DNA of 64,000 nt from Terriglobia bacterium (GTDB taxonomy: Bacteria > Acidobacteriota > Terriglobia > Bryobacterales > Bryobacteraceae): NCBI GenBank assembly GCA_021324615.1, contig JAJPIT010000062.1, positions 1-64,000 on the forward strand, given 5' to 3'. Positions 1 through 64,000 of this stretch are shown here, piece by piece; within the stretch, counting starts at the first letter, position 1, and each line of letters begins with the position of its first letter. Under the pieces are notes generated by a model that did no database searches, had not been told where the DNA came from, and saw only the letters and a list, made by a program, of their open reading frames with translations. The translations under genes and the position numbers were made by a program.

Positions 1-222
1 AGCCAGATAAACAGTACCCATGCCACCCTCGCCCAGAGTTCGAAGGATGTGGTATCGGCCGAAGTCGTCCTCACCCGCTAAAGCCGTCGCTGTACTATTT
101 GTTTGGCTTGGGGAAGCTGCGCCCAGTGAACTATCGAAAGCGCCTTGGATCAGGCACTGCGGGCACAATCCCGCAGGATCGCCGGAATCCAATTCCACTC
201 CGCATTGAGGGCAGTTTGGCAT
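1..222 (-). CDS. Serine/threonine protein kinase, N-terminal fragment (runs off window)
   Basis: Seen: an open frame of 74 codons read leftwards from an ATG at 222 to the window edge without a stop. It begins with a short zinc-ribbon-like segment (CPQCG, then CPQC about 13 residues later), a Ser/Thr/Ala-rich linker, then FGRYHILRTLGEGGMGTVYLA, cut here as FGRYHILRTL followed by GEGGMGTVYLA. That glycine-rich P-loop with GxGGMGxVY is the ATP-binding start of Hanks-type kinases. The catalytic loop lies outside the window. A ribbon ahead of a kinase domain is common in Acidobacteriota and Planctomycetes signalling kinases (family knowledge). No strong ribosome-binding site is visible, so an earlier start is possible. 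It is divergent from the next gene. Confidence 0.85.
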   Translation of the reverse strand, partial: MPNCPQCGVELDSGDPAGLCPQCLIQGAFDSSLGAASPSQTNSTATALAGEDDFGRYHILRTLGEGGMGTVYLA

Positions 223-342
223 CTGGACGCCGCAGCAAACATTTTATGCCTTTCGCGCGAGCGGCTGTAACTTTCAGCCCCCGTTTCCTTATTCGGGGTG
301 AGCCGGATTGACACACCGGCCGCCACCCGAAAGGAGATGATC

Positions 343-828
343 ATGAAAAGCAGAACCACTCATTTTTTAGTCGCCGCAGTTACGGCCCTCGCTCTCGGCA
401 TATCGCCCACCGCTGACGCGGCCGACAAAGGATGTTCTAACGCTAGCCTGAGAGGCACCTTCGCATACACATCCACCGGTTTCATTACGGCGGCTTCCGC
501 CGGACCGGTGGGGCCTCTCGCCGAAGTCGGCACCCAGACCTTCGACGGCAATGGCAAAACCACCGCCACGGCAACGTTGACCGCCAACGGAACCATATTT
601 CAACTGACCATCACGGGCACCTACACCGTAAATCCGGATTGCACCGGCACTTTCTCGCTCCAGGCAACCTTCCCCCCCGCGAGCGGGATTGGAACCGTAC
701 CCGTTGACGTCTTCTTCGTGCTCGACAATACCAACACGGAATTTCAAGCGATGGAAACCGATCCGGGCTTGGTGATCACCCGCATCGGACGCCTGCAATT
801 CCCGGCAGTGGGCGACTGGAGACAATGA
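343..828 (+). CDS. Secreted protein of unknown function
   Basis: 161 aa. The ATG at 343 is chosen because AGGAG at 331-335 lies 7 nt upstream and the protein then opens with a clean signal peptide (KSR charge, FLVAAVTALALG core, ADA/AD cleavage site). An upstream ATG at 337 is too close to AGGAG. The mature part is Thr/Gly/Ala-rich, with one early Cys (KGCSNASLRGTFAY) and a second Cys midway (NPDCTGTF), which could form a disulfide. The SLRGTFAY...GxxxxVGxxTFDGNG pattern resembles small exported beta-rich proteins that are abundant in Acidobacteriota, but I cannot name a function. It stands alone. Confidence 0.75.
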   Translation: MKSRTTHFLVAAVTALALGISPTADAADKGCSNASLRGTFAYTSTGFITAASAGPVGPLAEVGTQTFDGNGKTTATATLTANGTIFQLTITGTYTVNPDCTGTFSLQATFPPASGIGTVPVDVFFVLDNTNTEFQAMETDPGLVITRIGRLQFPAVGDWRQ

Positions 829-854
829 TCGCTTCCCGGTAATAGCAAAAAGCA

Positions 855-924
855 GCGACTCTCAACCCCTTGCGCCAATGATCCGAGAGGTTCAATTTTT
901 CACGACGAGCAGGGTGAGAGTCGC
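855..924. repeat. Widely spaced 10-bp inverted repeat in an intergenic region
   Basis: GCGACTCTCA at 855-864 is the exact reverse complement of TGAGAGTCGC at 915-924, with 50 nt between. It lies in the 206-bp gap between the secreted protein gene and the convergent nucleoside hydrolase gene. No T-run follows, so it is not an intrinsic terminator. It may be an RNA structure or chance. Confidence 0.3.
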
Positions 925-1034
925 GATGAGGATATATACTTCCTCCATCGAAAATGTCATCAGCGGCGACCATAGCTTCGGGGATGCGGCGCAATGACTT
1001 CGCTGGATCATCTGATCACCACCCGCAAAATTGT

Positions 1035-1949
1035 CTATTCTTCGGCAATTCGCTTGTCAAACAGCTCAAAAAAGTCCGCCGCGCGCACTTCTTTCGCAAT
1101 CCGCGTTTTGGCGTCGCCGGCTTCGGTGAATTTCGTAATTCCGTCCTCCACCGCAACGCGGCCCGATTCGGTCTTGATGAGATCGGGCCGCGCCGCTACG
1201 GCTACGGCCAGCACGTCGCCCAGGACCGGGAACTCCTGACGCGTTTCGCTCTTCCAGAGCGAAATCAGCCGCAGCAGGAACATCGCTCGCGGATCGCCGG
1301 CGGCCCGTAACCGGTTCATGTCCTGCTGCCGCATCTGGCATTGCCCGGTGACATCGAGCCCGACCGCGGTGATGGGAACGCCGGAATCGAAGACGATCCG
1401 CGCCGCAACACGGTCGCGGCCGATGTTGTACTCCGGCTTTGCGCTCGCGTAGGCGCCGCCCATCAGGACGATCCGTTCGATTTTCGCTTTGATCGACGGA
1501 TCGAGTTTCAGCGCCAGCGCGATGTTGGTCAGCGGCCCGGCGGCGATCACGGTCATGTTCTGGGCCGAGGCTTTGAGCGTCGTCACGATGAAGGCGGCCG
1601 CCGGAACGCGCGCCGCCGCCGGGATGACCTCCGCCCCGGTGAGGATATTGAATTGCGCGGAATGGCGGATGCGCACCGGATCTGCGAGCGGCTCCGGCGC
1701 GCCGATGGCGAGCGCGATATCACGGCGGTTGAAAACTCCCAGCTCTTTCCAGGCAAGCCGGGCGCGGCTTTCGACGTCATCGGCGACGGTGGTGACGGCG
1801 CGCACGTCCAACTCAGGCGATTGAAGCGCGAACGCCAGCGCCAGCGCGTCATCGATATCGTCGCCAATATCGGTATCGAAGATGACGGGCATTCGCCGTT
1901 GCGCGCTCATCAGCGACGCCGCGGCCACCAGGATCGCAAAAAACTTCAC
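1035..1949 (-). CDS. Exported nucleoside hydrolase (inosine/uridine-preferring family)
   Basis: 304 aa. Family reaction: hydrolysis of the N-glycosidic bond of ribonucleosides to base plus ribose, using Ca2+. The hallmark aspartate cluster is near the N-terminus (VIFDTDIGDDIDDALALAFA, about residues 22-41), which gives the metal- and ribose-binding DTDxGxDxDD motif. VLMGGAY in mid-protein and a late Asp/His region also fit. Residues 1-16 (FFAILVAAASLMSA) form a short signal peptide, so it probably works in the periplasm on salvaged nucleosides. The start is GTG with no ribosome-binding site; TATAAT lies only 5 nt upstream, suggesting a leaderless message. It is divergent from the amidohydrolase at 2020. 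Confidence 0.85.
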   Translation of the reverse strand: MKFFAILVAAASLMSAQRRMPVIFDTDIGDDIDDALALAFALQSPELDVRAVTTVADDVESRARLAWKELGVFNRRDIALAIGAPEPLADPVRIRHSAQFNILTGAEVIPAAARVPAAAFIVTTLKASAQNMTVIAAGPLTNIALALKLDPSIKAKIERIVLMGGAYASAKPEYNIGRDRVAARIVFDSGVPITAVGLDVTGQCQMRQQDMNRLRAAGDPRAMFLLRLISLWKSETRQEFPVLGDVLAVAVAARPDLIKTESGRVAVEDGITKFTEAGDAKTRIAKEVRAADFFELFDKRIAEE

Positions 1950-1954
1950 CCCGC

Positions 1955-1960
1955 ATTATA
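1955..1960 (-). promoter_or_regulatory. -10 hexamer for leaderless nucleoside hydrolase transcript
   Basis: TATAAT on the minus strand, separated by 5 nt from the GTG start at 1949. A start point 6-7 nt after the hexamer would fall on the start codon. No convincing -35 was found. Confidence 0.4.
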
Positions 1961-2005
1961 ACCAAGCCTGAGATCCCGGCCGTGCCCCGGCCCGCAAGGC
2001 TTGGA

Positions 2006-2011
2006 TACACT
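2006..2011 (+). promoter_or_regulatory. -10-like hexamer of the amidohydrolase gene
   Basis: TACACT (4 of 6 with the consensus), 8 nt ahead of the ATG at 2020. GGGA lies between hexamer and start, so a weak ribosome-binding role for that GGGA is the alternative. Confidence 0.3.
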
Positions 2012-2019
2012 GAACGGGA

Positions 2020-3414
2020 ATGCGGATTGTTCTCTTTCTTGGCGCGGCCGCGTGCGCGATGGCGCAGCAGTCCTTCATCAGCATCAGCGATCCGGTGATC
2101 GCGCTGGAGCACGTCCGCATCATCGACGGCACCGGCGCGGCGGTGAAGAGCGATCAGACGATCGTGATCGATCACGGAAAAATCGCGGCGATCGAGAGCG
2201 CGGCATCGGCGGCCGTGCCCGCAGGCGCGCGGCGCATGGATCTTTCCGGCCATACCGTGATTCCCGGACTGGTCGGCATGCACGAGCATCTGTTCTATCC
2301 CTCCGGCGAAGGCATCCCGATTTACAACGAACAGGCCTACAGTTTTCCGCGGCTCTATCTGGCCAGCGGCGTCACCACCGCCCGCACCGGCGGCAGCATG
2401 GAGCCGTACACGGATCTGAACGTGAAAGCCCGAATCGATTCGGGCCGCGATCCCGGTCCGGATTTTTATATCACCGGGCCGTATCTGGAGGGCGCCGGAT
2501 CGCCGATCGAGCAGCTTCACCAATTGAGCGGGCCAGACGACGCCCGGCGCACGGTGGAGTACTGGGCCGCCGAGGGTGTGACTTCCTTTAAAGCCTACAT
2601 GCACATCACGCGCGCCGAGCTTGCGGCGGCCGTCGAGGCGGCGCATAAGCTGGGAATCAAGGTCACCGGTCATCTCTGCTCGATCGGATTTCGCGAAGCG
2701 GCGGCGATCGGCATTGACAACCTGGAACACGGAATCGAGGTGGATACGGAGTTCGATCCGGGCAAGCGGCCCGACGTCTGCCCTTCGCAGACGCTGACGC
2801 GGGATACGCTGGTCAAGCTCGATATCCAATCCGCGCCGGTTCAGGAGATGATTCGCGATCTGGTGCGGCATAACGTCGCCATCACCTCCACGCTCGCCGT
2901 GTTCGACGCCGGCGCGCCGCACCGCCCGCCATTCGATCCGCGAATTGTGGATGTTCTGACGCCGCAGGGCGCGATCAGTTATCTCGAAGCGCGCACCCGC
3001 GCGACGGATTCAGCGAGCACCGCCGCGCTCGAATCGCTCAAGAAAGAAGAGCAGTTTGAATACGCGTTCGCCAGGGCCGGCGGATTGCTGATGAGCGGGG
3101 TCGATCCCACCGGAAACGGCGGCGCCATGGCCGGATTCGGCGACCTGCGCAATCTGGAGCTGCTGGCGGAAGCGGGTTTTTCCCCGGCCGAAGCGGTGAA
3201 GATTGCAACGCTGAACGGAGCCAAGTGGCTGGGCGCCGATTCCCGAATCGGGTCCATTGAAAAGGGCAAGCAGGCCGATCTGGTGGTCATCCGGGGCGAC
3301 CCCTCGACCAGGATCTCAGACGTTCGCAATGTGCGGATGGTGTTTAAAAACGGCGCCGGCTACGATCCGGAGAAGCTGATCAAGTCCGTGAATCACACCG
3401 TCGGGTTGCATTAA
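2020..3414 (+). CDS. Exported amidohydrolase-family metal-dependent hydrolase
   Basis: 464 aa. Amidohydrolase superfamily, of the imidazolonepropionase/prolidase-like type that cleaves cyclic amides or dipeptides; the substrate cannot be told from sequence. A short signal peptide ends at AMAQQ (residue 16-17). Then come the beta-sandwich strand IIDGTG, the first metal motif GMHEHLFYP (HxH), KAYMH (probable bridging-residue strand), GHLCS and EHGIE (two more His ligands), and GVDPTGNGG (final Asp). A C-terminal sandwich follows, with GSIEKGKQADLVVI. All expected ligands look present, so it should be active. The stop is 7 bp from the convergent gene's stop, leaving almost no room for a terminator. 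Confidence 0.85.
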   Translation: MRIVLFLGAAACAMAQQSFISISDPVIALEHVRIIDGTGAAVKSDQTIVIDHGKIAAIESAASAAVPAGARRMDLSGHTVIPGLVGMHEHLFYPSGEGIPIYNEQAYSFPRLYLASGVTTARTGGSMEPYTDLNVKARIDSGRDPGPDFYITGPYLEGAGSPIEQLHQLSGPDDARRTVEYWAAEGVTSFKAYMHITRAELAAAVEAAHKLGIKVTGHLCSIGFREAAAIGIDNLEHGIEVDTEFDPGKRPDVCPSQTLTRDTLVKLDIQSAPVQEMIRDLVRHNVAITSTLAVFDAGAPHRPPFDPRIVDVLTPQGAISYLEARTRATDSASTAALESLKKEEQFEYAFARAGGLLMSGVDPTGNGGAMAGFGDLRNLELLAEAGFSPAEAVKIATLNGAKWLGADSRIGSIEKGKQADLVVIRGDPSTRISDVRNVRMVFKNGAGYDPEKLIKSVNHTVGLH

Positions 3415-3421
3415 ATCGCCG

Positions 3422-4399
3422 CTACTTCGGCCCGTACTTTTTCGAAAATTTGTTCCGCGGATTATAAATGATGAACGTTCCGTCCGGCTCCGCTGTAACT
3501 TTCAAGTAATTGCCGGAACAGTGCTCCTCCAGATTGGCGATGAAGGTATCGGGAACATTGGCCGCTTCGCCATTGGCCGCCGCGTAATGAAGCTGCCACA
3601 AATCCTCCAGCCCCGGCGACGCCTTTACCGTCTTCCATCCTTGCGGATCCGCTCCCTTGCGCGGGCCGTTATTCATGATGACGGCGCGGGGCGCCATGCC
3701 GTAGATCGCCTTCGAAGTCACGCCGCCGTGATGATCCGCCAGGAACAGATCCAGCTTGCCCACGCGATTTTCCGGACACAGCAGCGCCGTCTCTTTATTG
3801 GGAGTCAGATCGCCCAAATCGGCGAACCGGAACTTGCCGTACTCGATCACCACTCCCGCCGAGCGGGCATTTTCGGCCAGCTCATTCTGCTCCGGCGCGA
3901 TCCCTTCGCAAAACGGATTCGCCTCGCCATGTCTGTCGATATGCGCTCCGGCGGCGGCCACCACGGTCACGGTCAGGCCTTTCACCGGAATCGTATCTCC
4001 CGGTTTCACCACGGTTCGGCGCCGGTTCGCCACCGCCTGTTCGTACGCTTTATAGGCGCGCAACTGATCGGGCGAAGTTTCGACGCTTGGCCCCGGATCG
4101 AAGAATGCTCCGGCGTCGAGCCGCTGCAATAAATTCGGCACGCCGCCCTCGTGATCGGAGTGATGATGGGTGATCAACACCGCGCCGATCCGCTTGATCC
4201 CCGCGGCCTGAGCCGCGTCCGCGATGCGGTCGGCGTCGCGGCCGCTGTAATCGGCGTATCCGGCGTCGATCAGCAGCGACTGCCCGGACGGCGCGACGAT
4301 CAGCGTCGATTGCCCGCCCTCCACGTCGATGAAAAAAATCTCCAGGGGCCGGGCGCTCACCGACGCCGCCAGGGCCGCCGCCAGCAGGACCACGCGCAT
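3422..4399 (-). CDS. Exported metallo-beta-lactamase-fold hydrolase (ComEC C-terminal-like)
   Basis: 325 aa with a signal peptide ending at VSARP. The fold signature is complete at the N-terminal half: IDVEGGQSTLIV, then LLIDAGY, then VLITHHHSDHEGG (HxHxDH zinc motif, about residues 77-82), then a later LADHHGG. The D-V-G/E-Q-G start resembles the beta-lactamase-like domain of ComEC/Rec2 DNA-uptake proteins, but here it is a standalone exported protein with no competence membrane domain. The substrate is unknown; phosphodiester or lactone hydrolysis is typical of such proteins. TAGGAT lies 8 nt before the ATG, and TAGGGA could be a weak ribosome-binding site. Confidence 0.8.
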   Translation of the reverse strand: MRVVLLAAALAASVSARPLEIFFIDVEGGQSTLIVAPSGQSLLIDAGYADYSGRDADRIADAAQAAGIKRIGAVLITHHHSDHEGGVPNLLQRLDAGAFFDPGPSVETSPDQLRAYKAYEQAVANRRRTVVKPGDTIPVKGLTVTVVAAAGAHIDRHGEANPFCEGIAPEQNELAENARSAGVVIEYGKFRFADLGDLTPNKETALLCPENRVGKLDLFLADHHGGVTSKAIYGMAPRAVIMNNGPRKGADPQGWKTVKASPGLEDLWQLHYAAANGEAANVPDTFIANLEEHCSGNYLKVTAEPDGTFIIYNPRNKFSKKYGPK

Positions 4400-4443
4400 T
4401 CCCTACGATCCTAACTCACCGGCCCCGCATCCACCAACGCCGG

Positions 4444-5109
4444 TTAATCCGTACTGATCCAGCCGTCGATGATTTTGATGACGCGGTCGCCGTAGGCGGC
4501 GTTCGCCTCGGAGTGCGTCACCTGAACGATGGTCGTACCGGATTGGTTCAGGCGCTTGAACACCTCCATAATTTCCCGCGCCTGGCTGGAATGAAGATTT
4601 CCGGTCGGCTCGTCGGCCAGGATCACCTTGGGACTGGCGATAATGGCCCGCGCGATCGCCACAAGCTGCTGCTGCCCGCCGGAAAGCTGATTCGGAAACA
4701 GGTCCTTTTTGCCCACCATCTGGAAACGATCCAACATGTCGCACACAATGCTGTCGCGCTCGGATTTTTTGAAATTCCGGTAGGACAGCGGGATGTCCAG
4801 ATTTTCGTACACCGTCAGAGAATCGAGCAGGTGATAGCTCTGGAAAACGAAGCCGAAGTATTTTTTGTAGATCTCGTCGCGTTCCTTTTTCTTGAGCTTG
4901 TGAATCGGATGGTCCAGAAAGTAATACTCGCCGGTCCAGGCGCTGTCGTGCATGCCGATCAGATGCAGCAGGGTCGATTTGCCCGCGCCCGACGGCCCCA
5001 TGATGCTGACGAATTCGCCTTCTTTGATGTCGATGTTGATGCGCCGCAGTACGAAGGTCTTGGTGGGGCCGTGTTCGAAGTACTTCTCGATATTCCGGAG
5101 AACGATCAT
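4444..5109 (-). CDS. ABC transporter ATP-binding protein, MacB/LolD type
   Basis: 221 aa from the ATG at 5109; upstream codons in this frame do not look like coding sequence. Walker [11 protein letters not shown]-loop [18 protein letters not shown], signature LSGGQQQ, Walker [12 protein letters not shown] and an H-loop (QVTHS) are all intact. The '[16 protein letters not shown]' region is typical of ATPases that drive MacB/FtsX-type lipoprotein or peptide export. The closest families include YxeO/SalX/LolD. No FtsX- or MacB-like permease is adjacent; the neighbours are the beta-lactamase-fold gene and a divergent FKBP gene. The membrane partner must be encoded elsewhere. Confidence 0.88.
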
Positions 5110-5136
5110 GACGGAAGTCTCAGAATAACATCCGTG

Positions 5137-5142
5137 TACAAT
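5137..5142 (+). promoter_or_regulatory. -10 hexamer for FKBP gene, likely leaderless
   Basis: TACAAT (5 of 6), 7 nt before the ATG at 5150. There is no purine-rich ribosome-binding site in the gap. Confidence 0.4.
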
Positions 5143-5149
5143 TCTAAGA

Positions 5150-5572
5150 ATGAAATACGCACTCGCGGTCCTTTGGTTACCGGCGGCGTGGGCGCAGATC
5201 CCGCCCGTCAAAGGCGAGGTGGTCACGCAGTATTCGATGAAATACATCGAAATCGCCGCGGGGACGGGCAAGCCCGCCGAGCCGGGCAAGCTGTACGTGG
5301 TGCAGTACACCGGCTGGCTGGCCGATGGAACGAAATTCGATTCCTCCTACGATCGCGGCGAGCCGTTCAGCTTCGAGCAGGGCAAGAGAAAAGTAATCCC
5401 CGGCTGGGACGCCGGATTCGAGGGAATGCGCGTCGGCGGCAAGCGGCGGCTGCTCATTCCTTATCAGCTCGCGTACGGGGAAAAGGGCCGCGGAAAAATT
5501 CCGCCGCGCGCGGACTTGATCTTCGATGTCGAGTTGCTCGACGTCAAAGATCCGCCAGCCGAGGCAAAGTAG
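5150..5572 (+). CDS. FKBP-type peptidyl-prolyl cis-trans isomerase, exported
   Basis: 140 aa. It speeds cis-trans isomerisation of proline bonds in folding periplasmic proteins. A very short signal peptide (ALAVLWLPAAWAQ) is followed by a single FKBP domain at about residues 35-132. Landmarks are VQYTGWLADGTKFDSSYDR, PFSFEQGKRKVIPGWDAGFEG (split at KR), RRLLIPYQLAYGEKGRG and IPPRADLIFDVELLDV, which match the FK506-binding pocket (Y, D, F, W, Y positions). It is divergent from the ABC ATPase across only 40 bp. Confidence 0.92.
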   Translation: MKYALAVLWLPAAWAQIPPVKGEVVTQYSMKYIEIAAGTGKPAEPGKLYVVQYTGWLADGTKFDSSYDRGEPFSFEQGKRKVIPGWDAGFEGMRVGGKRRLLIPYQLAYGEKGRGKIPPRADLIFDVELLDVKDPPAEAK

Positions 5573-5621
5573 CCTCGATCCGCCCGCGCCGCCGGATTCC
5601 ACGGCCTAGCCGCGCCGCAAA

Positions 5622-6245
5622 ATGACAATTCCCCGCTTCTATCCGATTCTCGATGTGGAAACGGCCCAACGCCGCGGCGTCAGTCCCGCGGCCGCCGCGC
5701 AACAGATCCTCGATGCCGGCGCGCGGATTTTGCAACTCCGCGACAAGGGATTTTTCTCCCGCCACATGCTGGCCGAAGCCGAGCGCATCGCCGCGCTTTG
5801 CCGGCGCGCCGGCGCGATCTTCGTCATCAACGACCGCGCCGATATCGCGCGTCTGCTCGGCGCCGCGCTGCATCTCGGCCAGGACGATCTGCCTCCGCGC
5901 GAGGGCCGGCGCATCGTGGGCGAAAGCGCGATCATCGGATTCTCCACGCACAACGAGGCTCAGCTTCGGACCGCAATGAGCGAGCCCGCGGACTATCTCG
6001 CCCTGGGACCCATCTTCGGCACCCGCACGAAACAAAATCCCGATCCAGCGGTCGGTGTCGGCGAGCTGCGGCGTTTGCGAGCGTTAACCGCACAGCCGTT
6101 GGTCGCGATTGGCGGCATCACACGCGAAAACGCCCGCGCCGTAATCGAAGCCGGCGCGAATTCGGTGGCCGTTATCAGTGATCTTTTTCCCGAAGACGGC
6201 CGCATCGGCCGGCGAACCAAGGAATGGCTGGCCCTCCTCGGGTGA
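5622..6245 (+). CDS. thiE: Thiamine-phosphate synthase
   Basis: 207 aa, normal length. It couples HMP-diphosphate with thiazole phosphate to give thiamine phosphate in the cytoplasm. Family marks: ILQLRDKGFF, where LQLR-K binds diphosphate; INDRADIARLLGAALHLGQDDLP, shown here as INDRADIA and HLGQDDLP; IIGFSTHN (usually IIGxS.H); DYLALGPIFGTRTK; and LVAIGGIT. All are in the right order for the TIM barrel. It starts at ATG 5622, 49 bp after the FKBP stop, with no other thi gene nearby and no THI riboswitch visible upstream. Confidence 0.92.
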   Translation: MTIPRFYPILDVETAQRRGVSPAAAAQQILDAGARILQLRDKGFFSRHMLAEAERIAALCRRAGAIFVINDRADIARLLGAALHLGQDDLPPREGRRIVGESAIIGFSTHNEAQLRTAMSEPADYLALGPIFGTRTKQNPDPAVGVGELRRLRALTAQPLVAIGGITRENARAVIEAGANSVAVISDLFPEDGRIGRRTKEWLALLG

Positions 6246-6319
6246 ATTTTGGAGGATTTATCCCGCACGGAAGTTCAACCCCGCACGAATCGCAGGCCTA
6301 AAGGCCGCCTTCGGATTCC

Positions 6320-6712
6320 CTACCGCGCTTTGCGAACCTTCGCCGGCCGTTTCTGGAGAGCCCGCGCCCGCGCGGCGCGCATCGCCCCGAGATGACCGCC
6401 GAACATCGCGCCACCCGCCAAAGACGAGCTCATCGCGATCCAGAACCATGCCGCTTCCGGCGAGCCGTTCATGCGATAGGAAACCAGACCCACCAGCACG
6501 GTGAGCGCCGCGACTCCCGAGCCCGCCCCGATTCCCTTCTCCGGCGCCAGGCGCGCCGCCAGCAGGCCGCCGCAGATTCCGTACGGGAAAGCCAGGGCCA
6601 GATCGAGGTACGGAAAAACGCGCAGCAGGTCGGCCGCCACCGCGTCCGCGCAGAAAGCAATCACGGAGGTGAAAATCGCGCCGGCGATGATGGCGACGGC
6701 GAGCCGGAACAT
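6320..6712 (-). CDS. Small integral membrane protein of unknown function
   Basis: 130 aa from the ATG at 6712, whose first base is shared with the TGA of the upstream metal-binding protein gene, so the two are probably translated together. Four hydrophobic segments are visible: FRLAVAIIAGAIFTSVIAF; LALAFPYGICGGLLAARL; GVAALTVLVGLVSY; and FWIAMSSSLAGGAMFGGHL. A basic tail (RAARARALQKRPAKVRKAR) should face the cytoplasm. Glycine-rich helices suggest a tightly packed bundle. The linkage to a Cu/heavy-metal-binding exported protein suggests a role in the same process, but I do not recognise a family. Confidence 0.7.
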   Translation of the reverse strand: MFRLAVAIIAGAIFTSVIAFCADAVAADLLRVFPYLDLALAFPYGICGGLLAARLAPEKGIGAGSGVAALTVLVGLVSYRMNGSPEAAWFWIAMSSSLAGGAMFGGHLGAMRAARARALQKRPAKVRKAR

Positions 6713-7605
6713 CAGTCCAGGTTCTTGACCGGAATGTTGAACACCACCGTGTTCACCACGCCCTTCCGCTGGAACTGGGTCCACAGGCGGTAAACGCCCG
6801 CGCGCGGAAAAATCAAATTGAACTGGATTTGTTTGTAAGCGCCGTTTTCCGGATCGGTGACCAGAAAAGGATGGGTGTGAATCAAATCGATCAGGTCGGA
6901 GCTGGCGGCGAGCATGTGGCCCCAGGCTCCGATGTACGGCTCGATCCCGTCGTTCGGTTTGAGCTTGAAAAACAGCAGCGTCTTGAATCCGGCCAGCGGC
7001 TGCGGGGGATCGGTCGACAGCTCGATCTCAAGATTATCCGTCTTCTTCGGACTCACGTCGGGCGTGAGCTTGGCCGGCTGGAGCTTGAAGTCGGCGCCGC
7101 GAACGAACAAAGTATCGGAGATGAGCTGCGGCGTCGCGCCCTGCGGATAGAAGTCGCTGAGCACGCGATATTCGCCGGCGTGCGGGAAATTCAGATGGAG
7201 CCTGAAGCTGCCATCGGGTTGGATTTGCGGATGCACGTGGCGGAAAAAATTCGTGTCCTGGCTCACCACGAACAGGTGAAAAAGACGCTCATGCATGATG
7301 ACGAAGTCCTTCACCGGCTGGTGGGTCTCGGGATCTTCAATGTGGAACTCCAGATCGACGTCCTTGCCGGCGTCGAGCACGCTCGGCCGGGTCACGATGC
7401 GCACTGGAAACTCTTTCGGATCCGGAATGCCGGCCACCAGCGTCATGCCGCAGCGCGGGCACTTGCCCGGAGTCTTGGAGCGGACGTCCTTATCCATCGG
7501 GCACATCCACTCGACGTCGTCTTCGGTGGCGGTTTGGGCCGGCGGCGGGGTGGTGGCCGTCTGCTGCGCGAACAGCAGCGCGGATAAAAGCAGAATTCGC
7601 CACAT
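6712..7605 (-). CDS. Exported protein with heavy-metal-binding domain
   Basis: 297 aa from the ATG at 7605, followed by a signal peptide (MWRILLLSALLFAQQ). Near residue 33 comes a small metal-binding module, WMCPMDKDVRSKTPGKCPRCG then MT, cut here as WMCPMD and KCPRCGM. This matches the YHS-like heavy-metal-binding domain found at the ends of CopA/CusB-type proteins. The rest is beta-rich with several His (HERLFHLFVV, FRHVHPQ, WGHMLAAS, DLIHTHPF), a spacing reminiscent of copper-handling cupredoxin-like domains. It is probably periplasmic metal sensing or binding. The membrane protein gene overlaps its stop. Confidence 0.75.
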   Translation of the reverse strand: MWRILLLSALLFAQQTATTPPPAQTATEDDVEWMCPMDKDVRSKTPGKCPRCGMTLVAGIPDPKEFPVRIVTRPSVLDAGKDVDLEFHIEDPETHQPVKDFVIMHERLFHLFVVSQDTNFFRHVHPQIQPDGSFRLHLNFPHAGEYRVLSDFYPQGATPQLISDTLFVRGADFKLQPAKLTPDVSPKKTDNLEIELSTDPPQPLAGFKTLLFFKLKPNDGIEPYIGAWGHMLAASSDLIDLIHTHPFLVTDPENGAYKQIQFNLIFPRAGVYRLWTQFQRKGVVNTVVFNIPVKNLD

Positions 7606-7611
7606 AGTTTT

Positions 7612-7617
7612 ATTATA
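7612..7617 (-). promoter_or_regulatory. Consensus -10 for leaderless metal-binding protein transcript
   Basis: A perfect TATAAT on the minus strand lies exactly 6 nt before the ATG at 7605. The gap (AAAACT) holds no ribosome-binding site. This is the clearest leaderless case in the window. Confidence 0.5.
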
Positions 7618-7764
7618 AGTGTTGCGAGCCAAAACGGTCTCCATTCTGCTTTGAGTCATGGATCGCCTGCGACGCGCCGGATGCTCATGATCGATCCTCT
7701 GGGGCTGGCGAAGGAAGCGCGGGCGATCGGGCGCGCCGTTCCAGTCCGCCGCCCGTGGCCCCGC

Positions 7765-7776
7765 GGTTCTAGAACC
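7765..7776. promoter_or_regulatory. 12-bp perfect palindrome, possible operator
   Basis: GGTTCTAGAACC is self-complementary and contains the usually rare CTAG. It lies in the 240-bp gap between the divergent metal-binding gene and the GGDEF-like gene, about 70 bp upstream of the latter. The rest of the gap shows no gene. An operator role is a guess. Confidence 0.3.
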
Positions 7777-7845
7777 AAAACGATCCGTCCGATGCCGTCC
7801 GGACTATTCCCTCTTTCGGCCGGGCCACCCTAAAATTGGTCTGCC

Positions 7846-8754
7846 ATGGGATTCGGCCAATACGAGCTGCAAATTTTAATCAGCCTGGTGGTGATCATGG
7901 GCGCGGCCTTCGTCGCCCTGATCTGCGACTATCTCAAGGGAAACAATGAACAGCTTCGCGAACTGGTGATCCAGTTGAGCGCCCGCCGGGAAGAGGAGCT
8001 AAGGCTTCCGCGCATGGCCGAGGACGCCGGGACCGCGGCCAAGCGCGCGGCCTTGCCAGCGCGGGAGCCGCGAACCGCGCCGCCGGCCCGCCCGCGTCCG
8101 CCCGCGGGATCGCAGCCGCCGGGGGTGAAAGCAGCCCCGCGGATCGAGCTCGCGCTCAAGCCGCATCCGGAGCCGGTTTCGCCGGCAGTGGAGCCTCCGA
8201 AAAAGGACTGGGGCGGTCTGCTCGCCAGAGCGAGCGGGAAGAAGGTCCCGGCGGAGAGGAAAATCGCGATCGTCCGCAGATCGCAAGGCGCGGAACTGCC
8301 GCAAGGCTATCACGACCGTTCGTCGCTGGAGGGGCTGATCGCGCAACGGATGCGCGTCAGCGGCCTGGTCGTTTCCATCGGCGTGAGCGGCGCGCGGCCG
8401 GACGGCGGCCCAACCGCCGAAGCCGTGATCGGTTTGATTCGTTCCCTGATCCGGCCGGAAGAGTGGGCCTGCGCCTGCGGCGAGGATGAGTTCCTGCTGA
8501 TCTGCCCCGGCGAGCGCGGCGCGGCGTCGCAGCGGCGCTTGAACCGCATCGCCCAGCAGTTGTGGGATTTTCAACTTCGCTCCCTGGGAACGCTGCCGGT
8601 GGCGTTCAGTTGGGGCGGAGTGGAAGTGAGCGGGGAGCCGATCGAGGAAGCAGCCTCCCTGGCGGCGGAACGCATGCGGGAGACGCAGCGCGGGCGTGCG
8701 GCATTGCGCCCGCAGCCGGCGCGGGAGCCGCTGAAGATGCGCGCGGCAGTATAG
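7846..8754 (+). CDS. Membrane-anchored protein with degenerate GGDEF domain
   Basis: 302 aa. One N-terminal membrane helix (LQILISLVVIMGAAFVALIC, about residues 8-27), a charged stretch, a long Pro/Ala/Arg-rich linker (about 60-115), then a domain from about residue 150 that follows the diguanylate cyclase layout. The signature is CGEDEFLLICPG instead of RYGGDEFVVLLP, so the second Gly is Glu. The metal-binding DxDxFK strand is replaced by VVSIGVSG. Loss of that Asp makes c-di-GMP synthesis unlikely; GTP or effector binding, or a scaffold role, is more plausible. TAAAAT lies 9 nt before the ATG. Genes on either side face away or converge. Confidence 0.65.
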   Translation: MGFGQYELQILISLVVIMGAAFVALICDYLKGNNEQLRELVIQLSARREEELRLPRMAEDAGTAAKRAALPAREPRTAPPARPRPPAGSQPPGVKAAPRIELALKPHPEPVSPAVEPPKKDWGGLLARASGKKVPAERKIAIVRRSQGAELPQGYHDRSSLEGLIAQRMRVSGLVVSIGVSGARPDGGPTAEAVIGLIRSLIRPEEWACACGEDEFLLICPGERGAASQRRLNRIAQQLWDFQLRSLGTLPVAFSWGGVEVSGEPIEEAASLAAERMRETQRGRAALRPQPAREPLKMRAAV

Positions 8755-8783
8755 CCGGCGCGGACCCCACCGGATCCACCGTC

Positions 8784-9782
8784 TCACACCTTGGCTGGAA
8801 TCATCGCGGGAGCATTGGCCAGCAGCTTGTCTTCAAATTCGTAATCCTGCTTGGGAAACGGACTGTGCCGCAGGTACCAGCGATAGGTTTCCTGCAATCC
8901 GGCCAGAAAATCCACCGGCTTGAACTTCAACACACGCTGCGCCTTCGCGGTCACCTGCGTGATCGGCGGATTGTCCATGTAGTAGCCGAAGTACAGCTTG
9001 GGGCCCATAGGATGGCCGCCGGCCCGCAAGATAAACTCGCGGGGAATGCGGACGAATTTCACCGGCTTTTTGGCGGCTCTGGCGAACGCTTCCACGGCTT
9101 CCATCTGCGAAAGCGGCCGCGCGTTGGCGACGTTGAAGGCGTGGCCCACCGCGTTGGGCTCCTGCATGGATTGGATTGCGGCGGCGACCAGATCTTTCAC
9201 GTAGACGAACTGCATCAGGCGGCGGCCGTCGCCCGGCAGAATAATCGGCCGGTTCGCGCGCAGGCGGTCCCAAAAATAGGCTTCCCGGTAGAAGGGATTG
9301 CCGGGACCGTAAATATAGGGCGGCCGCAGCGTCACCACCGGCAGGCCGATGCGCTGGTGCAGGCGGAACAGGGCGCGCTCGCTCATCGCCTTGTTGCGCA
9401 CGTACAGATCGGGCGCATCGTCCGGGGCGAGCGCGTCGCCTTCGTGATGATTCAGCCCGTCGCCGTAGGCCGCCACGCTCGACATAAAAATGTAGCGGTG
9501 AAGGTGGTTGGCGACGGCGCGCACCGTGCCCTCCACCTGCGCCGCACTGGTGCCGCGCTCCCAATCGTAGACGTTATCGAAGACGACGTCGAAGTTCTTT
9601 CCGGCCAGAACCGCCTTCATCGCCGCGGGATCGTTGCGGTCGGCGGCGAGATTCTTCACCCGCCGCCCCAGGTTATGCTTGGCCTTGCGGTGCAGAACCG
9701 TGACCGAGTGATCCTGCTTGAGCAGCTCCGCCACCAGCAGACGGCCGATGAACTGAGTCCCTCCGATGACCAGGCAATTCAT
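8784..9782 (-). CDS. NAD-dependent epimerase/dehydratase (extended SDR)
   Basis: 332 aa. Rossmann start CLVIGGTQFIGRLLVAELL (GxxxxIG), SSVAAYGDG, catalytic YVRNK (YxxxK), LRPPYIYGPGN and a substrate-domain segment LPGDGRRLMQFVYVKDLVAA. This is the atypical-extended SDR type with GGT at the nucleotide loop, seen in mRNA-binding or sugar-nucleotide-related epimerases; the substrate is not readable. It lies 15 bp downstream of the inositol-phosphate synthase gene on the same strand, so co-transcription is likely and an inositol- or sugar-phosphate-related substrate is possible (inference). Confidence 0.82.
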   Translation of the reverse strand: MNCLVIGGTQFIGRLLVAELLKQDHSVTVLHRKAKHNLGRRVKNLAADRNDPAAMKAVLAGKNFDVVFDNVYDWERGTSAAQVEGTVRAVANHLHRYIFMSSVAAYGDGLNHHEGDALAPDDAPDLYVRNKAMSERALFRLHQRIGLPVVTLRPPYIYGPGNPFYREAYFWDRLRANRPIILPGDGRRLMQFVYVKDLVAAAIQSMQEPNAVGHAFNVANARPLSQMEAVEAFARAAKKPVKFVRIPREFILRAGGHPMGPKLYFGYYMDNPPITQVTAKAQRVLKFKPVDFLAGLQETYRWYLRHSPFPKQDYEFEDKLLANAPAMIPAKV

Positions 9783-9797
9783 GCGCAGATTTACAAA

Positions 9798-11117
9798 CTA
9801 GTCGTAGTATTCCAGGCCGAGATGCGTAATTAAATCCTCGCCGCGCATCCAGCGAAGCGTATTTTTCAGCTTCATGAGCTGGATAAAAATGTCGTGCTCC
9901 GGATAAAGCCCCGGCGCCGTCATCGGCGACTTGAAATAAAACGACAGCCATTCCTGAATGCCGCGCATCCCGCAGCGCTGGGCAAGGTCCAGAAAAAGAA
10001 CCAGATCCAGAACCAGCGGCGCGGCCAAAATGGAGTCCCGGCACAGAAAGTCGATCTTGATCTGCATGGGATAGCCGAGCCAGCCGAAAATATCGATGTT
10101 ATCCCAGCCTTCCTTGGCGTCGCCGCGCGGCGGATAATAATTAATGCGCACGGCATGATAGAAATGTCCGTATAATTCCGGATAAAGCTGGGGCTGGAGA
10201 ATGTGCTCCAGCGCGCCAAGCTTGCTCTCTTCCTTGGATTTGAACGAACCTGGGTCCTCCAGCACCTCCCCGTCGCGGTTGCCCAGAATGTTGGTCGAAA
10301 ACCAGCCGTTGAGGCCCAGCATCCGCATCTTCAAGCCCGGCGCCAGCAGCGTCTTCATGAACGTCTGGCCGGTCTTGAAGTCCTTGCCGCAAATCGGGAC
10401 GTGGCGCTCCCGCGCCAGTTCGAGCAGCGCAGGAGTATCGGTGGTCAGATTCGGAGCACCGTTGGCGAAGGGCACGCCGGATTTCAGCGCGGCATAAGCG
10501 TAGATCTGGCTCGGGGCGATCTCCGGATCGTTTTTCATCAGGCCGCACTCGAAATCCTTGATCGTCTGGTGAACCGCCGCGGGACGGTGAAAGACTTCCG
10601 TCGACGCGCACCAGATCATCACCAGCCGCGACGCGCCGCTTTGCCTGCGGAACTGGGCGATGTCCTCCATGAGCATCTCCGCCTTTTCCATCTTCGTCGC
10701 GGCCTGCTTGACGTTGGGACCATCGATGCGCCGCACATAATCGCGGTCGAAAACCGCCTTCATCGGCCGGATCGCCGAGAGCGAATCCTTGAACTGCTCG
10801 ATCTGCGCGCGATCGAGCACGGCGGCTTTGAGCGCGGCCTCGTAAGCGCTGTCTTCGTAAATATCCCAGCCGCCGAACACCAGATCGTCGAGCGAGGCCA
10901 GCGGAACGAAGTCCTTGATCTTCGGCGTGCGGTTCTCGGTGCGCTTGCCCAGCCGGATGGTGGCGAGTTGCGTCAGCGATCCCACCGGCACGGCCATGCC
11001 GCGCCGGACCGCCTCCACGCCCGCGATAAATGTCGTGGTCACGGCGCCAATTCCCGGGATTAAAACCCCGAGTTTGCCGTTGGCGGGCTCAATCTGAACC
11101 TTATCTTCTGAGGGCAA
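9798..11117 (-). CDS. Inositol-3-phosphate synthase
   Basis: 439 aa, the length of the eukaryote-like MIPS class. It converts glucose 6-phosphate to 1L-myo-inositol 3-phosphate using tightly bound NAD+. Seen: LGVLIPGIGAVTTTFIAGVE (nucleotide loop), FGGWDIYEDSAYEAA, MIWCASTEV, GVPFANGAPNLTTDTPAL (GxPxxNxxP-like core), ICGKDFKTGQTFMKT (catalytic Lys region), LGLNGWFSTNILGNRDGEVL (20 residues), and IDFLCRDSILAAPLVLDL. All are diagnostic. The start is TTG at 11117 with AGGAG 10 nt upstream; no ATG fits. Inositol may feed phospholipid or solute synthesis. The epimerase gene follows directly. Confidence 0.93.
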   Translation of the reverse strand: MPSEDKVQIEPANGKLGVLIPGIGAVTTTFIAGVEAVRRGMAVPVGSLTQLATIRLGKRTENRTPKIKDFVPLASLDDLVFGGWDIYEDSAYEAALKAAVLDRAQIEQFKDSLSAIRPMKAVFDRDYVRRIDGPNVKQAATKMEKAEMLMEDIAQFRRQSGASRLVMIWCASTEVFHRPAAVHQTIKDFECGLMKNDPEIAPSQIYAYAALKSGVPFANGAPNLTTDTPALLELARERHVPICGKDFKTGQTFMKTLLAPGLKMRMLGLNGWFSTNILGNRDGEVLEDPGSFKSKEESKLGALEHILQPQLYPELYGHFYHAVRINYYPPRGDAKEGWDNIDIFGWLGYPMQIKIDFLCRDSILAAPLVLDLVLFLDLAQRCGMRGIQEWLSFYFKSPMTAPGLYPEHDIFIQLMKLKNTLRWMRGEDLITHLGLEYYD

Positions 11118-11213
11118 GACGGTTTTGCTCCTAAAACGTCATTTGCAGCACCTTGGCGCGAAAGCGCGGGGCTCTTTGTAACTCCGAACAGCAGGGGGTT
11201 TTTCTGACTAATA

Positions 11214-11219
11214 TATACT
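11214..11219 (+). promoter_or_regulatory. -10 hexamer of LytTR regulator gene
   Basis: TATACT (5 of 6), 8 nt upstream of the ATG at 11228, in an A/T-rich stretch (TAATATATACT). No ribosome-binding site intervenes. Confidence 0.4.
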
Positions 11220-11227
11220 AACACTTT

Positions 11228-12019
11228 ATGCTCCATCGTGCGACTGGCTCGAGCCCCCAGCTTGTCATCAGCGCCATTCTGGTGGATGATGAAAAGCTCG
11301 CTTCCGAGGAACTCGCTTATCAATTGCGCGAATTCCCGGATATCGAAATCGTGGCGACCGCCGGCAATGGACTGGAGGCGGTCAAGTTGATCGAGGATCT
11401 GGAGCCGGATCTGGTGTTTTTGGACGTCCAGATGCCCGGCCTCGACGGCCTGTCCGTCATCCGCAAGCTGCGGGAGAAGAAGATCCCGCTGCCGCACTTC
11501 ATCATGGCAACGGCCTACGATCAGTACGCCGTGGAGGCGTTCCGCTGGGAAGCGCTCGACTACGTCTTAAAGCCCGTCGAAAAGGACCGGCTGGCGGTGG
11601 CCGTGGAGCGCGCCCGCAAATCGATCGCCGACCGGCTGAAGAGCGCGCAGCCAGAGCCGCCTCCTCCCAAGCCGTCCCTGCAACGCACCAAACTGCTCAT
11701 CAAGAGCAACCAGCGCAACTTCATCGTCGACGCGCAGGAGGTGGTCTACGCGACCATCAATGACGGCTTGATCACCGTGGTGGCCACCACCATGGAAGGC
11801 CAGTCGAATTACCGCACCATTGAGGAGCTGCAATCGAACCTCGATCCGGATATGTTCTGGCGCGTCCACCGCTCGTATTTGGTGAATATCCACCGCATCA
11901 AGGAAGTGATCCCGTGGTTCAAATCGAGCTTCCAGCTCCGCATGGACGATAAGAAGCAGACCGAAATTCCGGTGAGCCGGGTCCAGACCAAACGGCTGCG
12001 GGCGCTGCTGAAACTTTGA
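11228..12019 (+). CDS. LytTR-family response regulator
   Basis: 263 aa. Residues about 14-135 form a receiver domain: acidic pair VDDEK (D20, D21), phosphoacceptor in FLDVQMPG (D66), and a late YVLKPV Lys switch. A Pro-rich linker (PEPPPPKPS) leads to a LytTR DNA-binding domain (about 160-263) with RTIEELQSNLD, FWRVHRSYLVNIHRI and FQLRMDDKKQTEIPVSR, the classic FxRxHRSxxVN pattern. It should dimerise and bind direct repeats upstream of targets once phosphorylated. No histidine kinase is adjacent; the likely LytS-type partner lies elsewhere. The OprB-like porin gene follows after 139 bp. Confidence 0.9.
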   Translation: MLHRATGSSPQLVISAILVDDEKLASEELAYQLREFPDIEIVATAGNGLEAVKLIEDLEPDLVFLDVQMPGLDGLSVIRKLREKKIPLPHFIMATAYDQYAVEAFRWEALDYVLKPVEKDRLAVAVERARKSIADRLKSAQPEPPPPKPSLQRTKLLIKSNQRNFIVDAQEVVYATINDGLITVVATTMEGQSNYRTIEELQSNLDPDMFWRVHRSYLVNIHRIKEVIPWFKSSFQLRMDDKKQTEIPVSRVQTKRLRALLKL

Positions 12020-12158
12020 AAATCCCGCGCGCAGAACCACAACAACTTCGCACCAGCCCGCCGCGGTTGGCGCGCTTTCTCCCCCATCTGGCCCAATCGT
12101 CACCGAATTTTCATGCGCCGGACAATGACGAACAGATAAGCTGGAGGAGTGCACTGTT

Positions 12159-13511
12159 CTGCTGAGGTTCGCGGCGCTTTTCCCGCTTGCGCTGGCCGCG
12201 TTCGGGCAGCCGCCAGCCGCGCCCGCGGACCCGCCGGCCGACTCGCCGGAAAATTGGAACCTTTACTATCAGGCGACTTCGATCGGCGATTACCACGGCA
12301 CGTTCCGGGCGCCCTATACCGGCCCTCTGAGCCTCCAGGATTACCCGGAGCGCGACGTTTCCCTTACCACCACGCTGTTCTTCGCCGCGCGCCTGGAACA
12401 AAATACGATTCTCGTGTTTGATCCGGAAATCGCGGGGGGCAAGGGCTTCAGCGGCGTAAACGGCCTGGCCAATCCGCCCAATGGCGAGCTTCCGCGCGTG
12501 GCCGGGGCAACGCCCAAACCGTACATCGCTCGGCTGTATCTTCAGCACGACTTCGGATTTGGCGCCGAAACCGAACGCCAGCAAAGTGACCTCAATCAGC
12601 TCGCGGGCAGCCGGCCCATGACCCGCTACTCTGTCTACGCCGGCCGCTTCAGCCTGACCGATTTTTTCGATAACAACGACTATTCCCACGACCCCCGCAC
12701 GCAGTTTGAAGCCTGGGCCGTCATGTACAACGGCGCCTGGGATTACGCCGCTGATACCCGCGGCTACACCTGGGGCCTGGTGCAGGAGTTCCACACCAGA
12801 AATTGGAGCCTCCGCTATGGAATCGCGGCGGAGCCGAAGATTGCCAACGGTTCGCAGTTCGACCGGCGCCTGTTTCGCGATCATGGCCAGCAGGCCGAGC
12901 TGGAGCGGCGTTACTCGATCCGGCGCCGCGGCGGCGCGATTCGCTTCATGCCCTACTGGAATCGCGCCCAGGCGGGAAACTATGGCGAGGCGCTGCGGCT
13001 GGCCCAGCAGACGGGAACCGCTCCCAGCGTGGTGGCGACGCGAAAAGTAGGCACGCTCAAATACGGCCTGGGAATCAACGTCCAGCAGGCCATCTCGCCG
13101 GACGTCGGCGTCTTCGCAAGGCTCGGCTGGAACGATGGGAAAACCGAGAGTTTCGCCTTCACGGCCATCGACCGCCTGGCCAGCGGCGGCGTCCAGGTGA
13201 AGGGGACCCGCTGGCGCCGCAAAGACGACGTGGCCGCCACGTCCTTTACGGCTTCCGGAATCTCCGCCGTGCACGCCCAATATCTGGCGCGCGGCGGCCT
13301 GGATTTTCTGATCGGCGACGGCGCGCTTCTCTACCAGCCCGAATATGTTTGGGAGAGCTACTACTCGGCGCGCCTGGCGCCGGGTTTTTACGCCAGCCTT
13401 GACGCGCAGCGCGACGCCAACCCGGCGTACAACCACGCCCGCGGCCCGGTGATGATCTACAGCATCCGCCTGCACATCGCCCTGGCCCTGAAGCCGTGGC
13501 AACCCCAGTAG
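12159..13511 (+). CDS. OprB-like carbohydrate porin with non-canonical CTG start
   Basis: 450 aa if begun at CTG 12159. The conventional first start is GTG 12414, which would cut off 85 residues. The frame is open back to a TGA at 12126 and has no ATG, GTG or TTG before 12414, yet residues 1-17 read as a clean signal peptide (LLRFAALFPLALAAFGQ) and a Pro-rich spacer. GGAGGAG at 12143-12149 lies 9 nt before the CTG. The barrel contains SLTDFFDNNDYSHDPRTQF, WDYAADTRGYTWGLVQEF and WSLRYGIAAEPK, typical of OprB-type outer-membrane sugar porins. A sequencing or frameshift error near 12150 is the alternative: GTG at 12149 is in another frame. Confidence 0.75.
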   Translation: MLRFAALFPLALAAFGQPPAAPADPPADSPENWNLYYQATSIGDYHGTFRAPYTGPLSLQDYPERDVSLTTTLFFAARLEQNTILVFDPEIAGGKGFSGVNGLANPPNGELPRVAGATPKPYIARLYLQHDFGFGAETERQQSDLNQLAGSRPMTRYSVYAGRFSLTDFFDNNDYSHDPRTQFEAWAVMYNGAWDYAADTRGYTWGLVQEFHTRNWSLRYGIAAEPKIANGSQFDRRLFRDHGQQAELERRYSIRRRGGAIRFMPYWNRAQAGNYGEALRLAQQTGTAPSVVATRKVGTLKYGLGINVQQAISPDVGVFARLGWNDGKTESFAFTAIDRLASGGVQVKGTRWRRKDDVAATSFTASGISAVHAQYLARGGLDFLIGDGALLYQPEYVWESYYSARLAPGFYASLDAQRDANPAYNHARGPVMIYSIRLHIALALKPWQPQ

Positions 13512-13542
13512 CAATCCGATAAAATAAGAACGTCGGCTACGC

Positions 13543-13616
13543 TGGGAGGTCGTCTAATGGTAAGACTGCAGACTCTGGATCTGCGTATCGGGGTTCGAGT
13601 CCCTGCCTCCCAGCCA
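13543..13616 (+). tRNA. tRNA-Gln (anticodon CUG)
   Basis: A full cloverleaf can be drawn by eye: acceptor TGGGAGG with CCTCCCA, D-arm GTCT...AGAC, anticodon stem GCAGA/TCTGC with loop CTCTGGA (anticodon CTG, reads CAG), variable GTAT, T-arm CGGGG/CCCTG with loop TTCGAGT, discriminator G, and CCA encoded at 13614-13616. Total 74 nt. It lies between two convergent genes. Confidence 0.97.
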
Positions 13617-13636
13617 AAGGCAACCTGAGCGGAGCT

Positions 13637-15334
13637 TCACGGGCCGGCGTACTCGATCACCAGCGCGGTGATATCGTCGCGCACCACGCCGCCCTCGGTG
13701 AAGCGGTCGACCGCCGCCAGCAGGGCGGCATGCATCCCCGCCGCGTCGCGCGCCGCGTTGTCGCGCAGGCAAACCCGCAGCCGCTCGGTGTCGAAAAAGG
13801 CTCCTTCGGCATTTTCGGCCTCGGTGAGGCCGTCGCTGAAGATGACGATCTTGTCGCCGGGGGAAAGCCGGGCCTCCACTTTCTGAAAGGGCGCGTCCTC
13901 AATCATGCCGACCGGCATGCCCGAGGTGTGCAGTTTGCGCAAACGCCCATCGGCGCCCACCAGAAACGGAGCGGGATGCCCGGCGTTGACGTATTGCAGC
14001 CTGCCGGAGGAGTCGAGCGTGCAATAAAACACGGTGGCGTACTTTTCCCCGCGCGTCCGCTCCAGCAAAAACGCGTTCAGCCGAGTAAGGATCGCCTCAA
14101 TGCGGTCCGACGCCATCAGAAAGGAGCCTTGCAGCAAACTCGCCAGCAGCGCCGAGCTGACGCCTTTTCCGGAAACGTCGGCGGCCACGGCGGCCCACAT
14201 ATTTTCGGAGATCTGCCGCACGTCGAAATAGTCGCCGCCCACCTGGGTGGAGGGAATGCTCGAGCCGGCCGCGCGGAACCAGCCCGCCGACGGCAGGGAA
14301 GGCGGCAGCAGCCCCTGCTGGATCTCGCGGGCAATTTTCAGCTCGTCCTCCATGCGGATCTTGACCCGCTCTTCCTCCAGCAGACGCGCGTTTTCCAGAA
14401 TCGTGGAGGCCTCGATGGCCAGCGTTTGCAGCAGCTCGCGATTGCCCGAGGAAAGATCCGCCGGGGAGCGGCGCGAATCCATGTACAGCAGCCCGATGGT
14501 GTCCTCGACGGTGGACACCAACTGGGTCTCCTGGGAACTGCCGCTGCGCACGCGGATCAGCGGAACGCAGATGACGCTGCGAAGCTCCAGCGCGGCCACG
14601 CTCATCTCGGCGCGCACACCTTGCTCGGCGAACGGATCGAAATGCATCGACAACAGATCGCGGCGGCTGTTCAGCGCGCGTTTGATCACCGACCGCGGCA
14701 CGCGCAGCTCGCCCGGCTCCAGCGCGCGCCCGTGGCGGTCGCGGGCGACGAAAATATCGAGGTCGCCGCCGCTTTCCGCCGGGCCCCGGAGCATCAGAAA
14801 GCCGCGCTCGCATCCGGTGACAGCCAGGCTGGCGTCCACCACCGCCGTCAGCACTTCCTGCGTCGAAAGCGAATTTTGCAGCGCCCGCGCCACTTCCACC
14901 AGCGATTTCAGCTTGGCCAGATCCCCCTGCTGCTGGCCGCCAGAGGAGGAAGAGATCTGATCCAGGATGCGGTGAATCTCGGCCGGCTCCAGCGTAAAGG
15001 TCAGTTGATAGGAGTCGCGCACTCCGAAATCGATGCGGTCGGAGTTTCTCAAAACATGCCGGGCGATGCGTTGCCCGTTGACCCAGGTGCCGTGGCGGCT
15101 GTTCAGGTCCTCGATCACGTAGCTGCCGTTTTCCGCGGTGATTCGCGCGTGGCTGCGGGAAGCCCGGTTATCGCGGATGATCAGGTGGTTGTCGGCGTGG
15201 CGGCCGATCAGGAACGGGAGTGGGCTGAGCGCCACGCGCTCGCGCTGTCCGGAGGGATTCAACACCAGCAGGGCCGCCGACGGCACATCGCGCCGCGCGC
15301 CGGGCGGGGAGCCCTCTGGGCCCGCCGTGGACAT
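13637..15334 (-). CDS. FHA-GAF-PP2C (RsbU/SpoIIE-type) phosphatase
   Basis: 565 aa, three domains. An FHA phosphothreonine-binding domain lies at about 20-115 (FLIGRHADNHLIIRDNRASR, with GR, SRSHA and SRHGTWVNG). A GAF sensor domain follows at about 145-320 (VTGCERGFLMLR, LRSVICVPL, IGLLYMDSRR). A coiled-coil (ARLLEEERVKIRMEDELKIA) leads to a SpoIIE-type phosphatase at about 350-560, with QQGLLPPSLP, VGGDYFD, AADVSGKG, NAGHPAPF, FSDGLTEAEN and DDITALVIEY (metal-binding Asp residues intact). It probably dephosphorylates an anti-sigma antagonist in response to a kinase signal. Its ATG overlaps the fur stop by one base. Confidence 0.92.
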   Translation of the reverse strand: MSTAGPEGSPPGARRDVPSAALLVLNPSGQRERVALSPLPFLIGRHADNHLIIRDNRASRSHARITAENGSYVIEDLNSRHGTWVNGQRIARHVLRNSDRIDFGVRDSYQLTFTLEPAEIHRILDQISSSSGGQQQGDLAKLKSLVEVARALQNSLSTQEVLTAVVDASLAVTGCERGFLMLRGPAESGGDLDIFVARDRHGRALEPGELRVPRSVIKRALNSRRDLLSMHFDPFAEQGVRAEMSVAALELRSVICVPLIRVRSGSSQETQLVSTVEDTIGLLYMDSRRSPADLSSGNRELLQTLAIEASTILENARLLEEERVKIRMEDELKIAREIQQGLLPPSLPSAGWFRAAGSSIPSTQVGGDYFDVRQISENMWAAVAADVSGKGVSSALLASLLQGSFLMASDRIEAILTRLNAFLLERTRGEKYATVFYCTLDSSGRLQYVNAGHPAPFLVGADGRLRKLHTSGMPVGMIEDAPFQKVEARLSPGDKIVIFSDGLTEAENAEGAFFDTERLRVCLRDNAARDAAGMHAALLAAVDRFTEGGVVRDDITALVIEYAGP

Positions 15335-15819
15335 CAGCGCCGCAGCCTCGGTGCGGCGCGCCCAGCGGCATCCGCCATCTCCTGCGCCCGCAGCGATTGG
15401 CAGTGCGGGCAGTAGCCGCCGATCTCCGTCCGCGCCAGAATGATCTCGAATCCGAAGTGAGCTTCCACCTGCTTGCGCAGTTTGTGAAGCGGCTCGCCGA
15501 AAAACTCCTCTACTTTTCCGCAGCGCAGGCAGATGATGTGCGCGTGTTCCTGCTTGAGCCGCGTTTCATAGTAGTGCTGATCGCCCCCGTAATGCATCAG
15601 GTCCAGCTCGTCCACCAGGCCGCCCTCTTTCAGCAGCTTCAGGGTTCGATAGACCGTCACGCGGTTCAGCTTGGGGTCCTTTTCCTTGGCCAGTTGATAC
15701 AGGCTCTCCGCGTCCAGGTGCCGGCCGGATTGGTCGATCAGATCCAGAAGAATCCGCCGCTGCCGCGTCAGACGCACGCCGCGCTGGCGAAGCACTTCCT
15801 GATTTCCCGCCGCCGCCAT
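15334..15819 (-). CDS. Fur-family metalloregulator
   Basis: 161 aa. Winged helix (RLTRQRRILLDLI, LYQLAKEKDPKLNRVTVYRT as the recognition helix region, LKLLKEGGLV) followed by a dimer/metal domain (EHAHIICLRCGKVEEF, then CPHCQSLR). CLRC and CPHC give the structural zinc site. The regulatory-site residues HAH and the acidic set are present. Fur, Zur and PerR cannot be separated by eye. A TATTCT lies 6 nt before the ATG, so the message may be leaderless. The downstream FHA-GAF-PP2C gene is coupled (stop and start share a base), an unusual partnership. Confidence 0.9.
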   Translation of the reverse strand: MAAAGNQEVLRQRGVRLTRQRRILLDLIDQSGRHLDAESLYQLAKEKDPKLNRVTVYRTLKLLKEGGLVDELDLMHYGGDQHYYETRLKQEHAHIICLRCGKVEEFFGEPLHKLRKQVEAHFGFEIILARTEIGGYCPHCQSLRAQEMADAAGRAAPRLRR

Positions 15820-15825
15820 ATCTCA

Positions 15826-15831
15826 AGAATA
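15826..15831 (-). promoter_or_regulatory. -10-like hexamer of fur-family gene, leaderless
   Basis: TATTCT on the minus strand, 6 nt upstream of the ATG at 15819; the gap TGAGAT has no standard ribosome-binding site. Confidence 0.4.
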
Positions 15832-15873
15832 CAGAATCGCGGCGAAAGCCGGGAGGGGCGCCGTGAATCCCCG

Positions 15874-16587
15874 TTACGTTACCGGCCTGGCGACAAACCG
15901 GTAGCCCACGCCGCGCACCGTCAGCACGTGCCGCGGGCGCGCCGGGTCGTCTTCCAGATAACGCCTGAGCCGCACAATAAAATTGTCGATGGCCCGCGTG
16001 TCGGTGTCCTCGTGCAGCCCCCAAACCTCTTCGAGCATCTTTTTACGCGAAACCGGCTGCCCTTCGCGCTCGATCAGGTAACGCAGCAGATTCGCCTCCA
16101 TCAGGGTCAGCGGAAACACCTGCCCGCGCACCCGCAGCTCGAGAGCCGTGAAATCCACGGATTTTTCCCCGAAAGCGAAAACATCCCTGGGCGGCGCCTT
16201 TACCGGCGACTTCAGCCAGTCCCGCCGCCGCAGCAGCCCGCCGATCCGCGCAATCAGGATGCTCAATTCAAACGGCTTGGTCAGATAGTCGTCGGCGCCC
16301 GCGGCGAATCCCTTCAGCACGTCCTCGGGATGGCTGCGCGCGGTCAGCATCAGCGTGGGAACGAACTGCCCGGCGCTGCGCAGCTCGCTCATCACGGTGA
16401 ATCCGTCCTTTCCGGGCAGCATCACGTCCAGCACCATCACATCGAAAGCCGCCGCCGAATTCGCCAGCAGCTCCAGCGCCGCCTCCCCGCTTTCGACCAC
16501 CTGGACCGTGTATCCTTCCGCTTCCAGGTTGAACCGCAAGCCGTCGGCCAGGTGCTGTTCGTCCTCTACCACCAATACGCGGCTCAT
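15874..16587 (-). CDS. OmpR/PhoB-family response regulator
   Basis: 237 aa. Receiver domain with VVEDEQ (E9, D10) and phosphoacceptor D54 in VLDVMLPGKDG, T in LMLTAR and K in YLTKPFE. A winged-helix C-terminal domain includes GQVFPLTLMEANLLRYLIER, VSRKKMLEEVWG, TDTRAIDNFIVRLRRYLEDD and HVLTVRGVGYRFVA, the standard PhoB DNA-binding wing. Its ATG overlaps the kinase stop by 4 nt (ATGA), so kinase and regulator are translated as a pair. The target is unknown. Confidence 0.93.
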   Translation of the reverse strand: MSRVLVVEDEQHLADGLRFNLEAEGYTVQVVESGEAALELLANSAAAFDVMVLDVMLPGKDGFTVMSELRSAGQFVPTLMLTARSHPEDVLKGFAAGADDYLTKPFELSILIARIGGLLRRRDWLKSPVKAPPRDVFAFGEKSVDFTALELRVRGQVFPLTLMEANLLRYLIEREGQPVSRKKMLEEVWGLHEDTDTRAIDNFIVRLRRYLEDDPARPRHVLTVRGVGYRFVARPVT

Positions 16588-17477
16588 TTCGCCAACGGGA
16601 ACTGAACCACGAAGGTGCTGCCGCGGCCCGGCCCTTCGCTTTCGGCCCACGCTTTCCCGCCATGACGCTTGGCCACCGAGCGGACGATGTACAATCCGAG
16701 CCCGGTGCCTTTCACGCGCGCCGCCAGCGGCCCCGGAACGCGATAGAAACGCTTGAAAATCTGCTTCAGCTCCGTCTTGGGGATGCCCGGCCCGCGGTCG
16801 GTGACGCGGACCGCCGCGAATCGCCCGTCGACCGTCGCCGTCTCCACCGTCACCTTGACCTCCGCGCCGGAATACTTCACGGCGTTATCGATCAGATTCG
16901 AAACCGCCGCGCGCACCTCGTCCGGGTCCCCCATGATGGTCGCTTTTGGCCCGGGACGAAACGCCAGCGCCTCGCCTTCAACGTGATGGAGCTTGCGGGC
17001 CCGCGCCAGGCAGTCCCCGATCAGCGCATCCAGATCGAGCGGCATATTTACCGCGCGGCGGGCATGGCCCACGCGGCCGGTCCGCAGCACCTGCTCGATG
17101 GTGGCCAGCAGCCGCTCGCTGTCGCTCAGCATGATTTTATAGAATTCCTGGCGCTTGGCTTCCTCGACCGGCCGCGACTGCAGCGTCTCCAGATACAGCC
17201 GGATGGAGGCGACCGGCGTCTTGAGTTCATGCGTCACCGCGTTGATGAACGCATCGTGCTGCGCGTTGCGGCGGATCTCACGCACCAGAAATATTGTGTT
17301 CAGCACCACCCCGCTGATCAGCACGGCCAGCAGAAGCAGCCCCAGAAACAGCAGCACGCCGTGCCGCCAGTTGAGCTGCACCCAGCCGATATAGAGCAGC
17401 AGCGTGACCAGGATCAGGCCCGCGCCGAGCGCGATGAAGAACGCGATCGTCTTGCGGCGCCCCGCGGCGACAACCAT
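16584..17477 (-). CDS. Membrane sensor histidine kinase
   Basis: 297 aa. Two N-terminal membrane helices (about 10-31 and 41-66) with only about 10 residues between, so there is almost no periplasmic sensor; it may sense membrane state or a partner. H-box NAVTHELKTPVASIRLYLE (H83), N-box AVSNLIDNAVKYS, G1 VTDRGPGIP, F-box IFKRFYR, G2 GTGLGLYIV. All ATP-binding boxes are intact. It is first of the pair with the OmpR-type regulator. TATTCT lies 6 nt upstream of the ATG. Confidence 0.92.
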   Translation of the reverse strand: MVVAAGRRKTIAFFIALGAGLILVTLLLYIGWVQLNWRHGVLLFLGLLLLAVLISGVVLNTIFLVREIRRNAQHDAFINAVTHELKTPVASIRLYLETLQSRPVEEAKRQEFYKIMLSDSERLLATIEQVLRTGRVGHARRAVNMPLDLDALIGDCLARARKLHHVEGEALAFRPGPKATIMGDPDEVRAAVSNLIDNAVKYSGAEVKVTVETATVDGRFAAVRVTDRGPGIPKTELKQIFKRFYRVPGPLAARVKGTGLGLYIVRSVAKRHGGKAWAESEGPGRGSTFVVQFPLAK

Positions 17478-17483
17478 AGCTCC

Positions 17484-17489
17484 AGAATA
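17484..17489 (-). promoter_or_regulatory. -10-like hexamer of two-component operon
   Basis: TATTCT on the minus strand, 6 nt before the kinase ATG at 17477. GGAG sits in the gap but only 2 nt from the start, too close to act normally. Confidence 0.4.
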
Positions 17490-17561
17490 ACAACCCGGAG
17501 TTCAGAAACTCTTCGAAGCTCCTCCGGCCGGCGCGCGGATAGGAGCAGGAAGGCCGCGCCG

Positions 17562-18413
17562 CTACGCCGCTTCCCGCTCGGCAACCGCGGTGGTCAGCTT
17601 GGCGACCCGCACCGCCCGCGCGATGCCGAAAAATTTCAGAACCTTCAGGGTGATCCAGGAGGGATCGAATTCGTACCACGCCAGCCCGTGCCGGGCCGAG
17701 GTCGGATGCGCGTGATGGTTGTTGTGCCATCCTTCGCCGAAGGTGATCAGCGCCACCCACCAGTTATTCCGCGAATCGTCGCGCGTGTTGAAGCGGCGCC
17801 TGCCCCACAGATGCGTGGCGGAGTTCACCAGCCAGGTGGCGTGCAGACCGAAGACCACCCGAACAAACGTGCCCCACAACAACAGCGGCAGGCCGCCGAT
17901 GGCGTACAAAATCCCGCTCATCGCCACCAGCGGGACCCAATGATAGTTGTTGAGCCATACGTAGAAGCGGTCCTTGGCCAGATCCGGCGCGTATTTGGAC
18001 ATGACGCGCGTGTTGTTGTGCATCGTCTCGCCCCACAGCAGCCATCCGACGTGCGCCCACCACGCTCCGTCGCGCGGGGAGTGCGGATCGCCCGGTTTGT
18101 CCGAGTTCTGATGATGCACACGATGGGTGGCCACCCAGGAGATCGGCCCGCCTTCAAGCGTGGTCGTGCCGCAGATCGCGAAAAAATACTCGAGCGGTTT
18201 GGGCACCACATACGACCGGTGGGTGTGCAGCCGGTGATATCCCAGGCTGATGCCCAGCCCGGTGCACATCCAATATAGAAACACCGTGGCGAAGAATACC
18301 TTCCAGCTAAAAAAGAACAGCGCGGCGATGGCGCCGGCATGAAAAGCCGCCATAATCAGCGTAGTGGCCCAGTTCAGGCCATGGCGGGGCAGGGTGATGA
18401 TTTCAGGGTTCAA
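17562..18413 (-). CDS. Acyl-CoA (delta-9-type) fatty acid desaturase
   Basis: 283 aa from TTG 18413, chosen because GAGGA lies 5 nt upstream; a TTG at 18425 is the alternative. It is an integral membrane di-iron enzyme that puts a cis double bond in saturated acyl chains using O2. Three histidine boxes are intact: HRLHTH, HRVHH and HNNHH, with GLGISLGYHR before the first and GEGWHNNHHAHP around the last. Hydrophobic pairs before and after the first boxes fit four membrane helices. It lies next to a sensor kinase pair, so membrane-fluidity control is conceivable but not shown. Confidence 0.92.
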   Translation of the reverse strand: MNPEIITLPRHGLNWATTLIMAAFHAGAIAALFFFSWKVFFATVFLYWMCTGLGISLGYHRLHTHRSYVVPKPLEYFFAICGTTTLEGGPISWVATHRVHHQNSDKPGDPHSPRDGAWWAHVGWLLWGETMHNNTRVMSKYAPDLAKDRFYVWLNNYHWVPLVAMSGILYAIGGLPLLLWGTFVRVVFGLHATWLVNSATHLWGRRRFNTRDDSRNNWWVALITFGEGWHNNHHAHPTSARHGLAWYEFDPSWITLKVLKFFGIARAVRVAKLTTAVAEREAA

Positions 18414-18582
18414 TGCGGTCCTCAAACACCAAGTTAAACCCGATTTCGTCCATGGATTGTAAGACTTATGTAATATCGGCCGGCCTCAGGCAAAGACCCG
18501 GCGCGCCGCTTCGGAAACTCCCTTCGATGCCGCCGGAGGCCTGAGCGGAGCGGGGAGAAATTCCGCGCCCGGCCGCCCTGTT

Positions 18583-19800
18583 TTATTGCGCCGTCATGCG
18601 CGCGGCGATGCCCATGCGCCGGGCCACGCGCGTGATGATCTCGATGGCTCGCGAGAGCACATCTTCGGTGTGCGCCGCGGTGACGATGGTGCGGATGCGC
18701 GCTCTGCCTTGCGGCACGGTCGGGTAGCCGATGCCGGTCGCATACAGCCCCTCCTCGAACAGCGCGCGCGAAAACTCGTGCGCCAGCGCCGCCTCGCCGA
18801 CCATAATCGGCGTAATTGGCGTCTCGCTGGCGCCCGTCGAGAGGCCGTTTTCGTGCAGCCCTGTCTGGAAAAATCGCGTGTTGGACCACAGCTTTTCGAT
18901 CCGTTCCGGCTCTTTTTCGAGAATTTCGAAGGCCGCGATGCAGGCGGCGGCGACGGCCGGCGGTTGCGAGGTGGAAAACAGAAACGGCCGCGCGCGGTGA
19001 TACAGAAAGTCGATCAGGTCGCGGCTGCCGCAAACATATCCGCCCAGCACGCCCACCGCTTTCGACAACGTCCCCACCTGGATATGCACGCGTCCGTGCA
19101 GGTTGAAATGATCGACCGTGCCCCGCCCGTTCCGCCCCAGAACACCGGAGGCGTGCGCGTCATCGACCATCATGATCGCGCCGTAACGCTCGGCCAGCTC
19201 GGTGAGTTGAGGCAGGGCGCCGATGTCGCCGTCCATCGAAAATACGCCGTCGGTGATCAGCAGTTTGCGGCCGGGCGTATCGGCCAGCGCGGCGAGCTTC
19301 TCTTCGGCGTGCGCGGCGTCCCGGTGCCGGAAAACGTGGATTTTCGCCTTGGAAAGACGGCACCCGTCGATGATGCTGGCATGATTCAGCTCGTCGGAGA
19401 TGATGTGATCCTCCGGCGTCAGGATCGCGGCGACAGTGCCGGCGTTGGCCGCGAATCCGGATTGAAAAACGACGCAGGCTTCAACGTTTTTGAAAGCGGC
19501 GATGCGGCGCTCCAGCTCCAGGTGCAGGCTCATGGTCCCGGAAATGGTGCGCACCGCGCCCGATCCGGCGCCATATTTGCGCGCGGCCTCGCATTCGGCT
19601 TCGACCAGCTTGGGATGGCCGGCCAGCCCGAGATAGTTATTGGAGGCGAGATTGATCACCTCCCGGCCGTCGAAATTCGCCACCGGCAGGCACGCCGATT
19701 CCAGCACGCGAAGACGCTGGTAGGTCCCCGCCCGGCGCCAATCTTCAAGCTGATCCGTCAGATAGGAAAGCGGATTCGGCATTTGATTCAATTGTGGCAT
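18583..19800 (-). CDS. Alpha-oxoamine synthase, glycine C-acetyltransferase (KBL)-like
   Basis: 405 aa from ATG 19800; an ATG at 19782 is equally possible, and the longer frame runs over tpiA. PLP enzyme of the KBL/BioF/serine-palmitoyltransferase family. Seen: NLASNNYLGLAGHP, GSGAVRTISGTMSLHLELE (GxGxxRxxxGT), HASIIDG, MMVDDAHASGVLG (cofactor Asp, His), and VGTLSKAVGVLGGYVCG with the PLP lysine. The SKAVGVLGGYVCG form is like the Bacillus/Thermus 2-amino-3-ketobutyrate CoA ligase, but BioF or a sphingolipid role cannot be excluded. No tdh, bio or ceramide gene is adjacent. It is divergent from tpiA with about 13 bp between starts. Confidence 0.85.
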   Translation of the reverse strand: MPQLNQMPNPLSYLTDQLEDWRRAGTYQRLRVLESACLPVANFDGREVINLASNNYLGLAGHPKLVEAECEAARKYGAGSGAVRTISGTMSLHLELERRIAAFKNVEACVVFQSGFAANAGTVAAILTPEDHIISDELNHASIIDGCRLSKAKIHVFRHRDAAHAEEKLAALADTPGRKLLITDGVFSMDGDIGALPQLTELAERYGAIMMVDDAHASGVLGRNGRGTVDHFNLHGRVHIQVGTLSKAVGVLGGYVCGSRDLIDFLYHRARPFLFSTSQPPAVAAACIAAFEILEKEPERIEKLWSNTRFFQTGLHENGLSTGASETPITPIMVGEAALAHEFSRALFEEGLYATGIGYPTVPQGRARIRTIVTAAHTEDVLSRAIEIITRVARRMGIAARMTAQ

Positions 19801-19813
19801 CCTGGGAAGCAGA

Positions 19814-20560
19814 ATGCGCAAGCCGGTGATGGCGGGCAACTGGAAGATGCACAAGACCGCGGCCGAGACGGCGCGCTTTTTCGAAATCTTCGCGCCGCTG
19901 GTGGCCGGCGCGGACCATGCCGAGATCGTGATCTGCCCGCCCTTCGTGAATCTGCCCGCGGCGGTTGCAGCGGGCGGCGGCATCGGCATCGGCGCGCAGG
20001 ATGTTTTTTGGCTGAAGGAAGGCGCCTACACCGGCGAAGTCTCCGCGCCGATGCTCGCCGCCATCGGCTGCCGCTGGGTGATCATCGGGCATAGCGAACG
20101 CCGGCAATACTTCAACGAGACCGACGAAACGGTGTTCAAGAAAACGATCGCCGCGCTCGACGCGGGATTGACACCGATCGTCTGCCTGGGCGAGCGCCTG
20201 GAAGAGCGCGAGGCGGGCGCGACCGAAACGGTGCTGGAGGCACAGTTCACGGCCGGCATCGCGGAGCTGACCGCGGAACAGTTCGCCCGCGTGGTGATCG
20301 CTTATGAGCCGGTATGGGCCATCGGCACCGGCAAAACCGCCACGCCCGGGATCGCGCAGGCGGCGCATCATTTCCTGCGGCGCGAGATTCGCGCGCGCTT
20401 CGGTCCGGAGGCGGCCGGCGCCTGCCGCATCCTCTATGGCGGCAGCGTTAAGCCGGATAACATCAAGGGCTTGATGTCGCAGCCCGATATCGATGGCGCC
20501 CTGGTCGGCGGCGCGAGCCTGGACGCGGCAACGTTCGCGGCGATCGTGCATTACCAATGA
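19814..20560 (+). CDS. tpiA: Triosephosphate isomerase
   Basis: 248 aa, standard length. It interconverts dihydroxyacetone phosphate and glyceraldehyde 3-phosphate. Catalytic residues are all present: N9 and K11 in AGNWKMHKT, H93 in VIIGHSERRQ and E165 in AYEPVWAIGTGKTATP; the phosphate loop is LYGGSVKPDN. GGGAAG about 5 nt upstream of the ATG is a fair ribosome-binding site. The next gene starts inside its last codon. Confidence 0.97.
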   Translation: MRKPVMAGNWKMHKTAAETARFFEIFAPLVAGADHAEIVICPPFVNLPAAVAAGGGIGIGAQDVFWLKEGAYTGEVSAPMLAAIGCRWVIIGHSERRQYFNETDETVFKKTIAALDAGLTPIVCLGERLEEREAGATETVLEAQFTAGIAELTAEQFARVVIAYEPVWAIGTGKTATPGIAQAAHHFLRREIRARFGPEAAGACRILYGGSVKPDNIKGLMSQPDIDGALVGGASLDAATFAAIVHYQ

Positions 20561-21789
20561 AGCGAGCCGCCGCGCTGCTGGCCGCCGCACTGCTGGTTTC
20601 CGCGGCGGAGGAGAAAAAGCGCGAGCCGGAGTTGCCGGCCGCGGCGCGGGAGATCGTCAGCCTGGCTCGGGCGGCGGCGCCCGAGTTTTTTTCCCGGGCG
20701 GTTACGGATCTGGTGCGGCGCGGCGCGATTCCCGACCGCGAATCCCGCATCGATTTCCTCGAAGAAGCGTTCACCGCCGCGCAAAGCGCGAAGGAGCCTT
20801 TTGCCGTGATCGCCATCCCGGCGACGCCGCCGGATACCCGGGAACTGCACCGCGCCAAGGCGGCGGAGTTGAAGCTGGACGAGCTGTCGCTCGAAGCGGC
20901 GGTCGTCAAGGAAATGGTCCGACTCGATCCGGCGCGGGCGCGGGCGATGTTTGAGGAGATCGCACGCCCGCTTCTGGACCCGCGGCCGTGCCAAGATCCT
21001 CTGATCCCGGATGTGTCGGCGTATTACGAAATGGCGGGGACCATCGCGCAGTCGGCCTTCACGCCGGCGGAAAGAGAGACCGGCGCGCATGTCCAATTTC
21101 TGCAAGCGGTGCTCGATGGGGCGCGCTCCCCGGCTGAGCTGCCGGCTTTCCTGCGGCTGTTGACCACCATGGCGCTCACCCGCCCGCAGCGGGAGCTGCT
21201 GATCCATTCCTTCGCCGCCAAGCTGGTTTCCATCGGCACGGACGACCGGGCGTTTGCGGTCAGCTACAACGATCTGAAACTGGAACTCGGCCGCGTCGCC
21301 CCGGAATTGACGCCCGCGCTGGCGCGGTATGAAGAAGCGCAAACCGAGGCGGCCCGCTGCGGCCCGGCGTTTGTTCCCTCCTTGGTTTATTTCCAATCCG
21401 GAGATTCGAAACGAATCGCGGACGAGTTCATCGCGCTGCGAAACCTCCCCCACGACGATCCGCGATGGCGGCCGTCGTTCGAAGATCTGCTGCGCGATCT
21501 CTCCTTCTGGAGCAGTTCCGGGATCGACGAATTTCATCAGCAGGCGACCATTTTGCGCGCTTTGCTGGATGGCCCAGCCTCCGGCGAAGAGCGGAACCGG
21601 CTGATGGCGTATTGCGCGGATTTCCTGGCCTCGTCCCCGGCCCAGACCGAGCATCCCCAGGAGTGGCTGTACCAGGTTCAAATGCTCGATCGCGGCGCCA
21701 GAATGAAGGATCTGTTTCGCGCCTCCGGAAACGCCGCCTTATTGCTCTATGCGAACTATTTTTCCGCCTCGAACGGAACTTCGAAATAA
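20557..21789 (+). CDS. Exported protein of unknown function, coupled to tpiA
   Basis: 410 aa. Its ATG overlaps the tpiA stop by 4 nt (ATGA). A signal peptide is seen (AAALLAAALLVSAAEE), then an almost all-helical, charge-rich protein with many Ala/Glu/Arg. There is no recognised motif, no membrane segment and few Cys. The helical repeat feel (blocks of 30-40 residues starting LARAAAPEF, RMFEEIARP-like) suggests an alpha-solenoid. It ends 34 bp inside the opposing small secreted gene. No relation to glycolysis is implied beyond position. Confidence 0.65.
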   Translation: MKRAAALLAAALLVSAAEEKKREPELPAAAREIVSLARAAAPEFFSRAVTDLVRRGAIPDRESRIDFLEEAFTAAQSAKEPFAVIAIPATPPDTRELHRAKAAELKLDELSLEAAVVKEMVRLDPARARAMFEEIARPLLDPRPCQDPLIPDVSAYYEMAGTIAQSAFTPAERETGAHVQFLQAVLDGARSPAELPAFLRLLTTMALTRPQRELLIHSFAAKLVSIGTDDRAFAVSYNDLKLELGRVAPELTPALARYEEAQTEAARCGPAFVPSLVYFQSGDSKRIADEFIALRNLPHDDPRWRPSFEDLLRDLSFWSSSGIDEFHQQATILRALLDGPASGEERNRLMAYCADFLASSPAQTEHPQEWLYQVQMLDRGARMKDLFRASGNAALLLYANYFSASNGTSK

Positions 21790-22358
21790 AAATAGTCTTT
21801 GCCGGACTGCGCGTCTTTAATTCCGGTCAGATACAGCTTCGATCCGGGGATGTTTTGCGTTTGAAAATAGAAGAACCCGTAAGCATTCTCGCCCGGCGGC
21901 AGCAGTTTCGGCGCAAAAGCGCGCCCCTCGATCTCCCAGGTATTCAACGGCCCGCCCTTCGGCTTGCGCGGGAACGGATTCGGATAGGGCGACGTACCGG
22001 GCATCTTCGGGCGCTTGACGTTGGAGTCGATGTAGATGACATCAGACGGCGGAGTGGCCTCCACGTGCCGGCCGCCGGGATCAACATACTCGGCCCGCAG
22101 ATCCAGCCGCAGCGTCTTGCCCGTATCGTTTTGCATCACCACCAGCACGGGCAGCACGCCGTGCTTGTACGGCTCCGCCTTGCCGAACGCGCTTTTCTCC
22201 TGTTCTTCGGTGACGTAGGGGATCGCCGCGATGGTAATTTTGTCCATCGTCTGATGATTGGGATACGATGAAGCCGGCCCGGGCTTGAAGGGTTTGTCCT
22301 TGTCGGCGGCGCTGGCCGCGGCTATACTCAAAAGAACCATTAACGCGACTGGTCTCAT
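21756..22358 (-). CDS. Secreted protein of unknown function
   Basis: 200 aa with signal peptide (ALMVLLSIAAASAAD). The mature part has few charges at the start (PFKPGPASSYPNHQTMDKIT), a VTEEQEKSAFGKAEPYKHGV segment, then VLPVLVVMQNDTGKTLRLDL, a beta strand pattern like an exported immunoglobulin-type domain. GAGGAAATAA just before the ATG is a good ribosome-binding region. It is convergent and overlapping by 34 bp with the previous gene, and its start region overlaps the kdtA-lpxK gene on the other strand. Function unknown. Confidence 0.7.
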   Translation of the reverse strand: MRPVALMVLLSIAAASAADKDKPFKPGPASSYPNHQTMDKITIAAIPYVTEEQEKSAFGKAEPYKHGVLPVLVVMQNDTGKTLRLDLRAEYVDPGGRHVEATPPSDVIYIDSNVKRPKMPGTSPYPNPFPRKPKGGPLNTWEIEGRAFAPKLLPPGENAYGFFYFQTQNIPGSKLYLTGIKDAQSGKDYFYFEVPFEAEK

Positions 22359-24600
22359 TTATTTCCTCTATCAGCTTGCCGAAATCGTCCTGAGCCCGGC
22401 GGTCGCTCTTTATCTACTTTACCGGGGATGCCGGAATCGCGCGTATTTCGCCGGGCTGAAGGAGCGATTCGGTCTTCTTCCCTCGCCTACGGAAACGACG
22501 GGCACGACTGCGGTCTGGTTTCACGCGGTGTCGGTGGGCGAGGTGATTTCGGCCGTCGAACTGATCCGGCGGCTGCGGCAGGAGCGGCCGGATTGGCGCG
22601 TTTATGTTTCGACGGCGACACTGGCCGGGCGTGCGGCGGCGGACCAGAAGATGGCCGGACTGGCCGACGCGGTCTTTTTCGCGCCGCTCGATTACCGCTC
22701 CGCCGTCCGGCGCGTGTTGCGGCGCCTGCGGCCGTCGGTTCTGGCCGTCCTCGAAACCGAGATCTGGCCGAACTTGTACCGGGAGGCGAAGCGGGCCGGC
22801 GCGTCGGTGCTGATCGTGAACGGGCGGATTTCCGATGCCGCGCTGCCCCGCTACCGCCGGTGGCGCGGATTTTTTTCGCATGTTCTGCGCCAGGCGGACG
22901 CGATCCTGGCGCAGAGCGAAGAGGACCGCCGGCGGTTCATCCTGGCGGGCGCGCCCGCCGAACGCGTGACGGCGGCCGGAAATTTGAAGTACGATTTTAC
23001 GCCTTCTTGCTCAGTTTCGCGTGAAATTGACGCTTTTATCGGCAGAATACGTCCGAAATACGTCTGGATCGCCGCCAGCACCATGACCGACGGCGCCGTC
23101 GATGAAGACGACGTGGTCATCGACGCACTGCGGTCGCTGCCCGGCGTCTTTCTGATCCTGGCTCCGCGGAAGCCGGAGCGCTTCGATCTGGCCGCGGAAA
23201 AATTGGAGCGCGCGAAAATCCCGTTTGCGCGGCGCAGCCGCGGGCTGGACGGCCCGGCGCGCGTGCTGCTGCTCGATTCGATCGGCGAACTGGCGGCTCT
23301 ATTCGCCCGCGCCGACGTGGTCTTCATGGGCGGGACGCTGGCCGATCGCGGCGGGCACAATATTCTGGAGCCGGCCTTTTTCGGCAAGCCCGTGATCGCC
23401 GGGCCGCACCTGGAAAATTTCGCGGCCATCGCCGGCGAGTTCGAGCGCGCCGGGGCGATGGAGAGAATCGCCGGGCCGCCGGATCTGGCGGGCGCCGTAG
23501 CCAGGCTGATCGCCGATCCGGCGCGGCGGGAGCGCATCGGATCGAAGGCGCGCGAGCTGGCCATGGCCAGGCGCGGGGCCTCCACTCGCGCGGTGGCGCG
23601 CATCATCGACGCGGCGGCCGACGCGGTTCCCAATCCGCCGCGGGCGCTTCCGGCTCGAATCGTGCTCGCGCCGCTGTCCTGGATTTGGCGCGCGGGCAAT
23701 GCGATCCACGCGCTGCGGCCGGCGCGCGCTCTCGCTGCGCCGGTGATCAGCGTCGGCGCGCTGGCGATGGGCGGCGCGGGCAAAACGCCCCTGGTGGCTC
23801 ATCTCGCCGCGCGTTTGCGCGAACGCGGCCGCCATCCGGCGATTTTAACGCGCTGCTACAAGCGGCGGTCGCGCCGGCCCGTCATCGTGCCGCGCGGGGA
23901 GCAGGCCGATCACGCGCAAACCGGCGATGAAGCGCGAATTTTCATCCGGCGCGGCGACGCGGCCGTCGGCATCGGCGCGGATCGCTACGCCGTCGCGCAG
24001 CGCATGAGCGCGGATGTCTTTCTTCTCGACGACGGTTTTCAGCACCGGCGGCTGGCGCGGCAGCATGACATCGTACTGATCGATGCCCTCGATCCCTGCG
24101 CCGGCGGCGTCTTCCCCCTGGGCCGGCTGCGCGAGCCGTTTCAAGCGCTGCGCCGGGCGACGGAGATTCTTCTGACGCGCTGCGAGCCGCTTCAATCCAC
24201 CCGCGGGCTGGAGCGGATGATCGCCCGATACACGAGCGCGCCGGTTTTCCGCTCCCGGGTGGCGCCGCGGAGATGGGTGGCGCTCGATGGCGAACCGCCG
24301 GCCGATTTCAAACGCGCAGCGGCGTTTTGCGGGCTCGGCACGCCGCGGTCGTTTTGGCGCACACTGGAACAGTTGGGCGTTCGCGTCCTCCGGCGGGAGG
24401 CGTTTCCGGATCATCACCGCTATTCCGCGCAGGAACTGGCGCGGCTCGCCTCCGGCGTCGATACGCTTTTGACCACGGAAAAGGACGCGGCCAATCTGCC
24501 GGACGAAGCGGCGCGGGCGATCGCGCCGGCCCGGCTGTATTGGCTGGAAATCGCAATAGAGATCGAAAGGGAAGACGAATTCCTGAAGCGCATTTTATGA
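22300..24600 (+). CDS. Fused Kdo transferase (KdtA/WaaA) and tetraacyldisaccharide 4'-kinase (LpxK)
   Basis: About 766 aa with two complete enzymes in one frame. Residues about 35-430 are KdtA: a membrane anchor (IVLSPAVALYLLYRG), LKERFG with the catalytic Glu, WFHAVSVGEV, LETEIWPNL, LAPRKPERFD, DVVFMGGTLADRGGHNILEP. Residues about 450-766 are LpxK: LAPLSWIWRAGN, VISVGALAMGGAGKTPLVAH (P-loop), LLDDGFQHRRLARQHDIVL, FPLGRLREP, FCGLGTP, LLTTEKDAANL. It should add Kdo to lipid A precursor and phosphorylate its 4' position. The start is unclear: TTG 22300 has GAAGGG 7 nt upstream; TTG 22258 and a rare ATT near 22357 are alternatives. Confidence 0.88.
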   Translation: MSAALAAAILKRTINATGLIYFLYQLAEIVLSPAVALYLLYRGCRNRAYFAGLKERFGLLPSPTETTGTTAVWFHAVSVGEVISAVELIRRLRQERPDWRVYVSTATLAGRAAADQKMAGLADAVFFAPLDYRSAVRRVLRRLRPSVLAVLETEIWPNLYREAKRAGASVLIVNGRISDAALPRYRRWRGFFSHVLRQADAILAQSEEDRRRFILAGAPAERVTAAGNLKYDFTPSCSVSREIDAFIGRIRPKYVWIAASTMTDGAVDEDDVVIDALRSLPGVFLILAPRKPERFDLAAEKLERAKIPFARRSRGLDGPARVLLLDSIGELAALFARADVVFMGGTLADRGGHNILEPAFFGKPVIAGPHLENFAAIAGEFERAGAMERIAGPPDLAGAVARLIADPARRERIGSKARELAMARRGASTRAVARIIDAAADAVPNPPRALPARIVLAPLSWIWRAGNAIHALRPARALAAPVISVGALAMGGAGKTPLVAHLAARLRERGRHPAILTRCYKRRSRRPVIVPRGEQADHAQTGDEARIFIRRGDAAVGIGADRYAVAQRMSADVFLLDDGFQHRRLARQHDIVLIDALDPCAGGVFPLGRLREPFQALRRATEILLTRCEPLQSTRGLERMIARYTSAPVFRSRVAPRRWVALDGEPPADFKRAAAFCGLGTPRSFWRTLEQLGVRVLRREAFPDHHRYSAQELARLASGVDTLLTTEKDAANLPDEAARAIAPARLYWLEIAIEIEREDEFLKRIL

Positions 24601-25160
24601 GGACGGCGATTTTCGGAGGCACCTTCGATCCCATCCACAACGCGCATCTGGTGGTGGCGCGCGAGGCGGCCGATGCCTTCTCACTCGACCGCGTTTTGTT
24701 TGTTCCGGCGGCGAATCCTCCGCTGAAAAAAGCCGCCGCCAGCTATGAGGATCGCTATCGCATGGTGGAGCTGGCCTGCGCCGCCGACCCGCGCTTCGTG
24801 CCGTCGCGTCTGGAAGAAGGCAGGGAAAAAAGCTACTCGATTCATACCATCGAGCGGGTGAAAGCGATGAACGGCGAGGTTTTTTTCATCATCGGCGCCG
24901 ACGCCTTCGCCGAAATTCGCGGCTGGCACCGCTGGAAGGACGTGGTCAAGGCGGTTGCTTTCATCGTCGTAACGCGGCCGGGGCACGGCTACACTTGTCC
25001 GGATGGCGCGCGCGTGCATCGCCTGGAAACCGTGGCGCTGCCGGTGTCCTCCTCGCAGATCCGGCAGGCGCTGCGGCGCGGCATGACGCCGCCGGAGCTT
25101 CCCGAAAGCGTGGCGGATTATATTTTCGACCGGGGCCTTTACGGCGCGCGCCGGAAATGA
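24597..25160 (+). CDS. nadD: Nicotinate-nucleotide adenylyltransferase
   Basis: 187 aa from the ATG at 24597, which overlaps the kdtA-lpxK stop by 4 nt. It forms deamido-NAD from NaMN and ATP in the cytoplasm. Seen: nucleotidyltransferase start AIFGGTFDPIHNAHL (GGxFxPxHxxH), FVPAANPPLKK, YSIHTIERV, FFIIGADAFAEI, VVTRPG, and the C-terminal SSSQIRQALRRG in the place of the usual ISSTxIR. A longer frame starts at 24273 but lies inside lpxK. Confidence 0.94.
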   Translation: MRTAIFGGTFDPIHNAHLVVAREAADAFSLDRVLFVPAANPPLKKAAASYEDRYRMVELACAADPRFVPSRLEEGREKSYSIHTIERVKAMNGEVFFIIGADAFAEIRGWHRWKDVVKAVAFIVVTRPGHGYTCPDGARVHRLETVALPVSSSQIRQALRRGMTPPELPESVADYIFDRGLYGARRK

Positions 25161-26695
25161 GCCGGCGCGGCGTGATTTTCGCGTACGCGCTGCTGAACGC
25201 GCTGGCGTACAGCTTGCTGCTGCCGCTGTGGGAAGGCTTTGACGAGCCGTTTCACTTCGCCTACGTGCAGACGCTGGCAAACCGCGACGGTTTTCCCGAT
25301 CCGCGGTCGTCCACGCTGTCCGCCGAGGCGGCCCGGGCGGTGCTGCTCGCGCCGGCCAGCATTTCCGTGAAGACGAATCTTCCGGCGGTGGACTCCTACG
25401 ATGATTTTTTTCGCGCGCCGGACTCCGAGCGCGCCCGCGTGCATGGCGAGCTGCTGCGCATCGATCCGAAACTGCGCACGCAGCCATCGCCATTTCTTAA
25501 CTACGAAGCGCACCAGCCGCCGCTTGCCTACGCCATCCTGGCGCTGCCGGAAACCGCGCTGGCGCGCATCCCGCTGCCCTACCGCGTGCTCGCGCTGCGG
25601 GTGAGCGGCGCGGCGATCGGGGTGGTTCTGCTGATCGCGGCGGCCGGGCGATTGACGCGGCAGCTTGGAATCGCTCCGCCGTTTGATGAAGCGGTAATGT
25701 TCGCGGCGCTATCCTCGCAGATGCTGTGGGCGGCGCTGGCTCATGTGGCGAATGACTGGCTGGCTGTGCCGCTGGCGCTGTGGCTGATCGTGCTCACCAT
25801 CGATTACTACAACCAGCCGGCGGCGCGAAGCATCGCGGTTGCCGGTGCGGTTCTCGCGCTCGGCCTGCTCGCCAAGGCGTACCTGCTGGCGTGGGTTCCT
25901 GTGCTGGCCGCGGTCTGCGCGTTTCGCAGACGCTGGCGGGATCTGGCGGTTGCGGCGGCGATCATCGCGGCGGTGGCCGGACCATGGTACGCGCGAAATG
26001 TCGCGCGCTATTCGAGCCTGACCGCGATTCAGGAGATCCGGCAGGGCGCGCATCCAATGGCGGCGGTAAAGGATCTGCGCCCGGCGCGCGTTCCGGCCGC
26101 GGCCGAGGCCGCGGCGCGCTCGGCCCTGTGGACCGGCAACAACAGCTTCCGCGCATTTTCCAAAGCGACGCTGCGCGTTTTGCTGGTCCTCTGGGCGGCC
26201 GCGCTGCTGCTGTGGATCGCGCAGCGCCATCGTGCGGTGGAATGGATCACGCTTCTCTATTCGGGCGCGTTTTTCGCCGCCCTGCTCTACGATGCGGCCC
26301 TTAACGACGCCGTCTCTCATGGCGCGAACGTCAATCCGGCGCCGTGGTACGCGCAGCCGCTTCTGGTCCCCCTCTTATCGCTGGCCTTTCTGGGCGCCGC
26401 GCGCGCCGGGGCGGCCGGAAAATGGATCGCAAGCCTGATAGTGGCGCTGTCCGGCTACGTTCTGATGGCGACCTACTGGGCCAAGCTGATCCCGCTGTAC
26501 AGCGGATTCGAGGCGCGCGCCACGCTTCCGGCGCTGATCCAGCTTTACCGCCGCCCGTCTCAGGTCGCGCACGGGCTTGCGGCGGTGTGTTTTGCGCCGC
26601 CGGCGGCGATTCTTTCGCTCGCGCTGATGGTTGGCCTTCTCGCCATGGGCGAGGCGGCGCGGCTGGCGCGATCGATGGCGCGCGGGAATCCGTGA
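25157..26695 (+). CDS. Multi-spanning membrane glycosyltransferase-like protein (GT39/DUF2142 type)
   Basis: 512 aa from the ATG at 25157, again overlapping the nadD stop by 4 nt. The N-terminal loop LPLWEGFDEPFHFAYVQTLA carries the Asp/Glu pair typical of GT-C polyprenol-sugar transferases, where an acidic loop after helix 1 is catalytic. Roughly ten hydrophobic helices follow, including VLALRVSGAAIGVVLLIAAA, IAVAGAVLALGLLAKAYLLA and LAVAAAIIAAVAGPWYARN (WYARN is a common GT39 loop). It could decorate lipid A, glycans or proteins at the periplasmic face; the genomic link to lipid A synthesis supports an envelope role (inference). Confidence 0.75.
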   Translation: MSRRGVIFAYALLNALAYSLLLPLWEGFDEPFHFAYVQTLANRDGFPDPRSSTLSAEAARAVLLAPASISVKTNLPAVDSYDDFFRAPDSERARVHGELLRIDPKLRTQPSPFLNYEAHQPPLAYAILALPETALARIPLPYRVLALRVSGAAIGVVLLIAAAGRLTRQLGIAPPFDEAVMFAALSSQMLWAALAHVANDWLAVPLALWLIVLTIDYYNQPAARSIAVAGAVLALGLLAKAYLLAWVPVLAAVCAFRRRWRDLAVAAAIIAAVAGPWYARNVARYSSLTAIQEIRQGAHPMAAVKDLRPARVPAAAEAAARSALWTGNNSFRAFSKATLRVLLVLWAAALLLWIAQRHRAVEWITLLYSGAFFAALLYDAALNDAVSHGANVNPAPWYAQPLLVPLLSLAFLGAARAGAAGKWIASLIVALSGYVLMATYWAKLIPLYSGFEARATLPALIQLYRRPSQVAHGLAAVCFAPPAAILSLALMVGLLAMGEAARLARSMARGNP

Positions 26696-26714
26696 ATCGC
26701 GAATCCGCCGCGCT

Positions 26715-28397
26715 TCACGCCTGATAAACGGTGTTTCCACCCACCACGGTCTGGACGATCTCGATATCCTTGATCTTGTCCGGCGCGATCGTGTGCGGAT
26801 CCTCGGCCAGGACCACAAAATCGGCGAGCTTGCCCGGCGTAATCGATCCCTTGATCGGCTCCTCGTGCGAATTGTAGGCTCCGTTGAGCGTGTTGATGCG
26901 GATCGCTTCATCGACGCTCACGCGCTGATTCGCGCCCCAGGTTTCCCCGTTCCAGCCGGTGCGCGTCACCATGCCCTGAATTCCCATGCGCGGATCGAAC
27001 GGGCCGGGGCTGAAATCGGAACCGGCGGCGGCGCGAATGCCGGCGTCGAGAAACGTGCGAAACGCCATGGCGTGCTTCATTCGCTCCTCGCCGTAGAAAT
27101 GAAACTTGTCGGCGTTGTAATAGGCGTAGGAGGTGAACGCCGCGGGAACCGCGTCCAGCGCTTTCATACGGCGGATGATTTCATCGTTGATTAACGTGCA
27201 GTGCGTGATCTTGGGGCGCGCATCGGCGCGCGGGAATAATTTTTGCGCGCGCTCCACCGCGGTGAGAAACATGTCGATGGCCACATCGCCGTTGGCGTGG
27301 CAGTTCACCTGGATGCCGGCGCGATGCACGCGTTCGATCCATTCGTTCAACGAATCCTGCGTTTCGGTGACGTTGCCCTTGTACGTCGTCCCCTCATAGG
27401 GCGTGCTCAGGGCCATGGTGCGCTCGGAAAAAGATCCGTCGATGGTGTGCTCGGAAGTGGCCCCGAAGCGGAGCCATTCATCGCCGAAGCCGGTCTCGAT
27501 TCCCCCCGCGATCATCGCCTCCAGAACCTTGCCGTTGGCTTCGTAGCTCACCCGGTGCAGAAGATCGCCGCGCGCGCGGACCTGCTGCAATGCGAACAGG
27601 TCGCCGGATTCGTGATGGACGCTGGTGAGGCCATAGCGCACGAACTGCTTGGAGATGTAAGCGAGCCCGTCGCGGTTGCGACGTTCGGTTTCCGCCGGCG
27701 TGTAGGTGGGGCGCTTGCCCACGCGGTTCAGCCTGGCCGTGGCGCGGTCGGTGACGCGGCCGTTCAGGTTGCCGTCGGCGTCGCGGTCGAAGGTGCCGCC
27801 CGGCGGATTGGGCGTGTTCTTATTAATATCCGCCATTTCGAAAGCTTTGCTGTTATAGAAGGTCGTATGCCCGCCGCGATGATGCACCGCTACGGGGTGG
27901 TCGCGCGAAACCTGATCCAGATCGTGAATATTCAGCAGGCGATTGTCCTTGACCTTGGTATCGTCGAAGAAGAATCCCTCCACCCACATTCCGGGCGGCG
28001 TCTGCCGGGCCTTGGCGCGAAGCTTGTCGATGATGCTCTGAATGGTCACGAACTCGACCACGTAAGGATTGCCCACCAAGACCTCATAGAGCAGCACGTT
28101 GCCGGTGGCGTGATTGTGACAATCGATGAAGCCGGGCACGATGGTCATCTGTTTTGCGTCGAACATCCGCGTGCTCTTGCCCGCCAGGCCTTTGATTTCA
28201 TCGCTTGCGCCCACGGCAAGGAAGCGGCCGTTCTTCACCGCGAAGGCCTCCGCCCGCGGCGCGCTGGAATCGACCGTATAGACTCTGGCGTTGAAGACGA
28301 TCAGATCCGGATCGCGGGGCTCGGCGGCCAGCCGGCGCACGGCGGCCACTCCCGCACCGGCGATCCCCAAAAATTCACGGCGGCTGTGACGGCTCAT
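26715..28397 (-). CDS. Tat-exported amidohydrolase (YtcJ-like)
   Basis: 560 aa. The N-terminus SRREFLGIAGAGVAA is a twin-arginine signal, so it is exported folded, often with bound metal. Then VYTVDSSAPRAEA, VPGFIDCHNHATGN (HxH), EGFFFDD, HHRGGH, VNCHANGDVAIDMFL, ITHCTLIND, AAGSDFSPGP (final Asp), GSITPGKLADFVVL. This follows the amidohydrolase family 3 layout of YtcJ-like proteins, whose substrates are mostly unknown. AGGAGAAGG lies just before the ATG. It is the first of several exported enzymes here, and it is convergent with the membrane glycosyltransferase gene. Confidence 0.87.
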   Translation of the reverse strand: MSRHSRREFLGIAGAGVAAVRRLAAEPRDPDLIVFNARVYTVDSSAPRAEAFAVKNGRFLAVGASDEIKGLAGKSTRMFDAKQMTIVPGFIDCHNHATGNVLLYEVLVGNPYVVEFVTIQSIIDKLRAKARQTPPGMWVEGFFFDDTKVKDNRLLNIHDLDQVSRDHPVAVHHRGGHTTFYNSKAFEMADINKNTPNPPGGTFDRDADGNLNGRVTDRATARLNRVGKRPTYTPAETERRNRDGLAYISKQFVRYGLTSVHHESGDLFALQQVRARGDLLHRVSYEANGKVLEAMIAGGIETGFGDEWLRFGATSEHTIDGSFSERTMALSTPYEGTTYKGNVTETQDSLNEWIERVHRAGIQVNCHANGDVAIDMFLTAVERAQKLFPRADARPKITHCTLINDEIIRRMKALDAVPAAFTSYAYYNADKFHFYGEERMKHAMAFRTFLDAGIRAAAGSDFSPGPFDPRMGIQGMVTRTGWNGETWGANQRVSVDEAIRINTLNGAYNSHEEPIKGSITPGKLADFVVLAEDPHTIAPDKIKDIEIVQTVVGGNTVYQA

Positions 28398-28451
28398 CTT
28401 CCTTCTCCTGACTTCTCCTGGCGCGCTCTTTATTTTGCCCCATGGAAACGC

Positions 28452-29243
28452 CTAATGCGACTTCGCCATGAATCCGTCGGTCAGTTCGATGCGCGTGCCT
28501 TCCGGATCCAGAATGAAGGCAATTTGCAGCCCTCCGAGCTGGGGCAAAACACGATAGGGAAAATCGAACGGCATTCCCTCGGCGGCCAGTTTCTTTGAAA
28601 ACGCCTCCAGGCCGGCGACTTCAAAACCAATGTGATCGAGCGCGCGGCCCTTGGTGGGCGCCTGCGGCGCGTCAGCCTTGCGGAAATCGAGCTCGCCGCC
28701 GGGAAATTCCGCCGAAAGCCACTGTTCGCGCTTTCCGGCCTTGCCGCTGAATGTTTTCACATACCAGTCGCGCAGTTTTTCCGGATCGGTGGAGACCAGA
28801 TGCATGTGATGGAAGACGATCGGCTTTTGCAGGTTCTCGCCCTCGGTAAATTCCACGCGAACCTTTTCCGGAAACTCCGCCATCACCTGCTTCTTCGCCG
28901 CATTATCCGTGAACGGAACATTGGCGGCGGCCAGCTTGGCCTTGGTGTCGGCATAGCTCTTCACCAGAAAGCCGAAATGATTCACCGTGGAGCCATCGGA
29001 GCCGCCGCTCGGCGGATTGCGCGATTTCTGCACCACGACGAAAATCCCCGGCAGGCGCAGCAGCTCGAGCGATCCGGCGTTGGTCACCTCCGCGCCGAAC
29101 ACGCCGACCCACAGCTTTTTCTGCGCCTCCGGATCGCTGACCATCAGATGAACGTGGCCCATCGACACCCCCGCGGAGTTCGGCGGGGCCAGTTGGGCGA
29201 GCATCGAAAAAGAACAGAACGCAAGCAGCACAAACGGGCGCAT
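28452..29243 (-). CDS. Exported VOC (glyoxalase/bleomycin-resistance fold) protein with two modules
   Basis: 263 aa from the ATG at 29243, giving a signal peptide (FVLLAFCSFSMLAQLAPP). Two vicinal-oxygen-chelate modules are visible: MGHVHLMVSDPEAQKKLWVG through VNHFGFLVKSYADTK (about 28-100), and FHHMHLVSTDPEKLRDWYVK through LDHIGFEVAGLEAF and IAFILDPEGTRIEL (about 145-258). The paired His/Glu positions allow a divalent metal site. The reaction is unknown: isomerase, lyase and dioxygenase activities all occur in the fold. It is divergent from the Gfo/Idh gene, with starts 56 bp apart. Confidence 0.8.
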   Translation of the reverse strand: MRPFVLLAFCSFSMLAQLAPPNSAGVSMGHVHLMVSDPEAQKKLWVGVFGAEVTNAGSLELLRLPGIFVVVQKSRNPPSGGSDGSTVNHFGFLVKSYADTKAKLAAANVPFTDNAAKKQVMAEFPEKVRVEFTEGENLQKPIVFHHMHLVSTDPEKLRDWYVKTFSGKAGKREQWLSAEFPGGELDFRKADAPQAPTKGRALDHIGFEVAGLEAFSKKLAAEGMPFDFPYRVLPQLGGLQIAFILDPEGTRIELTDGFMAKSH

Positions 29244-29286
29244 GGGACATACGCTATCACGAATCGCACGCAACCGGGGAACGAGA

Positions 29287-29292
29287 TACACT
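29287..29292 (+). promoter_or_regulatory. -10-like hexamer of Gfo/Idh gene, leaderless
   Basis: TACACT, 6 nt before the ATG at 29299; gap ACGCGC contains no ribosome-binding site. Confidence 0.4.
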
Positions 29293-29298
29293 ACGCGC

Positions 29299-30444
29299 AT
29301 GACGATCGACGACTTCAGCCGGCGCTCCATCTTGAAAGCCGCCGGATCGGCGGCAATGATCGGCGGATTTCTGAACGCGGGTCCGGCCGCGTACGAACAG
29401 GCCCCGGCGCCGGCGCAGGAGGAAACGCCCAGGCACAAGATTCGCTTCGCCGTCATCGGCCTGGATCACCCCCACATCGACGGCATCACCGATACCATGC
29501 GGCGCGCCGGCGGAGAGTTGGTCTGGGTGTATTCGGACAACGCGCCGGCGCTCGCGGCGTTCCAAAAGCGCTACGGGGATGTGAAGCTCGCCCGCGGCGA
29601 AGAGGAAATTTTGAACGATCCTTCGATTCAGCTCGTCTGTTCGGCGGCGGTGCCCAATCTGCGCGCCCCGCTGGGGGTTCGCGTGATGCGCCGCGGCAAG
29701 GATTTCTTGTGCGATAAGCCGGCGGTCACTTCCTTGGAGCAGCTCGCCGAAGTGCGGCGCGCGGTAAAGGAAACCAGCCGCATGTTCGCGATTTTCTACG
29801 GGCGCCTGGAGTCGCGCGCCACGCTGCACGCGGGCGAGCTGGCCAGAAACGGGGAGATCGGAAAGATCGTGCAGACCATCCAGCTTGCGCCGCACCTGGT
29901 CAACGAAAAGACGCGGCCGGATTGGTTCTGGGATCCGGCGCTGTACGGCGGAACGCTGTGCGACCTCGGCTCGCACCAGGCCGACGAGTTCGTGTATTTC
30001 ACCGGTTCCACGTCAGCCGCAGTGACCATGTCGCGGGTGGCCAACGTGAATCATCCGCACCGGCCGAAATTTCAGGATTTCGGCGACATGATGGTGCAGG
30101 GCAGCGGCGGCCTCGGCTATTTTCGGGTCGATTGGTTCACGCCGGAAACGCTCGGCGTGTTCGGCGACGAGAGAACGTTCATTCTCGGCACCGAAGGCTA
30201 TATGGAAACGCGCAAGACGATCGACATCGCGGGACGCCCCGGCGGCGATCATTTATTTATCGTGAACGGCAAGGGAACGCGCTACATCGACTGCAAGAAA
30301 TTGCCGCTTCCGTTTGGTTCGCAATTCGCCGCCGATATCGTGAATCGCACGCACACGGCGCAGGACCAGGCGGCGGCGCTGCTGGCCGCGGAATTGGTGC
30401 TAAAAGGGCAGAAAAACGCGCGGATTCTGCAAAATTTCGCGTGA
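29299..30444 (+). CDS. Tat-exported Gfo/Idh/MocA-family oxidoreductase
   Basis: 381 aa. Twin-arginine signal (SRRSILKAAGSAAMIGG), so NAD(P) would be bound before export, as in glucose-fructose oxidoreductase. A Rossmann domain follows (IRFAVIGLDHPHIDGI, LVWVYSDN, EEILNDPSIQLV, VPNLRAPLG, FLCDKPAVTSLEQL with the conserved DKP). The C-terminal sheet domain has LYGGTLCDLGSHQADEFVYF (GG...D.G.H). GLDHPH replaces the usual GxGxxG nucleotide loop (G-L-D-H), so cofactor handling may be unusual. Probable role: periplasmic sugar or cyclitol dehydrogenation. Confidence 0.85.
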   Translation: MTIDDFSRRSILKAAGSAAMIGGFLNAGPAAYEQAPAPAQEETPRHKIRFAVIGLDHPHIDGITDTMRRAGGELVWVYSDNAPALAAFQKRYGDVKLARGEEEILNDPSIQLVCSAAVPNLRAPLGVRVMRRGKDFLCDKPAVTSLEQLAEVRRAVKETSRMFAIFYGRLESRATLHAGELARNGEIGKIVQTIQLAPHLVNEKTRPDWFWDPALYGGTLCDLGSHQADEFVYFTGSTSAAVTMSRVANVNHPHRPKFQDFGDMMVQGSGGLGYFRVDWFTPETLGVFGDERTFILGTEGYMETRKTIDIAGRPGGDHLFIVNGKGTRYIDCKKLPLPFGSQFAADIVNRTHTAQDQAAALLAAELVLKGQKNARILQNFA

Positions 30445-30524
30445 TTTCCTCTCTTTGCGCGCATTCAAAATCCCCTCGCCGCGATGCGCCGCCGCTTGCC
30501 CCGGAGTGCGGTAAACTGTTCGCG

Positions 30525-31916
30525 ATGAAAAGCGCCCGCCTGCTGTTCGCCGTCGCCCTGGCAGCCTCCTGCCAGGCGCAACAAATGGACTGGAACAAGA
30601 TCGACGCCGAAGGTCTTCACCATCTTCAGGCGCTGGTACAGATCGACTCCAGCAACGGAATGGAGACTCGCGTCGTCGAGTACGTCAAAAAAGCGCTCGA
30701 CGCCGAAGGCATTCCGTCCATCATCGTGGCGAAAGATCCGAACCGCGCAAACCTCATCGCGCGCATCAAGGGCAACGGTTCGAAGAAGCCGCTGCTGATT
30801 ATGGGACACAGCGACACGGTGAAAGTGGACCCGGCCAAGTGGATCAACTTCGGCCCGTTCAGCGGAACGCTCAGCGGCGGCTACATTTATGGCCGCGGCG
30901 TGATCGACGATAAAAGCGACCTGTTCGCGGCGATGATGACCACCATCCTGCTGAAGCGCACCGGCGTGAAGCTCGACCGCGACGTGATCTTTGTCAGCGA
31001 ATCCGGAGAGGAAGGCGCCTCGGGATTTGGAATCGGCTATCTGGTGAGCGAGCACTGGCCGCAAATTGAACCGGGAGTCTGTCTGGCAGAGGCCGGCGGC
31101 GTGACCCGGCGCGGCAGCAGAGCCGTTTTCGCGACGATTGAAACCACCGAAAAAGTTCCGCGAGGCGCGCGGCTGGTGGCCACCGGCGTTTCCGGGCACG
31201 GGTCCCGGCCGATGCGCAGCAACGCGATCGTTCATCTTTCGCGGGCGGTCGAAAAAATCGCCATGTGGGACCCGCCGATGCGGCTGAACGACACCACCAG
31301 AACGTATTTCGAAAAACTGGCGCAGATCAGCGAGCCGGCCGAGGCCCAGCGCTTCCGCGATCTGTTGAATCCGGCGAAATCGGCCGAAGCGCGCGAGTAC
31401 TTCGCCGAGCATGAGCCGGCGTTTTATTCGATGCTGCACACCTCGATTTCTCCGAATATCATTCAGGGCGGCTACCAGACCAATGTGATTCCGTCGGAAG
31501 CCACGGCGACGCTGGATATCCGCGCTTTGCCGGACGAGGACATGAACGCGTTTTACGCGCTGATGAAAAACGTGATCAATGACCCGGCGGTGCAGGTGGT
31601 CCCCGGCGGGCGCGCGGAGCGTCCGATTCCGCCGCCATCGAGCATCACGTCGGAGGAATATCACGCGCTGGAGGGCGCCTTTCAGAAGGTTTACAACGTG
31701 CCCGTGCTGCCGCTGATGCAGACCGGCGCGACCGACATGGCGCAGGTCCGGGCCAAGGGCGTGCCGTGTTACGGAATCGGGCCGATGGTGGATGAAGAGG
31801 ATGGTCCGCGAGGCTTCGGCATTCACAGCGATCAGGAGCGCCTGCTTGAGGAAGCCGCCTACAAACACCTCCGCCTGTTTTGGGAAGCCGTAACCGCAAT
31901 CGCCGCCGCGCGCTGA
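30525..31916 (+). CDS. Exported M20-family zinc peptidase
   Basis: 463 aa from ATG 30525, with signal peptide (LLFAVALAASCQAQQ). Metal-site residues are in order: LIMGHSDTVKVD (His, general-acid Asp), YGRGVIDDKSD (bridging Asp), FVSESGEEGASG (catalytic Glu, metal Glu), CLAEAGG (metal position) and GFGIHSDQERL (last His). The dimerisation domain is present (VSGHGSRPMRSNAIVH, with the conserved H of the lid). Members cleave short peptides or N-acyl amino acids. It is 80 bp after the Gfo/Idh stop on the same strand. Confidence 0.88.
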   Translation: MKSARLLFAVALAASCQAQQMDWNKIDAEGLHHLQALVQIDSSNGMETRVVEYVKKALDAEGIPSIIVAKDPNRANLIARIKGNGSKKPLLIMGHSDTVKVDPAKWINFGPFSGTLSGGYIYGRGVIDDKSDLFAAMMTTILLKRTGVKLDRDVIFVSESGEEGASGFGIGYLVSEHWPQIEPGVCLAEAGGVTRRGSRAVFATIETTEKVPRGARLVATGVSGHGSRPMRSNAIVHLSRAVEKIAMWDPPMRLNDTTRTYFEKLAQISEPAEAQRFRDLLNPAKSAEAREYFAEHEPAFYSMLHTSISPNIIQGGYQTNVIPSEATATLDIRALPDEDMNAFYALMKNVINDPAVQVVPGGRAERPIPPPSSITSEEYHALEGAFQKVYNVPVLPLMQTGATDMAQVRAKGVPCYGIGPMVDEEDGPRGFGIHSDQERLLEEAAYKHLRLFWEAVTAIAAAR

Positions 31917-31940
31917 TGCAGAACCTTGTGTAAGGAACTC

Positions 31941-34900
31941 CTACCAGACCAGGCGCGCGCCTAACTGGATCTGCCGCGGCAGGTTCGCCTGCGCGGTGAT
32001 CAAGCCGAAGCTGGTGCTGCTCGCCGTCGTGTTCGGGGCCGAAAACGCCGGATGATTCAGCACATTGAAGGCCTCGAAGCGGAGCTGGAAATATGCTTTC
32101 TCGGTGAAATAGAAGCTTTTCAGCAGCGACGCGTCCAAATTATTGATGGCGTCCTGCCGCAGATTGCTGTACGCGGTGGCGAAGGTGCGGATGTGGTATT
32201 GAAACTGATCCGCGCTTTTGGTGTCGAACGCGGATACGTTGAAGGCGTCGCCATTCACCTGCCGCGGATTCACCGTAAGCGGCGTTCCCAGATAAACATA
32301 GTCGCCGGGGCTGGTGGAGCTGCCGTTGGTCCACAGCAGCGGGGCGCCGGTCTGATAGGTGTAGATGCCGTTCAAGTTCCAGCCGCCCAGTAGCATGTTC
32401 ATCCAGCGCGATTGCAGATTCACCAGCTTCCCTTTTCCGATCGGCAGCATGTAGGTCGCCCCGACGACGAAGTGCTCGGGATGATCAAACGGAGAGATTC
32501 TCTTTTCGGGCACCGGATCGGTATCGTTCAGCCAGGAATCCTGCTCGATCAGCTTGGAGAAAATATAGGCGCCGATCAGCGACAGGCCGTGGGAAAGCCG
32601 TTTTTCCACGCGCGCGTTCAGGCTTTCAAAATACGACCGTCCCTGCGTGAGATTCTGCTCGATCACGCCCGTGCTGCCGCTCGCTTCTCCGGCGGGGAAC
32701 TCCGGATATTTCGAAAGAAGCTGCGCGGCGGTGGTGGTGGAGGTGTTCAGGCTGGTGCCCGGCTCCAGGCCCGCGAACGGATTCGGCACCGTCGCGGTCA
32801 AGCTGTTGATCAGGGTTTGATCGCGGACCGGCAGCGTGCTCAGAAACTGCCGCGGGATGACGTTGAGCTGGGTCACCGCGATCGGCAGATGAACCGCGTG
32901 ATTGCCTTCATACATCACCTCGACCAGCAAATCCTTGCCGAAGGTGTGCTCGACGCCGAAGTTCCAGCGCATCGCGTAGGGGCTGGCCATGGACGGATTG
33001 AAGAAGCTGACGGTCTGCCCTAAAAACGTCGCCAGCCCCTGCGACGACCCCACCGGACGCTGGATGCCGCCCGGAAACGGGTCGGAAAGCGTCGCCGCGG
33101 GCGAAAGAAAATTCGACGGCACCACCATGGTGGTGGTCTGGCTGAAACCTTCCTGATCGACGATCGGATTGGACGAATAGGTGCCGTTGATCGCCAGATT
33201 CGCCACCGTGATGGGGGCCACGAACATCGCGAATCCGCCGCGGAACACGGTGGCCCCACCGAGCGCCCGCGGGCTCCAGGCGAATCCGAGGCGGGGGCTG
33301 AACAGGTGCGACGTATTTTGATACGGCGCTCCGCCGCCCGCGGCCGGAAACGTCAGCCCGCCGTTCACCGCGAAGGCATTCGGAGCCAGTTGCGGGATCG
33401 GATTTTTCGCGTAGGCCGCCATGGCCGCCGCGGCGATCGGGCTGGGCTGGTTAAACGCGAACCCATCCACGGTGCGCCCGAACTTTTCCGCGTAAGGCGT
33501 GTCGTGATCGAAGCGCAGGCCGAGATTCAACGTCAGGGTCCGGGTGATGCGCCAGTCGTCCTGCACGAAACCGGCGTAGTAATAGGACGAGTACGAGCCG
33601 TACGAATTCAGATCGATCTGCCCCGCCGTCGGAAGGCCCATCAGGAAGGAAGCAAAGTCCTGGCCGACCACCGTGGTCGAGGAGCTGTTGCTCGCCTGCC
33701 GCACCCATCCGTTGCCGAAGGTGTAGGATCCCGCCGAATTTCCCGTGATGTACGTATTCAGACGATATTGCCGGATATCGACGCCGAATTTCAGCATGTG
33801 CGTCCCCACCGACTTCGCCACGTCGCCGAAAAGCTGATACGACTGCGAAGGGTCCTTGGAGGCGCTGTTGTCACCCAGGCACTGGAAGCTGGTCTGGCTG
33901 CCGCAGCTTCCAAATTGAACGAAAGGCATGACGGCGTACTCGGAAGCCGCCGCGATGTAGGAAGGAAAACCGAGCTGCGTCGGATCGAAGCCCTGACTCG
34001 GCTCATAGTGCACTTCGTTCATCCGCGTGAAGTTCGCGCGCACATCGGCGATGGCCGTGGGCGTAATGGTGTACACCTCATCCACCGTCGCGCCCCAGTT
34101 TTCGCGCGCCAGATCGGTTCCCGTGGCGATGTTGTTGAAGTAGTTGTTTTTCGCCTGAACGCGGTTGTTGTGGCGAATGTCGAAGAACAGGCGGCTGCGG
34201 TCCGACATGTTGTAATCCGCGCGGCCCAGCTCGTTATCGTAGGCGTCGGTGGACAGAAAGTTGCTGACGTAATTGTCAAATCCGTTGGCCCCGAGCGGCG
34301 TGGTGTTCGGCTCCGGGTAATATTTCAAATACGCGATCGCGACCGGATTCAGCAGGGTCGCCGGAATCACGTTGTTGGCGAACGGCTGGCGGGTCACCGT
34401 GCTGCCGTTCAGCACCGCGCTGTAGGGATTATAAAGCGTGTAATTCAGGGCCGAAAAATCGCCTTTGCGCTCGGCATCGGTGGGAACGGTGGTGTAATTC
34501 GACGTCGAGTTGCCCAGAGTGCTGTTGTTGGGCTGCGCGTCGTTCAGCTTTTCGAAGGCGAAAAACCAGAACAGCCGGTTGCGGCCGTTGAAGATTTTCG
34601 GAAGCAGCACCGGTCCGCCGGCCGTCAGCCCATATTGATTGAAATGCGTCACCGGAACCGCCGCGCCGGCCCGGTTCGTGAAAAAATTCACGGCGTCCAG
34701 GCGCGACGCCTGCGTGAATTCGTACATCGATCCGTGAAAGGAGTTGGTGCCCGTCTTGAGGATCTGGTTGGCGGTGCCCGCTCCGGTGTGCCCGTAGGCC
34801 GCGTCGTTGTCGAACGCCTTCACCCGCACTTCCTGCACCGCGTCCTGCGGCGGGCTGTAGGCCAGCCGGTTATCCCAGGTCGCGTCTGGCGAGCCATCGA

Positions 34901-35477
34901 GCAGCAGTTCGCTGGTCTGCGACGGCATTCCTCCGATGCTCCAGGCGGCCGCCCCGGCGTTATCGAAGGGATGCACCAGGGTCGGCTGCGCCGTCGCAAT
35001 CACCCCGATCGACAGTTGCGCCAGCATCATCGGCGTGCGCCCGTTCAGCGGAAAATCCTCCACCTGCGCGGTGGTGATCGCCTGCCCCACCGATGCGTTC
35101 TCGGTGTTGGCCAGCGGCGCGGTTTCCGTCACGTCGATCGATTGCGTGAGCTCGCCCACCTCCATCCGGATATCGATCACCGGATGATCTCCCGCGCCGA
35201 TATGAATGCCCTTGCGCTCGTATCGTTTGAATCCGGACGCCTGCGCGGTGAGGTCGTAAGTCCCCGGCGCGAGAAACGGAATCGTGTAGGCGCCGGCGCT
35301 ATCGGAAATGGTTTGCGATTTGCTTCCGGTCGCGGTTTCCGTCGCCACCACCGTGACGTTGGGGACCGCGGCGCCGGCCGGATCGGCCACCGATCCGCTG
35401 ATGGCGCCGCGAAACTCCTGCCCCCGGGCCGCGCCACCCAGCAGGAAAACCACCACAGCGACAAGGCTGCGTTTCAT
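31941..35477 (-). CDS. TonB-dependent receptor with N-terminal carboxypeptidase-regulatory-like domain
   Basis: 1,178 aa from ATG 35477, preceded by GGGAGGGG about 6 nt upstream. Signal peptide (LVAVVVFLLGGAARGQ), then a carboxypeptidase-regulatory-like beta-sandwich at about 25-105 (GAISGSVADPAGAAVPNVTV, TIPFLAPGTYDLTAQASGF), then the plug (AITTAQVEDFPLNGRTPMML, VQEVRVKAFDN, KTGTNSFHG), then a large beta-barrel to a terminal LVW. This Oar-like SusC-independent design is abundant in Acidobacteriota. No SusD lipoprotein gene is adjacent. It is divergent from the uronate genes and shares the operator region, so oligogalacturonide uptake is the likely job (inference). Confidence 0.93.
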   Translation of the reverse strand: MKRSLVAVVVFLLGGAARGQEFRGAISGSVADPAGAAVPNVTVVATETATGSKSQTISDSAGAYTIPFLAPGTYDLTAQASGFKRYERKGIHIGAGDHPVIDIRMEVGELTQSIDVTETAPLANTENASVGQAITTAQVEDFPLNGRTPMMLAQLSIGVIATAQPTLVHPFDNAGAAAWSIGGMPSQTSELLLDGSPDATWDNRLAYSPPQDAVQEVRVKAFDNDAAYGHTGAGTANQILKTGTNSFHGSMYEFTQASRLDAVNFFTNRAGAAVPVTHFNQYGLTAGGPVLLPKIFNGRNRLFWFFAFEKLNDAQPNNSTLGNSTSNYTTVPTDAERKGDFSALNYTLYNPYSAVLNGSTVTRQPFANNVIPATLLNPVAIAYLKYYPEPNTTPLGANGFDNYVSNFLSTDAYDNELGRADYNMSDRSRLFFDIRHNNRVQAKNNYFNNIATGTDLARENWGATVDEVYTITPTAIADVRANFTRMNEVHYEPSQGFDPTQLGFPSYIAAASEYAVMPFVQFGSCGSQTSFQCLGDNSASKDPSQSYQLFGDVAKSVGTHMLKFGVDIRQYRLNTYITGNSAGSYTFGNGWVRQASNSSSTTVVGQDFASFLMGLPTAGQIDLNSYGSYSSYYYAGFVQDDWRITRTLTLNLGLRFDHDTPYAEKFGRTVDGFAFNQPSPIAAAAMAAYAKNPIPQLAPNAFAVNGGLTFPAAGGGAPYQNTSHLFSPRLGFAWSPRALGGATVFRGGFAMFVAPITVANLAINGTYSSNPIVDQEGFSQTTTMVVPSNFLSPAATLSDPFPGGIQRPVGSSQGLATFLGQTVSFFNPSMASPYAMRWNFGVEHTFGKDLLVEVMYEGNHAVHLPIAVTQLNVIPRQFLSTLPVRDQTLINSLTATVPNPFAGLEPGTSLNTSTTTAAQLLSKYPEFPAGEASGSTGVIEQNLTQGRSYFESLNARVEKRLSHGLSLIGAYIFSKLIEQDSWLNDTDPVPEKRISPFDHPEHFVVGATYMLPIGKGKLVNLQSRWMNMLLGGWNLNGIYTYQTGAPLLWTNGSSTSPGDYVYLGTPLTVNPRQVNGDAFNVSAFDTKSADQFQYHIRTFATAYSNLRQDAINNLDASLLKSFYFTEKAYFQLRFEAFNVLNHPAFSAPNTTASSTSFGLITAQANLPRQIQLGARLVW

Positions 35478-35553
35478 AGACTGCCCCTCCCAATGCGATA
35501 GGTCAAATGTACACGCCAGGCCGCTCCGGATCAAACCGGATTCTCTGAACGAT

Positions 35554-35603
35554 AGATTTAGAAAAACTAAATCTCACGCCGCGCGTTTCGCTAAAAACTA
35601 AAT
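35554..35603. promoter_or_regulatory. Operator candidate: palindrome plus direct repeat between TonB receptor and uronate genes
   Basis: AGATTTAG (35554-35561), five A, then CTAAATCT (35567-35574) forms a perfect 8-bp inverted repeat. AAAAACTAAAT from its right half (35562-35572) is repeated exactly at 35593-35603. The offset is 31 bp, about three helical turns, so both sites face the same side of the DNA. This A/T-rich block stands out in a GC-rich genome and lies between two divergent promoters. No regulator gene is adjacent. Confidence 0.6.
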
Positions 35604-35617
35604 TTGGCGAATCTGCT

Positions 35618-35648
35618 TTGACCGCGGCCCGGCCGTTTGCGATAGATT
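35618..35648 (+). promoter_or_regulatory. Promoter candidate for the uronate/pectin operon
   Basis: TTGACC (5 of 6 to TTGACA) at 35618-35623, then 17-19 nt to GATAGA/TAGATT (35641-35648). The latter lies 7 nt before the ATG at 35656, so transcription may begin at or near the start codon. The operator candidate sits directly upstream of the -35. Confidence 0.45.
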
Positions 35649-35655
35649 CTTGAGC

Positions 35656-36918
35656 ATGGCCAGTCTGACTCAGGACCGCGCGGCCGCCGCCTCCGGGATC
35701 GCCGCCCATGTCGAGCACGCGCTTCATTCCATCCCGTTCATCGATATTCACACCCACCTGTTCATGCCCGCGCTGGGGCGGCTCGGGCTGTGGGGCATCG
35801 ACGAGCTGATCACGTATCACTATCTCGAAGCCGAGCTGTTCCGCTCCTCCACGCTGACTCCGGAAAAATATTTCGCGATGAGCAAACGGGAGAAAGCCGA
35901 CGCGATCTGGCAAGCCTTGTTCGTGGAGAATCCTCCGGTATCGGAATCGACCCGCGGCGTCGTCGCCGTGCTCCAGGCCTTCGATCTGCCCACCTCCTCG
36001 CCCGACCTGCGCGAGGCGCGCGCCTTTTTCGCATCGCGGCAACTGGATTCGCACATCGATCACGTCCTGAAGCTCGCCGGCGTCAGCGAGGTGGTGATGA
36101 CCAACGATCCTCTGGACCCGGAAGAAGCTCCGCTGTGGGAACACGCCGCCGCAGACCGCCGCTTTCATCCCGTGCTGCGCCTGGACCGCATCCTGAACAA
36201 GTGGCCCGACCATTGGCAGATTCTCCAATCGCAGGGCTACCGCGTGGATGCCGAAGCCTCCGGCGGCGCCATCGCCGAGGTCCGCCGCTTCCTCGCCGAT
36301 TGGTGCCGGCGGATGAAGCCGGTCTACATGGCCGTCTCGCTTCCCGATACGTTCCAGTTCCCGGAAAACTCGCTGCGCGGCCGGCTGCTGGCTGAGGCGG
36401 TTCTGCCCGCCTGCCGCGAATTCGATCTGCCGCTGTCCACCATGATCGGCCCGCGCTATCAGGTCAATCCCCGCTTGAAGCTGGCCGGCGACGGCGTGGG
36501 CAAGGCCGATCTCCGCGCGGTGGAGCGCCTGGCCGCCGATTATCCCGAGAATCGATATTTCATCAGCGTCCTCAGCCGCGAAAATCAACACGAGCTGTGC
36601 GTCTACTGCCGCAAATTCGCCAACCTCATGCCCTTCGGATGCTGGTGGTTCCTCAACAACCCCAGCATCGTCGAGGAGATCACGCGGGAGCGCATTGAAA
36701 TGATCGGGACCAGCTTCATCCCCCAGCATAGCGACGCCCGCGTGCTCGAACAGGTGTTTTACAAATGGCGCAACACGCGCCGCACGCTCGCGCCTATCCT
36801 CACCAACGCCTATTCCCTGCTGGCCGAGGACGGGCGGGCCGTCACGGCAGCCGATATCGAACAGGACGTCAGGCGAATGTTCCGGACCAATTTCGAGCGC
36901 TGGATCCGCCGCGCATGA
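35656..36918 (+). CDS. Uronate isomerase-like protein (UxaC family)
   Basis: 420 aa from ATG 35656. UxaC interconverts galacturonate/tagaturonate and glucuronate/fructuronate inside the cell. The amidohydrolase-fold start is FIDIHTHLFMPALGRLGLWG (HxH at about 31-33). Later LSTMIGPRYQVNPRLKLAGD and CVYCRKFANLMPFGCWWFLNN match the region of UxaC around its substrate site, and IEMIGTSFIPQHSDARVLEQ fits the C-terminal Asp strand. It is more divergent than E. coli UxaC, so the exact substrate is open. It is followed by uxaE with a 4-nt overlap and then a polygalacturonase gene, which supports galacturonate. Confidence 0.78.
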   Translation: MASLTQDRAAAASGIAAHVEHALHSIPFIDIHTHLFMPALGRLGLWGIDELITYHYLEAELFRSSTLTPEKYFAMSKREKADAIWQALFVENPPVSESTRGVVAVLQAFDLPTSSPDLREARAFFASRQLDSHIDHVLKLAGVSEVVMTNDPLDPEEAPLWEHAAADRRFHPVLRLDRILNKWPDHWQILQSQGYRVDAEASGGAIAEVRRFLADWCRRMKPVYMAVSLPDTFQFPENSLRGRLLAEAVLPACREFDLPLSTMIGPRYQVNPRLKLAGDGVGKADLRAVERLAADYPENRYFISVLSRENQHELCVYCRKFANLMPFGCWWFLNNPSIVEEITRERIEMIGTSFIPQHSDARVLEQVFYKWRNTRRTLAPILTNAYSLLAEDGRAVTAADIEQDVRRMFRTNFERWIRRA

Positions 36919-38624
36919 GCACGCCGGCCGCTCTCCACGAGATCGCCGCGATTGAAGCGCAGCTTGCGCGCGGCGATGAAGCATTCCGCGCGGCGAAGAT
37001 CCCGGGCGTCTTCACGCGATCGCTGACGCGCCGCGGCGGCGCGGCCTACCTCGCCACTGACGCCGGACTGCTGCAAATCGGCGGATCGCCCAATTTCGCG
37101 GCTCCGCTGTGGCGTGAAGGCGATCATTATTTATATGCCTTCGGCCCCGCCGATCATGACAACCTCCGGAAATTCGCCGCCGAGATCGACCCTTCCTTTC
37201 TTCCCCGCCCGCAGCGCGATCAGCCCGCGATCGCCGCCGGCAACCGCCATCCGGAAATCAGCCTGCCCGCCGTATTCGAGGCTTTCCAGTCGATTCTGGA
37301 CTCCACCGGCCGCAATCTCGCCTCCACGGTGCAGCTTTCCGCCACGCGCGAGATGGCCACCGAGGAACAGATCGCCGCGCGCGATGGATCGGACCCCACC
37401 GCGCCGGGGCACACCCGGGTGAGCATCCGTCATCTTTATCACGCCGGGTTATGGGCCGCGATCCGCGCCGGCTATCGACACGGCTATAGCGCCGAAGCCG
37501 ATCATTTCATCGTCAGCGGCGCTGACGATCGCGCCATCGCGCGGTCGGTCGAAGCGGTCAAGGAGGCGATCCGCCAGGCGGACGGCTACACCAAGTTCAC
37601 TACCGACACTTCGCGCCTCTTCGACCTGCGCGCCGACCCGCGTCATCCGCAGCCCTATTCCGATGCGGAAATCGACGATCTCTTCGCCCGCCGCCTGACC
37701 GCGGAAGAGCGCGCCTGGGTCCTGGACGCGTTCGCGAAGCCGTTCCCCTGCGAGGATCGCGAATATCGCTTCCCGCCCGCCGCCATCCGCCGCCTGGCCG
37801 TGAAGTTCGGCCCCAGCCTGAAGCTCAACGAGGAACTGTTTGACGCGATTTCCCGCGCCAAGCAGGGAGCGCCGTTCGATTTCGAGCCGTCGCTTGATGA
37901 AGCCGAAACGCTGACCACCCCGCTCGAGCTGATCTTCTACATGCACTGGCTGCGCGAGCGCGGCCGGCCGGCGCAGCTCGTCCCCCCCAACTTGGGCTTC
38001 AAAAAGCGCCAGGCCTATCCGGAAACCAGCGCGGAGCTGGAGCGCTACGCCGCGCACAAAATGTGGCCGGAGCTTTCCTCGGTCGCCAGCCCGCTCACTG
38101 AGCTTCAGTCGCGCGTCGCCGCGCTGGCATCGGTGGCGCGCTTTTTCAACGGAACCCTCAGCATTCACTCCGGCAGCGGCAAGCAGCCCGCCGTGCTGGC
38201 CAGTATCGGCGAAGCGACGCGCGGCCGCCTCAACTACAAAATCTCCGGCGAGCTGCAACTGCAATTATTCGATGTGCTCGCCGAGCAGCCGGAAGGCTCG
38301 CCCGAACGCGCTCTGTTTGAGAGGATGGTGGCCGCCTGCGAAAAATTCGCGGCGCGGAACGCCTTTGGCGAAGAAAGCGCCCTCGCCGCGCGGTATCATG
38401 CCACGCACGGCGCCTCGCTCGGCGACGCATCGCGCGGGCGCGTCGATGGAAACCTGTTTCTGGTGTTCTGGCTCGGCAACATGGTCGGCTGCCGCGATGA
38501 GGATGGCGCGTTCTTCAAGGACAAACTGGACCGCCTGCCCTCCGCAATTGTCGAAGAAACGCGCCGCCGCAATGCCGCTTACATCCGCTGGCTGGCGGCC
38601 CATCTGTTTGGAGACGCCGCTTGA
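36915..38624 (+). CDS. uxaE: Tagaturonate epimerase (UxaE family)
   Basis: 569 aa from ATG 36915, overlapping the uxaC-like stop by 4 nt. The family, characterised in Thermotoga, epimerises tagaturonate to fructuronate, joining galacturonate to the fructuronate/mannonate branch. Seen: FTRSLTRRGGAAYLATDAGL, TRVSIRHLYHAGLWAAIRAGY, TKFTTDTSRLFDL, FNGTLSIHSGSGKQPAVL and GRLNYKISGELQLQLFDVLA, which I recognise as the UxaE domain pattern. No membrane segment, so it is cytoplasmic. Together with UxaC it provides two steps after pectin cleavage; the reductase and dehydratase of that branch are not in this cluster. Confidence 0.8.
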   Translation: MSTPAALHEIAAIEAQLARGDEAFRAAKIPGVFTRSLTRRGGAAYLATDAGLLQIGGSPNFAAPLWREGDHYLYAFGPADHDNLRKFAAEIDPSFLPRPQRDQPAIAAGNRHPEISLPAVFEAFQSILDSTGRNLASTVQLSATREMATEEQIAARDGSDPTAPGHTRVSIRHLYHAGLWAAIRAGYRHGYSAEADHFIVSGADDRAIARSVEAVKEAIRQADGYTKFTTDTSRLFDLRADPRHPQPYSDAEIDDLFARRLTAEERAWVLDAFAKPFPCEDREYRFPPAAIRRLAVKFGPSLKLNEELFDAISRAKQGAPFDFEPSLDEAETLTTPLELIFYMHWLRERGRPAQLVPPNLGFKKRQAYPETSAELERYAAHKMWPELSSVASPLTELQSRVAALASVARFFNGTLSIHSGSGKQPAVLASIGEATRGRLNYKISGELQLQLFDVLAEQPEGSPERALFERMVAACEKFAARNAFGEESALAARYHATHGASLGDASRGRVDGNLFLVFWLGNMVGCRDEDGAFFKDKLDRLPSAIVEETRRRNAAYIRWLAAHLFGDAA

Positions 38625-38641
38625 GGAGGACTTCGGATTCC

Positions 38642-39964
38642 ATGAACCGCCGGACTTTTCTCGCCGCTTCCGCCGCCGCGATGCTGCCCGCCGCCGATCC
38701 GGAATCGGAGATCCGCGCGCGCATCAAGCCTCCACAGTTCCCCGCGCGGGACTTCGACATCACCCGCTACGGCGCGCGCGGCGACGGACGCACGCTGGCT
38801 TCCGCAAGCATCGCCCGCGCCATCGAGGCTTGCGCCGCCGCGGGCGGCGGGCGCGTCGTCGTCCCGCCCGGCGATTTCCTCACTGGAGCGATTCACCTGA
38901 AATCCCGCGTCGCGCTGCATCTGGAAAGCGGCGCCACGCTGCGCTTCTCCCGCGATCCCAAACATTATCTGCCCGCCGTGTTCTCGCGTTGGGAAGGCAT
39001 CGAGTGCATGAACTACTCGCCCTTCATCTACGCGCTGGACCAGAGCGGCATCGCCATCACCGGCGCCGGCACGCTCGACGGCCAGGCCGATCACGAACAC
39101 TGGTGGGATTGGCGGGACCGCGCGCGCTCCACCGACCGGCCCGCGCTTCAAAAAATGGGCGAGGCGGGAACGCCCGTAAGCGACCGCGTCTTCGGCGAGG
39201 GACACTATCTCCGCCCGCAGTTCATCCAGCCCTATCGCTGCCACGACGTTCTCATCGAAGGCGTCACCATCCGCAATTCGCCGATGTGGGAGATTCATCC
39301 GGTGCTGTGCCGCAACGTCACCGTGCGCGGCGTGAAAATCGACAGCCACGGCCCCAACAACGACGGCTGCGACCCGGAATCGTGCGCCGACGTGCTGATC
39401 GAGGGCTGCGTTTTTTCCACCGGCGACGATTGCATCGCCATCAAATCCGGCCGCAACTCCGATGGCCGCCGCGTCAACGTGCCTTGTGAAAACCTCATCG
39501 TCGCCGGTTGCCGGATGGAGGATGGCCACGGCGGCGTGAGCATCGGCAGCGAAATTTCCGGCGGCGTCCGCAACGTCTTCGTCCGCAACTGCCGGATGAG
39601 CAGCCCGCGCCTGGAACGCGCGCTGCGGCTGAAAACCAACTCCTACCGCGGCGGCTTCATCGAAAACGTCTCCTTCCGCGGCGTGGAAATCGGCGAAGTC
39701 GCCGCCGACGCGATTCAGATCGATTTTTTCTATGAAGAAGGCGAAGGCGGGCCGTTCCTTCCGGTGGCGCGCAATATCGAAATTCGCGATGTCACCTGCG
39801 GCCGCGCCAATGACGCGTTAAATCTGCGCGGCTACGCGAGCTCGCCGATCCGCGGCGTGCGCGTCATCGATTGCAAGTTCGACAACGTGAAAAAGCCGAA
39901 CCTGATCGAGCACGTCGAAGGCCTGGAACTGCGCAACGTTCTCATCAACGGCAAGCCGGCGTGA
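38642..39964 (+). CDS. Exported GH28 polygalacturonase-type glycoside hydrolase
   Basis: 440 aa from ATG 38642; a TTG at 38621 overlapping the uxaE stop is the alternative, with GAGGAGG between. The N-terminus NRRTFLAASAAAML is a twin-arginine-like signal. The right-handed beta-helix carries all GH28 active-site motifs: NNDGCDPESC (N-x-D), STGDDCIAIKSG (DD), GHGGVSIGSE (G-H-G) and LRLKTN (R-x-K). It cuts alpha-1,4-galacturonan; exo or rhamnogalacturonan variants cannot be distinguished. As third gene of the operon it supplies galacturonate to UxaC and UxaE. Confidence 0.9.
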   Translation: MNRRTFLAASAAAMLPAADPESEIRARIKPPQFPARDFDITRYGARGDGRTLASASIARAIEACAAAGGGRVVVPPGDFLTGAIHLKSRVALHLESGATLRFSRDPKHYLPAVFSRWEGIECMNYSPFIYALDQSGIAITGAGTLDGQADHEHWWDWRDRARSTDRPALQKMGEAGTPVSDRVFGEGHYLRPQFIQPYRCHDVLIEGVTIRNSPMWEIHPVLCRNVTVRGVKIDSHGPNNDGCDPESCADVLIEGCVFSTGDDCIAIKSGRNSDGRRVNVPCENLIVAGCRMEDGHGGVSIGSEISGGVRNVFVRNCRMSSPRLERALRLKTNSYRGGFIENVSFRGVEIGEVAADAIQIDFFYEEGEGGPFLPVARNIEIRDVTCGRANDALNLRGYASSPIRGVRVIDCKFDNVKKPNLIEHVEGLELRNVLINGKPA

Positions 39965-39977
39965 CCGTCCGCCGCCA

Positions 39978-40412
39978 TCACCAGTCCGAATAGAGCGAAC
40001 CATCCAGGCTCTTCTGGTCGGACCCGCTGTGCACGTCCCAAATGCCCGGATCGGTCTGATCCACCGCGGTCAGCGCATCTTCGGTCACGATCCTCCAAGT
40101 GGTGTTGCTGCCGGTGATGGGGTCGTAGGGAATCTCGCGCAGGTAGCCCTGATCCACCAGATCCTGAAGCGTCTGCGGCGCCTTCTTTTTATCGAAGGTG
40201 TACTCGTCGATCACCGTGCGCAGCGTGAACAGATTGTTCTTGAGGATACTCTCCTTGCTGCGGATGAGCGATTTTTGATACAGCGGCACGGCGATCGAAA
40301 CCAGAATGGAGATGATCGCCATCACGATCATCAATTCGATCAGCGTGTAGCCGCGGCCGGCGCGGGTCCGGCGCGGCGCAGGGCCGTTACCACTGGGAAT
40401 AAGGAGTTCCAT
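39978..40412 (-). CDS. Type II secretion/type IV pilus pseudopilin (GspG-like)
   Basis: 144 aa from ATG 40412, 26 bp inside the upstream pseudopilin gene. The prepilin leader ends RAGRG|YTLIELMIVMAIISILV: the peptidase cuts after Gly, the +5 Glu is present, and the hydrophobic helix follows. The first mature residue is Tyr rather than Phe. The C-terminal part has DPITGSNTTWRIV and GIWDVHSGSDQKSLDGSLYSDW (split at SG), the calcium-loop pattern of major pseudopilins. The leader is unusually long (about 29 residues). Confidence 0.87.
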   Translation of the reverse strand: MELLIPSGNGPAPRRTRAGRGYTLIELMIVMAIISILVSIAVPLYQKSLIRSKESILKNNLFTLRTVIDEYTFDKKKAPQTLQDLVDQGYLREIPYDPITGSNTTWRIVTEDALTAVDQTDPGIWDVHSGSDQKSLDGSLYSDW

Positions 40413-40848
40413 CGCGCGCTTTCTCCGGACTCTTCGTATAGACGTCGAAGACGTTCTGCCCGCCCCAGCTTTGCGCATCAGGGTCGTCCTGGGTGCTGTG
40501 CAGTCCCCAGTCCTTGCTGTTGGTCATCGGATCGGTGGGAATGCGCCGCAGAAATTTGATCTTCTTTCCTTCCGCCGATTGCAGCAGCTTCACGCCGTCC
40601 ACCAGTTGCTGGAGCGACTCCGGATAGCCGTCCGTGCCCAGCTTCACCTCGATCTTACCCTGCGTGGCCGCGTCTTTATAGGCGTCGATCGCGTCACGGA
40701 TCTGTTTCAGCGCGTAGCGCAGCTCGCGTTCTTTCTCAATCCGCACGCGATAGCGCGCCAGCGGCACCGCCATTGTCGTCAGCAGAGACAGGATCGTGAA
40801 GGCCACGATCAACTCCACCAGAGTCAGTCCCTGTTCGCCGCGTTTCAT
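40387..40848 (-). CDS. Type II secretion/type IV pilus pseudopilin
   Basis: 153 aa. Short leader KRGEQG|LTLVELIVAFTILSLLT, with prepilin peptidase Gly, +5 Glu and a hydrophobic helix; the first mature residue is Leu. Then a long helix (RIEKERELRYALKQIRDAID), and C-terminal DPMTNSKDWGLHSTQDDPDA and FDVYTKSPEKARDGTPYSQW, again the GspG-like end. It sits 9 bp after the secretin stop and overlaps the next pseudopilin gene, so all three are one transcription unit. Two adjacent GspG-like genes suggest a diversified pseudopilus. Confidence 0.87.
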   Translation of the reverse strand: MKRGEQGLTLVELIVAFTILSLLTTMAVPLARYRVRIEKERELRYALKQIRDAIDAYKDAATQGKIEVKLGTDGYPESLQQLVDGVKLLQSAEGKKIKFLRRIPTDPMTNSKDWGLHSTQDDPDAQSWGGQNVFDVYTKSPEKARDGTPYSQW

Positions 40849-40857
40849 ACCCTACCT

Positions 40858-43206
40858 TCACTGTACCGTCACGGTCAGCGACCCCAGGCTGGCCGGAATC
40901 ACGCCGCCCTTGGAGTCCTTGAGCGCCGAGGCATCCAGCGTCACCGTGGTCGGACCCTTGGCCACTCCGACAAAGCTCAGCGTCGCCACCACGCCCGATC
41001 CGCTTACCCCGGACGATCCCGGCGGGAGCGTGATCATGATCGTCCCTTCGCCCGTGTCGTTCCGAATATCCTTCGTCGCCGACGGGGTGACGCCGCCCTG
41101 CGCCAGCAGCGCTCCCGGAGCCATATCGTTTAGGCGCAGATGCGCCGGATCGTACTTGACGCGGATCGGCGCGGCCGCAACCAGGCCGTTCGCGTCACGA
41201 ACCTCAACCGTCACCGCCAGCGGGCTTCCTTGCGCCACGCTCACCGCGGAAGGCACGAAATCGAGGCGCGGTCCGGAAGCCTGCGTTCCCGGCTTGGCCG
41301 GCTCGGGTGCGGGCGGCGCCGCCGGCTCCGGCGCCGGAGCATAGTACAGCTTCACGTTCTGATCGTTGCCCGCGTAAACGCCGCGGTAGTTCTCCGCCGT
41401 GTAATTCGGCGTCCGCACGATGTGCGGGATGATGGCGATCAGCAGGTCGCTCGATTCCTTATCGGTGTTGGTCGAGCCGCCCAGAATGCCGCCCAGCACC
41501 GGGATGCTGGTGATCCCCGGAATGCCGCTGAGCGAGCGTGAATCCGAAGTCTGCGTCACTCCTCCCAAAATGCTCACTTCGCCGTTGCGCAGCCGCAGAT
41601 CGGCGGTGTTCTTGTTTTGCGCGATCACCGGCTGGGAAATGCCCCCGAGGTTGTTGTAGGAGGCGACGCTCGACACGTTCACCTCGACGTGCATCGTCAC
41701 TTCGTCGCTCGAATGAACCGTGGGCTGTATCGTCAGTTCCACTCCGGTATCGATGTAGCTGAACTGCGTGGAAACCAGCGGGCTCACGCCGACCGTGCCC
41801 ACGCCCGGCTGATAACTTCCCGTCGCATACGGGATGCGCTGGCCGACTTTCAGATCCGCCTTCATCCCATCGGACATACGCACCGTCGGCGAATCGAGCA
41901 CTCTGGTTTTGCTGTCGGTGAGCATCAGGTTCAACAGCGCGCCGGGAAGCGAAGTGGCCCAATCCCCCGTCCTCAGATGGCCGAGTTGATTCAGCGCCAC
42001 TAAGCTGCCGGAGGTCCCGCTCGATCCGGTGGTGCCCGTGGTCGGCGTGGTGGTGGTGCTGGTCGTCGAACCGGTGCCCGTGGCGGTGCCGGTTCCCGTC
42101 GAGCCGGTGGCCGCCGCCACCGGATTGGCCGGCGCGAAGGCCACCGGAAGGCTGAGCCCGCCCGCCCCGCTGGCGTTCACCAGGCTGGCCCCCAGCGCCT
42201 TGGTGCGCGAACTGCTCGCCGACATCACGATCACGTCCACCACCACCTCCGCCTTCGGCTTATCCAGATCGTGAACCAGCTTCTCCGCCAGCGCCACCGC
42301 ATCCACCGGCCCCCGCACGACCATCGCCCTCTGCGCGTTGTAGGTGAACACGCGGCGGATGTCGGCCACCGTGCGGATCGCGGTGGCGATCTCCTGAAAT
42401 TCCTGCGGGGTGGTCGCATTGGTGATGTAGAACGTCTTCACCACTTCATCGTCGTAATCGCGATGCTTGGTGGGGTTGTCTTCGGTGACGAAAATCGCCG
42501 TCGCCGAGATCGGCTTCCAGAACGTATGCGTCAGCACCGCCAGATAATTGAACGCCTCCTCCGGCGTCACCGCGGGCATCTCCGCGTTGAAGCCGCGCGC
42601 CGGCGCCGTGTACTGCGAATCGAACAGCACATTCACTCCCGCCAGCTTTCCGACTGTTTCATACAGGACCTTCGGCGGCTGATTGTTCATCTTCAGCGGG
42701 CCGATGCTCCGCAGCACCGGCTTCAACTCCGGCGGGCCTTGAATCGATTCGATGCGCTGCTCGCTTTCGCGCCGCATCCTTTCGGCCGGCGTAAGCCCCC
42801 GCTCCGCCGCCGATTCGCCCGGCTTGGCGGTCTCGATCATCCCCTGCGTGCGCTTGATCTCTTCCACCGCGATCGGGGACGAAGGATCGGCAATCAGCGC
42901 CTTCTCAAACTCCCCCAGCGCATCCTCCAGCTTGCCCTCCTGCCGCAGCTTCAGCCCGCGATTGACGTGCATCGCCCCGGCTTGAAACCGCGCCCGCCGC
43001 ATCGCCATGGTGTACTGCGGATCGTTGGGCTTGAAATCGAGCGCCTGAAGGTAATCCTCCAGCGCGCCGTCCCAGTCCTGCCTGGCCTCCGCCGCCTGCC
43101 CCTGCGCAAACAACTTATCCGCCTTGCTCTTGGCTTCCAGCCTTCCAGCCACCCCGAAAATGACCGCCAAGGCCCCCACGATGATACGTAAATGGTTCTG
43201 CTTCAT
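40858..43206 (-). CDS. Secretin (GspD/PilQ family) with N-terminal TPR and C-terminal cohesin domain
   Basis: 782 aa from ATG 43206, which gives the signal peptide [15 protein letters not shown]. Domains: TPR-like helices at about 22-110 ([39 protein letters not shown]); a secretin N-domain ([40 protein letters not shown]); a low-complexity Gly/Thr/Ser loop; the secretin barrel ([40 protein letters not shown]); then about 645-782, a cohesin-type beta-sandwich ([57 protein letters not shown]). It forms the outer-membrane gate for the two pseudopilins downstream. The cohesin is probably periplasmic or surface-facing, for docking. Confidence 0.9.
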
Positions 43207-43276
43207 CAGGTTACAAAATCGTGATAAACTGAGGCGAAAGACCTCCGAAAAGACTGACGCGGCGCGGGTTCCAGGC

Positions 43277-43741
43277 GTGGAAGGCAAAATCAAAATCCTC
43301 AGCGAGAACCGTTCGGCCGGCCATCATTATCACCTCTCGGAACGGACCGAAGCCGGCCTGGTCCTCACCGGCACCGAAGTCAAATCCGCCCGCGACGGCA
43401 AGGTTCAACTCAAGGAGGCCTTCGCCGAAGTTTCCGGCAACGAGGTCTGGCTGGTGAACGCCCACATCGGCCAGTATTCGCACGGCAACATCATGAATCA
43501 CGAGCCGGCGCGCCGCCGCAAGCTGTTGCTGCATCGCAAGGAAATCGAGAAACTCGCCGGCGCGACCCGGGAAAAAGGCCTGACCCTGGTGCCCACCCGG
43601 CTTTATCTCAAAAATGGCCTGGTGAAGCTGGAAATCGCCATCGGCCGCGGCAAAAAACTGCACGATAAGCGCGAAGCCGAACGCGAGCGCGAAATGAAGC
43701 AGGAAGCCCGCGCCGCGCTGCGGCGGCGGGCGCGCCCGTAG
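43277..43741 (+). CDS. smpB: SsrA-binding protein
   Basis: 154 aa from GTG 43277; the frame upstream overlaps the divergent secretin start and does not look coding. SmpB carries tmRNA to stalled ribosomes. Seen: [21 protein letters not shown] (split at SE), [73 protein letters not shown] and a basic tail [20 protein letters not shown]. All are standard. The tmRNA gene itself is not seen in this window. Confidence 0.95.
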
Positions 43742-43759
43742 CTATACTGGCAATCGTAG

Positions 43760-45097
43760 GTGATCGCGACCATTCCCAAACCGAGGCCGCCCGCGCTCAA
43801 AGGACGCCCCTGGCTCGGCGTGCTTGGCGATTTCCGCAAAAACCCGCCCGAGTTCCTGCGGAACGCCGCGCGCAGCCACGGCGACCTCGTCTTCCTGCGC
43901 CTGGGACCGCAGCCCGTGTTCCTGGTCAGCAATCCCGATTGGATCCGGGACATTCTGGTCACTCACCAGACCCAGTTCATCAAGAGCCGGATGCTGGAGC
44001 GCGCCAAAGTTCTGCTGGGCGAAGGCTTGCTCACCAGCGAGGGCGAATTTCACAAGCGCCAGCGCCGCCTGGTCCAGCCCGCCTTCCATCGCGAGCGGCT
44101 GATCGGCTATGGCGCCTCCATGGTGGAGGCCGCGGCGCAGTGCCGGCGGCAATGGTCCCACGGCGCCCGCCTGGACATCGCGCGCGAAATGAACCGGCTG
44201 GCGCTTGCCATCGTCGCCAAAACATTATTCAGCGCCGATGTTTCCTCCGAAGCCGATGAAATCGGCGCCGCGCTGACCGAAGTGCTGGGTCTGTTTGAAA
44301 CCGTGCTCCTGCCCTTTTCCGAGTGGCTCGAAAAACTCCCGCTGCCCTCGGTGCGGCGCTTCGAGCGGGCCCGCGCCGTGCTGGACCGCATCATCTACCG
44401 CCTCATCGCCGCCCGCCGCGCCAGCGGCCGCGATGAAGGCGACCTCTTATCCATGCTGCTGCTGGCGCGAGAGGAGGGCGGCGGCATGGACGACAAACAG
44501 GTCCGCGACGAGGCCCTCACACTGTTTCTCGCCGGACATGAGACCACCGCCAACGCGCTCACCTGGACCTGGTACCTGCTGTCGCAGCATCCGGAGATCG
44601 AACGCAAATTCCACGCCGAAATCGATGCGCTCGGCGGCCGGCTGCCCGCCTTCGACGATCTGGCCCGTCTGAAATACGTCGAGATGGTCTTCGCCGAAGC
44701 CCTGCGCCTGTTTCCCCCCGCCTGGAGCATCGGCCGCCGCAACTTGGCCGAATATCGCCTGGGCGAGTACTCGATCCCGCCGCGCTCCGTCCTCCTGATG
44801 AGCCCCTACGTCGTCCACCGCGACCCGCGCTGGTATCCCGATCCTCTGCGCTTCGATCCGGACCGCTGGCTGCCGGAAAACGCCGCGCGGCGTCCCAAAT
44901 TCTCCTATTTTCCCTTCGGCGGCGGCGCCCGCGTCTGCATCGGCGAACGCTTCGCCTGGATGGAAGGAGTGCTGCTGCTGGCCGTGCTCGCCCAAAAATG
45001 GAAGCTGCGGCTGGAGCCGGATCACCCCGTGGAAACCAAAGCCCTCATCACCCTGCGCCCGAAATACGGCATGCGCATGATCGTGGAGGCCAGATAA
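43760..45097 (+). CDS. Cytochrome P450
   Basis: 445 aa from GTG 43760. A haem monooxygenase that hydroxylates an unknown substrate. I-helix [20 protein letters not shown] (AGxxT), K-helix [10 protein letters not shown] (ExxR), [10 protein letters not shown] meander, and haem loop [20 protein letters not shown] with Cys393. The HETTAN form is like the CYP102/CYP110-type class; no reductase or ferredoxin is fused or adjacent. TATACT lies 11 nt upstream of the GTG. It is 18 bp after smpB, probably a chance neighbour. Confidence 0.93.
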
Positions 45098-45116
45098 ATT
45101 CCACCCTCCTCCACGC

Positions 45117-46040
45117 TCACTTGCACGCGCCTTGAAAAACCGCGCACAGAATCCCCACCGCGTCGAACCCCACGCCGATGCGGTAGAGGTCGCGGTCGCT
45201 GGCCACCGTGGCGATCGCCACCGACGCCTCCGTCCCCGTCACTCCGGAGGGCGCCGGCGCCAGAACAAAAGGCACGATATTTGTCGCGCGCGCCAGCCTC
45301 ACCTCGCCGGTTCCGAACAGATAAAGGTAGTTGTAGCCGCGCAGGCGCACCGGCAAAGGATAGAACACATCGAACTTCGCCGCGGCGCCCTGTAAGCTTC
45401 CTCCGCTCACCTGCTCGTCCTGGCCGATGGTGATGCTGTAGGTCGACGAGGGTCGGTCGCCATAGCGCGTGGTGATGCGCACTCCCGCGCCCCAACTCCG
45501 GTAAAACAACGAGCGGTCCGGCGGAAGAAAACCGATGTAGGTAGCATTGGCGGCCTGCGGAAACGCCGCGACGAAGCCCGCATATTGCGGCGAGCCGGGT
45601 GCCGGCGCGGTGAACAGGCTCAATTGGCTCCGCGGCGGAAACGGTCCGGTGGCTCCCACGCCCACAACAAAACCGAGCCTTCGCGTGCCGCCGCCGGCCG
45701 TCCAGCTCCGGAACGGATGCACATCCACGCCCGTAGAAAATGCGCCGGATTCGGCCAGCCGGTTCACCTGTAGATCGGCGATCGTGCCCGCCAGATTCAA
45801 CTGCGCGGCCGGCGTGGAGACCTGCCGCGGGAAGCTCGCCACTTCCACATCGCCCCACACCGAAATCCACGGCGCGCTCATTTCCCGGTCGATGAAAAAA
45901 TCGAAAAACAGCTTCTGCGCCGGATCGGCCGCGCTCGCCCCTGTTTGCTCCACTCCAAGCACGGCCCGCGCCTCGGCATCGTTTCCTTGTCCGCGCAGCA
46001 GCAGGCAGACCGCGACCAACAGAATCGTCCGGAGAATCAT
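45117..46040 (-). CDS. Exported protein of unknown function, possible outer-membrane barrel
   Basis: 307 aa. Signal peptide ILRTILLVAVCLLLRGQG. The mature part alternates strands and turns (SLFTAPAPGSPQYAGFVAAF, GYNYLYLFGTGEVRLARATN), which could form a small barrel or surface protein, and ends VFQGACK with a Cys pair (ILCAVFQGAC). This frame is preferred over an overlapping 397-codon frame (45022-46215) because it has a signal peptide and ordinary amino-acid composition. GGGGGG precedes the ATG. Convergent with the P450 gene. No family recognised. Confidence 0.65.
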   Translation of the reverse strand: MILRTILLVAVCLLLRGQGNDAEARAVLGVEQTGASAADPAQKLFFDFFIDREMSAPWISVWGDVEVASFPRQVSTPAAQLNLAGTIADLQVNRLAESGAFSTGVDVHPFRSWTAGGGTRRLGFVVGVGATGPFPPRSQLSLFTAPAPGSPQYAGFVAAFPQAANATYIGFLPPDRSLFYRSWGAGVRITTRYGDRPSSTYSITIGQDEQVSGGSLQGAAAKFDVFYPLPVRLRGYNYLYLFGTGEVRLARATNIVPFVLAPAPSGVTGTEASVAIATVASDRDLYRIGVGFDAVGILCAVFQGACK

Positions 46041-46208
46041 CTTCGCCCCCCGATGAGCTATATCGCGCCAGCCCTCGCGCCCGGCCGCGCAGGCGCGCTT
46101 CGGCCGTGAAAACAGGAGGGTTTTCGCGGCACACGGCGCGGTGACCCGCCCCCAGATTAAAATAATGCCTGCCCCTGAACTTGCCTGCCGATGGAAAGGA
46201 AATGCTCC

Positions 46209-47708
46209 ATGTCAAAGTCGATCGCCGGCCTGGCGTTCGCCATCACGCTGCTTTCGGCCGCCGCCGCCGGACAGAACACTCCGCCGCCGGATAACGCGGC
46301 TCTCCTTCAGGAACTGGAATCGATGCGCAAGCGAATCGATCAACTGGAGGCGCAACTCAAAGCCGCGCAAGCGCAGCCGGCGGCCGCGGAGCCCGCCAAA
46401 TCCCCCGCCCCGGCGCCGCCAGCGGCCCCGGAAAATCCGCAGCCCGCCGAACCGTTCGCCTTCGCCGATTTTTCCTGGCTCACCGGCAACCCGCGCAACA
46501 CGGAAACCCCCTTCGATAACGCGTTCTTCACCCCGGAAATTCGCGTCGACGTCGATTACGTCTACGACACCAATCATCCCGCCGACCACACCATCGGCGG
46601 ATCAAGCGAGGTCTTCCGCGCCGGCGAAGTGCAGCTTACGCAGATGGGCGTCGGCGGCGATTTTCACTGGAACAACGTCCGCGCCCGCCTGATGACCCAG
46701 TTCGGCATGTATGCCGCAACCACGCCGCGCAACGACGCCAGCCCCGCCCGCGGCAACTGGGATCTGACCACCGCCTACCGCTACATCTCCGAAGCCTACG
46801 GCGGTTATCACTTCAACGCGCTGCACGGCATCAATGTCGACGCCGGAATTTTCATGTCCTACGTCGGCCTGTTCAGCTACTATCAGTTCGACAACTGGGC
46901 CTATCAGCCCTCCTATGTTTCCTCCAACACGCCCTGGTTCTTCAACGGCGTGCGCGTTCAAATCTTCCCCACCGAAAAATTGAAGATCGAGCCGTGGTTC
47001 GTCAACGGCTGGCAGTCCTACGGCGTGTTCAATAAGCAGCCCGGACTCGGCGTTCAGATTCTTTACCGCCCCAACGGCTGGCTCTCCCTGGTTGGCAATC
47101 AGTACGAGGGCGCCGATACCCTCGGCGTACCGGGACGGCATCGCGTCCACACCGACGACAGCATTCAGCTCAAGTACTTCGACCGGCCGGGCCGCGGGCT
47201 CGATAAAGCCGCCATGAGCTTCACCGTGGACGCCGGATGCGAGTTCGGCTCAACCAGCGGCGTGAGCTGCCGCGGCGGCAATGCGCTCAAACCATCGCAG
47301 TATTTCCTCGGATTCATGAGTTATCAGCGGTTCTGGTTCGACCGCGACCGCTTCGCCGCCACGCTCGGCGGCGGCGCCATCAACAATCCCGGCCGCTATT
47401 TAGTTCTTCTGCCGCCAATCAACGGCGCCACCGCCATCACCGGCACGCCCTACTTCACCGAAAATCCCGGCGACCCCTTCAAGGCCTGGGATGCGTCCTT
47501 CACCTTCGACTATATGCCCAAGCAGTTCCTCACCTGGCGGTTTGAATATAACCACCGCGGCTCGAGCGTTCCCTACTTCACCGGCCCCGGAGGCGTAACG
47601 CCTCCCGGCGGCGACACCGGCAATCCGGGCCAGCTCATTCCGGGCTGGGTTCCCGATCTGACCAGGCACGAGAACCGCCTCATCATGGCGATCCTGGTGA
47701 AATTGTGA
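46209..47708 (+). CDS. Outer-membrane beta-barrel protein with N-terminal coiled coil
   Basis: 499 aa from ATG 46209, with AAGGA 8 nt upstream; an ATG at 46191 is less likely. Signal peptide (IAGLAFAITLLSAAAAGQ), then a heptad-rich coil (ALLQELESMRKRIDQLEAQL) and an Ala/Pro linker, then aromatic-rich strands (VDVDYVYDTNHPAD, WNNVRARLMTQFGMYAA, SYVGLFSYYQFDNWAYQPSY). The pattern matches the putative porin/BBP2 outer-membrane family. The coil could anchor it to peptidoglycan, as in OprB/SLH-type porins. It ends LIMAILVKL; the last residue is Leu, not the usual Phe/Trp. Confidence 0.78.
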   Translation: MSKSIAGLAFAITLLSAAAAGQNTPPPDNAALLQELESMRKRIDQLEAQLKAAQAQPAAAEPAKSPAPAPPAAPENPQPAEPFAFADFSWLTGNPRNTETPFDNAFFTPEIRVDVDYVYDTNHPADHTIGGSSEVFRAGEVQLTQMGVGGDFHWNNVRARLMTQFGMYAATTPRNDASPARGNWDLTTAYRYISEAYGGYHFNALHGINVDAGIFMSYVGLFSYYQFDNWAYQPSYVSSNTPWFFNGVRVQIFPTEKLKIEPWFVNGWQSYGVFNKQPGLGVQILYRPNGWLSLVGNQYEGADTLGVPGRHRVHTDDSIQLKYFDRPGRGLDKAAMSFTVDAGCEFGSTSGVSCRGGNALKPSQYFLGFMSYQRFWFDRDRFAATLGGGAINNPGRYLVLLPPINGATAITGTPYFTENPGDPFKAWDASFTFDYMPKQFLTWRFEYNHRGSSVPYFTGPGGVTPPGGDTGNPGQLIPGWVPDLTRHENRLIMAILVKL

Positions 47709-47714
47709 AAGCTT

Positions 47715-49064
47715 TTATTTTCCTTCCAGCAGAAACGTCGGAGCCAGGCCGGTCAGCGTGGAAAATCCGCTCGATCCGGCCACGCTCAGCCAGCTCGAGC
47801 AGCCATGCACCTTGCCCAGGAAGGAGTGCGGATGCACGTCGATCTGCATCTCCTTCATCATCAGGCTGCCGTACTGCAGCAGCGGGAACACGCTGCGCGC
47901 CGGCTCGGCCACTTCCTGCACCACGTAGGGAATCCGCATGGCCTGCCGCAGCGCTTTCTCCCAGCCCAGCTCGTCGGTGGCCGCGCCCAGCACCGGGCCC
48001 AACTCCGCCGAATCGTCATTGGGCTTCAGCACCAGCTTCTCGCGGTGCTTCATCACAAAGTCCGGCAGATCGACGGTGTGGCCTCGAAAGGTCGTCTTGG
48101 TGGCCTGCACCAGCCGCGTCCAGGGAATGAATTCGCGGATCGCGCGCTTCTCCGCCGCCGGAAAATTCGCGGTCACCGCGTCGTCCGTCAGCAGATCGAA
48201 AACCGCCTTCTTGGTCCCCAGCTCCGAGCGGAAACTGTTCACCACGCACACCGCGCGGTCTTTGTAGGCCCGCACCAGCGGATGCGACAAATCAAACCGC
48301 ACCAGAAATTCTTGCAGCCGGAGGCGCCGGTAGACCAGATCGATGGCGAAATCCCCCCGGCGCAGAACCCCCGCGCGATATTCCAACTGATCGGGCGAGA
48401 CAATTTCGGTGGGATATCCCTCGCGCGTGAAAAACTCCGCCAGCAGCGCGTAATCGCTCAAATCCGCGGGCTGGAACGGCGGCCGGAACTCCACAATGGC
48501 GATGCGCGGCTTGTTCTTGCCGCCGAATTCCTTATACGACTTCAGCAGCGCGCTCAGCAGATACTTGGTTCCCGGCAGCTTGGTCAGCTTATATTTTTTG
48601 CGGAATTCCTTCATCGGCGGCGCGTCGTAGTACAGATCCGCCAGCGCCTCCCCGTAGACCACGCCGGCCGGCGCGTCGGAGTGATGCGCGACAAAGCGGA
48701 CCGATCCGTTGTTCAGATTGGCGTCCAGCAGCCCGGTCACGCTGAAAGCCGCGTAGCCCGGATCCACCTGCGCCAGCATCCGCTCCGCCGGTAAAAGCTG
48801 CATGCGCGCCAGCAGCGCCGGCGTCGCCAGCGCCATCTGCTGAACCCGCGCGATCGCCGACAATAAAGCCTCCGCCGCCTTTACCAGACCCCGGTACTGC
48901 CGATTCGTGATAAAATGCGGCCGCAACACCGGCGAGATCGGCCGGTTCCCCAGCTTGCCCGCCTTCATGCGATCCTGTAATGCCTTGGCCCAGGCCAGGT
49001 CGATGTACGGCTCGCTCTCGATCAATTTGTGGTAACGGGCGATCGCCTCGCTCACCTGGTTCAT
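47715..49064 (-). CDS. ATP-grasp-like protein of unknown function
   Basis: 449 aa, no signal peptide. The order of motifs suggests a circularly permuted or pre-ATP-grasp arrangement related to glutathionylspermidine-synthase-like enzymes: AIVEFRPPFQPADLSDYALL (substrate domain), RRGDFAIDLVYRRLRLQEFL, CVVNSFRSELGTKKAVFDLL, then REKLVLKPNDDSAELGPVLG and RIPYVVQEVAEPARSVFP. LVLKPNDD-like and YVVQE strands are typical of the ATP-grasp ADP-forming ligases. The substrate is unknown. The end GCSSWLSVAGSSGFSTLTGL is Ser/Gly-rich. Convergent with the barrel gene, 6 bp between stops. Confidence 0.6.
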   Translation of the reverse strand: MNQVSEAIARYHKLIESEPYIDLAWAKALQDRMKAGKLGNRPISPVLRPHFITNRQYRGLVKAAEALLSAIARVQQMALATPALLARMQLLPAERMLAQVDPGYAAFSVTGLLDANLNNGSVRFVAHHSDAPAGVVYGEALADLYYDAPPMKEFRKKYKLTKLPGTKYLLSALLKSYKEFGGKNKPRIAIVEFRPPFQPADLSDYALLAEFFTREGYPTEIVSPDQLEYRAGVLRRGDFAIDLVYRRLRLQEFLVRFDLSHPLVRAYKDRAVCVVNSFRSELGTKKAVFDLLTDDAVTANFPAAEKRAIREFIPWTRLVQATKTTFRGHTVDLPDFVMKHREKLVLKPNDDSAELGPVLGAATDELGWEKALRQAMRIPYVVQEVAEPARSVFPLLQYGSLMMKEMQIDVHPHSFLGKVHGCSSWLSVAGSSGFSTLTGLAPTFLLEGK

Positions 49065-49232
49065 GTGTGTTCTAACCGACAGTATCGCACGGCTTCTACG
49101 GAATTGAAAAGGGATGGAGCTTCAAGAATCTCCCTCATTTTATTGAAAATAATAGATTTATTGTGCCTTTGCGGTCCGAACAAGGCCTCCCCCCGGCGGG
49201 CTTCTGAGCCTCCTCCCGGCCCCGGGCGCACG

Positions 49233-51029
49233 TTATCGCTGATTCGCCTTTAGGATCTTTTTCCGCAGCCGGATCGACTTCGGCGTGACTTCCACCAGCT
49301 CGTCCTCGCGAATAAATTCGATGGCCTGCTCCAGATTCAAAATCCGCGGAGGCACCAGCCGGATCGCCTCGTCGGCGGTGGAGGCGCGCATATTCGTCAG
49401 CTTCTTTTCCTTCACGATGTTCACGTTCAGATCGGCGCCGCGCGCGTTCTCGCCGACAATCATGCCTTCGTAAACTTCCGTTCCCGGCTCGATGAACATC
49501 TCCCCGCGCTCCTGCAAATTGAAGATCGCATGGCCGGTCGCCTTGCCCGGCCGGTCGGCCACCAGCGACCCGGTGGGCCGCGTCGCAATCTCCCCCTGCC
49601 ACTCGATGTATCCGTCAAACAGCGAGTTCATGATCGCGGTGCCGCGCGTGTCCGTCAACATTTCGCTGCGCAGGCCGATGAGTCCCCGCGAGGGCACCCG
49701 AAACTCCAGCCGCACGCGCCCGGAGCCGTGATTGATCATTTTCGCCATCTTGCCCTTGCGCTGCCCCAGCTTTTCGATCACCACGCCGACAAACGCTTCC
49801 GGGCAGTCGATGACCAGCAACTCCACCGGCTCCGATAACTTTCCGCCGATCATTTTCGTCAGAATCTCGGGCTTGCCGACGGCCAGCTCGTAGCCTTCCC
49901 GCCGCATCATCTCGATCAGAATGGCAAGCTGGAGCTCGCCCCGGCCCATGACCTTGAACGAATCCGGCCCGCCCGCTTCCTCCACGCGAATCGACACGTT
50001 GGTGAGCAGCTCCTTCTCCAGCCGCTCGCGCAAATTCCGGGAGGTGACGTAGGTTCCTTCCCTGCCGGAAAAGGGCGAGGTGTTGATCGTGAAGGTCATG
50101 GCGATGGTCGGCTCGTCGATTTGAATCTTGGGCAAAGGCGCGGGATCCTCCGCGCTGGTCACCGTTTCGCCGATGGTGATGCCCTCCACGCCGGCGATGG
50201 CGAGGATGTCGCCCGGCCTGCCGATGGTCTCGTCCACGCGCTTCAAGCCTTCAAAGGAATAAAGCTTGGTGATCCTGGTCCGGTGAAGCGAGCCGTCCAG
50301 TTTGGCGATGCCCACTTCCTCCCCATGGCGAAGCGTGCCGTTGAACACGCGGCCGATCGCCAGCCGCCCCAGATAATCGGAGTAATCCAGATTCGCCACC
50401 AGCAGTTGCAGGACGCCCGCGGGATCGCCCGCCGGAGCCGGAATATGCTCGGCGATCGCTTCAAATAACGCCCGCAAATCCGTCTCGCCGCCCTCCGGAT
50501 CGCGCCGCGCGATGCCCAGCTTCGCGTTGGTGTAAATCACCGGAAAGCCGAGCTGATCCTCGGTCGCGTCCAGGTCAATGAACAAGTCGTAAATCTCGTT
50601 TAAAACTTCCTTGATCCGCGCGTCCGGCCGGTCGATTTTATTGATCACCACGATCTGCGGCAATTTTGCTTCAAGCGCTTTCATCAGCACGTAGCGCGTC
50701 TGCGGCAGCGGGCCTTCGCTGGCGTCCACCAGCAGCATCACGCCATCCACCAGCTTCAGCGCGCGCTCCACTTCGCCTCCGAAATCGCTGTGGCCGGGCG
50801 TGTCGACGATGTTGATTTTGATGTCGCCATAACGCACGCCGGTCGCTTTGGCCAGAATGGTGATGCCGCGCTCGCGCTCGAGTTCGTTCGAATCCATCGC
50901 GCGCTCGGCCACCTGTTCGTTGGCGCGGAAAATTCCGGACTGGCGGAACATCGCGTCGACCAGCGTCGTCTTGCCGTGATCGACGTGCGCAATAATCGCC
51001 ACATTCCGGATGAAGGGGTTGCGATGCAT
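49233..51029 (-). CDS. typA: Ribosome-associated GTPase TypA/BipA
   Basis: 598 aa, normal length. A translational GTPase used under stress and for 50S assembly. G1 [19 protein letters not shown], switch-1 [14 protein letters not shown]3 [19 protein letters not shown]4 NKIDRPDAR. Further: [52 protein letters not shown] and the C-terminal domain with [15 protein letters not shown]-type residues and [15 protein letters not shown]-like strand. GGAAG lies 7 nt upstream of the ATG. Divergent from der. Confidence 0.97.
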
Positions 51030-51295
51030 GAGTGAACTTCCATGTTCGCACGGCTATCATCTGGATTTCCGTCACCGGCCCGCCTATCCTTCCTCCTGGC
51101 GCGCCTGCGGCCGTCACTGCGGGCAGACGGGAAACGGGATATGCCGCCCGGAATTTCGCCTTACGACTCTAATCGCGGCGGGCAATCCGCCGACGTACGG
51201 ATTAATTGGCTCACCTCGCGGCAGGCGGGAGAGAAACCTCCGACGCTCTCCCGCCCGGCCGCTTCCTGCGGGCGCGCCATGCCACAATCGAACCA

Positions 51296-52588
51296 GTGCC
51301 CGATCTTCCCTCAGTGGTCATCGTCGGACGCCCCAATGTGGGCAAATCGACCTTGTTTAACGCCATCTTAGGCTCGCGCCGGTCGATCGTCGGCGACGAG
51401 CCCGGCATCACGCGCGACCGCATCCACGGCCAGGCCGATTACCACGGCCGGCGCTTCGAGCTGATCGATACCGGCGGCATCGTCGCCAACGACGCCGATC
51501 TCATCCCCTCGGAAATTTTCAAGCAGGCGCTGGCCGCCCTCCAGCGCGCGGCGCACGTGATCTTTCTCATCGACGGGCGCGCCGAAATCACCGCCGCCGA
51601 CCGCGAGCTGGCAACCCTGCTTCGCCGCCTCGGCAAGCCCGTCGCGCTGGCCGTCAATAAGATCGACGCCCCCCACCGTGAACATCTCGCCCACCAGTTC
51701 CATGAACTGGGCTTCCACGACATTTTCCCGATCTCGGCCGAGCATCATCTGGGCCTGGACCCGCTGCTGGATCACCTCACCCGCGATTTCCCCTCGCAAG
51801 AGCCCGAAGAAGCCGCGCCGGCCGCGCCCGAAAACAGAATCAAAGTGGCCATCATCGGCCGCCCCAACGTCGGCAAATCGACCCTGCTCAACGCCTTCGC
51901 CGGCGCCGAGCGCGCCATCGTTTCCCCGGTCGCCGGCACCACGCGCGACGCCGTCGATGAAACCGTCCAGCACAACGGCCTCGAATACGTCTTCGTCGAT
52001 ACCGCGGGAATCCGCCGCAAGGGCAAAACAAAGTTGATGGCGGAAAAACTGAGCGTGGTAATGGCGCGCCGCCATCTGCGCATGGCCAACGTCGCGCTGC
52101 TGGTGCTCGACGCCACCGAAGGCGTGCTCGCGCTCGACGCCACCATCGCCGGATACGCCCAGCAAGAGGGCCGCGCGATGGTGATCGTGGTCAACAAATG
52201 GGACGCGGCGAACACCGGAAAACGCAAATTTCTGGAGGATCTGCGGGATTCGCTAAAATTCCTCGATTACGCCGAAATTGCGTTCGTTTCCGCGCAAAAA
52301 CGCACCGGTTTGCGCGCTGTTTTCGGAATGATCCGCCGCGCCTGGGAATCGGCTTCCCGGCGGATCCCCACCGGCGAACTGAACCGCTTCGTGGAATCCC
52401 TGCATTGGGAATACGACATGAAGATCTACTATATGACCCAGGTTTCCGTGCGCCCGCCGTCGTTTCTTGTTTTCACCGACCGCGCCGGCGATCTGCATTT
52501 TTCCGCCGAGCGCTATCTCATCAACCGCCTGCGCGAGCGCTTCGGCTTCCAAGGCACTCCTCTGGTGATCCGGACCCGCCGCAGATAA
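51296..52588 (+). CDS. der: Ribosome-assembly GTPase Der (EngA)
   Basis: 430 aa from GTG 51296, giving the usual N-terminus a few residues before the first G1. Two GTPase domains: first VVIVGRPNVGKSTLFNAILG, DEPGITRD, DTGG, NKID; second VAIIGRPNVGKSTLLNAFAG, VAGTTRDAVDE, DTAGIRR, NKWD. Then the KH-like C-terminal domain (HWEYDMKIYYMTQVSVRPPS, FSAERYLINRLRERFGFQGT). Der matures the 50S subunit. CACAAT lies 7 nt before the GTG with no ribosome-binding site. The 266-bp gap to typA shows no gene. Confidence 0.97.
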   Translation: MPDLPSVVIVGRPNVGKSTLFNAILGSRRSIVGDEPGITRDRIHGQADYHGRRFELIDTGGIVANDADLIPSEIFKQALAALQRAAHVIFLIDGRAEITAADRELATLLRRLGKPVALAVNKIDAPHREHLAHQFHELGFHDIFPISAEHHLGLDPLLDHLTRDFPSQEPEEAAPAAPENRIKVAIIGRPNVGKSTLLNAFAGAERAIVSPVAGTTRDAVDETVQHNGLEYVFVDTAGIRRKGKTKLMAEKLSVVMARRHLRMANVALLVLDATEGVLALDATIAGYAQQEGRAMVIVVNKWDAANTGKRKFLEDLRDSLKFLDYAEIAFVSAQKRTGLRAVFGMIRRAWESASRRIPTGELNRFVESLHWEYDMKIYYMTQVSVRPPSFLVFTDRAGDLHFSAERYLINRLRERFGFQGTPLVIRTRRR

Positions 52589-52611
52589 CGCCCGCGCCTC
52601 GCCGCAGGCCG

Positions 52612-52617
52612 TATAAT
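52612..52617 (+). promoter_or_regulatory. -10 of altronate dehydratase gene
   Basis: TATAAT in the 45-bp gap after der. Here GGAGG follows at about 52619-52624 and the ATG is at 52634, so unlike many neighbours this gene has a normal leader and ribosome-binding site. Confidence 0.5.
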
Positions 52618-52633
52618 GTGGAGGAACCCGCCG

Positions 52634-54124
52634 ATGATCACGCTGGCGACGTCGGAAAATTCGACGATCCATCTGCATCCCCGCGATAACGTCGCCATCG
52701 CCCGGGTGCCCCTGGGGCCCGGCGCGGCGGTGCGCGGCGTCACCTCGCGCGCGCCAATTCCGGCCGGACACAAAATCGCGCTGCGCCCCATCGCGCCCGG
52801 CGAAAAGGTGATCCGCTACGGCCAGATCATCGGCCGCGCCAAGACGCAGATCGAGCCGGGCGATCATGTCCACACCCACAATCTCGGCTTTGAGGAGCTG
52901 GCGCTTGACTACGAATTTCCCGCCGAGGAAATTCCGATCCCCGCGCCGCCCGCCGACGCGCCCACGTTTATGGGGTATGCACGCGCGGATGGACGCGCGG
53001 GAACGCGGAATTATATCGCGGTGGTCGCGGCCAGCAACTGCGCCGCGCACACGGCGGAATTGATCGCGGCGAGTTATGCGGCCCAGACCATGCCGGAAAA
53101 TGTCGACGGCGTGGTGGCGTTCCCCCATGGGGAAGGCTGCGGCCACACGATCGGTCCGGATACGCGGCAGTTGCAGAGGACGCTCGCCGGGGTGCTGGAC
53201 CATCCCAATGTTTTTTCGGCGGTGCTGCTGGGCCTGGGATGCGAGGTCAACCAGATCGGCCACTACAAGGCTCCCGTGGCCCTGACGCTGCAAGCAAGCG
53301 GCGGCACGCGCGCGACGGTCGACGCGGCGCGGCGCGAGATCGACCGGATGATCGGTCTGGCGTCGAAGGAAAAGCGCGTCGAAACGCCGGCATCGAAAAT
53401 TGTTCTGGGGCTGAACTGCGGCGGATCGGATTCCTTCAGCGGCATCACCGCCAATCCGGCGCTGGGCGTCTGCTCGGATCTGATCGCGCAGGCGGGCGGA
53501 TCGGCCGTGCTGGCCGAGACCACCGAAATTTTCGGCGCCGAGCACCTGCTGGTGCGGCGCGCGCGCAATCGCGCGGTCGCCGAAAAGCTGCTCGGATGCA
53601 TCCGCCAGTACCAGGCGTATTTGAGCCGCTTTGCCGGCAGCAGCTTCGACGATAATCCCACGCCGGGAAATAAAGAAGGCGGACTGTCGAACATTCTGGA
53701 AAAATCGCTGGGCGCGGTGGCCAAGGCGGGAACCACCACGCTGAACGATGTCGTCGATTACGCCGAGCGCGTGAGCACGCCCGGCTTTGTTTTCATGAAC
53801 ACGCCGGGCTACGATCCGGTATCGCTCACCGGACTGGCGGCCGGCGGCGCCAACCTGATCGCGTTCACCACCGGCCGGGGAAGCGCCATCGGCTTTGCTA
53901 CCGTTCCGGTGATTAAGATCGCGAGCAATTCGAACACCTTCGCCCGCATGCGCGACAATATGGACGTGAACGCCGGGCGCATCGCCGATGGAGCGGCGAC
54001 GGTGAGCGAAGTCGGCCGGGAAATTTTCGCGCTGCTGCTGCGCGTCGCCTCCGGCGAACGCACCGCCAGCGAACGCCTGGGCCATCACGAGTTCGTGCCG
54101 TGGCGGATCGGGCCGGTGTTGTAG
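52634..54124 (+). CDS. uxaA: Altronate dehydratase family protein (UxaA)
   Basis: 496 aa from ATG 52634; GGAGG 9 nt upstream. Dehydrates altronate to 2-keto-3-deoxygluconate, an iron enzyme. An N-terminal SAF domain (about 1-80: [40 protein letters not shown]) and catalytic domain with [62 protein letters not shown] (split at SD), [20 protein letters not shown] and [10 protein letters not shown]. Galactarate dehydratase belongs to the same family. It lies 14 kb from the uxaC-like/uxaE/GH28 genes, so galacturonate catabolism is dispersed, and no uxaB is present here. Confidence 0.87.
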
Positions 54125-54160
54125 TTGGAGAAGTCGGATAAGCGGAATTCAGGAGTCAGA

Positions 54161-55075
54161 ATGCGGATCGCGATTTGGTTTGCTGCCACCGTTTCTTTAC
54201 TGGCGCAGGGCGTGAAGGCGCCGGAGAAGTCGGCCTTCGATAAGGCGACGCTGGAGGCCTATCTGCGCAACGTCGAGCTTTGGAATCCCGGCGTCGAGGT
54301 GAAGATCGACAACGCCAAGCCGTCGGCGGAGATTCCCGGCTTGTTCGAGGTCGGCGTTCATTTAAGCTACAAGGGCGCCAGCCAGGATCTGCGCTATTTC
54401 GTCTCAAAAGACGGCAAAAAGATCGTGAAAGGCGAGGTTTACGACGTCAACCAGAGCCCGTTTCAAGCCAATCTGGACAAGTTGAAGACCGCCTCGCGCC
54501 CCAGCTTCGGGCCCGCCGCCGCTCCGGTGACCATGGTGGTGTTCAGCGATTTCCAATGCCCGGTATGCAAGGAGGAAGCAACGGTGCTGCGCCAGAACGT
54601 GGCCACCGAGTTTAAAGACAAGGTCCGCGTGGTGTTCACCGATTTCCCGCTGGAACAGATTCATCCCTGGGCCCGGCAGGCGGCCGTCGCCGGCCGCTGC
54701 GTCTACAAGCAGGACGCGGCGAAGTTCTGGGATTACTTCGATTGGGTCTACGAAAACCAGCAGTCCATCGGGCTGGATAATTTCAGCAGCAAATTCCAGA
54801 CCTTCGCCAGCGATAAGGGCCTGGACGGGATGGCGCTCGGCGCCTGCGTGGCGGGCAAGGCGGGCGAACAGGAGGTGGCCGCGGAACTGGACGAGGGACG
54901 CTCGCTTCAGATTCAGGCGACGCCGACCATTTTCCTCAACGGCAGGAAGCTGGAAGGCGGGGTGCCGTGGCAGACGCTGGAAACGCTGATCAACATCGAA
55001 TTGGATCATCTGGCCAAGATGGCGGAAGCGGACAAGTGCTGCGAAGTGGGCATTCCGAAGGTCGTGAAGCAATAA
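54161..55075 (+). CDS. Exported DsbA-family thioredoxin-fold protein
   Basis: 304 aa from ATG 54161, with signal peptide (IAIWFAATVSLLAQG). About 25-115 is a small N-terminal domain. The thioredoxin fold follows, with the VFSDFQCPVCKEEA active site (CPVC), an inserted helical region (FWDYFDWVYENQQSIGLDNF), and the cis-Pro loop IQATPTIFLNG. The C-terminus adds CC (ADKCCEVGIP), a possible second redox pair or metal site. It probably oxidises or shuffles disulfides in the periplasm. The stop TAA shares its last A with the next gene's ATG. Confidence 0.85.
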   Translation: MRIAIWFAATVSLLAQGVKAPEKSAFDKATLEAYLRNVELWNPGVEVKIDNAKPSAEIPGLFEVGVHLSYKGASQDLRYFVSKDGKKIVKGEVYDVNQSPFQANLDKLKTASRPSFGPAAAPVTMVVFSDFQCPVCKEEATVLRQNVATEFKDKVRVVFTDFPLEQIHPWARQAAVAGRCVYKQDAAKFWDYFDWVYENQQSIGLDNFSSKFQTFASDKGLDGMALGACVAGKAGEQEVAAELDEGRSLQIQATPTIFLNGRKLEGGVPWQTLETLINIELDHLAKMAEADKCCEVGIPKVVKQ

Positions 55076-56811
55076 TGCGCCGGCGGCGGGCGTTTCTTGT
55101 TTTCCTGTTCGCCGCAAGCCTCCCGGCGGCGGAAATCAACCCGCAAACTTATCTCGAGGAGGTGAAATTTCTCGCCTCGCCGGAGATGAAAGGCCGCGCG
55201 ACGGGATCGCCGGAGCTCGAAAAAGCGGCCGAGTATCTCGCCGCCAAATTCAAATCCTTTGGACTGGAGCCGGCGGGCGGAAAATCGTTCGAGCTGGCGT
55301 TCCCGGTGACCATGGGCGCCACGCTGGGCGCGAACAATCATCTTCGCTGGGGCGGCGAAGAGGAAGCGGTTCAGCCGTTCCGCTTTTCCTCCAGCGGGAC
55401 GGCCGCGGCCGAGGTGGTCTTCGCCGGCTACGGCATCACCGACCCGCAGGCGCACTACGACGATTATTCCGGCATCGACGTCCGCGGCAAGATCGTGCTG
55501 ATCCTGCGGCATGAGCCGAAAGAGTCGAAGGATCTTTCCGATAACGCGACCTTTGCGTTCAAGGCGTCGAACGCCAAAATGCACGGCGCAAAAGCGGTGA
55601 TTCTCATCAACGATATGGCGGCGCATCCCGGCTCCTCCGACGATTTCGAGAAATTCGGCGCGGCCGCGGGGCCGGCCGACGCGGGAATCATTTTCGCGCA
55701 GATGCACGCCGCCGATGCGGAGAAAATCGTCAAGAATCTGCGCGCCGCCGAGGAAGCGATCCGGCGCGACGGCAAACCGTACTCGTTTCCGACCGGGGTG
55801 GCGGCGTCCATTTCGGCGGACATTCACCGCGAAACAAAAATGGTCCACAATGTTGCGGCGTATCTTCCCGGCCAGACCGCGGAGTACGTGGTGATCGGCG
55901 CGCACTACGACCATCTGGGGCTGGGCGACGAGCATTCGCTCGCGCCGTCGCTGATCGGGCGCGTCCATCCCGGCGCGGACGACAACGCCTCCGGAACCGC
56001 GGGCGTGATCGAGCTGGCGCGGTGGTTTTCCGGACAACCGAAACATCGCCGCGGTATTTTGTTTTTAGCCTTCGCGGGCGAGGAACTGGGCCTGCTCGGC
56101 AGCGAGTGGTATGTGAATCACCCGGCGCTGCCGCTTCACAACGCCGTAGCCATGATCAACATGGACATGATCGGCCGCATCCGCGACGGCAAGGTTTATG
56201 TCGGCGGAAGCGGCACGGGATCGACCTTCGCCCGGCTGTTCGGGGAAGTCCAGGCGCCGGCCTCGCTGCACCTGGAGCTGTCGGAAAAGACCGGCTACGG
56301 CTCAAGCGACCACACCTCGTTCACCTCGAAGCAGGTGCCCGTGCTGTTTTTCTTCTCCGGCCTGCACGGCGACTACCACAAGCCGAGCGACACGGCGGAT
56401 AAAATCGACGCGCCGGCCGCGGCCGCGCTGCTCGACTACATCGCCGATTTGACGGATCGGCTGGAAAGCGACCCGGCGCGGCCGAAATTCGAGCGCGTCG
56501 CCGAGCCGGCTCCCTCATCGATGAACTCCGGCGGAGGATCGGGCTATGGGCCGGAGTTCGGCAGCATTCCCGACTTCAATGAGCCGCCCAAGGGCGTCCG
56601 CTTCGCCGACGTGCGCGACGGCACGCCGGCAGCCAGAGCCGGGCTCAAAGCGGGCGATATTCTGATCGAATTCGACGGCAAGGAGATCGGCAATCTATAT
56701 GATTTCACTTACGCCCTGCGCGCCCACAAGCCTGGGGATCTGGTACTAGTCAAGGTGATTCGCGGGTCGCAAATAATTGAGGCGAAAGTACTGCTTACGC
56801 AACGGCGGTGA
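55075..56811 (+). CDS. Exported M28 zinc aminopeptidase with PA and PDZ domains
   Basis: 578 aa. Signal peptide (AFLVFLFAASLPAAE). A PA (protease-associated) insert at about 115-215 (GYGITDPQAHYDDYSGIDVR, GKIVLILRHEP). The di-zinc core is VIGAHYDHLGLGD, HPGADDNASGTAGVIE, FAFAGEELGLLGS-like EELGLLGS, MINMDMIGRI and SSDHTSF: His, Asp, Glu-Glu, Asp, His all present. A PDZ domain at about 500-575 (VRFADVRDGTPAARAGLKAG, DILIEFDGKEIGNLYDF). PDZ on an M28 peptidase probably binds substrate tails. Coupled to the DsbA-like gene by a TAATG junction. Confidence 0.9.
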   Translation: MRRRRAFLVFLFAASLPAAEINPQTYLEEVKFLASPEMKGRATGSPELEKAAEYLAAKFKSFGLEPAGGKSFELAFPVTMGATLGANNHLRWGGEEEAVQPFRFSSSGTAAAEVVFAGYGITDPQAHYDDYSGIDVRGKIVLILRHEPKESKDLSDNATFAFKASNAKMHGAKAVILINDMAAHPGSSDDFEKFGAAAGPADAGIIFAQMHAADAEKIVKNLRAAEEAIRRDGKPYSFPTGVAASISADIHRETKMVHNVAAYLPGQTAEYVVIGAHYDHLGLGDEHSLAPSLIGRVHPGADDNASGTAGVIELARWFSGQPKHRRGILFLAFAGEELGLLGSEWYVNHPALPLHNAVAMINMDMIGRIRDGKVYVGGSGTGSTFARLFGEVQAPASLHLELSEKTGYGSSDHTSFTSKQVPVLFFFSGLHGDYHKPSDTADKIDAPAAAALLDYIADLTDRLESDPARPKFERVAEPAPSSMNSGGGSGYGPEFGSIPDFNEPPKGVRFADVRDGTPAARAGLKAGDILIEFDGKEIGNLYDFTYALRAHKPGDLVLVKVIRGSQIIEAKVLLTQRR

Positions 56812-56842
56812 TCTGCGATACTTGGGCAGACAGCCAACCGTT

Positions 56843-57454
56843 ATGACCCCATCGAAGACGCTTCCGCCGTTGATTCTTCACCCGTTCGCGGATTCGACCG
56901 GACCGGACAAACTGGTCGAAAGCTCGCGCGCCAGCCTGATGCTGCAAGGGCTGCTGCCCTCCGGCGAGCGGAGCGCGGACGAGCTCGACCGCGCGCTGCT
57001 TGAAGGACGATACTGCGAAATCCGCATGTTGTTCTACGTCGGCAAGGATCTGCTGCGCTGGATCGAGCAGTGCCTGGAGCATATCGGCCGCCAGCCGGAG
57101 GAGCGCAATCCGGGGATCAAGTATCAGAGCTTCGCGGCGTATCTGGTCCATCATACGCCGCCCGCCGTGCAGGCCAAGCTGCGGAAGTGGGGCGTGGCCG
57201 ATTACCAGGCAATCTTCATGCGCGCGCTGGGGCTGAACGCGATCCTGGCCGACGTGCCGCGGCGCGAGCTGCTGTCCGATCACTTTATCCGGAATTATTA
57301 TCGCTACGCGGATCAGATGTTCGCCTGCCGGCAGAGCGAGACCCCCTTCGCCGATATTTCCCAGATCGGCTTTGAGTTTGAGATTTACGCCTCGGGCGAG
57401 TATTCGCGGATGCTCGAACGCGAGTGGGCCGAGCCGGAACCCGGCCGTTCCTAA
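56843..57454 (+). CDS. Conserved-looking cytoplasmic protein of unknown function
   Basis: 203 aa from ATG 56843; a longer frame begins inside the M28 gene. No signal or membrane segment. Helical and rich in Arg, Leu and Tyr: RALLEGRYCEIRMLFYVGKD, LLRWIEQCLEHIGRQPEERN, YQSFAAYLVHHTPPAVQAKL, FIRNYYRYADQMFACRQSET. Three or four Cys and several His could bind metal, but there is no standard motif. It sits 31 bp after the M28 gene on the same strand and may be its operon partner. I do not recognise a family. Confidence 0.6.
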   Translation: MTPSKTLPPLILHPFADSTGPDKLVESSRASLMLQGLLPSGERSADELDRALLEGRYCEIRMLFYVGKDLLRWIEQCLEHIGRQPEERNPGIKYQSFAAYLVHHTPPAVQAKLRKWGVADYQAIFMRALGLNAILADVPRRELLSDHFIRNYYRYADQMFACRQSETPFADISQIGFEFEIYASGEYSRMLEREWAEPEPGRS

Positions 57455-57471
57455 CCGCAGCGACCGCTGCG

Positions 57472-58545
57472 TTATTTCGAGGTCAGGGCCAGAACCGCGT
57501 AGGATGTAGCGGCATCCGCCATGAAACGGCCGATATCGCTTGCCGGATCGCGCTGCTTGTTCACCGACCAGGCCGGCCAAAACCCTCCGGCCGCGTCCTG
57601 ATGGCTCGCGAGCCAAGCCAGGCCGCGTTTGAGCGACGCATCGTCGCGCCGCACGCCGGATTGCTCGAACGCATAGCTGACCAGGCCCGTCGCGTAGCCG
57701 TCGCTGCGCGTTTCCAGCGGCGTTTTGTCATTGCGCGTCCAATCGCCGATGAGAGCCGAGAGCGTCCAGCCGCCGTCGGCCTGCTGCTTGCCGCGCAACT
57801 CCGCGAGAATCGATTTCGTTTCGGCGGCGCTCAGCAGCTCCGGCATTCGCGCGGCGGCGTACAGCAGGAAAATTTTGTTGAAATCGATCTGCGAATCGCG
57901 ATTTTTTTTCAAATAATCGATCGCCAGCCGCAGTTTGTCCTGCACCTGCCGGCGGTATTCGGCCGGGGCAAAACTTGCCGCGTAAACAGCGAGCGTCGCG
58001 CCCCAATACGGCGATCTTTCGTTTTCCCACGGCGCGTTATGAAAATCGAACCACGGCCAGGACCCGTCCGGCTTTTGCAAGGACCACATATTTTCGAGCG
58101 CCAGCCGGGCGTCGGCGCCGAAGCGTCCGGCGCGGGCGTCGTAGCTGGCCAGCACCAGCGCATTCAGCACCGCCTCCACGCCGCGCGACTCGGCGGCCTT
58201 GCCGGGTCCGGATTTATCGCTGTAGAACGGCTCCATCTGGCTCCAGCCGCGAACGCGGGTGGTGATGTTGGCGATCATCTTGCGCTCCTGCTCGCCGGGC
58301 CCGGTTTCACCGAGGGCGTTCCACAGCGCCGGGCGCGCCAGCGCGTAGGGAACGGAGGTGTGGCAGGAAGTGCAGAACGTCCCGTGATCGCGCTGCGAGC
58401 GGGACCAGGTGGACCACCAATCGGCCCGGTAATCGAGATAGGCCGCCGCGGATTTGCCGCTCCAGGCCGGCGCAGCCTCGCTTGAGGAGCCGTCGGAAGC
58501 GGCAAAACACGCCGAAACCGCCAACGCAAAGAACGCCAGCCGCAT
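57472..58545 (-). CDS. Exported alpha/alpha-toroid (squalene-cyclase/prenyltransferase-like) protein with haem-c motif
   Basis: 357 aa from ATG 58545. Signal peptide (LAFFALAVSACFAAS), then a single CTSCH motif (C58, C61, H62), which is the covalent haem c attachment signature CxxCH. From about residue 110 on come repeats like QKPDGSWPWFDF, KQQADGGWTLSALIG and SHQDAAGGFWPAW, matching the QW/DGGW turns of terpenoid-cyclase and prenyltransferase toroids. No catalytic DxDD or zinc set of squalene-hopene cyclase or prenyltransferases is seen, so it is probably not a cyclase. It is convergent with the previous gene. An HpnB-like glycosyltransferase gene lies directly upstream on the same strand. 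Confidence 0.78.
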   Translation of the reverse strand: MRLAFFALAVSACFAASDGSSSEAAPAWSGKSAAAYLDYRADWWSTWSRSQRDHGTFCTSCHTSVPYALARPALWNALGETGPGEQERKMIANITTRVRGWSQMEPFYSDKSGPGKAAESRGVEAVLNALVLASYDARAGRFGADARLALENMWSLQKPDGSWPWFDFHNAPWENERSPYWGATLAVYAASFAPAEYRRQVQDKLRLAIDYLKKNRDSQIDFNKIFLLYAAARMPELLSAAETKSILAELRGKQQADGGWTLSALIGDWTRNDKTPLETRSDGYATGLVSYAFEQSGVRRDDASLKRGLAWLASHQDAAGGFWPAWSVNKQRDPASDIGRFMADAATSYAVLALTSK

Positions 58546-58552
58546 ATGCCTC

Positions 58553-58558
58553 AGTGTA
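58553..58558 (-). promoter_or_regulatory. -10-like hexamer of the toroid gene
   Basis: TACACT on the minus strand, 7 nt before the ATG at 58545. GAGG in the gap lies 3 nt from the start. Confidence 0.3.
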
Positions 58559-58616
58559 CACCCGCACCCGGCGGAGGGGATTGACGGGCGGAGGGGATTG
58601 AGTTGAAGCGCGCAAC

Positions 58617-59693
58617 CTAGATCGCGCGGCCCTTCCATCGCACCGGACGGCCGAGGAGGGCCGCGGCGGCGGAGCGGTAGACGATGGGGAGCATCAGGTA
58701 AACCGCAAGCGGCGCCTGAATCGCGCGCCACACATTCCTGTACCAGACCAGCATCGCGAGCATCGGCGCAAACCCAAAAATCCACGCGGCGGCCGATTCG
58801 TGGATCACGATCAGCCAAAGCAGCACGGGGAGCCACAAAGCCCATACCGATGCGGCCAAAAGCAGCATCGCGCCGAGGGCGAAGTTCAGCAGCAGAAACC
58901 GGCGGGCGGCCCGCCGGAAGGCCGCCTGGGGTTCACGGAAGCGCGCATGGGCCAGCATCTCCGCGCGGGCGATGCCGAAAGCCAGCCGGTGACGCCGGGC
59001 CAGCGCCGCGATCTTCAGATCGTCCACCAGGCTGTTCATCACGGCCGCATGCCCGCCCAAAAACTCATAAGCATCGCGCCGGGCAAGCAGGCATTGCCCG
59101 TTGAACGCGGCGGCCGGATCGCGGCGCGGGGCGACCGCGCTGAAAAACAGCATCTGCGCGTAGGGAAACAGAATGGTTTCGGGCCACCGCGCCAGCTCCG
59201 GGCGCGGAAGGATGGACAGGAAGGCCACCTTGCCCGCCTCCGCCGAGGCGATGGCGGATTCCAGAAAGCCGGGTGCGAAACGCAGGTCGGCGTCGGCAAA
59301 AAGGATCCAGCGCGAGGTGACCAGGCGCGCCCCGGCCAGGCATGCATTGGCCTTGCCGAGGGCGCCGCGCGGCAACGCCGGAGCCGGCAGAACTCCCGCG
59401 CCCGCCTTGCGCGCCGCTTCCGCCGTCCGGTCCGAGGAGTGATCGTCGACCACGATGACGGTATCGTGGGGCAGGCTGGAAACCGCGCGCGCGATGAAAT
59501 CCTCCTCGTCGCGGGCGGGAATCACCACCATGCAATCCGGCGCCGGCTCGCCGGGAGGCAGCGGTTGAAGCTTCGGAATCGCCCGATAACGCCTGAGAGC
59601 CAGGAGGGAAGTTCCACAGATCCCGATGCCGGCCGCCAGCGGTAACCAAAGACTAAGTGGATGGAGGCTCAACCAATTAGGTGATGATAGCAC
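58617..59693 (-). CDS. Membrane glycosyltransferase family 2 (HpnB-like)
   Basis: 358 aa from GTG 59693; a TTG a few codons later is possible. An N-terminal membrane helix (LPLAAGIGICGTSLLALRRY) and a GT2 domain with VVIPARDEEDFIARAVSSL, VIVVDDHSSDRTAE (DD), ILFADADLRFAPGF (DxD), FNGQCLLARRDAYEFLGGH and DDLKIAALARRHRL. Two to three C-terminal helices are seen (LLLNFALGAMLLLAASVW, LPVLLWLIVIHESAAAWIFG). The layout matches hopanoid-associated HpnB and crotenoid-type transferases. It is upstream of the haem-c toroid gene with 71 bp between; no other hopanoid gene is in the window. Confidence 0.85.
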   Translation of the reverse strand: MLSSPNWLSLHPLSLWLPLAAGIGICGTSLLALRRYRAIPKLQPLPPGEPAPDCMVVIPARDEEDFIARAVSSLPHDTVIVVDDHSSDRTAEAARKAGAGVLPAPALPRGALGKANACLAGARLVTSRWILFADADLRFAPGFLESAIASAEAGKVAFLSILPRPELARWPETILFPYAQMLFFSAVAPRRDPAAAFNGQCLLARRDAYEFLGGHAAVMNSLVDDLKIAALARRHRLAFGIARAEMLAHARFREPQAAFRRAARRFLLLNFALGAMLLLAASVWALWLPVLLWLIVIHESAAAWIFGFAPMLAMLVWYRNVWRAIQAPLAVYLMLPIVYRSAAAALLGRPVRWKGRAI

Positions 59694-59749
59694 GGATGGG
59701 GCGCCCGGTTTGAAATGTAAATATTAATATTATTTATCTATAAAATGTA

Positions 59750-59778
59750 TTGCATTTAGAATTTTATTTCTGTATTCT
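59750..59778 (+). promoter_or_regulatory. Promoter of the ilv operon
   Basis: TTGCAT (59750-59755), an exact 17-nt spacer, then TATTCT (59773-59778). An A/T-rich stretch with long T and A runs lies upstream (59714-59749), like an UP element. The expected start point is near 59785, just ahead of the leader peptide's GAGAG and ATG. Confidence 0.6.
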
Positions 59779-59794
59779 GAGTGGCGAGAGAACG

Positions 59795-59950
59795 ATGACC
59801 TTTTCGGAACCCAACCAGGCATTCCGGCGCCGCATCGGCCTCTCGACCGCAATTTTCCATCGCGCGCGGGCCAGCGCCCGTGGCGGGCGTGCAAGCGAAA
59901 TTCTCGGGCTCATTCTTATTATTGGGGTCGGTGTATCCGGCCCCGCCTGA
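59795..59950 (+). CDS. ilv operon leader peptide (attenuation control)
   Basis: 51 codons from ATG 59795, with GAGAG 4 nt upstream; an earlier ATG near 59750 lies in the promoter. The body is charged and Arg-rich. The last part, codons 36-47 (59900-59935), reads ILGLILIIGVGV: nine of twelve residues are Ile, Leu or Val. They use ATT, CTC, CTT, GTC and GTA rather than the ATC/CTG/GTG expected in this GC-rich genome. Rare control codons make ribosome stalling sensitive to branched-chain tRNA charging. The TGA is followed 25 nt later by the terminator's first arm. No matching protein family is expected; the peptide acts in cis. Confidence 0.8.
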   Translation: MTFSEPNQAFRRRIGLSTAIFHRARASARGGRASEILGLILIIGVGVSGPA

Positions 59951-59988
59951 ACGGCCCGATTTTAACGGAATCGTGGCCACTGGCGGGG
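59924..59988 (+). promoter_or_regulatory. ilv attenuator: pause hairpin and antiterminator elements
   Basis: Pause hairpin (1:2): GGGGTCGG at 59924-59931 with CCGGCCCC at 59937-59944, overlapping the control codons. Antiterminator (2:3): CCCCGCC at 59941-59947 is exactly complementary to GGCGGGG at 59982-59988. A nested hairpin lies inside it: GGCCCGATT at 59953-59961 with AATCG-T-GGCC at 59969-59978. The antiterminator uses GGCC (59975-59978) and G59982, both in the terminator's first arm, so the two forms exclude each other. Ribosome stalling at 59900-59935 would break 1:2 and free 2 to pair with 3. Confidence 0.7.
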
Positions 59989-60019
59989 GTGAACAAGCCT
60001 CCTACAGTGGCCTTTTTAT
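59975..60019 (+). terminator. Intrinsic terminator of the ilv attenuator
   Basis: GGCCACTG (59975-59982) pairs perfectly with CAGTGGCC (60005-60012). An inner helix GGGGG/CCTCC is possible (59985-59989 with 59998-60002). T-rich tract TTTTTATTT follows at 60013-60020. It sits directly before the ilvB ribosome-binding site, so it would stop transcription before the operon unless the antiterminator forms. Confidence 0.88.
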
Positions 60020-60031
60020 TTAGGAGAAATG

Positions 60032-61747
60032 ATGCTGAACGGCGCACAAATCGTGCTGGAATGTCTGAGGCGGGAAAAAGTCGAGTGCATTTTCGGATAT
60101 CCGGGCGGAGTGACGCTGCCGCTCTACGACGCGATGTACGACTCGCCGATCCGCCACGTGCTGGTGCGGCATGAGCAGAATGCCTGCTTTGCGGCCGAAG
60201 GATGGGCGCGCGCGACCGGGCGGGTGGGCGTGTGCTGCGCGACCTCGGGTCCGGGCGCGACCAATCTGGTCACCGGCCTGGTGGACGCGATGATGGACTC
60301 GATTCCGGTGGTGGCGATTACCGGGCAGGTGCCGACGCGGCTGATCGGCAGCGACGCCTTTCAGGAGGCGGACACCTTCGGCATCACGCGCTCCTGCACC
60401 AAACACAATTTCTTGGTGAAGACGCTGGCCGATCTGCCGCAGGCGATCCACGAAGCGTTTCACATTGCGGCGACCGGACGGCCCGGGCCGGTGCTGGTGG
60501 ATATTCCCAAGGATGTTTTCCAGGCGCGGGGCCGGTACGCTCCGGTGTCATCGATTCACCTGCCGGGGTACAAGGTTGTCACCGAAGGCCATGCCGGCCA
60601 GATCCGGCGCGCGGCGCAGATGATCTGGGAAGCGAAACGACCCTTGGTTTACGCGGGCGGCGGGATCATCGCCGCCGGCGCTTCGGAGGAGCTGCGGGCG
60701 TTTGTCGAACAGGTCGACGCGCCCGCGGTGTGCACGCTGATGGCGCTGGGCGCGCTGCCCGGCTCGCATCCGAATTTCGTGAGCATGCCGGGGATGCACG
60801 GCAGCTACGCGGCCAATATGAGCATGAGCGAGGCCGACCTGCTGATCGCGCTCGGGACGCGCTTCGATGATCGGGTGACGGGAAAACTCAGCGGCTTTGC
60901 GCCTCACGCCAAAGTGATTCATGTCGATATCGATCCGGCGGAGATCGGAAAGAATCGCGCGGCGGATCTGCCCATCGTGGGCGATGCCAAGCGCGTGCTC
61001 AGGAAGCTGAATCAGGCGCTGGCCGATTCCGCCGAGTTGAAACCGCTGAACGAAGCGGCGCGCGCGGCCTGGCGGGAACGCGTCGGGGAATGGAAACGCC
61101 GGCATCCGCTGGAGCCGGAATTTTCCAGCGAGGAGATCAAACCCCAGCACCTGATTTCCGAGATGGACCGGATTTCGGGCGGCGAGGCGATCGTGGCGAG
61201 CGACGTGGGCCAGCATCAGATGTGGGCCGCGCAGTTAATGCGCTTCAATCATCCGCGCCTGTGGATCAATTCGGGCGGGCTGGGATCGATGGGCTTCGGA
61301 CTGCCGGCGGCGATCGGCGCGCAGATGGCGCGGCCCGATGCGCTGGTGTTCGCGCTGCTGGGCGACGGCGGATTCCAGATGTCGATTCCGGAGCTGGCCA
61401 CCATCGCCAACGAGCGGCTTCCGGTGAAGATCATCGTCATGAACAACGGTCATCTGGGGATGGTCCGGCAGTGGCAGGCGCTGTTTTATCACAACCGGCT
61501 GTCGCAGGTGACGCTCGAAGGGTTTCCCGATCCGGAGAAACTGGCGGGCGCTTATGGCCTCCCCGGCCGGATGGTCGAAGCTCCGGGCGAGCTGCGGCGC
61601 GCCTTGCGGGAGTGCGTGGAGGAGCCCGGTCCGTATCTGCTGAATGTTCGCGTGTCGCCTTTTGAAAATGTGTATCCCATGGTGCCGGCCGGCGCGGCGA
61701 TCACGGAAATGGTGCTCGCCCCGCCGCAGCCGGTGGAGGCGACCTGA
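60032..61747 (+). CDS. ilvB: Acetolactate synthase, large subunit
   Basis: 571 aa from ATG 60032, chosen because AGGAG at 60022-60026 is 5 nt upstream; an ATG at 60029 is too close. It makes acetolactate from pyruvate, or acetohydroxybutyrate with 2-ketobutyrate, using ThDP, FAD and Mg2+. Seen: FGYPGGVTLPLYDAM, VRHEQNACFAAEGWAR (activating Glu), TSGPGATNLVTGL, RPGPVLVDIPKDVFQ, WINSGGLGSMGFGLPAAIGA and the ThDP loop GDGGFQMSIPELATIANERL through VMNNGHLGMVRQW. First gene of the attenuated ilv operon; ilvN follows with one base between. Confidence 0.97.
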   Translation: MLNGAQIVLECLRREKVECIFGYPGGVTLPLYDAMYDSPIRHVLVRHEQNACFAAEGWARATGRVGVCCATSGPGATNLVTGLVDAMMDSIPVVAITGQVPTRLIGSDAFQEADTFGITRSCTKHNFLVKTLADLPQAIHEAFHIAATGRPGPVLVDIPKDVFQARGRYAPVSSIHLPGYKVVTEGHAGQIRRAAQMIWEAKRPLVYAGGGIIAAGASEELRAFVEQVDAPAVCTLMALGALPGSHPNFVSMPGMHGSYAANMSMSEADLLIALGTRFDDRVTGKLSGFAPHAKVIHVDIDPAEIGKNRAADLPIVGDAKRVLRKLNQALADSAELKPLNEAARAAWRERVGEWKRRHPLEPEFSSEEIKPQHLISEMDRISGGEAIVASDVGQHQMWAAQLMRFNHPRLWINSGGLGSMGFGLPAAIGAQMARPDALVFALLGDGGFQMSIPELATIANERLPVKIIVMNNGHLGMVRQWQALFYHNRLSQVTLEGFPDPEKLAGAYGLPGRMVEAPGELRRALRECVEEPGPYLLNVRVSPFENVYPMVPAGAAITEMVLAPPQPVEAT

Positions 61748-61748
61748 G

Positions 61749-62282
61749 ATGCTGCAACTGATTTCGTTGTTGATGGAAAACAAGCCGGGCGCGTTGATGC
61801 GCGTCACCGGACTGCTGACGGCGCGCGGCTACAACATCGAAAGCCTGTCGGTGGCGCGGACGCTTGATCCGGAGCTTTCCCGGATGAGCATCGTCGTCGA
61901 GGTCGAGCCGCCGCAGCGCGCGCAGTTGATCAAGCAGATGAACAAGCTGATCAATGTGCTGCAAGCCGTGGATCTGACCGAAGCCGCGGCGGTGCGCCGC
62001 GAGCTGGCGCTGGTGCGCGTGCGGGTGAGCCGCGAAAATCGCACCGTGATCTTGAAGGAAGCGGAAATTTTCGGCGCGCGGCCGGTGGATTCCTCCCTCG
62101 ACGGGTTCGCGCTGGAGGTCACCGGCGATCCGGAAAAAATCGACGAATTTATCGCCGTCATGGGCGCTTACGGCGAAATCGAAGTGACCAGGTCGGGATT
62201 GGTGGCGGTGTCGCTGGAGGCGAAGAAGCCGCGCCTGTCGCCGCCGGTGTTGAAGGAAGAAGGAATCGCGCAGAATGCGTAG
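61749..62282 (+). CDS. ilvN: Acetolactate synthase, small (regulatory) subunit
   Basis: 177 aa from ATG 61749. It binds valine and activates the large subunit. An N-terminal ACT domain ([40 protein letters not shown]), a middle segment ([20 protein letters not shown]), and a C-terminal domain ([33 protein letters not shown]). The valine-site region [12 protein letters not shown] is intact. Adjacent to ilvB with one base between stop and start. Confidence 0.95.
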
Positions 62283-62305
62283 AGCAAGCGCCCGGGAGAA
62301 AAGAC

Positions 62306-63328
62306 ATGGCTAGAAGATTTTACGAAAAAGACGGCGATTTATCGCTTTTAAAAGGAAAGACCATCGCGATCATCGGCTACGGCAGCCAGGGGCACGCGCA
62401 CGCGCTCAACCTGCGCGACTCCGGGCTGGAGGTCGTGGTCGGGCTGCACGCGGCCAGCGCCAGCCGGGCCAAGGCCGAATCGGCCGGTCTGCGCGTGCTT
62501 TCCACCTCCGAGGCCGCCCAAGCCGCGAGCGTGATTATGGTGGTGACGCCGGATCACGTTCAGGCCGATATCTATCACCACGACATCGCGCCACATCTGG
62601 CGGCGGGAAAAACGCTGATGTTCGCGCACGGCTTCAACATTCATTACGGGCAGATTAAACCCGCGCCGAACGTGGACGTCTCCATGATCGCGCCCAAGGC
62701 GCCGGGCCACCGGGTGCGCGAGCTGTTCAGCGAAGGCATCGGCGTGCCGGCGCTGGTCGCCGTGCATCAGAACCCGTCGGGACGCGCGCTGGAGCAGGCG
62801 CTGGCCTACGCTCTGGCGCTGGGATGCCTCAAGGCCGGCGTGATTGAGACGACCTTCAAGGAAGAAACCGAAAGCGATCTGTTCGGCGAGCAGGCGGTGC
62901 TGTGCGGCGGCGTCAGTGAGCTGATCCGCGCCGGGTTCGAGACGCTGGTCGAGGCCGGCTACGCTCCGGAGATCGCCTATTTCGAGTGTCTCCACGAATT
63001 GAAGCTGATTGTCGATCTGATTCAGGAAGGCGGGCTCGGCTACATGCGCTTTTCGGTCTCCGACACGGCCGAATATGGCGACTACACCTGCGGCAAACGG
63101 GTGGTAAACGCCCAGACCCGGCAGGAGATGAAAAAAATCCTGAGCGAAGTGCAGTCGGGCGAGTTCGCCCGCCAGTGGATCAACGAAAACAAGACCGGCG
63201 GCCCCAATTTTCTGAAGATGCGGGAAGAGGCCAAAAATCAGCCGCTCGAGCGCGTCGGCGCGGAGCTGCGGCAGATGATGTCCTTCCTGAACAGGAAGCA
63301 GGGAACGGGCATCCCGGCGGGAGCATGA
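62306..63328 (+). CDS. ilvC: Ketol-acid reductoisomerase (class I)
   Basis: 340 aa from ATG 62306, with GGGAG 7 nt upstream. It isomerises and reduces acetolactate using NAD(P)H and two Mg2+. Seen: [87 protein letters not shown] (metal Glu/Asp set), [20 protein letters not shown] and [15 protein letters not shown]. The Lys and Asp of the active site are all in place. 23 bp after ilvN. Confidence 0.97.
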
Positions 63329-63382
63329 GCCGTCCCGAGGCGGCCCGGCGCCGCCGGATTGCGATTTTTTGAGGAGCATCCG

Positions 63383-64000
63383 ATGAAGGTTTTCACGCTC
63401 GACACGACCTTGCGCAGCGGAACCCAAGGGGAAAATGTCAGCTTTTCGACAGAGGACAAGCTGCTGATCGCGGGCAAGCTGGATGAGCTGGGCATCGATT
63501 ACGTCGAAGGCGGATGGCCCGGATCCAGCGTTCGCGATGCGGAGTTTTTCGCGGCCGCGCGCGATTTGAATCTTAAGCACGCCCGGTTGGCGGCCTTCGG
63601 CGCCCTCCGCGCGCCGGGCAAGCGCGCCGAAGACGACCCTGGTATTCAAGCCCTGCTCGCAGCGGATACGCCGGTGGTTTCGGTCTTCGGCTCAACGCTG
63701 GCCGCGGGCGGCGCAGGCGAGGAGGATAGCCTGGCCCGGATCGCCGATACCGTGCGTTATCTCAAATCGCGCGGCAAGGAGGTTATCTACGACGCCGGGC
63801 ACTTCTTCGACGGCTATGCGGCGGACCGGGAGTTCGCGCTGCGCACGCTCGAAGCCGCCAAAGACGCCGGAGCGGATCTGCTGGTGTTGTGCGACACCCA
63901 TGGCGGCACGCTCACCAGCCGTGTTGCGGCGGTCTGCGCGGAGGTGCGGCGGAGGTTCAGCGGCGTGCTGGGCATCCAGGCGCATAACGACGCCGATCTG
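63383..64000 (+). CDS. Citramalate synthase-like protein with altered metal ligands, partial at window end
   Basis: First 206 codons, running off the window; GAGGAG is 6 nt before the ATG. The family makes citramalate from pyruvate and acetyl-CoA, giving 2-ketobutyrate for isoleucine. Family features: TLDTTLRSGTQGENVSFSTE, LDELGIDYVEGGWPGSSVRD, AAFGALRAPGK, FYDAGHFFDGY-like YDAGHFFDGYAADREFAL, CDTHGGT, GIQAHNDADL. Two of the three usual metal ligands are changed: LRDG is LRSG (S12), and HxHND is QxHND (Q199, H201 kept). CDTNGG is CDTHGG. It could be inactive, or active with a different metal site. Its position as fourth gene of the ilv operon supports a BCAA role. Confidence 0.82.
   Translation, partial: MKVFTLDTTLRSGTQGENVSFSTEDKLLIAGKLDELGIDYVEGGWPGSSVRDAEFFAAARDLNLKHARLAAFGALRAPGKRAEDDPGIQALLAADTPVVSVFGSTLAAGGAGEEDSLARIADTVRYLKSRGKEVIYDAGHFFDGYAADREFALRTLEAAKDAGADLLVLCDTHGGTLTSRVAAVCAEVRRRFSGVLGIQAHNDADL

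Follow-up and report, generated by a model that had tools for sequence, protein, structure and literature searches.

A probable ribosome-mediated attenuator with an Ile/Leu/Val-rich leader peptide ahead of ilvBNC-cimA in an acidobacterium and its relatives

What controls transcription of the ilvBNC-cimA operon at this locus? The window, by which we mean the whole stretch of 64,000 nucleotides that was analysed, closes with ilvB, ilvN, ilvC and the first part of cimA, the stop codon of which lies at contig position 64960 (Table 1). All four genes exceed their NCBIfam equivalog cut-offs, and the cimA-like gene that an earlier note on this DNA had placed in the operon is confirmed as a citramalate synthase. 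The same note had described, between a promoter and ilvB, a translated leader rich in branched-chain codons, a pause hairpin, and competing antiterminator and terminator helices. Upstream of this element lies a glycosyltransferase-like ORF (named by eye) on the opposite strand. The genome holds three further ilvB-like genes, and no such leader precedes the two of these that were examined.

In the window the leader ORF reads MTFSEPNQAFRRRIGLSTAIFHRARASARGGRASEILGLILIIGVGVSGPA over its 51 codons and then stops. Nine of the twelve residues in ILGLILIIGVGV are Ile, Leu or Val, as the earlier note had read it, and SGPA follows. The 7 bp antiterminator that the note described (CCCCGCC with GGCGGGG), the 8 bp terminator with its T-run, and the promoter TTGCAT-N17-TATTCT were likewise recovered. 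The promoter scores only 8 of 12 consensus matches; a generic scan of the window missed both promoter and terminator at its thresholds (9 of 12 matches for promoters, loops of 3–8 nt for terminators). The region combines a leader ORF that is, by its sequence, rich in Ile, Leu and Val, an intrinsic terminator, and a mutually exclusive antiterminator that a ribosome at the stop codon could cover. We consider it very likely that transcription of ilvBNC-cimA is controlled here by classical ribosome-mediated attenuation.

Table 1. Positions of the element and the operon in the window
Feature	Position	Strand	Description and basis
LysR-box-like dyad	59723-59737	.	ATTAATATTATTTAT (ATWAR-N6-TWAT); conserved before promoter in family
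-35 element	59750-59755	+	TTGCAT; 88/101 family copies combine it with TANN(C/A)T over a spacer of 16-18 nt
-10 element	59773-59778	+	TATTCT; 17-nt spacer
Leader peptide ORF	59795-59950	+	ATG 59795, TGA 59948-59950, 51 codons; read from sequence
Control codons	59900-59935	+	ATT CTC GGG CTC ATT CTT ATT ATT GGG GTC GGT GTA; 9/12 I/L/V
1:2 (pause / anti-antiterminator) hairpin	59923-59945	+	59923-59931 with 59937-59945; window MFE
Antiterminator	59941-59988	+	59941-59947 with 59982-59988; fold, covariation, swap test
Terminator hairpin	59975-60012	+	GGCCACTG 59975-59982 with CAGTGGCC 60005-60012 (8 bp), inner 59985-59989 with 59998-60002; covariation, fold
Terminator T-run	60013-60021	+	TTTTTATTT; read from sequence
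ilvB, biosynthetic acetolactate synthase large subunit	60029-61747	+	TIGR00118, 790 bits, cut-off 538
ilvN, acetolactate synthase small subunit	61749-62282	+	TIGR00119, PF10369
ilvC, ketol-acid reductoisomerase	62306-63328	+	TIGR00465
cimA, citramalate synthase	63383-64000, past window end	+	TIGR00977, 593 bits, cut-off 450; PF08502

The arrangement suggests how such an attenuator would work. The predicted transcription start lies about 9 nt ahead of the ATG of the leader. With charged Ile, Leu and Val tRNAs plentiful, the leading ribosome would reach the stop codon and cover GGC CCC GCC, the last three codons, whose bases contain the 5′ strand of the antiterminator; with CCCCGCC covered, GGCGGGG would be left to the terminator and transcription would end before ilvB. 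Were Ile, Leu or Val short, the ribosome would stall in the run, usefully only if it had got no further than about codon −7 (GTC, 59927-59929). CCCCGCC would then be free to pair with GGCGGGG, a second helix would tie up the first GGCC of the terminator, and RNA polymerase, with the terminator blocked, would continue into the operon. If the leader were not translated at all, this genome's 1:2 hairpin would push the RNA towards termination. If a ribosome footprint extends some 12 nt beyond the first base of the A-site codon, a stall at codon −7 or earlier would free CCCCGCC and a stall at the GTA of codon −5 would not, so the upstream Ile/Leu/Val codons would be the sensor. From this layout we infer tRNA sensing, the stalling geometry and termination in vivo.

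Folding of the window predicts each of the competing structures. The starved state (59936-59990) folds to the antiterminator at −29.9 kcal/mol, the state with a ribosome on the stop codon (59962-60012) folds to the terminator at −27.8 kcal/mol, and the ribosome-free RNA (59897-60012) folds to the 1:2 hairpin plus terminator at −56.5 kcal/mol; the z-score of the window fold is −2.7. Across the family, the terminator is in the minimum free energy (MFE) structure of 99 of 101 copies with a ribosome on the stop; if arm 4 is left out, 100 of 101 have the 2:3 helix in theirs. In ribosome-free folds the terminator is in the MFE structure of only 72 of 101, and it is absent when the window is folded from 59936. 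Folding also places an inner helix in the antiterminator (59953-59963 with 59967-59978), for which family support is modest (58% paired). The pause hairpin of the earlier note fared less evenly: it is predicted in the window, and its conservation in the family is weak, with 68% pairing, no clear excess of covariation, and presence in 79 of 101 copies against 1409 of 2020 codon-shuffled ones. It was dropped as a conserved part on account of this pairing and contrast. An alternative hairpin at the leader stop (59939-59942 with 59953-59956) found no support.

To follow the element through the family, IlvB was matched in 110 of 121 of its genomes at E ≤ 1e-150, and 107 loci were assembled (L001, the window copy; L004-L035; L113-L186). 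L033-L035 are named contigs and the other loci come from the 110 matched genomes, six of which were left out: G003, G038, G059, G072 and G073, with incomplete ilvB matches, plus G061. L033 comes without upstream DNA, so 106 upstream regions were scanned, and 101 of these hold a leader candidate. In each, the leader stop was picked by a score that favours Ile/Leu/Val content and a PA ending, with three set by hand; some doubt attaches to the stops picked in L014, L016, L147 and L185. Five regions (L025, L034, L121, L123, L129) have neither a leader nor a match to the RNA model R1 upstream of ilvB, which may reflect loss, a move, divergence or an assembly fault. An ORF scan blind to the peptide end asked for at least 8 Ile/Leu/Val among 12 consecutive residues; 77 of the 106 regions passed, compared with 9 among 2120 dinucleotide shuffles and 1 among the 106 reverse strands. 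Beyond the family set, the ORF scan excluded nine loci in which no start motif could be located (L233, L234, L236-L242) and L299, which is too short.

The usual family leader is 15–51 residues long and ends Ile-Ile-x-Val-Ile-Val-Ala-Gly-Pro-Ala-stop. Ile, Leu or Val occupies codon −9 in 87, codon −7 in 90 and codon −5 in 88 of the 101 leaders. Ala stands at codon −1 in 95 and Pro at codon −2 in 85, frequencies biased toward PA because the choice of stop scored a PA ending and five loci were set aside by inspection. Between codons −15 and −4, the share of T is 65% at second codon positions, 4% at first ones and 26% at third ones, a coding signature; leader substitutions sorted by codon position gave no informative pattern. 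The same-genus copies L004, L006 and L008 have an N-terminal PNQA and the Ile/Leu/Val run in common with the window leader. The run and the hairpins, for which the earlier note had proposed an alignment of relatives, prove conserved (the pause hairpin only weakly), and the terminator and antiterminator covary. Judged by these sequences, the leader element is old within the family.

The earlier note had further held that the control codons are A/T-ending ones disfavoured in this genome and that this looks adaptive. The preference stands. In the run of the window copy, 6 of the 9 Ile/Leu/Val codons end in A or T; in the operon behind it the figure is 45 of 373, and GTA accounts there for 1 of 130 Val codons. 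At family leader positions −4 to −15 it is 483 of 777, compared with 792 of 4241 in the fetched parts of the ilvB genes of the same genomes. The adaptive part does not follow from these counts. One tRNA reads both ATT and ATC. Codon −5 is GTA in 74 of 101 family leaders, although GTA makes up 8% of the Val codons of those ilvB genes; by the footprint, a stall at this codon should not antiterminate.

Covariation was assessed in alignment A1, of 100 sequences (the 101 leader loci minus L147), against shuffle and permutation controls that leave shared ancestry in. In the terminator 91.4% of cells are paired and 85 cells carry double changes, against 27.8 in shuffles and 1–21 in slid versions; pair types show no excess (15 against 14.4 in shuffles). 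The antiterminator is paired in 87.8% of cells, compared with 41–66% when slid. Its double changes fall in 5 of 7 pairs and number 20 cells, against 8.9 in shuffles, none of 500 of which reached as high. Slid partners can carry comparable numbers (25 double-change cells at 58% pairing for slide −3, 17 at 66% for +1), so the case is less clear here: against them the antiterminator stands out by pairing, not by its double-change count. When leader ends were exchanged among loci, leader end and own arm paired at −18.54 kcal/mol, against −17.10 ± 0.18 for permuted sets, and none of 20000 permutations was as good. Of 39 non-consensus leader ends, 18 pair more stably with their own arm than in either exchange, and 21 do not; altered yet matching antiterminator strands occur in L006, L118, L171 and L185.

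One base is common to both helices. The combination C-G-C is found in 49 and T-A-T in 13 of 100 sequences, and both partners are paired in 79; for the leader-arm pair, 83 of 100 are paired, against a shuffle mean of 75.7 and maximum of 84. The three positions lie in the last Ala codon (its third base), the 5′ arm of the terminator and the 3′ arm of the terminator; they tend to change together, as expected for one base with two alternative partners. Sequence and alignments document the anatomy, conservation and covariation of the element. R1, built from the family, has a sole strong match in the genome of the window (E 3.8e-22); the next, at E 0.0019, covers the hairpin part only.

These results bear on two other ways of reading the region. 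It could hold a plain terminator, with a leader ORF that is incidental or serves translation reinitiation only. Reinitiation at short leaders near genes has been proposed for bacteria including Acidobacteria, in passages of PMC4833913 that place the peak of distances near 10–13 bp, whereas 78 nt separate the leader stop from ilvB in the window. The last leader codons, moreover, covary with the terminator arm, and the Ile/Leu/Val run fits the pathway of the operon; we regard this reading as very improbable. Control by a riboswitch (such as one for ppGpp) or a T-box in place of a translated leader would have some precedent, since ppGpp riboswitches are described at ilvB genes of some bacteria in parts of PMC10272879. 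An Rfam search of window positions 58000-62000 returned no match up to E 1, none of 12 related loci had a match at the gathering score, and leader codons −15 to −4 carry the coding signature described above, which together make this the least probable of the readings. Attenuation of the whole operon, cimA included, as the earlier note had proposed, remains the best-supported account: the run and hairpins are conserved and the operon genes match the pathway.

The family promoter follows the consensus TTGCAT-N17-TANNCT, and the pattern in Table 1 (87 copies plus one variant) occurs in 12 of 2000 shuffles. Six to 8 nt past the −10 element, NTG codons number 42 in the leader frame against 1 in the other two frames. 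For the 88 copies with the promoter, the first open in-frame start lies 5–8 nt past the −10 element in 41, 4 nt past it in 1 (L118), 9–12 nt in 10, 13–20 nt in 32 and further in 3, with none in 1. With a start at 5–8 nt, the leader mRNA is probably leaderless in those 41. According to PMC3160421, leaderless genes are predicted at an average of 13.3% in 3 Acidobacteria genomes. In the window copy the start lies 16 nt past the −10 element, with a predicted 5′UTR of about 9 nt. A promoter downstream of position 60020 that bypasses the terminator, which the earlier note had named as an objection, has no room in the 7 nt between the end of the T-run at 60021 and ilvB at 60029; one inside ilvB is conceivable.

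A further possibility, compatible with attenuation, is a two-tier arrangement, with ilvB transcription governed by a LysR-type regulator bound to the upstream dyad and the attenuator left only to fine-tune it. The centre of the dyad lies about 56 nt ahead of the predicted start of transcription in the window; in the family it reads CATWAA-N5-TTWATG and lies at −28 to −12 relative to the −35 hexamer. Its T-N11-A spacing is that of LysR boxes. It is kept before the promoter, with the strict core in 52 of 101 ilvB upstreams against 9 of 2020 shuffles, and the core recurs in 17 of 30 leuA upstream regions of 170 nt against 17 of 1500 shuffles. A LysR relative diverges from leuA in 24 of 30 loci, and a relaxed form of the dyad usually lies near the start of this gene, although some loci stop at contig ends. 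When TTGC at the ilvB spacing is also required, 12 genomes give 11 matches, 8 of them at the ilvB promoters; the reversed control gives 3. Against this, 6 of the 17 leuA matches sit in a different conserved element of the leuA upstreams, ATAAATTTG, which reduces the count to 11 of 30; without TTGC the dyad is rarer than its reversed control on both strands of 16 genomes (38 against 89), and it was rejected as a regulon marker by itself with genome-wide matches below that control. An AT-rich UP element could account for part of its conservation. The same dyad also stands, in the genome of the window, between genes resembling (by eye) LysR and glutamate synthase (L364, G000:C79:56542-56558), so it names no one regulator. 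We entertain the two-tier arrangement only tentatively.

At leuA itself, the genome of the window has a similar dyad, ATAAAAACAGATTAT, between leuA and a divergent LysR gene (L325/L326). In leuA upstreams such as L328, L332 and L335, a second conserved element, TATAAATTTG..AAAT, is followed by a −10-like ATAAT.

Elsewhere in the phylum, the Ile/Leu/Val threshold is passed by 8 of 78 further Acidobacteriota upstream regions, compared with 3 among 1560 shuffles and 1 among the 78 reverse strands. In family f2, of the same class, none of 20 genomes passes and one reaches 7; several genes upstream of ilvB there end, by eye, like IlvD. The ORF scan of seven f48 upstreams found no leader. Stems that resemble terminators and are 8 bp or longer lie in the last 190 nt before ilvB in 11 of 12 regions, these being the 8 that pass plus 4 weaker ones chosen by eye; in shuffles, stems of at least 7 bp occur in 10 of 240. 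Across the phylum as a whole, R1 finds 64 of 396 genomes at E ≤ 0.01, many matches being GC-rich hairpins only. Among 22 matches examined, 8 have an ORF with an Ile/Leu/Val-rich tail, and six of these (L197, L198, L199, L201, L203, L209) precede ilvB, ilvN or a pheA-like gene; the other two, L205 and L215, precede none of these. L216, upstream of an ilvD-like gene, was rejected, its ORF being unconvincing as an Ile/Leu/Val leader. In L197 and L209 the leaders lie directly ahead of ilvB. L198, whose leader ends in GVIIVVNVGILTGVSRFG-stop, and L199 have Ile/Leu/Val-rich leaders before ilvN in an ilvN-ilvB order, and L201 and L203 have a Val-rich leader ending in RPTG-stop before a prephenate-dehydratase-like gene (ilvN and pheA being named by eye), with ilvB behind it in L201, where by eye a 12 bp antiterminator takes in the leader stop codon. 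Leaders of the same design and unlike sequence appear to precede ilvB, ilvN or pheA in some other families, whether homologous or convergent.

The attenuators of Escherichia coli ilvGMEDA and ilvBN use the same logic for the same amino acids. We liken them by description; their operons are ordered otherwise, and cimA is included only here. The closest known system is the Corynebacterium glutamicum ilvBNC attenuator (the ilvB-II motif), for which PMC11857589 and PMC10272879 describe an Ile/Leu/Val leader, terminator and antiterminator like those of the window, and an anti-antiterminator whose counterpart in the window is a predicted one. PMC11857589 places the start of that transcript one nucleotide from the leader start codon, a leaderless spacing that many window relatives resemble and the window copy, with its 5′UTR of about 9 nt, does not. 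Its control codons are named as CUU and GUA, and its leader is given as 15 residues, against a preference for GTA and 15–51 residues here. Unlike C. glutamicum, the family belongs to another phylum, has no Rfam match, and has a conserved GPA-stop end and a TTGCAT promoter. PMC10272879 also mentions the E. coli ilv attenuators and describes the ilvB-OMG and Leptospira ilvB RNA motifs, which hold branched-chain-rich uORFs before ilvB with attenuation proposed; these uORFs are also Thr-rich, unlike the leaders here. It gives the distribution of ilvB-OMG as ‘various bacterial phyla’, and its main text does not contain ‘acidobacter’. According to a 2010 survey (PMC2965389), a function is associated with almost none of the attenuators predicted for phyla like Acidobacteria. 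We found no earlier description in this phylum in the literature on ilvB or Acidobacteria attenuation, though a wide attenuation survey (Lopatovskaya et al. 2010, listed in PMC4833913) may predict it.

Attenuation itself is textbook, from enterics and Actinobacteria. What is gained is that one class of Acidobacteria attenuators acquires a proposed function, a covarying structure model and a search model. The final leader codons encode peptide and antiterminator strand at once, a good case of co-evolution between codons and RNA, and the leaderless start, as predicted, would make it possible to ask cleanly whether leaderless initiation can drive attenuation outside Corynebacterium. It is conceivable, if some way short of probable, that many Acidobacteriota combine a LysR-type protein shared with leuA and an attenuator whose leader is often leaderless, the logic being kept across families while sequences turn over. 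If so, leaderless reading of the leader would allow sensing without a Shine-Dalgarno site.
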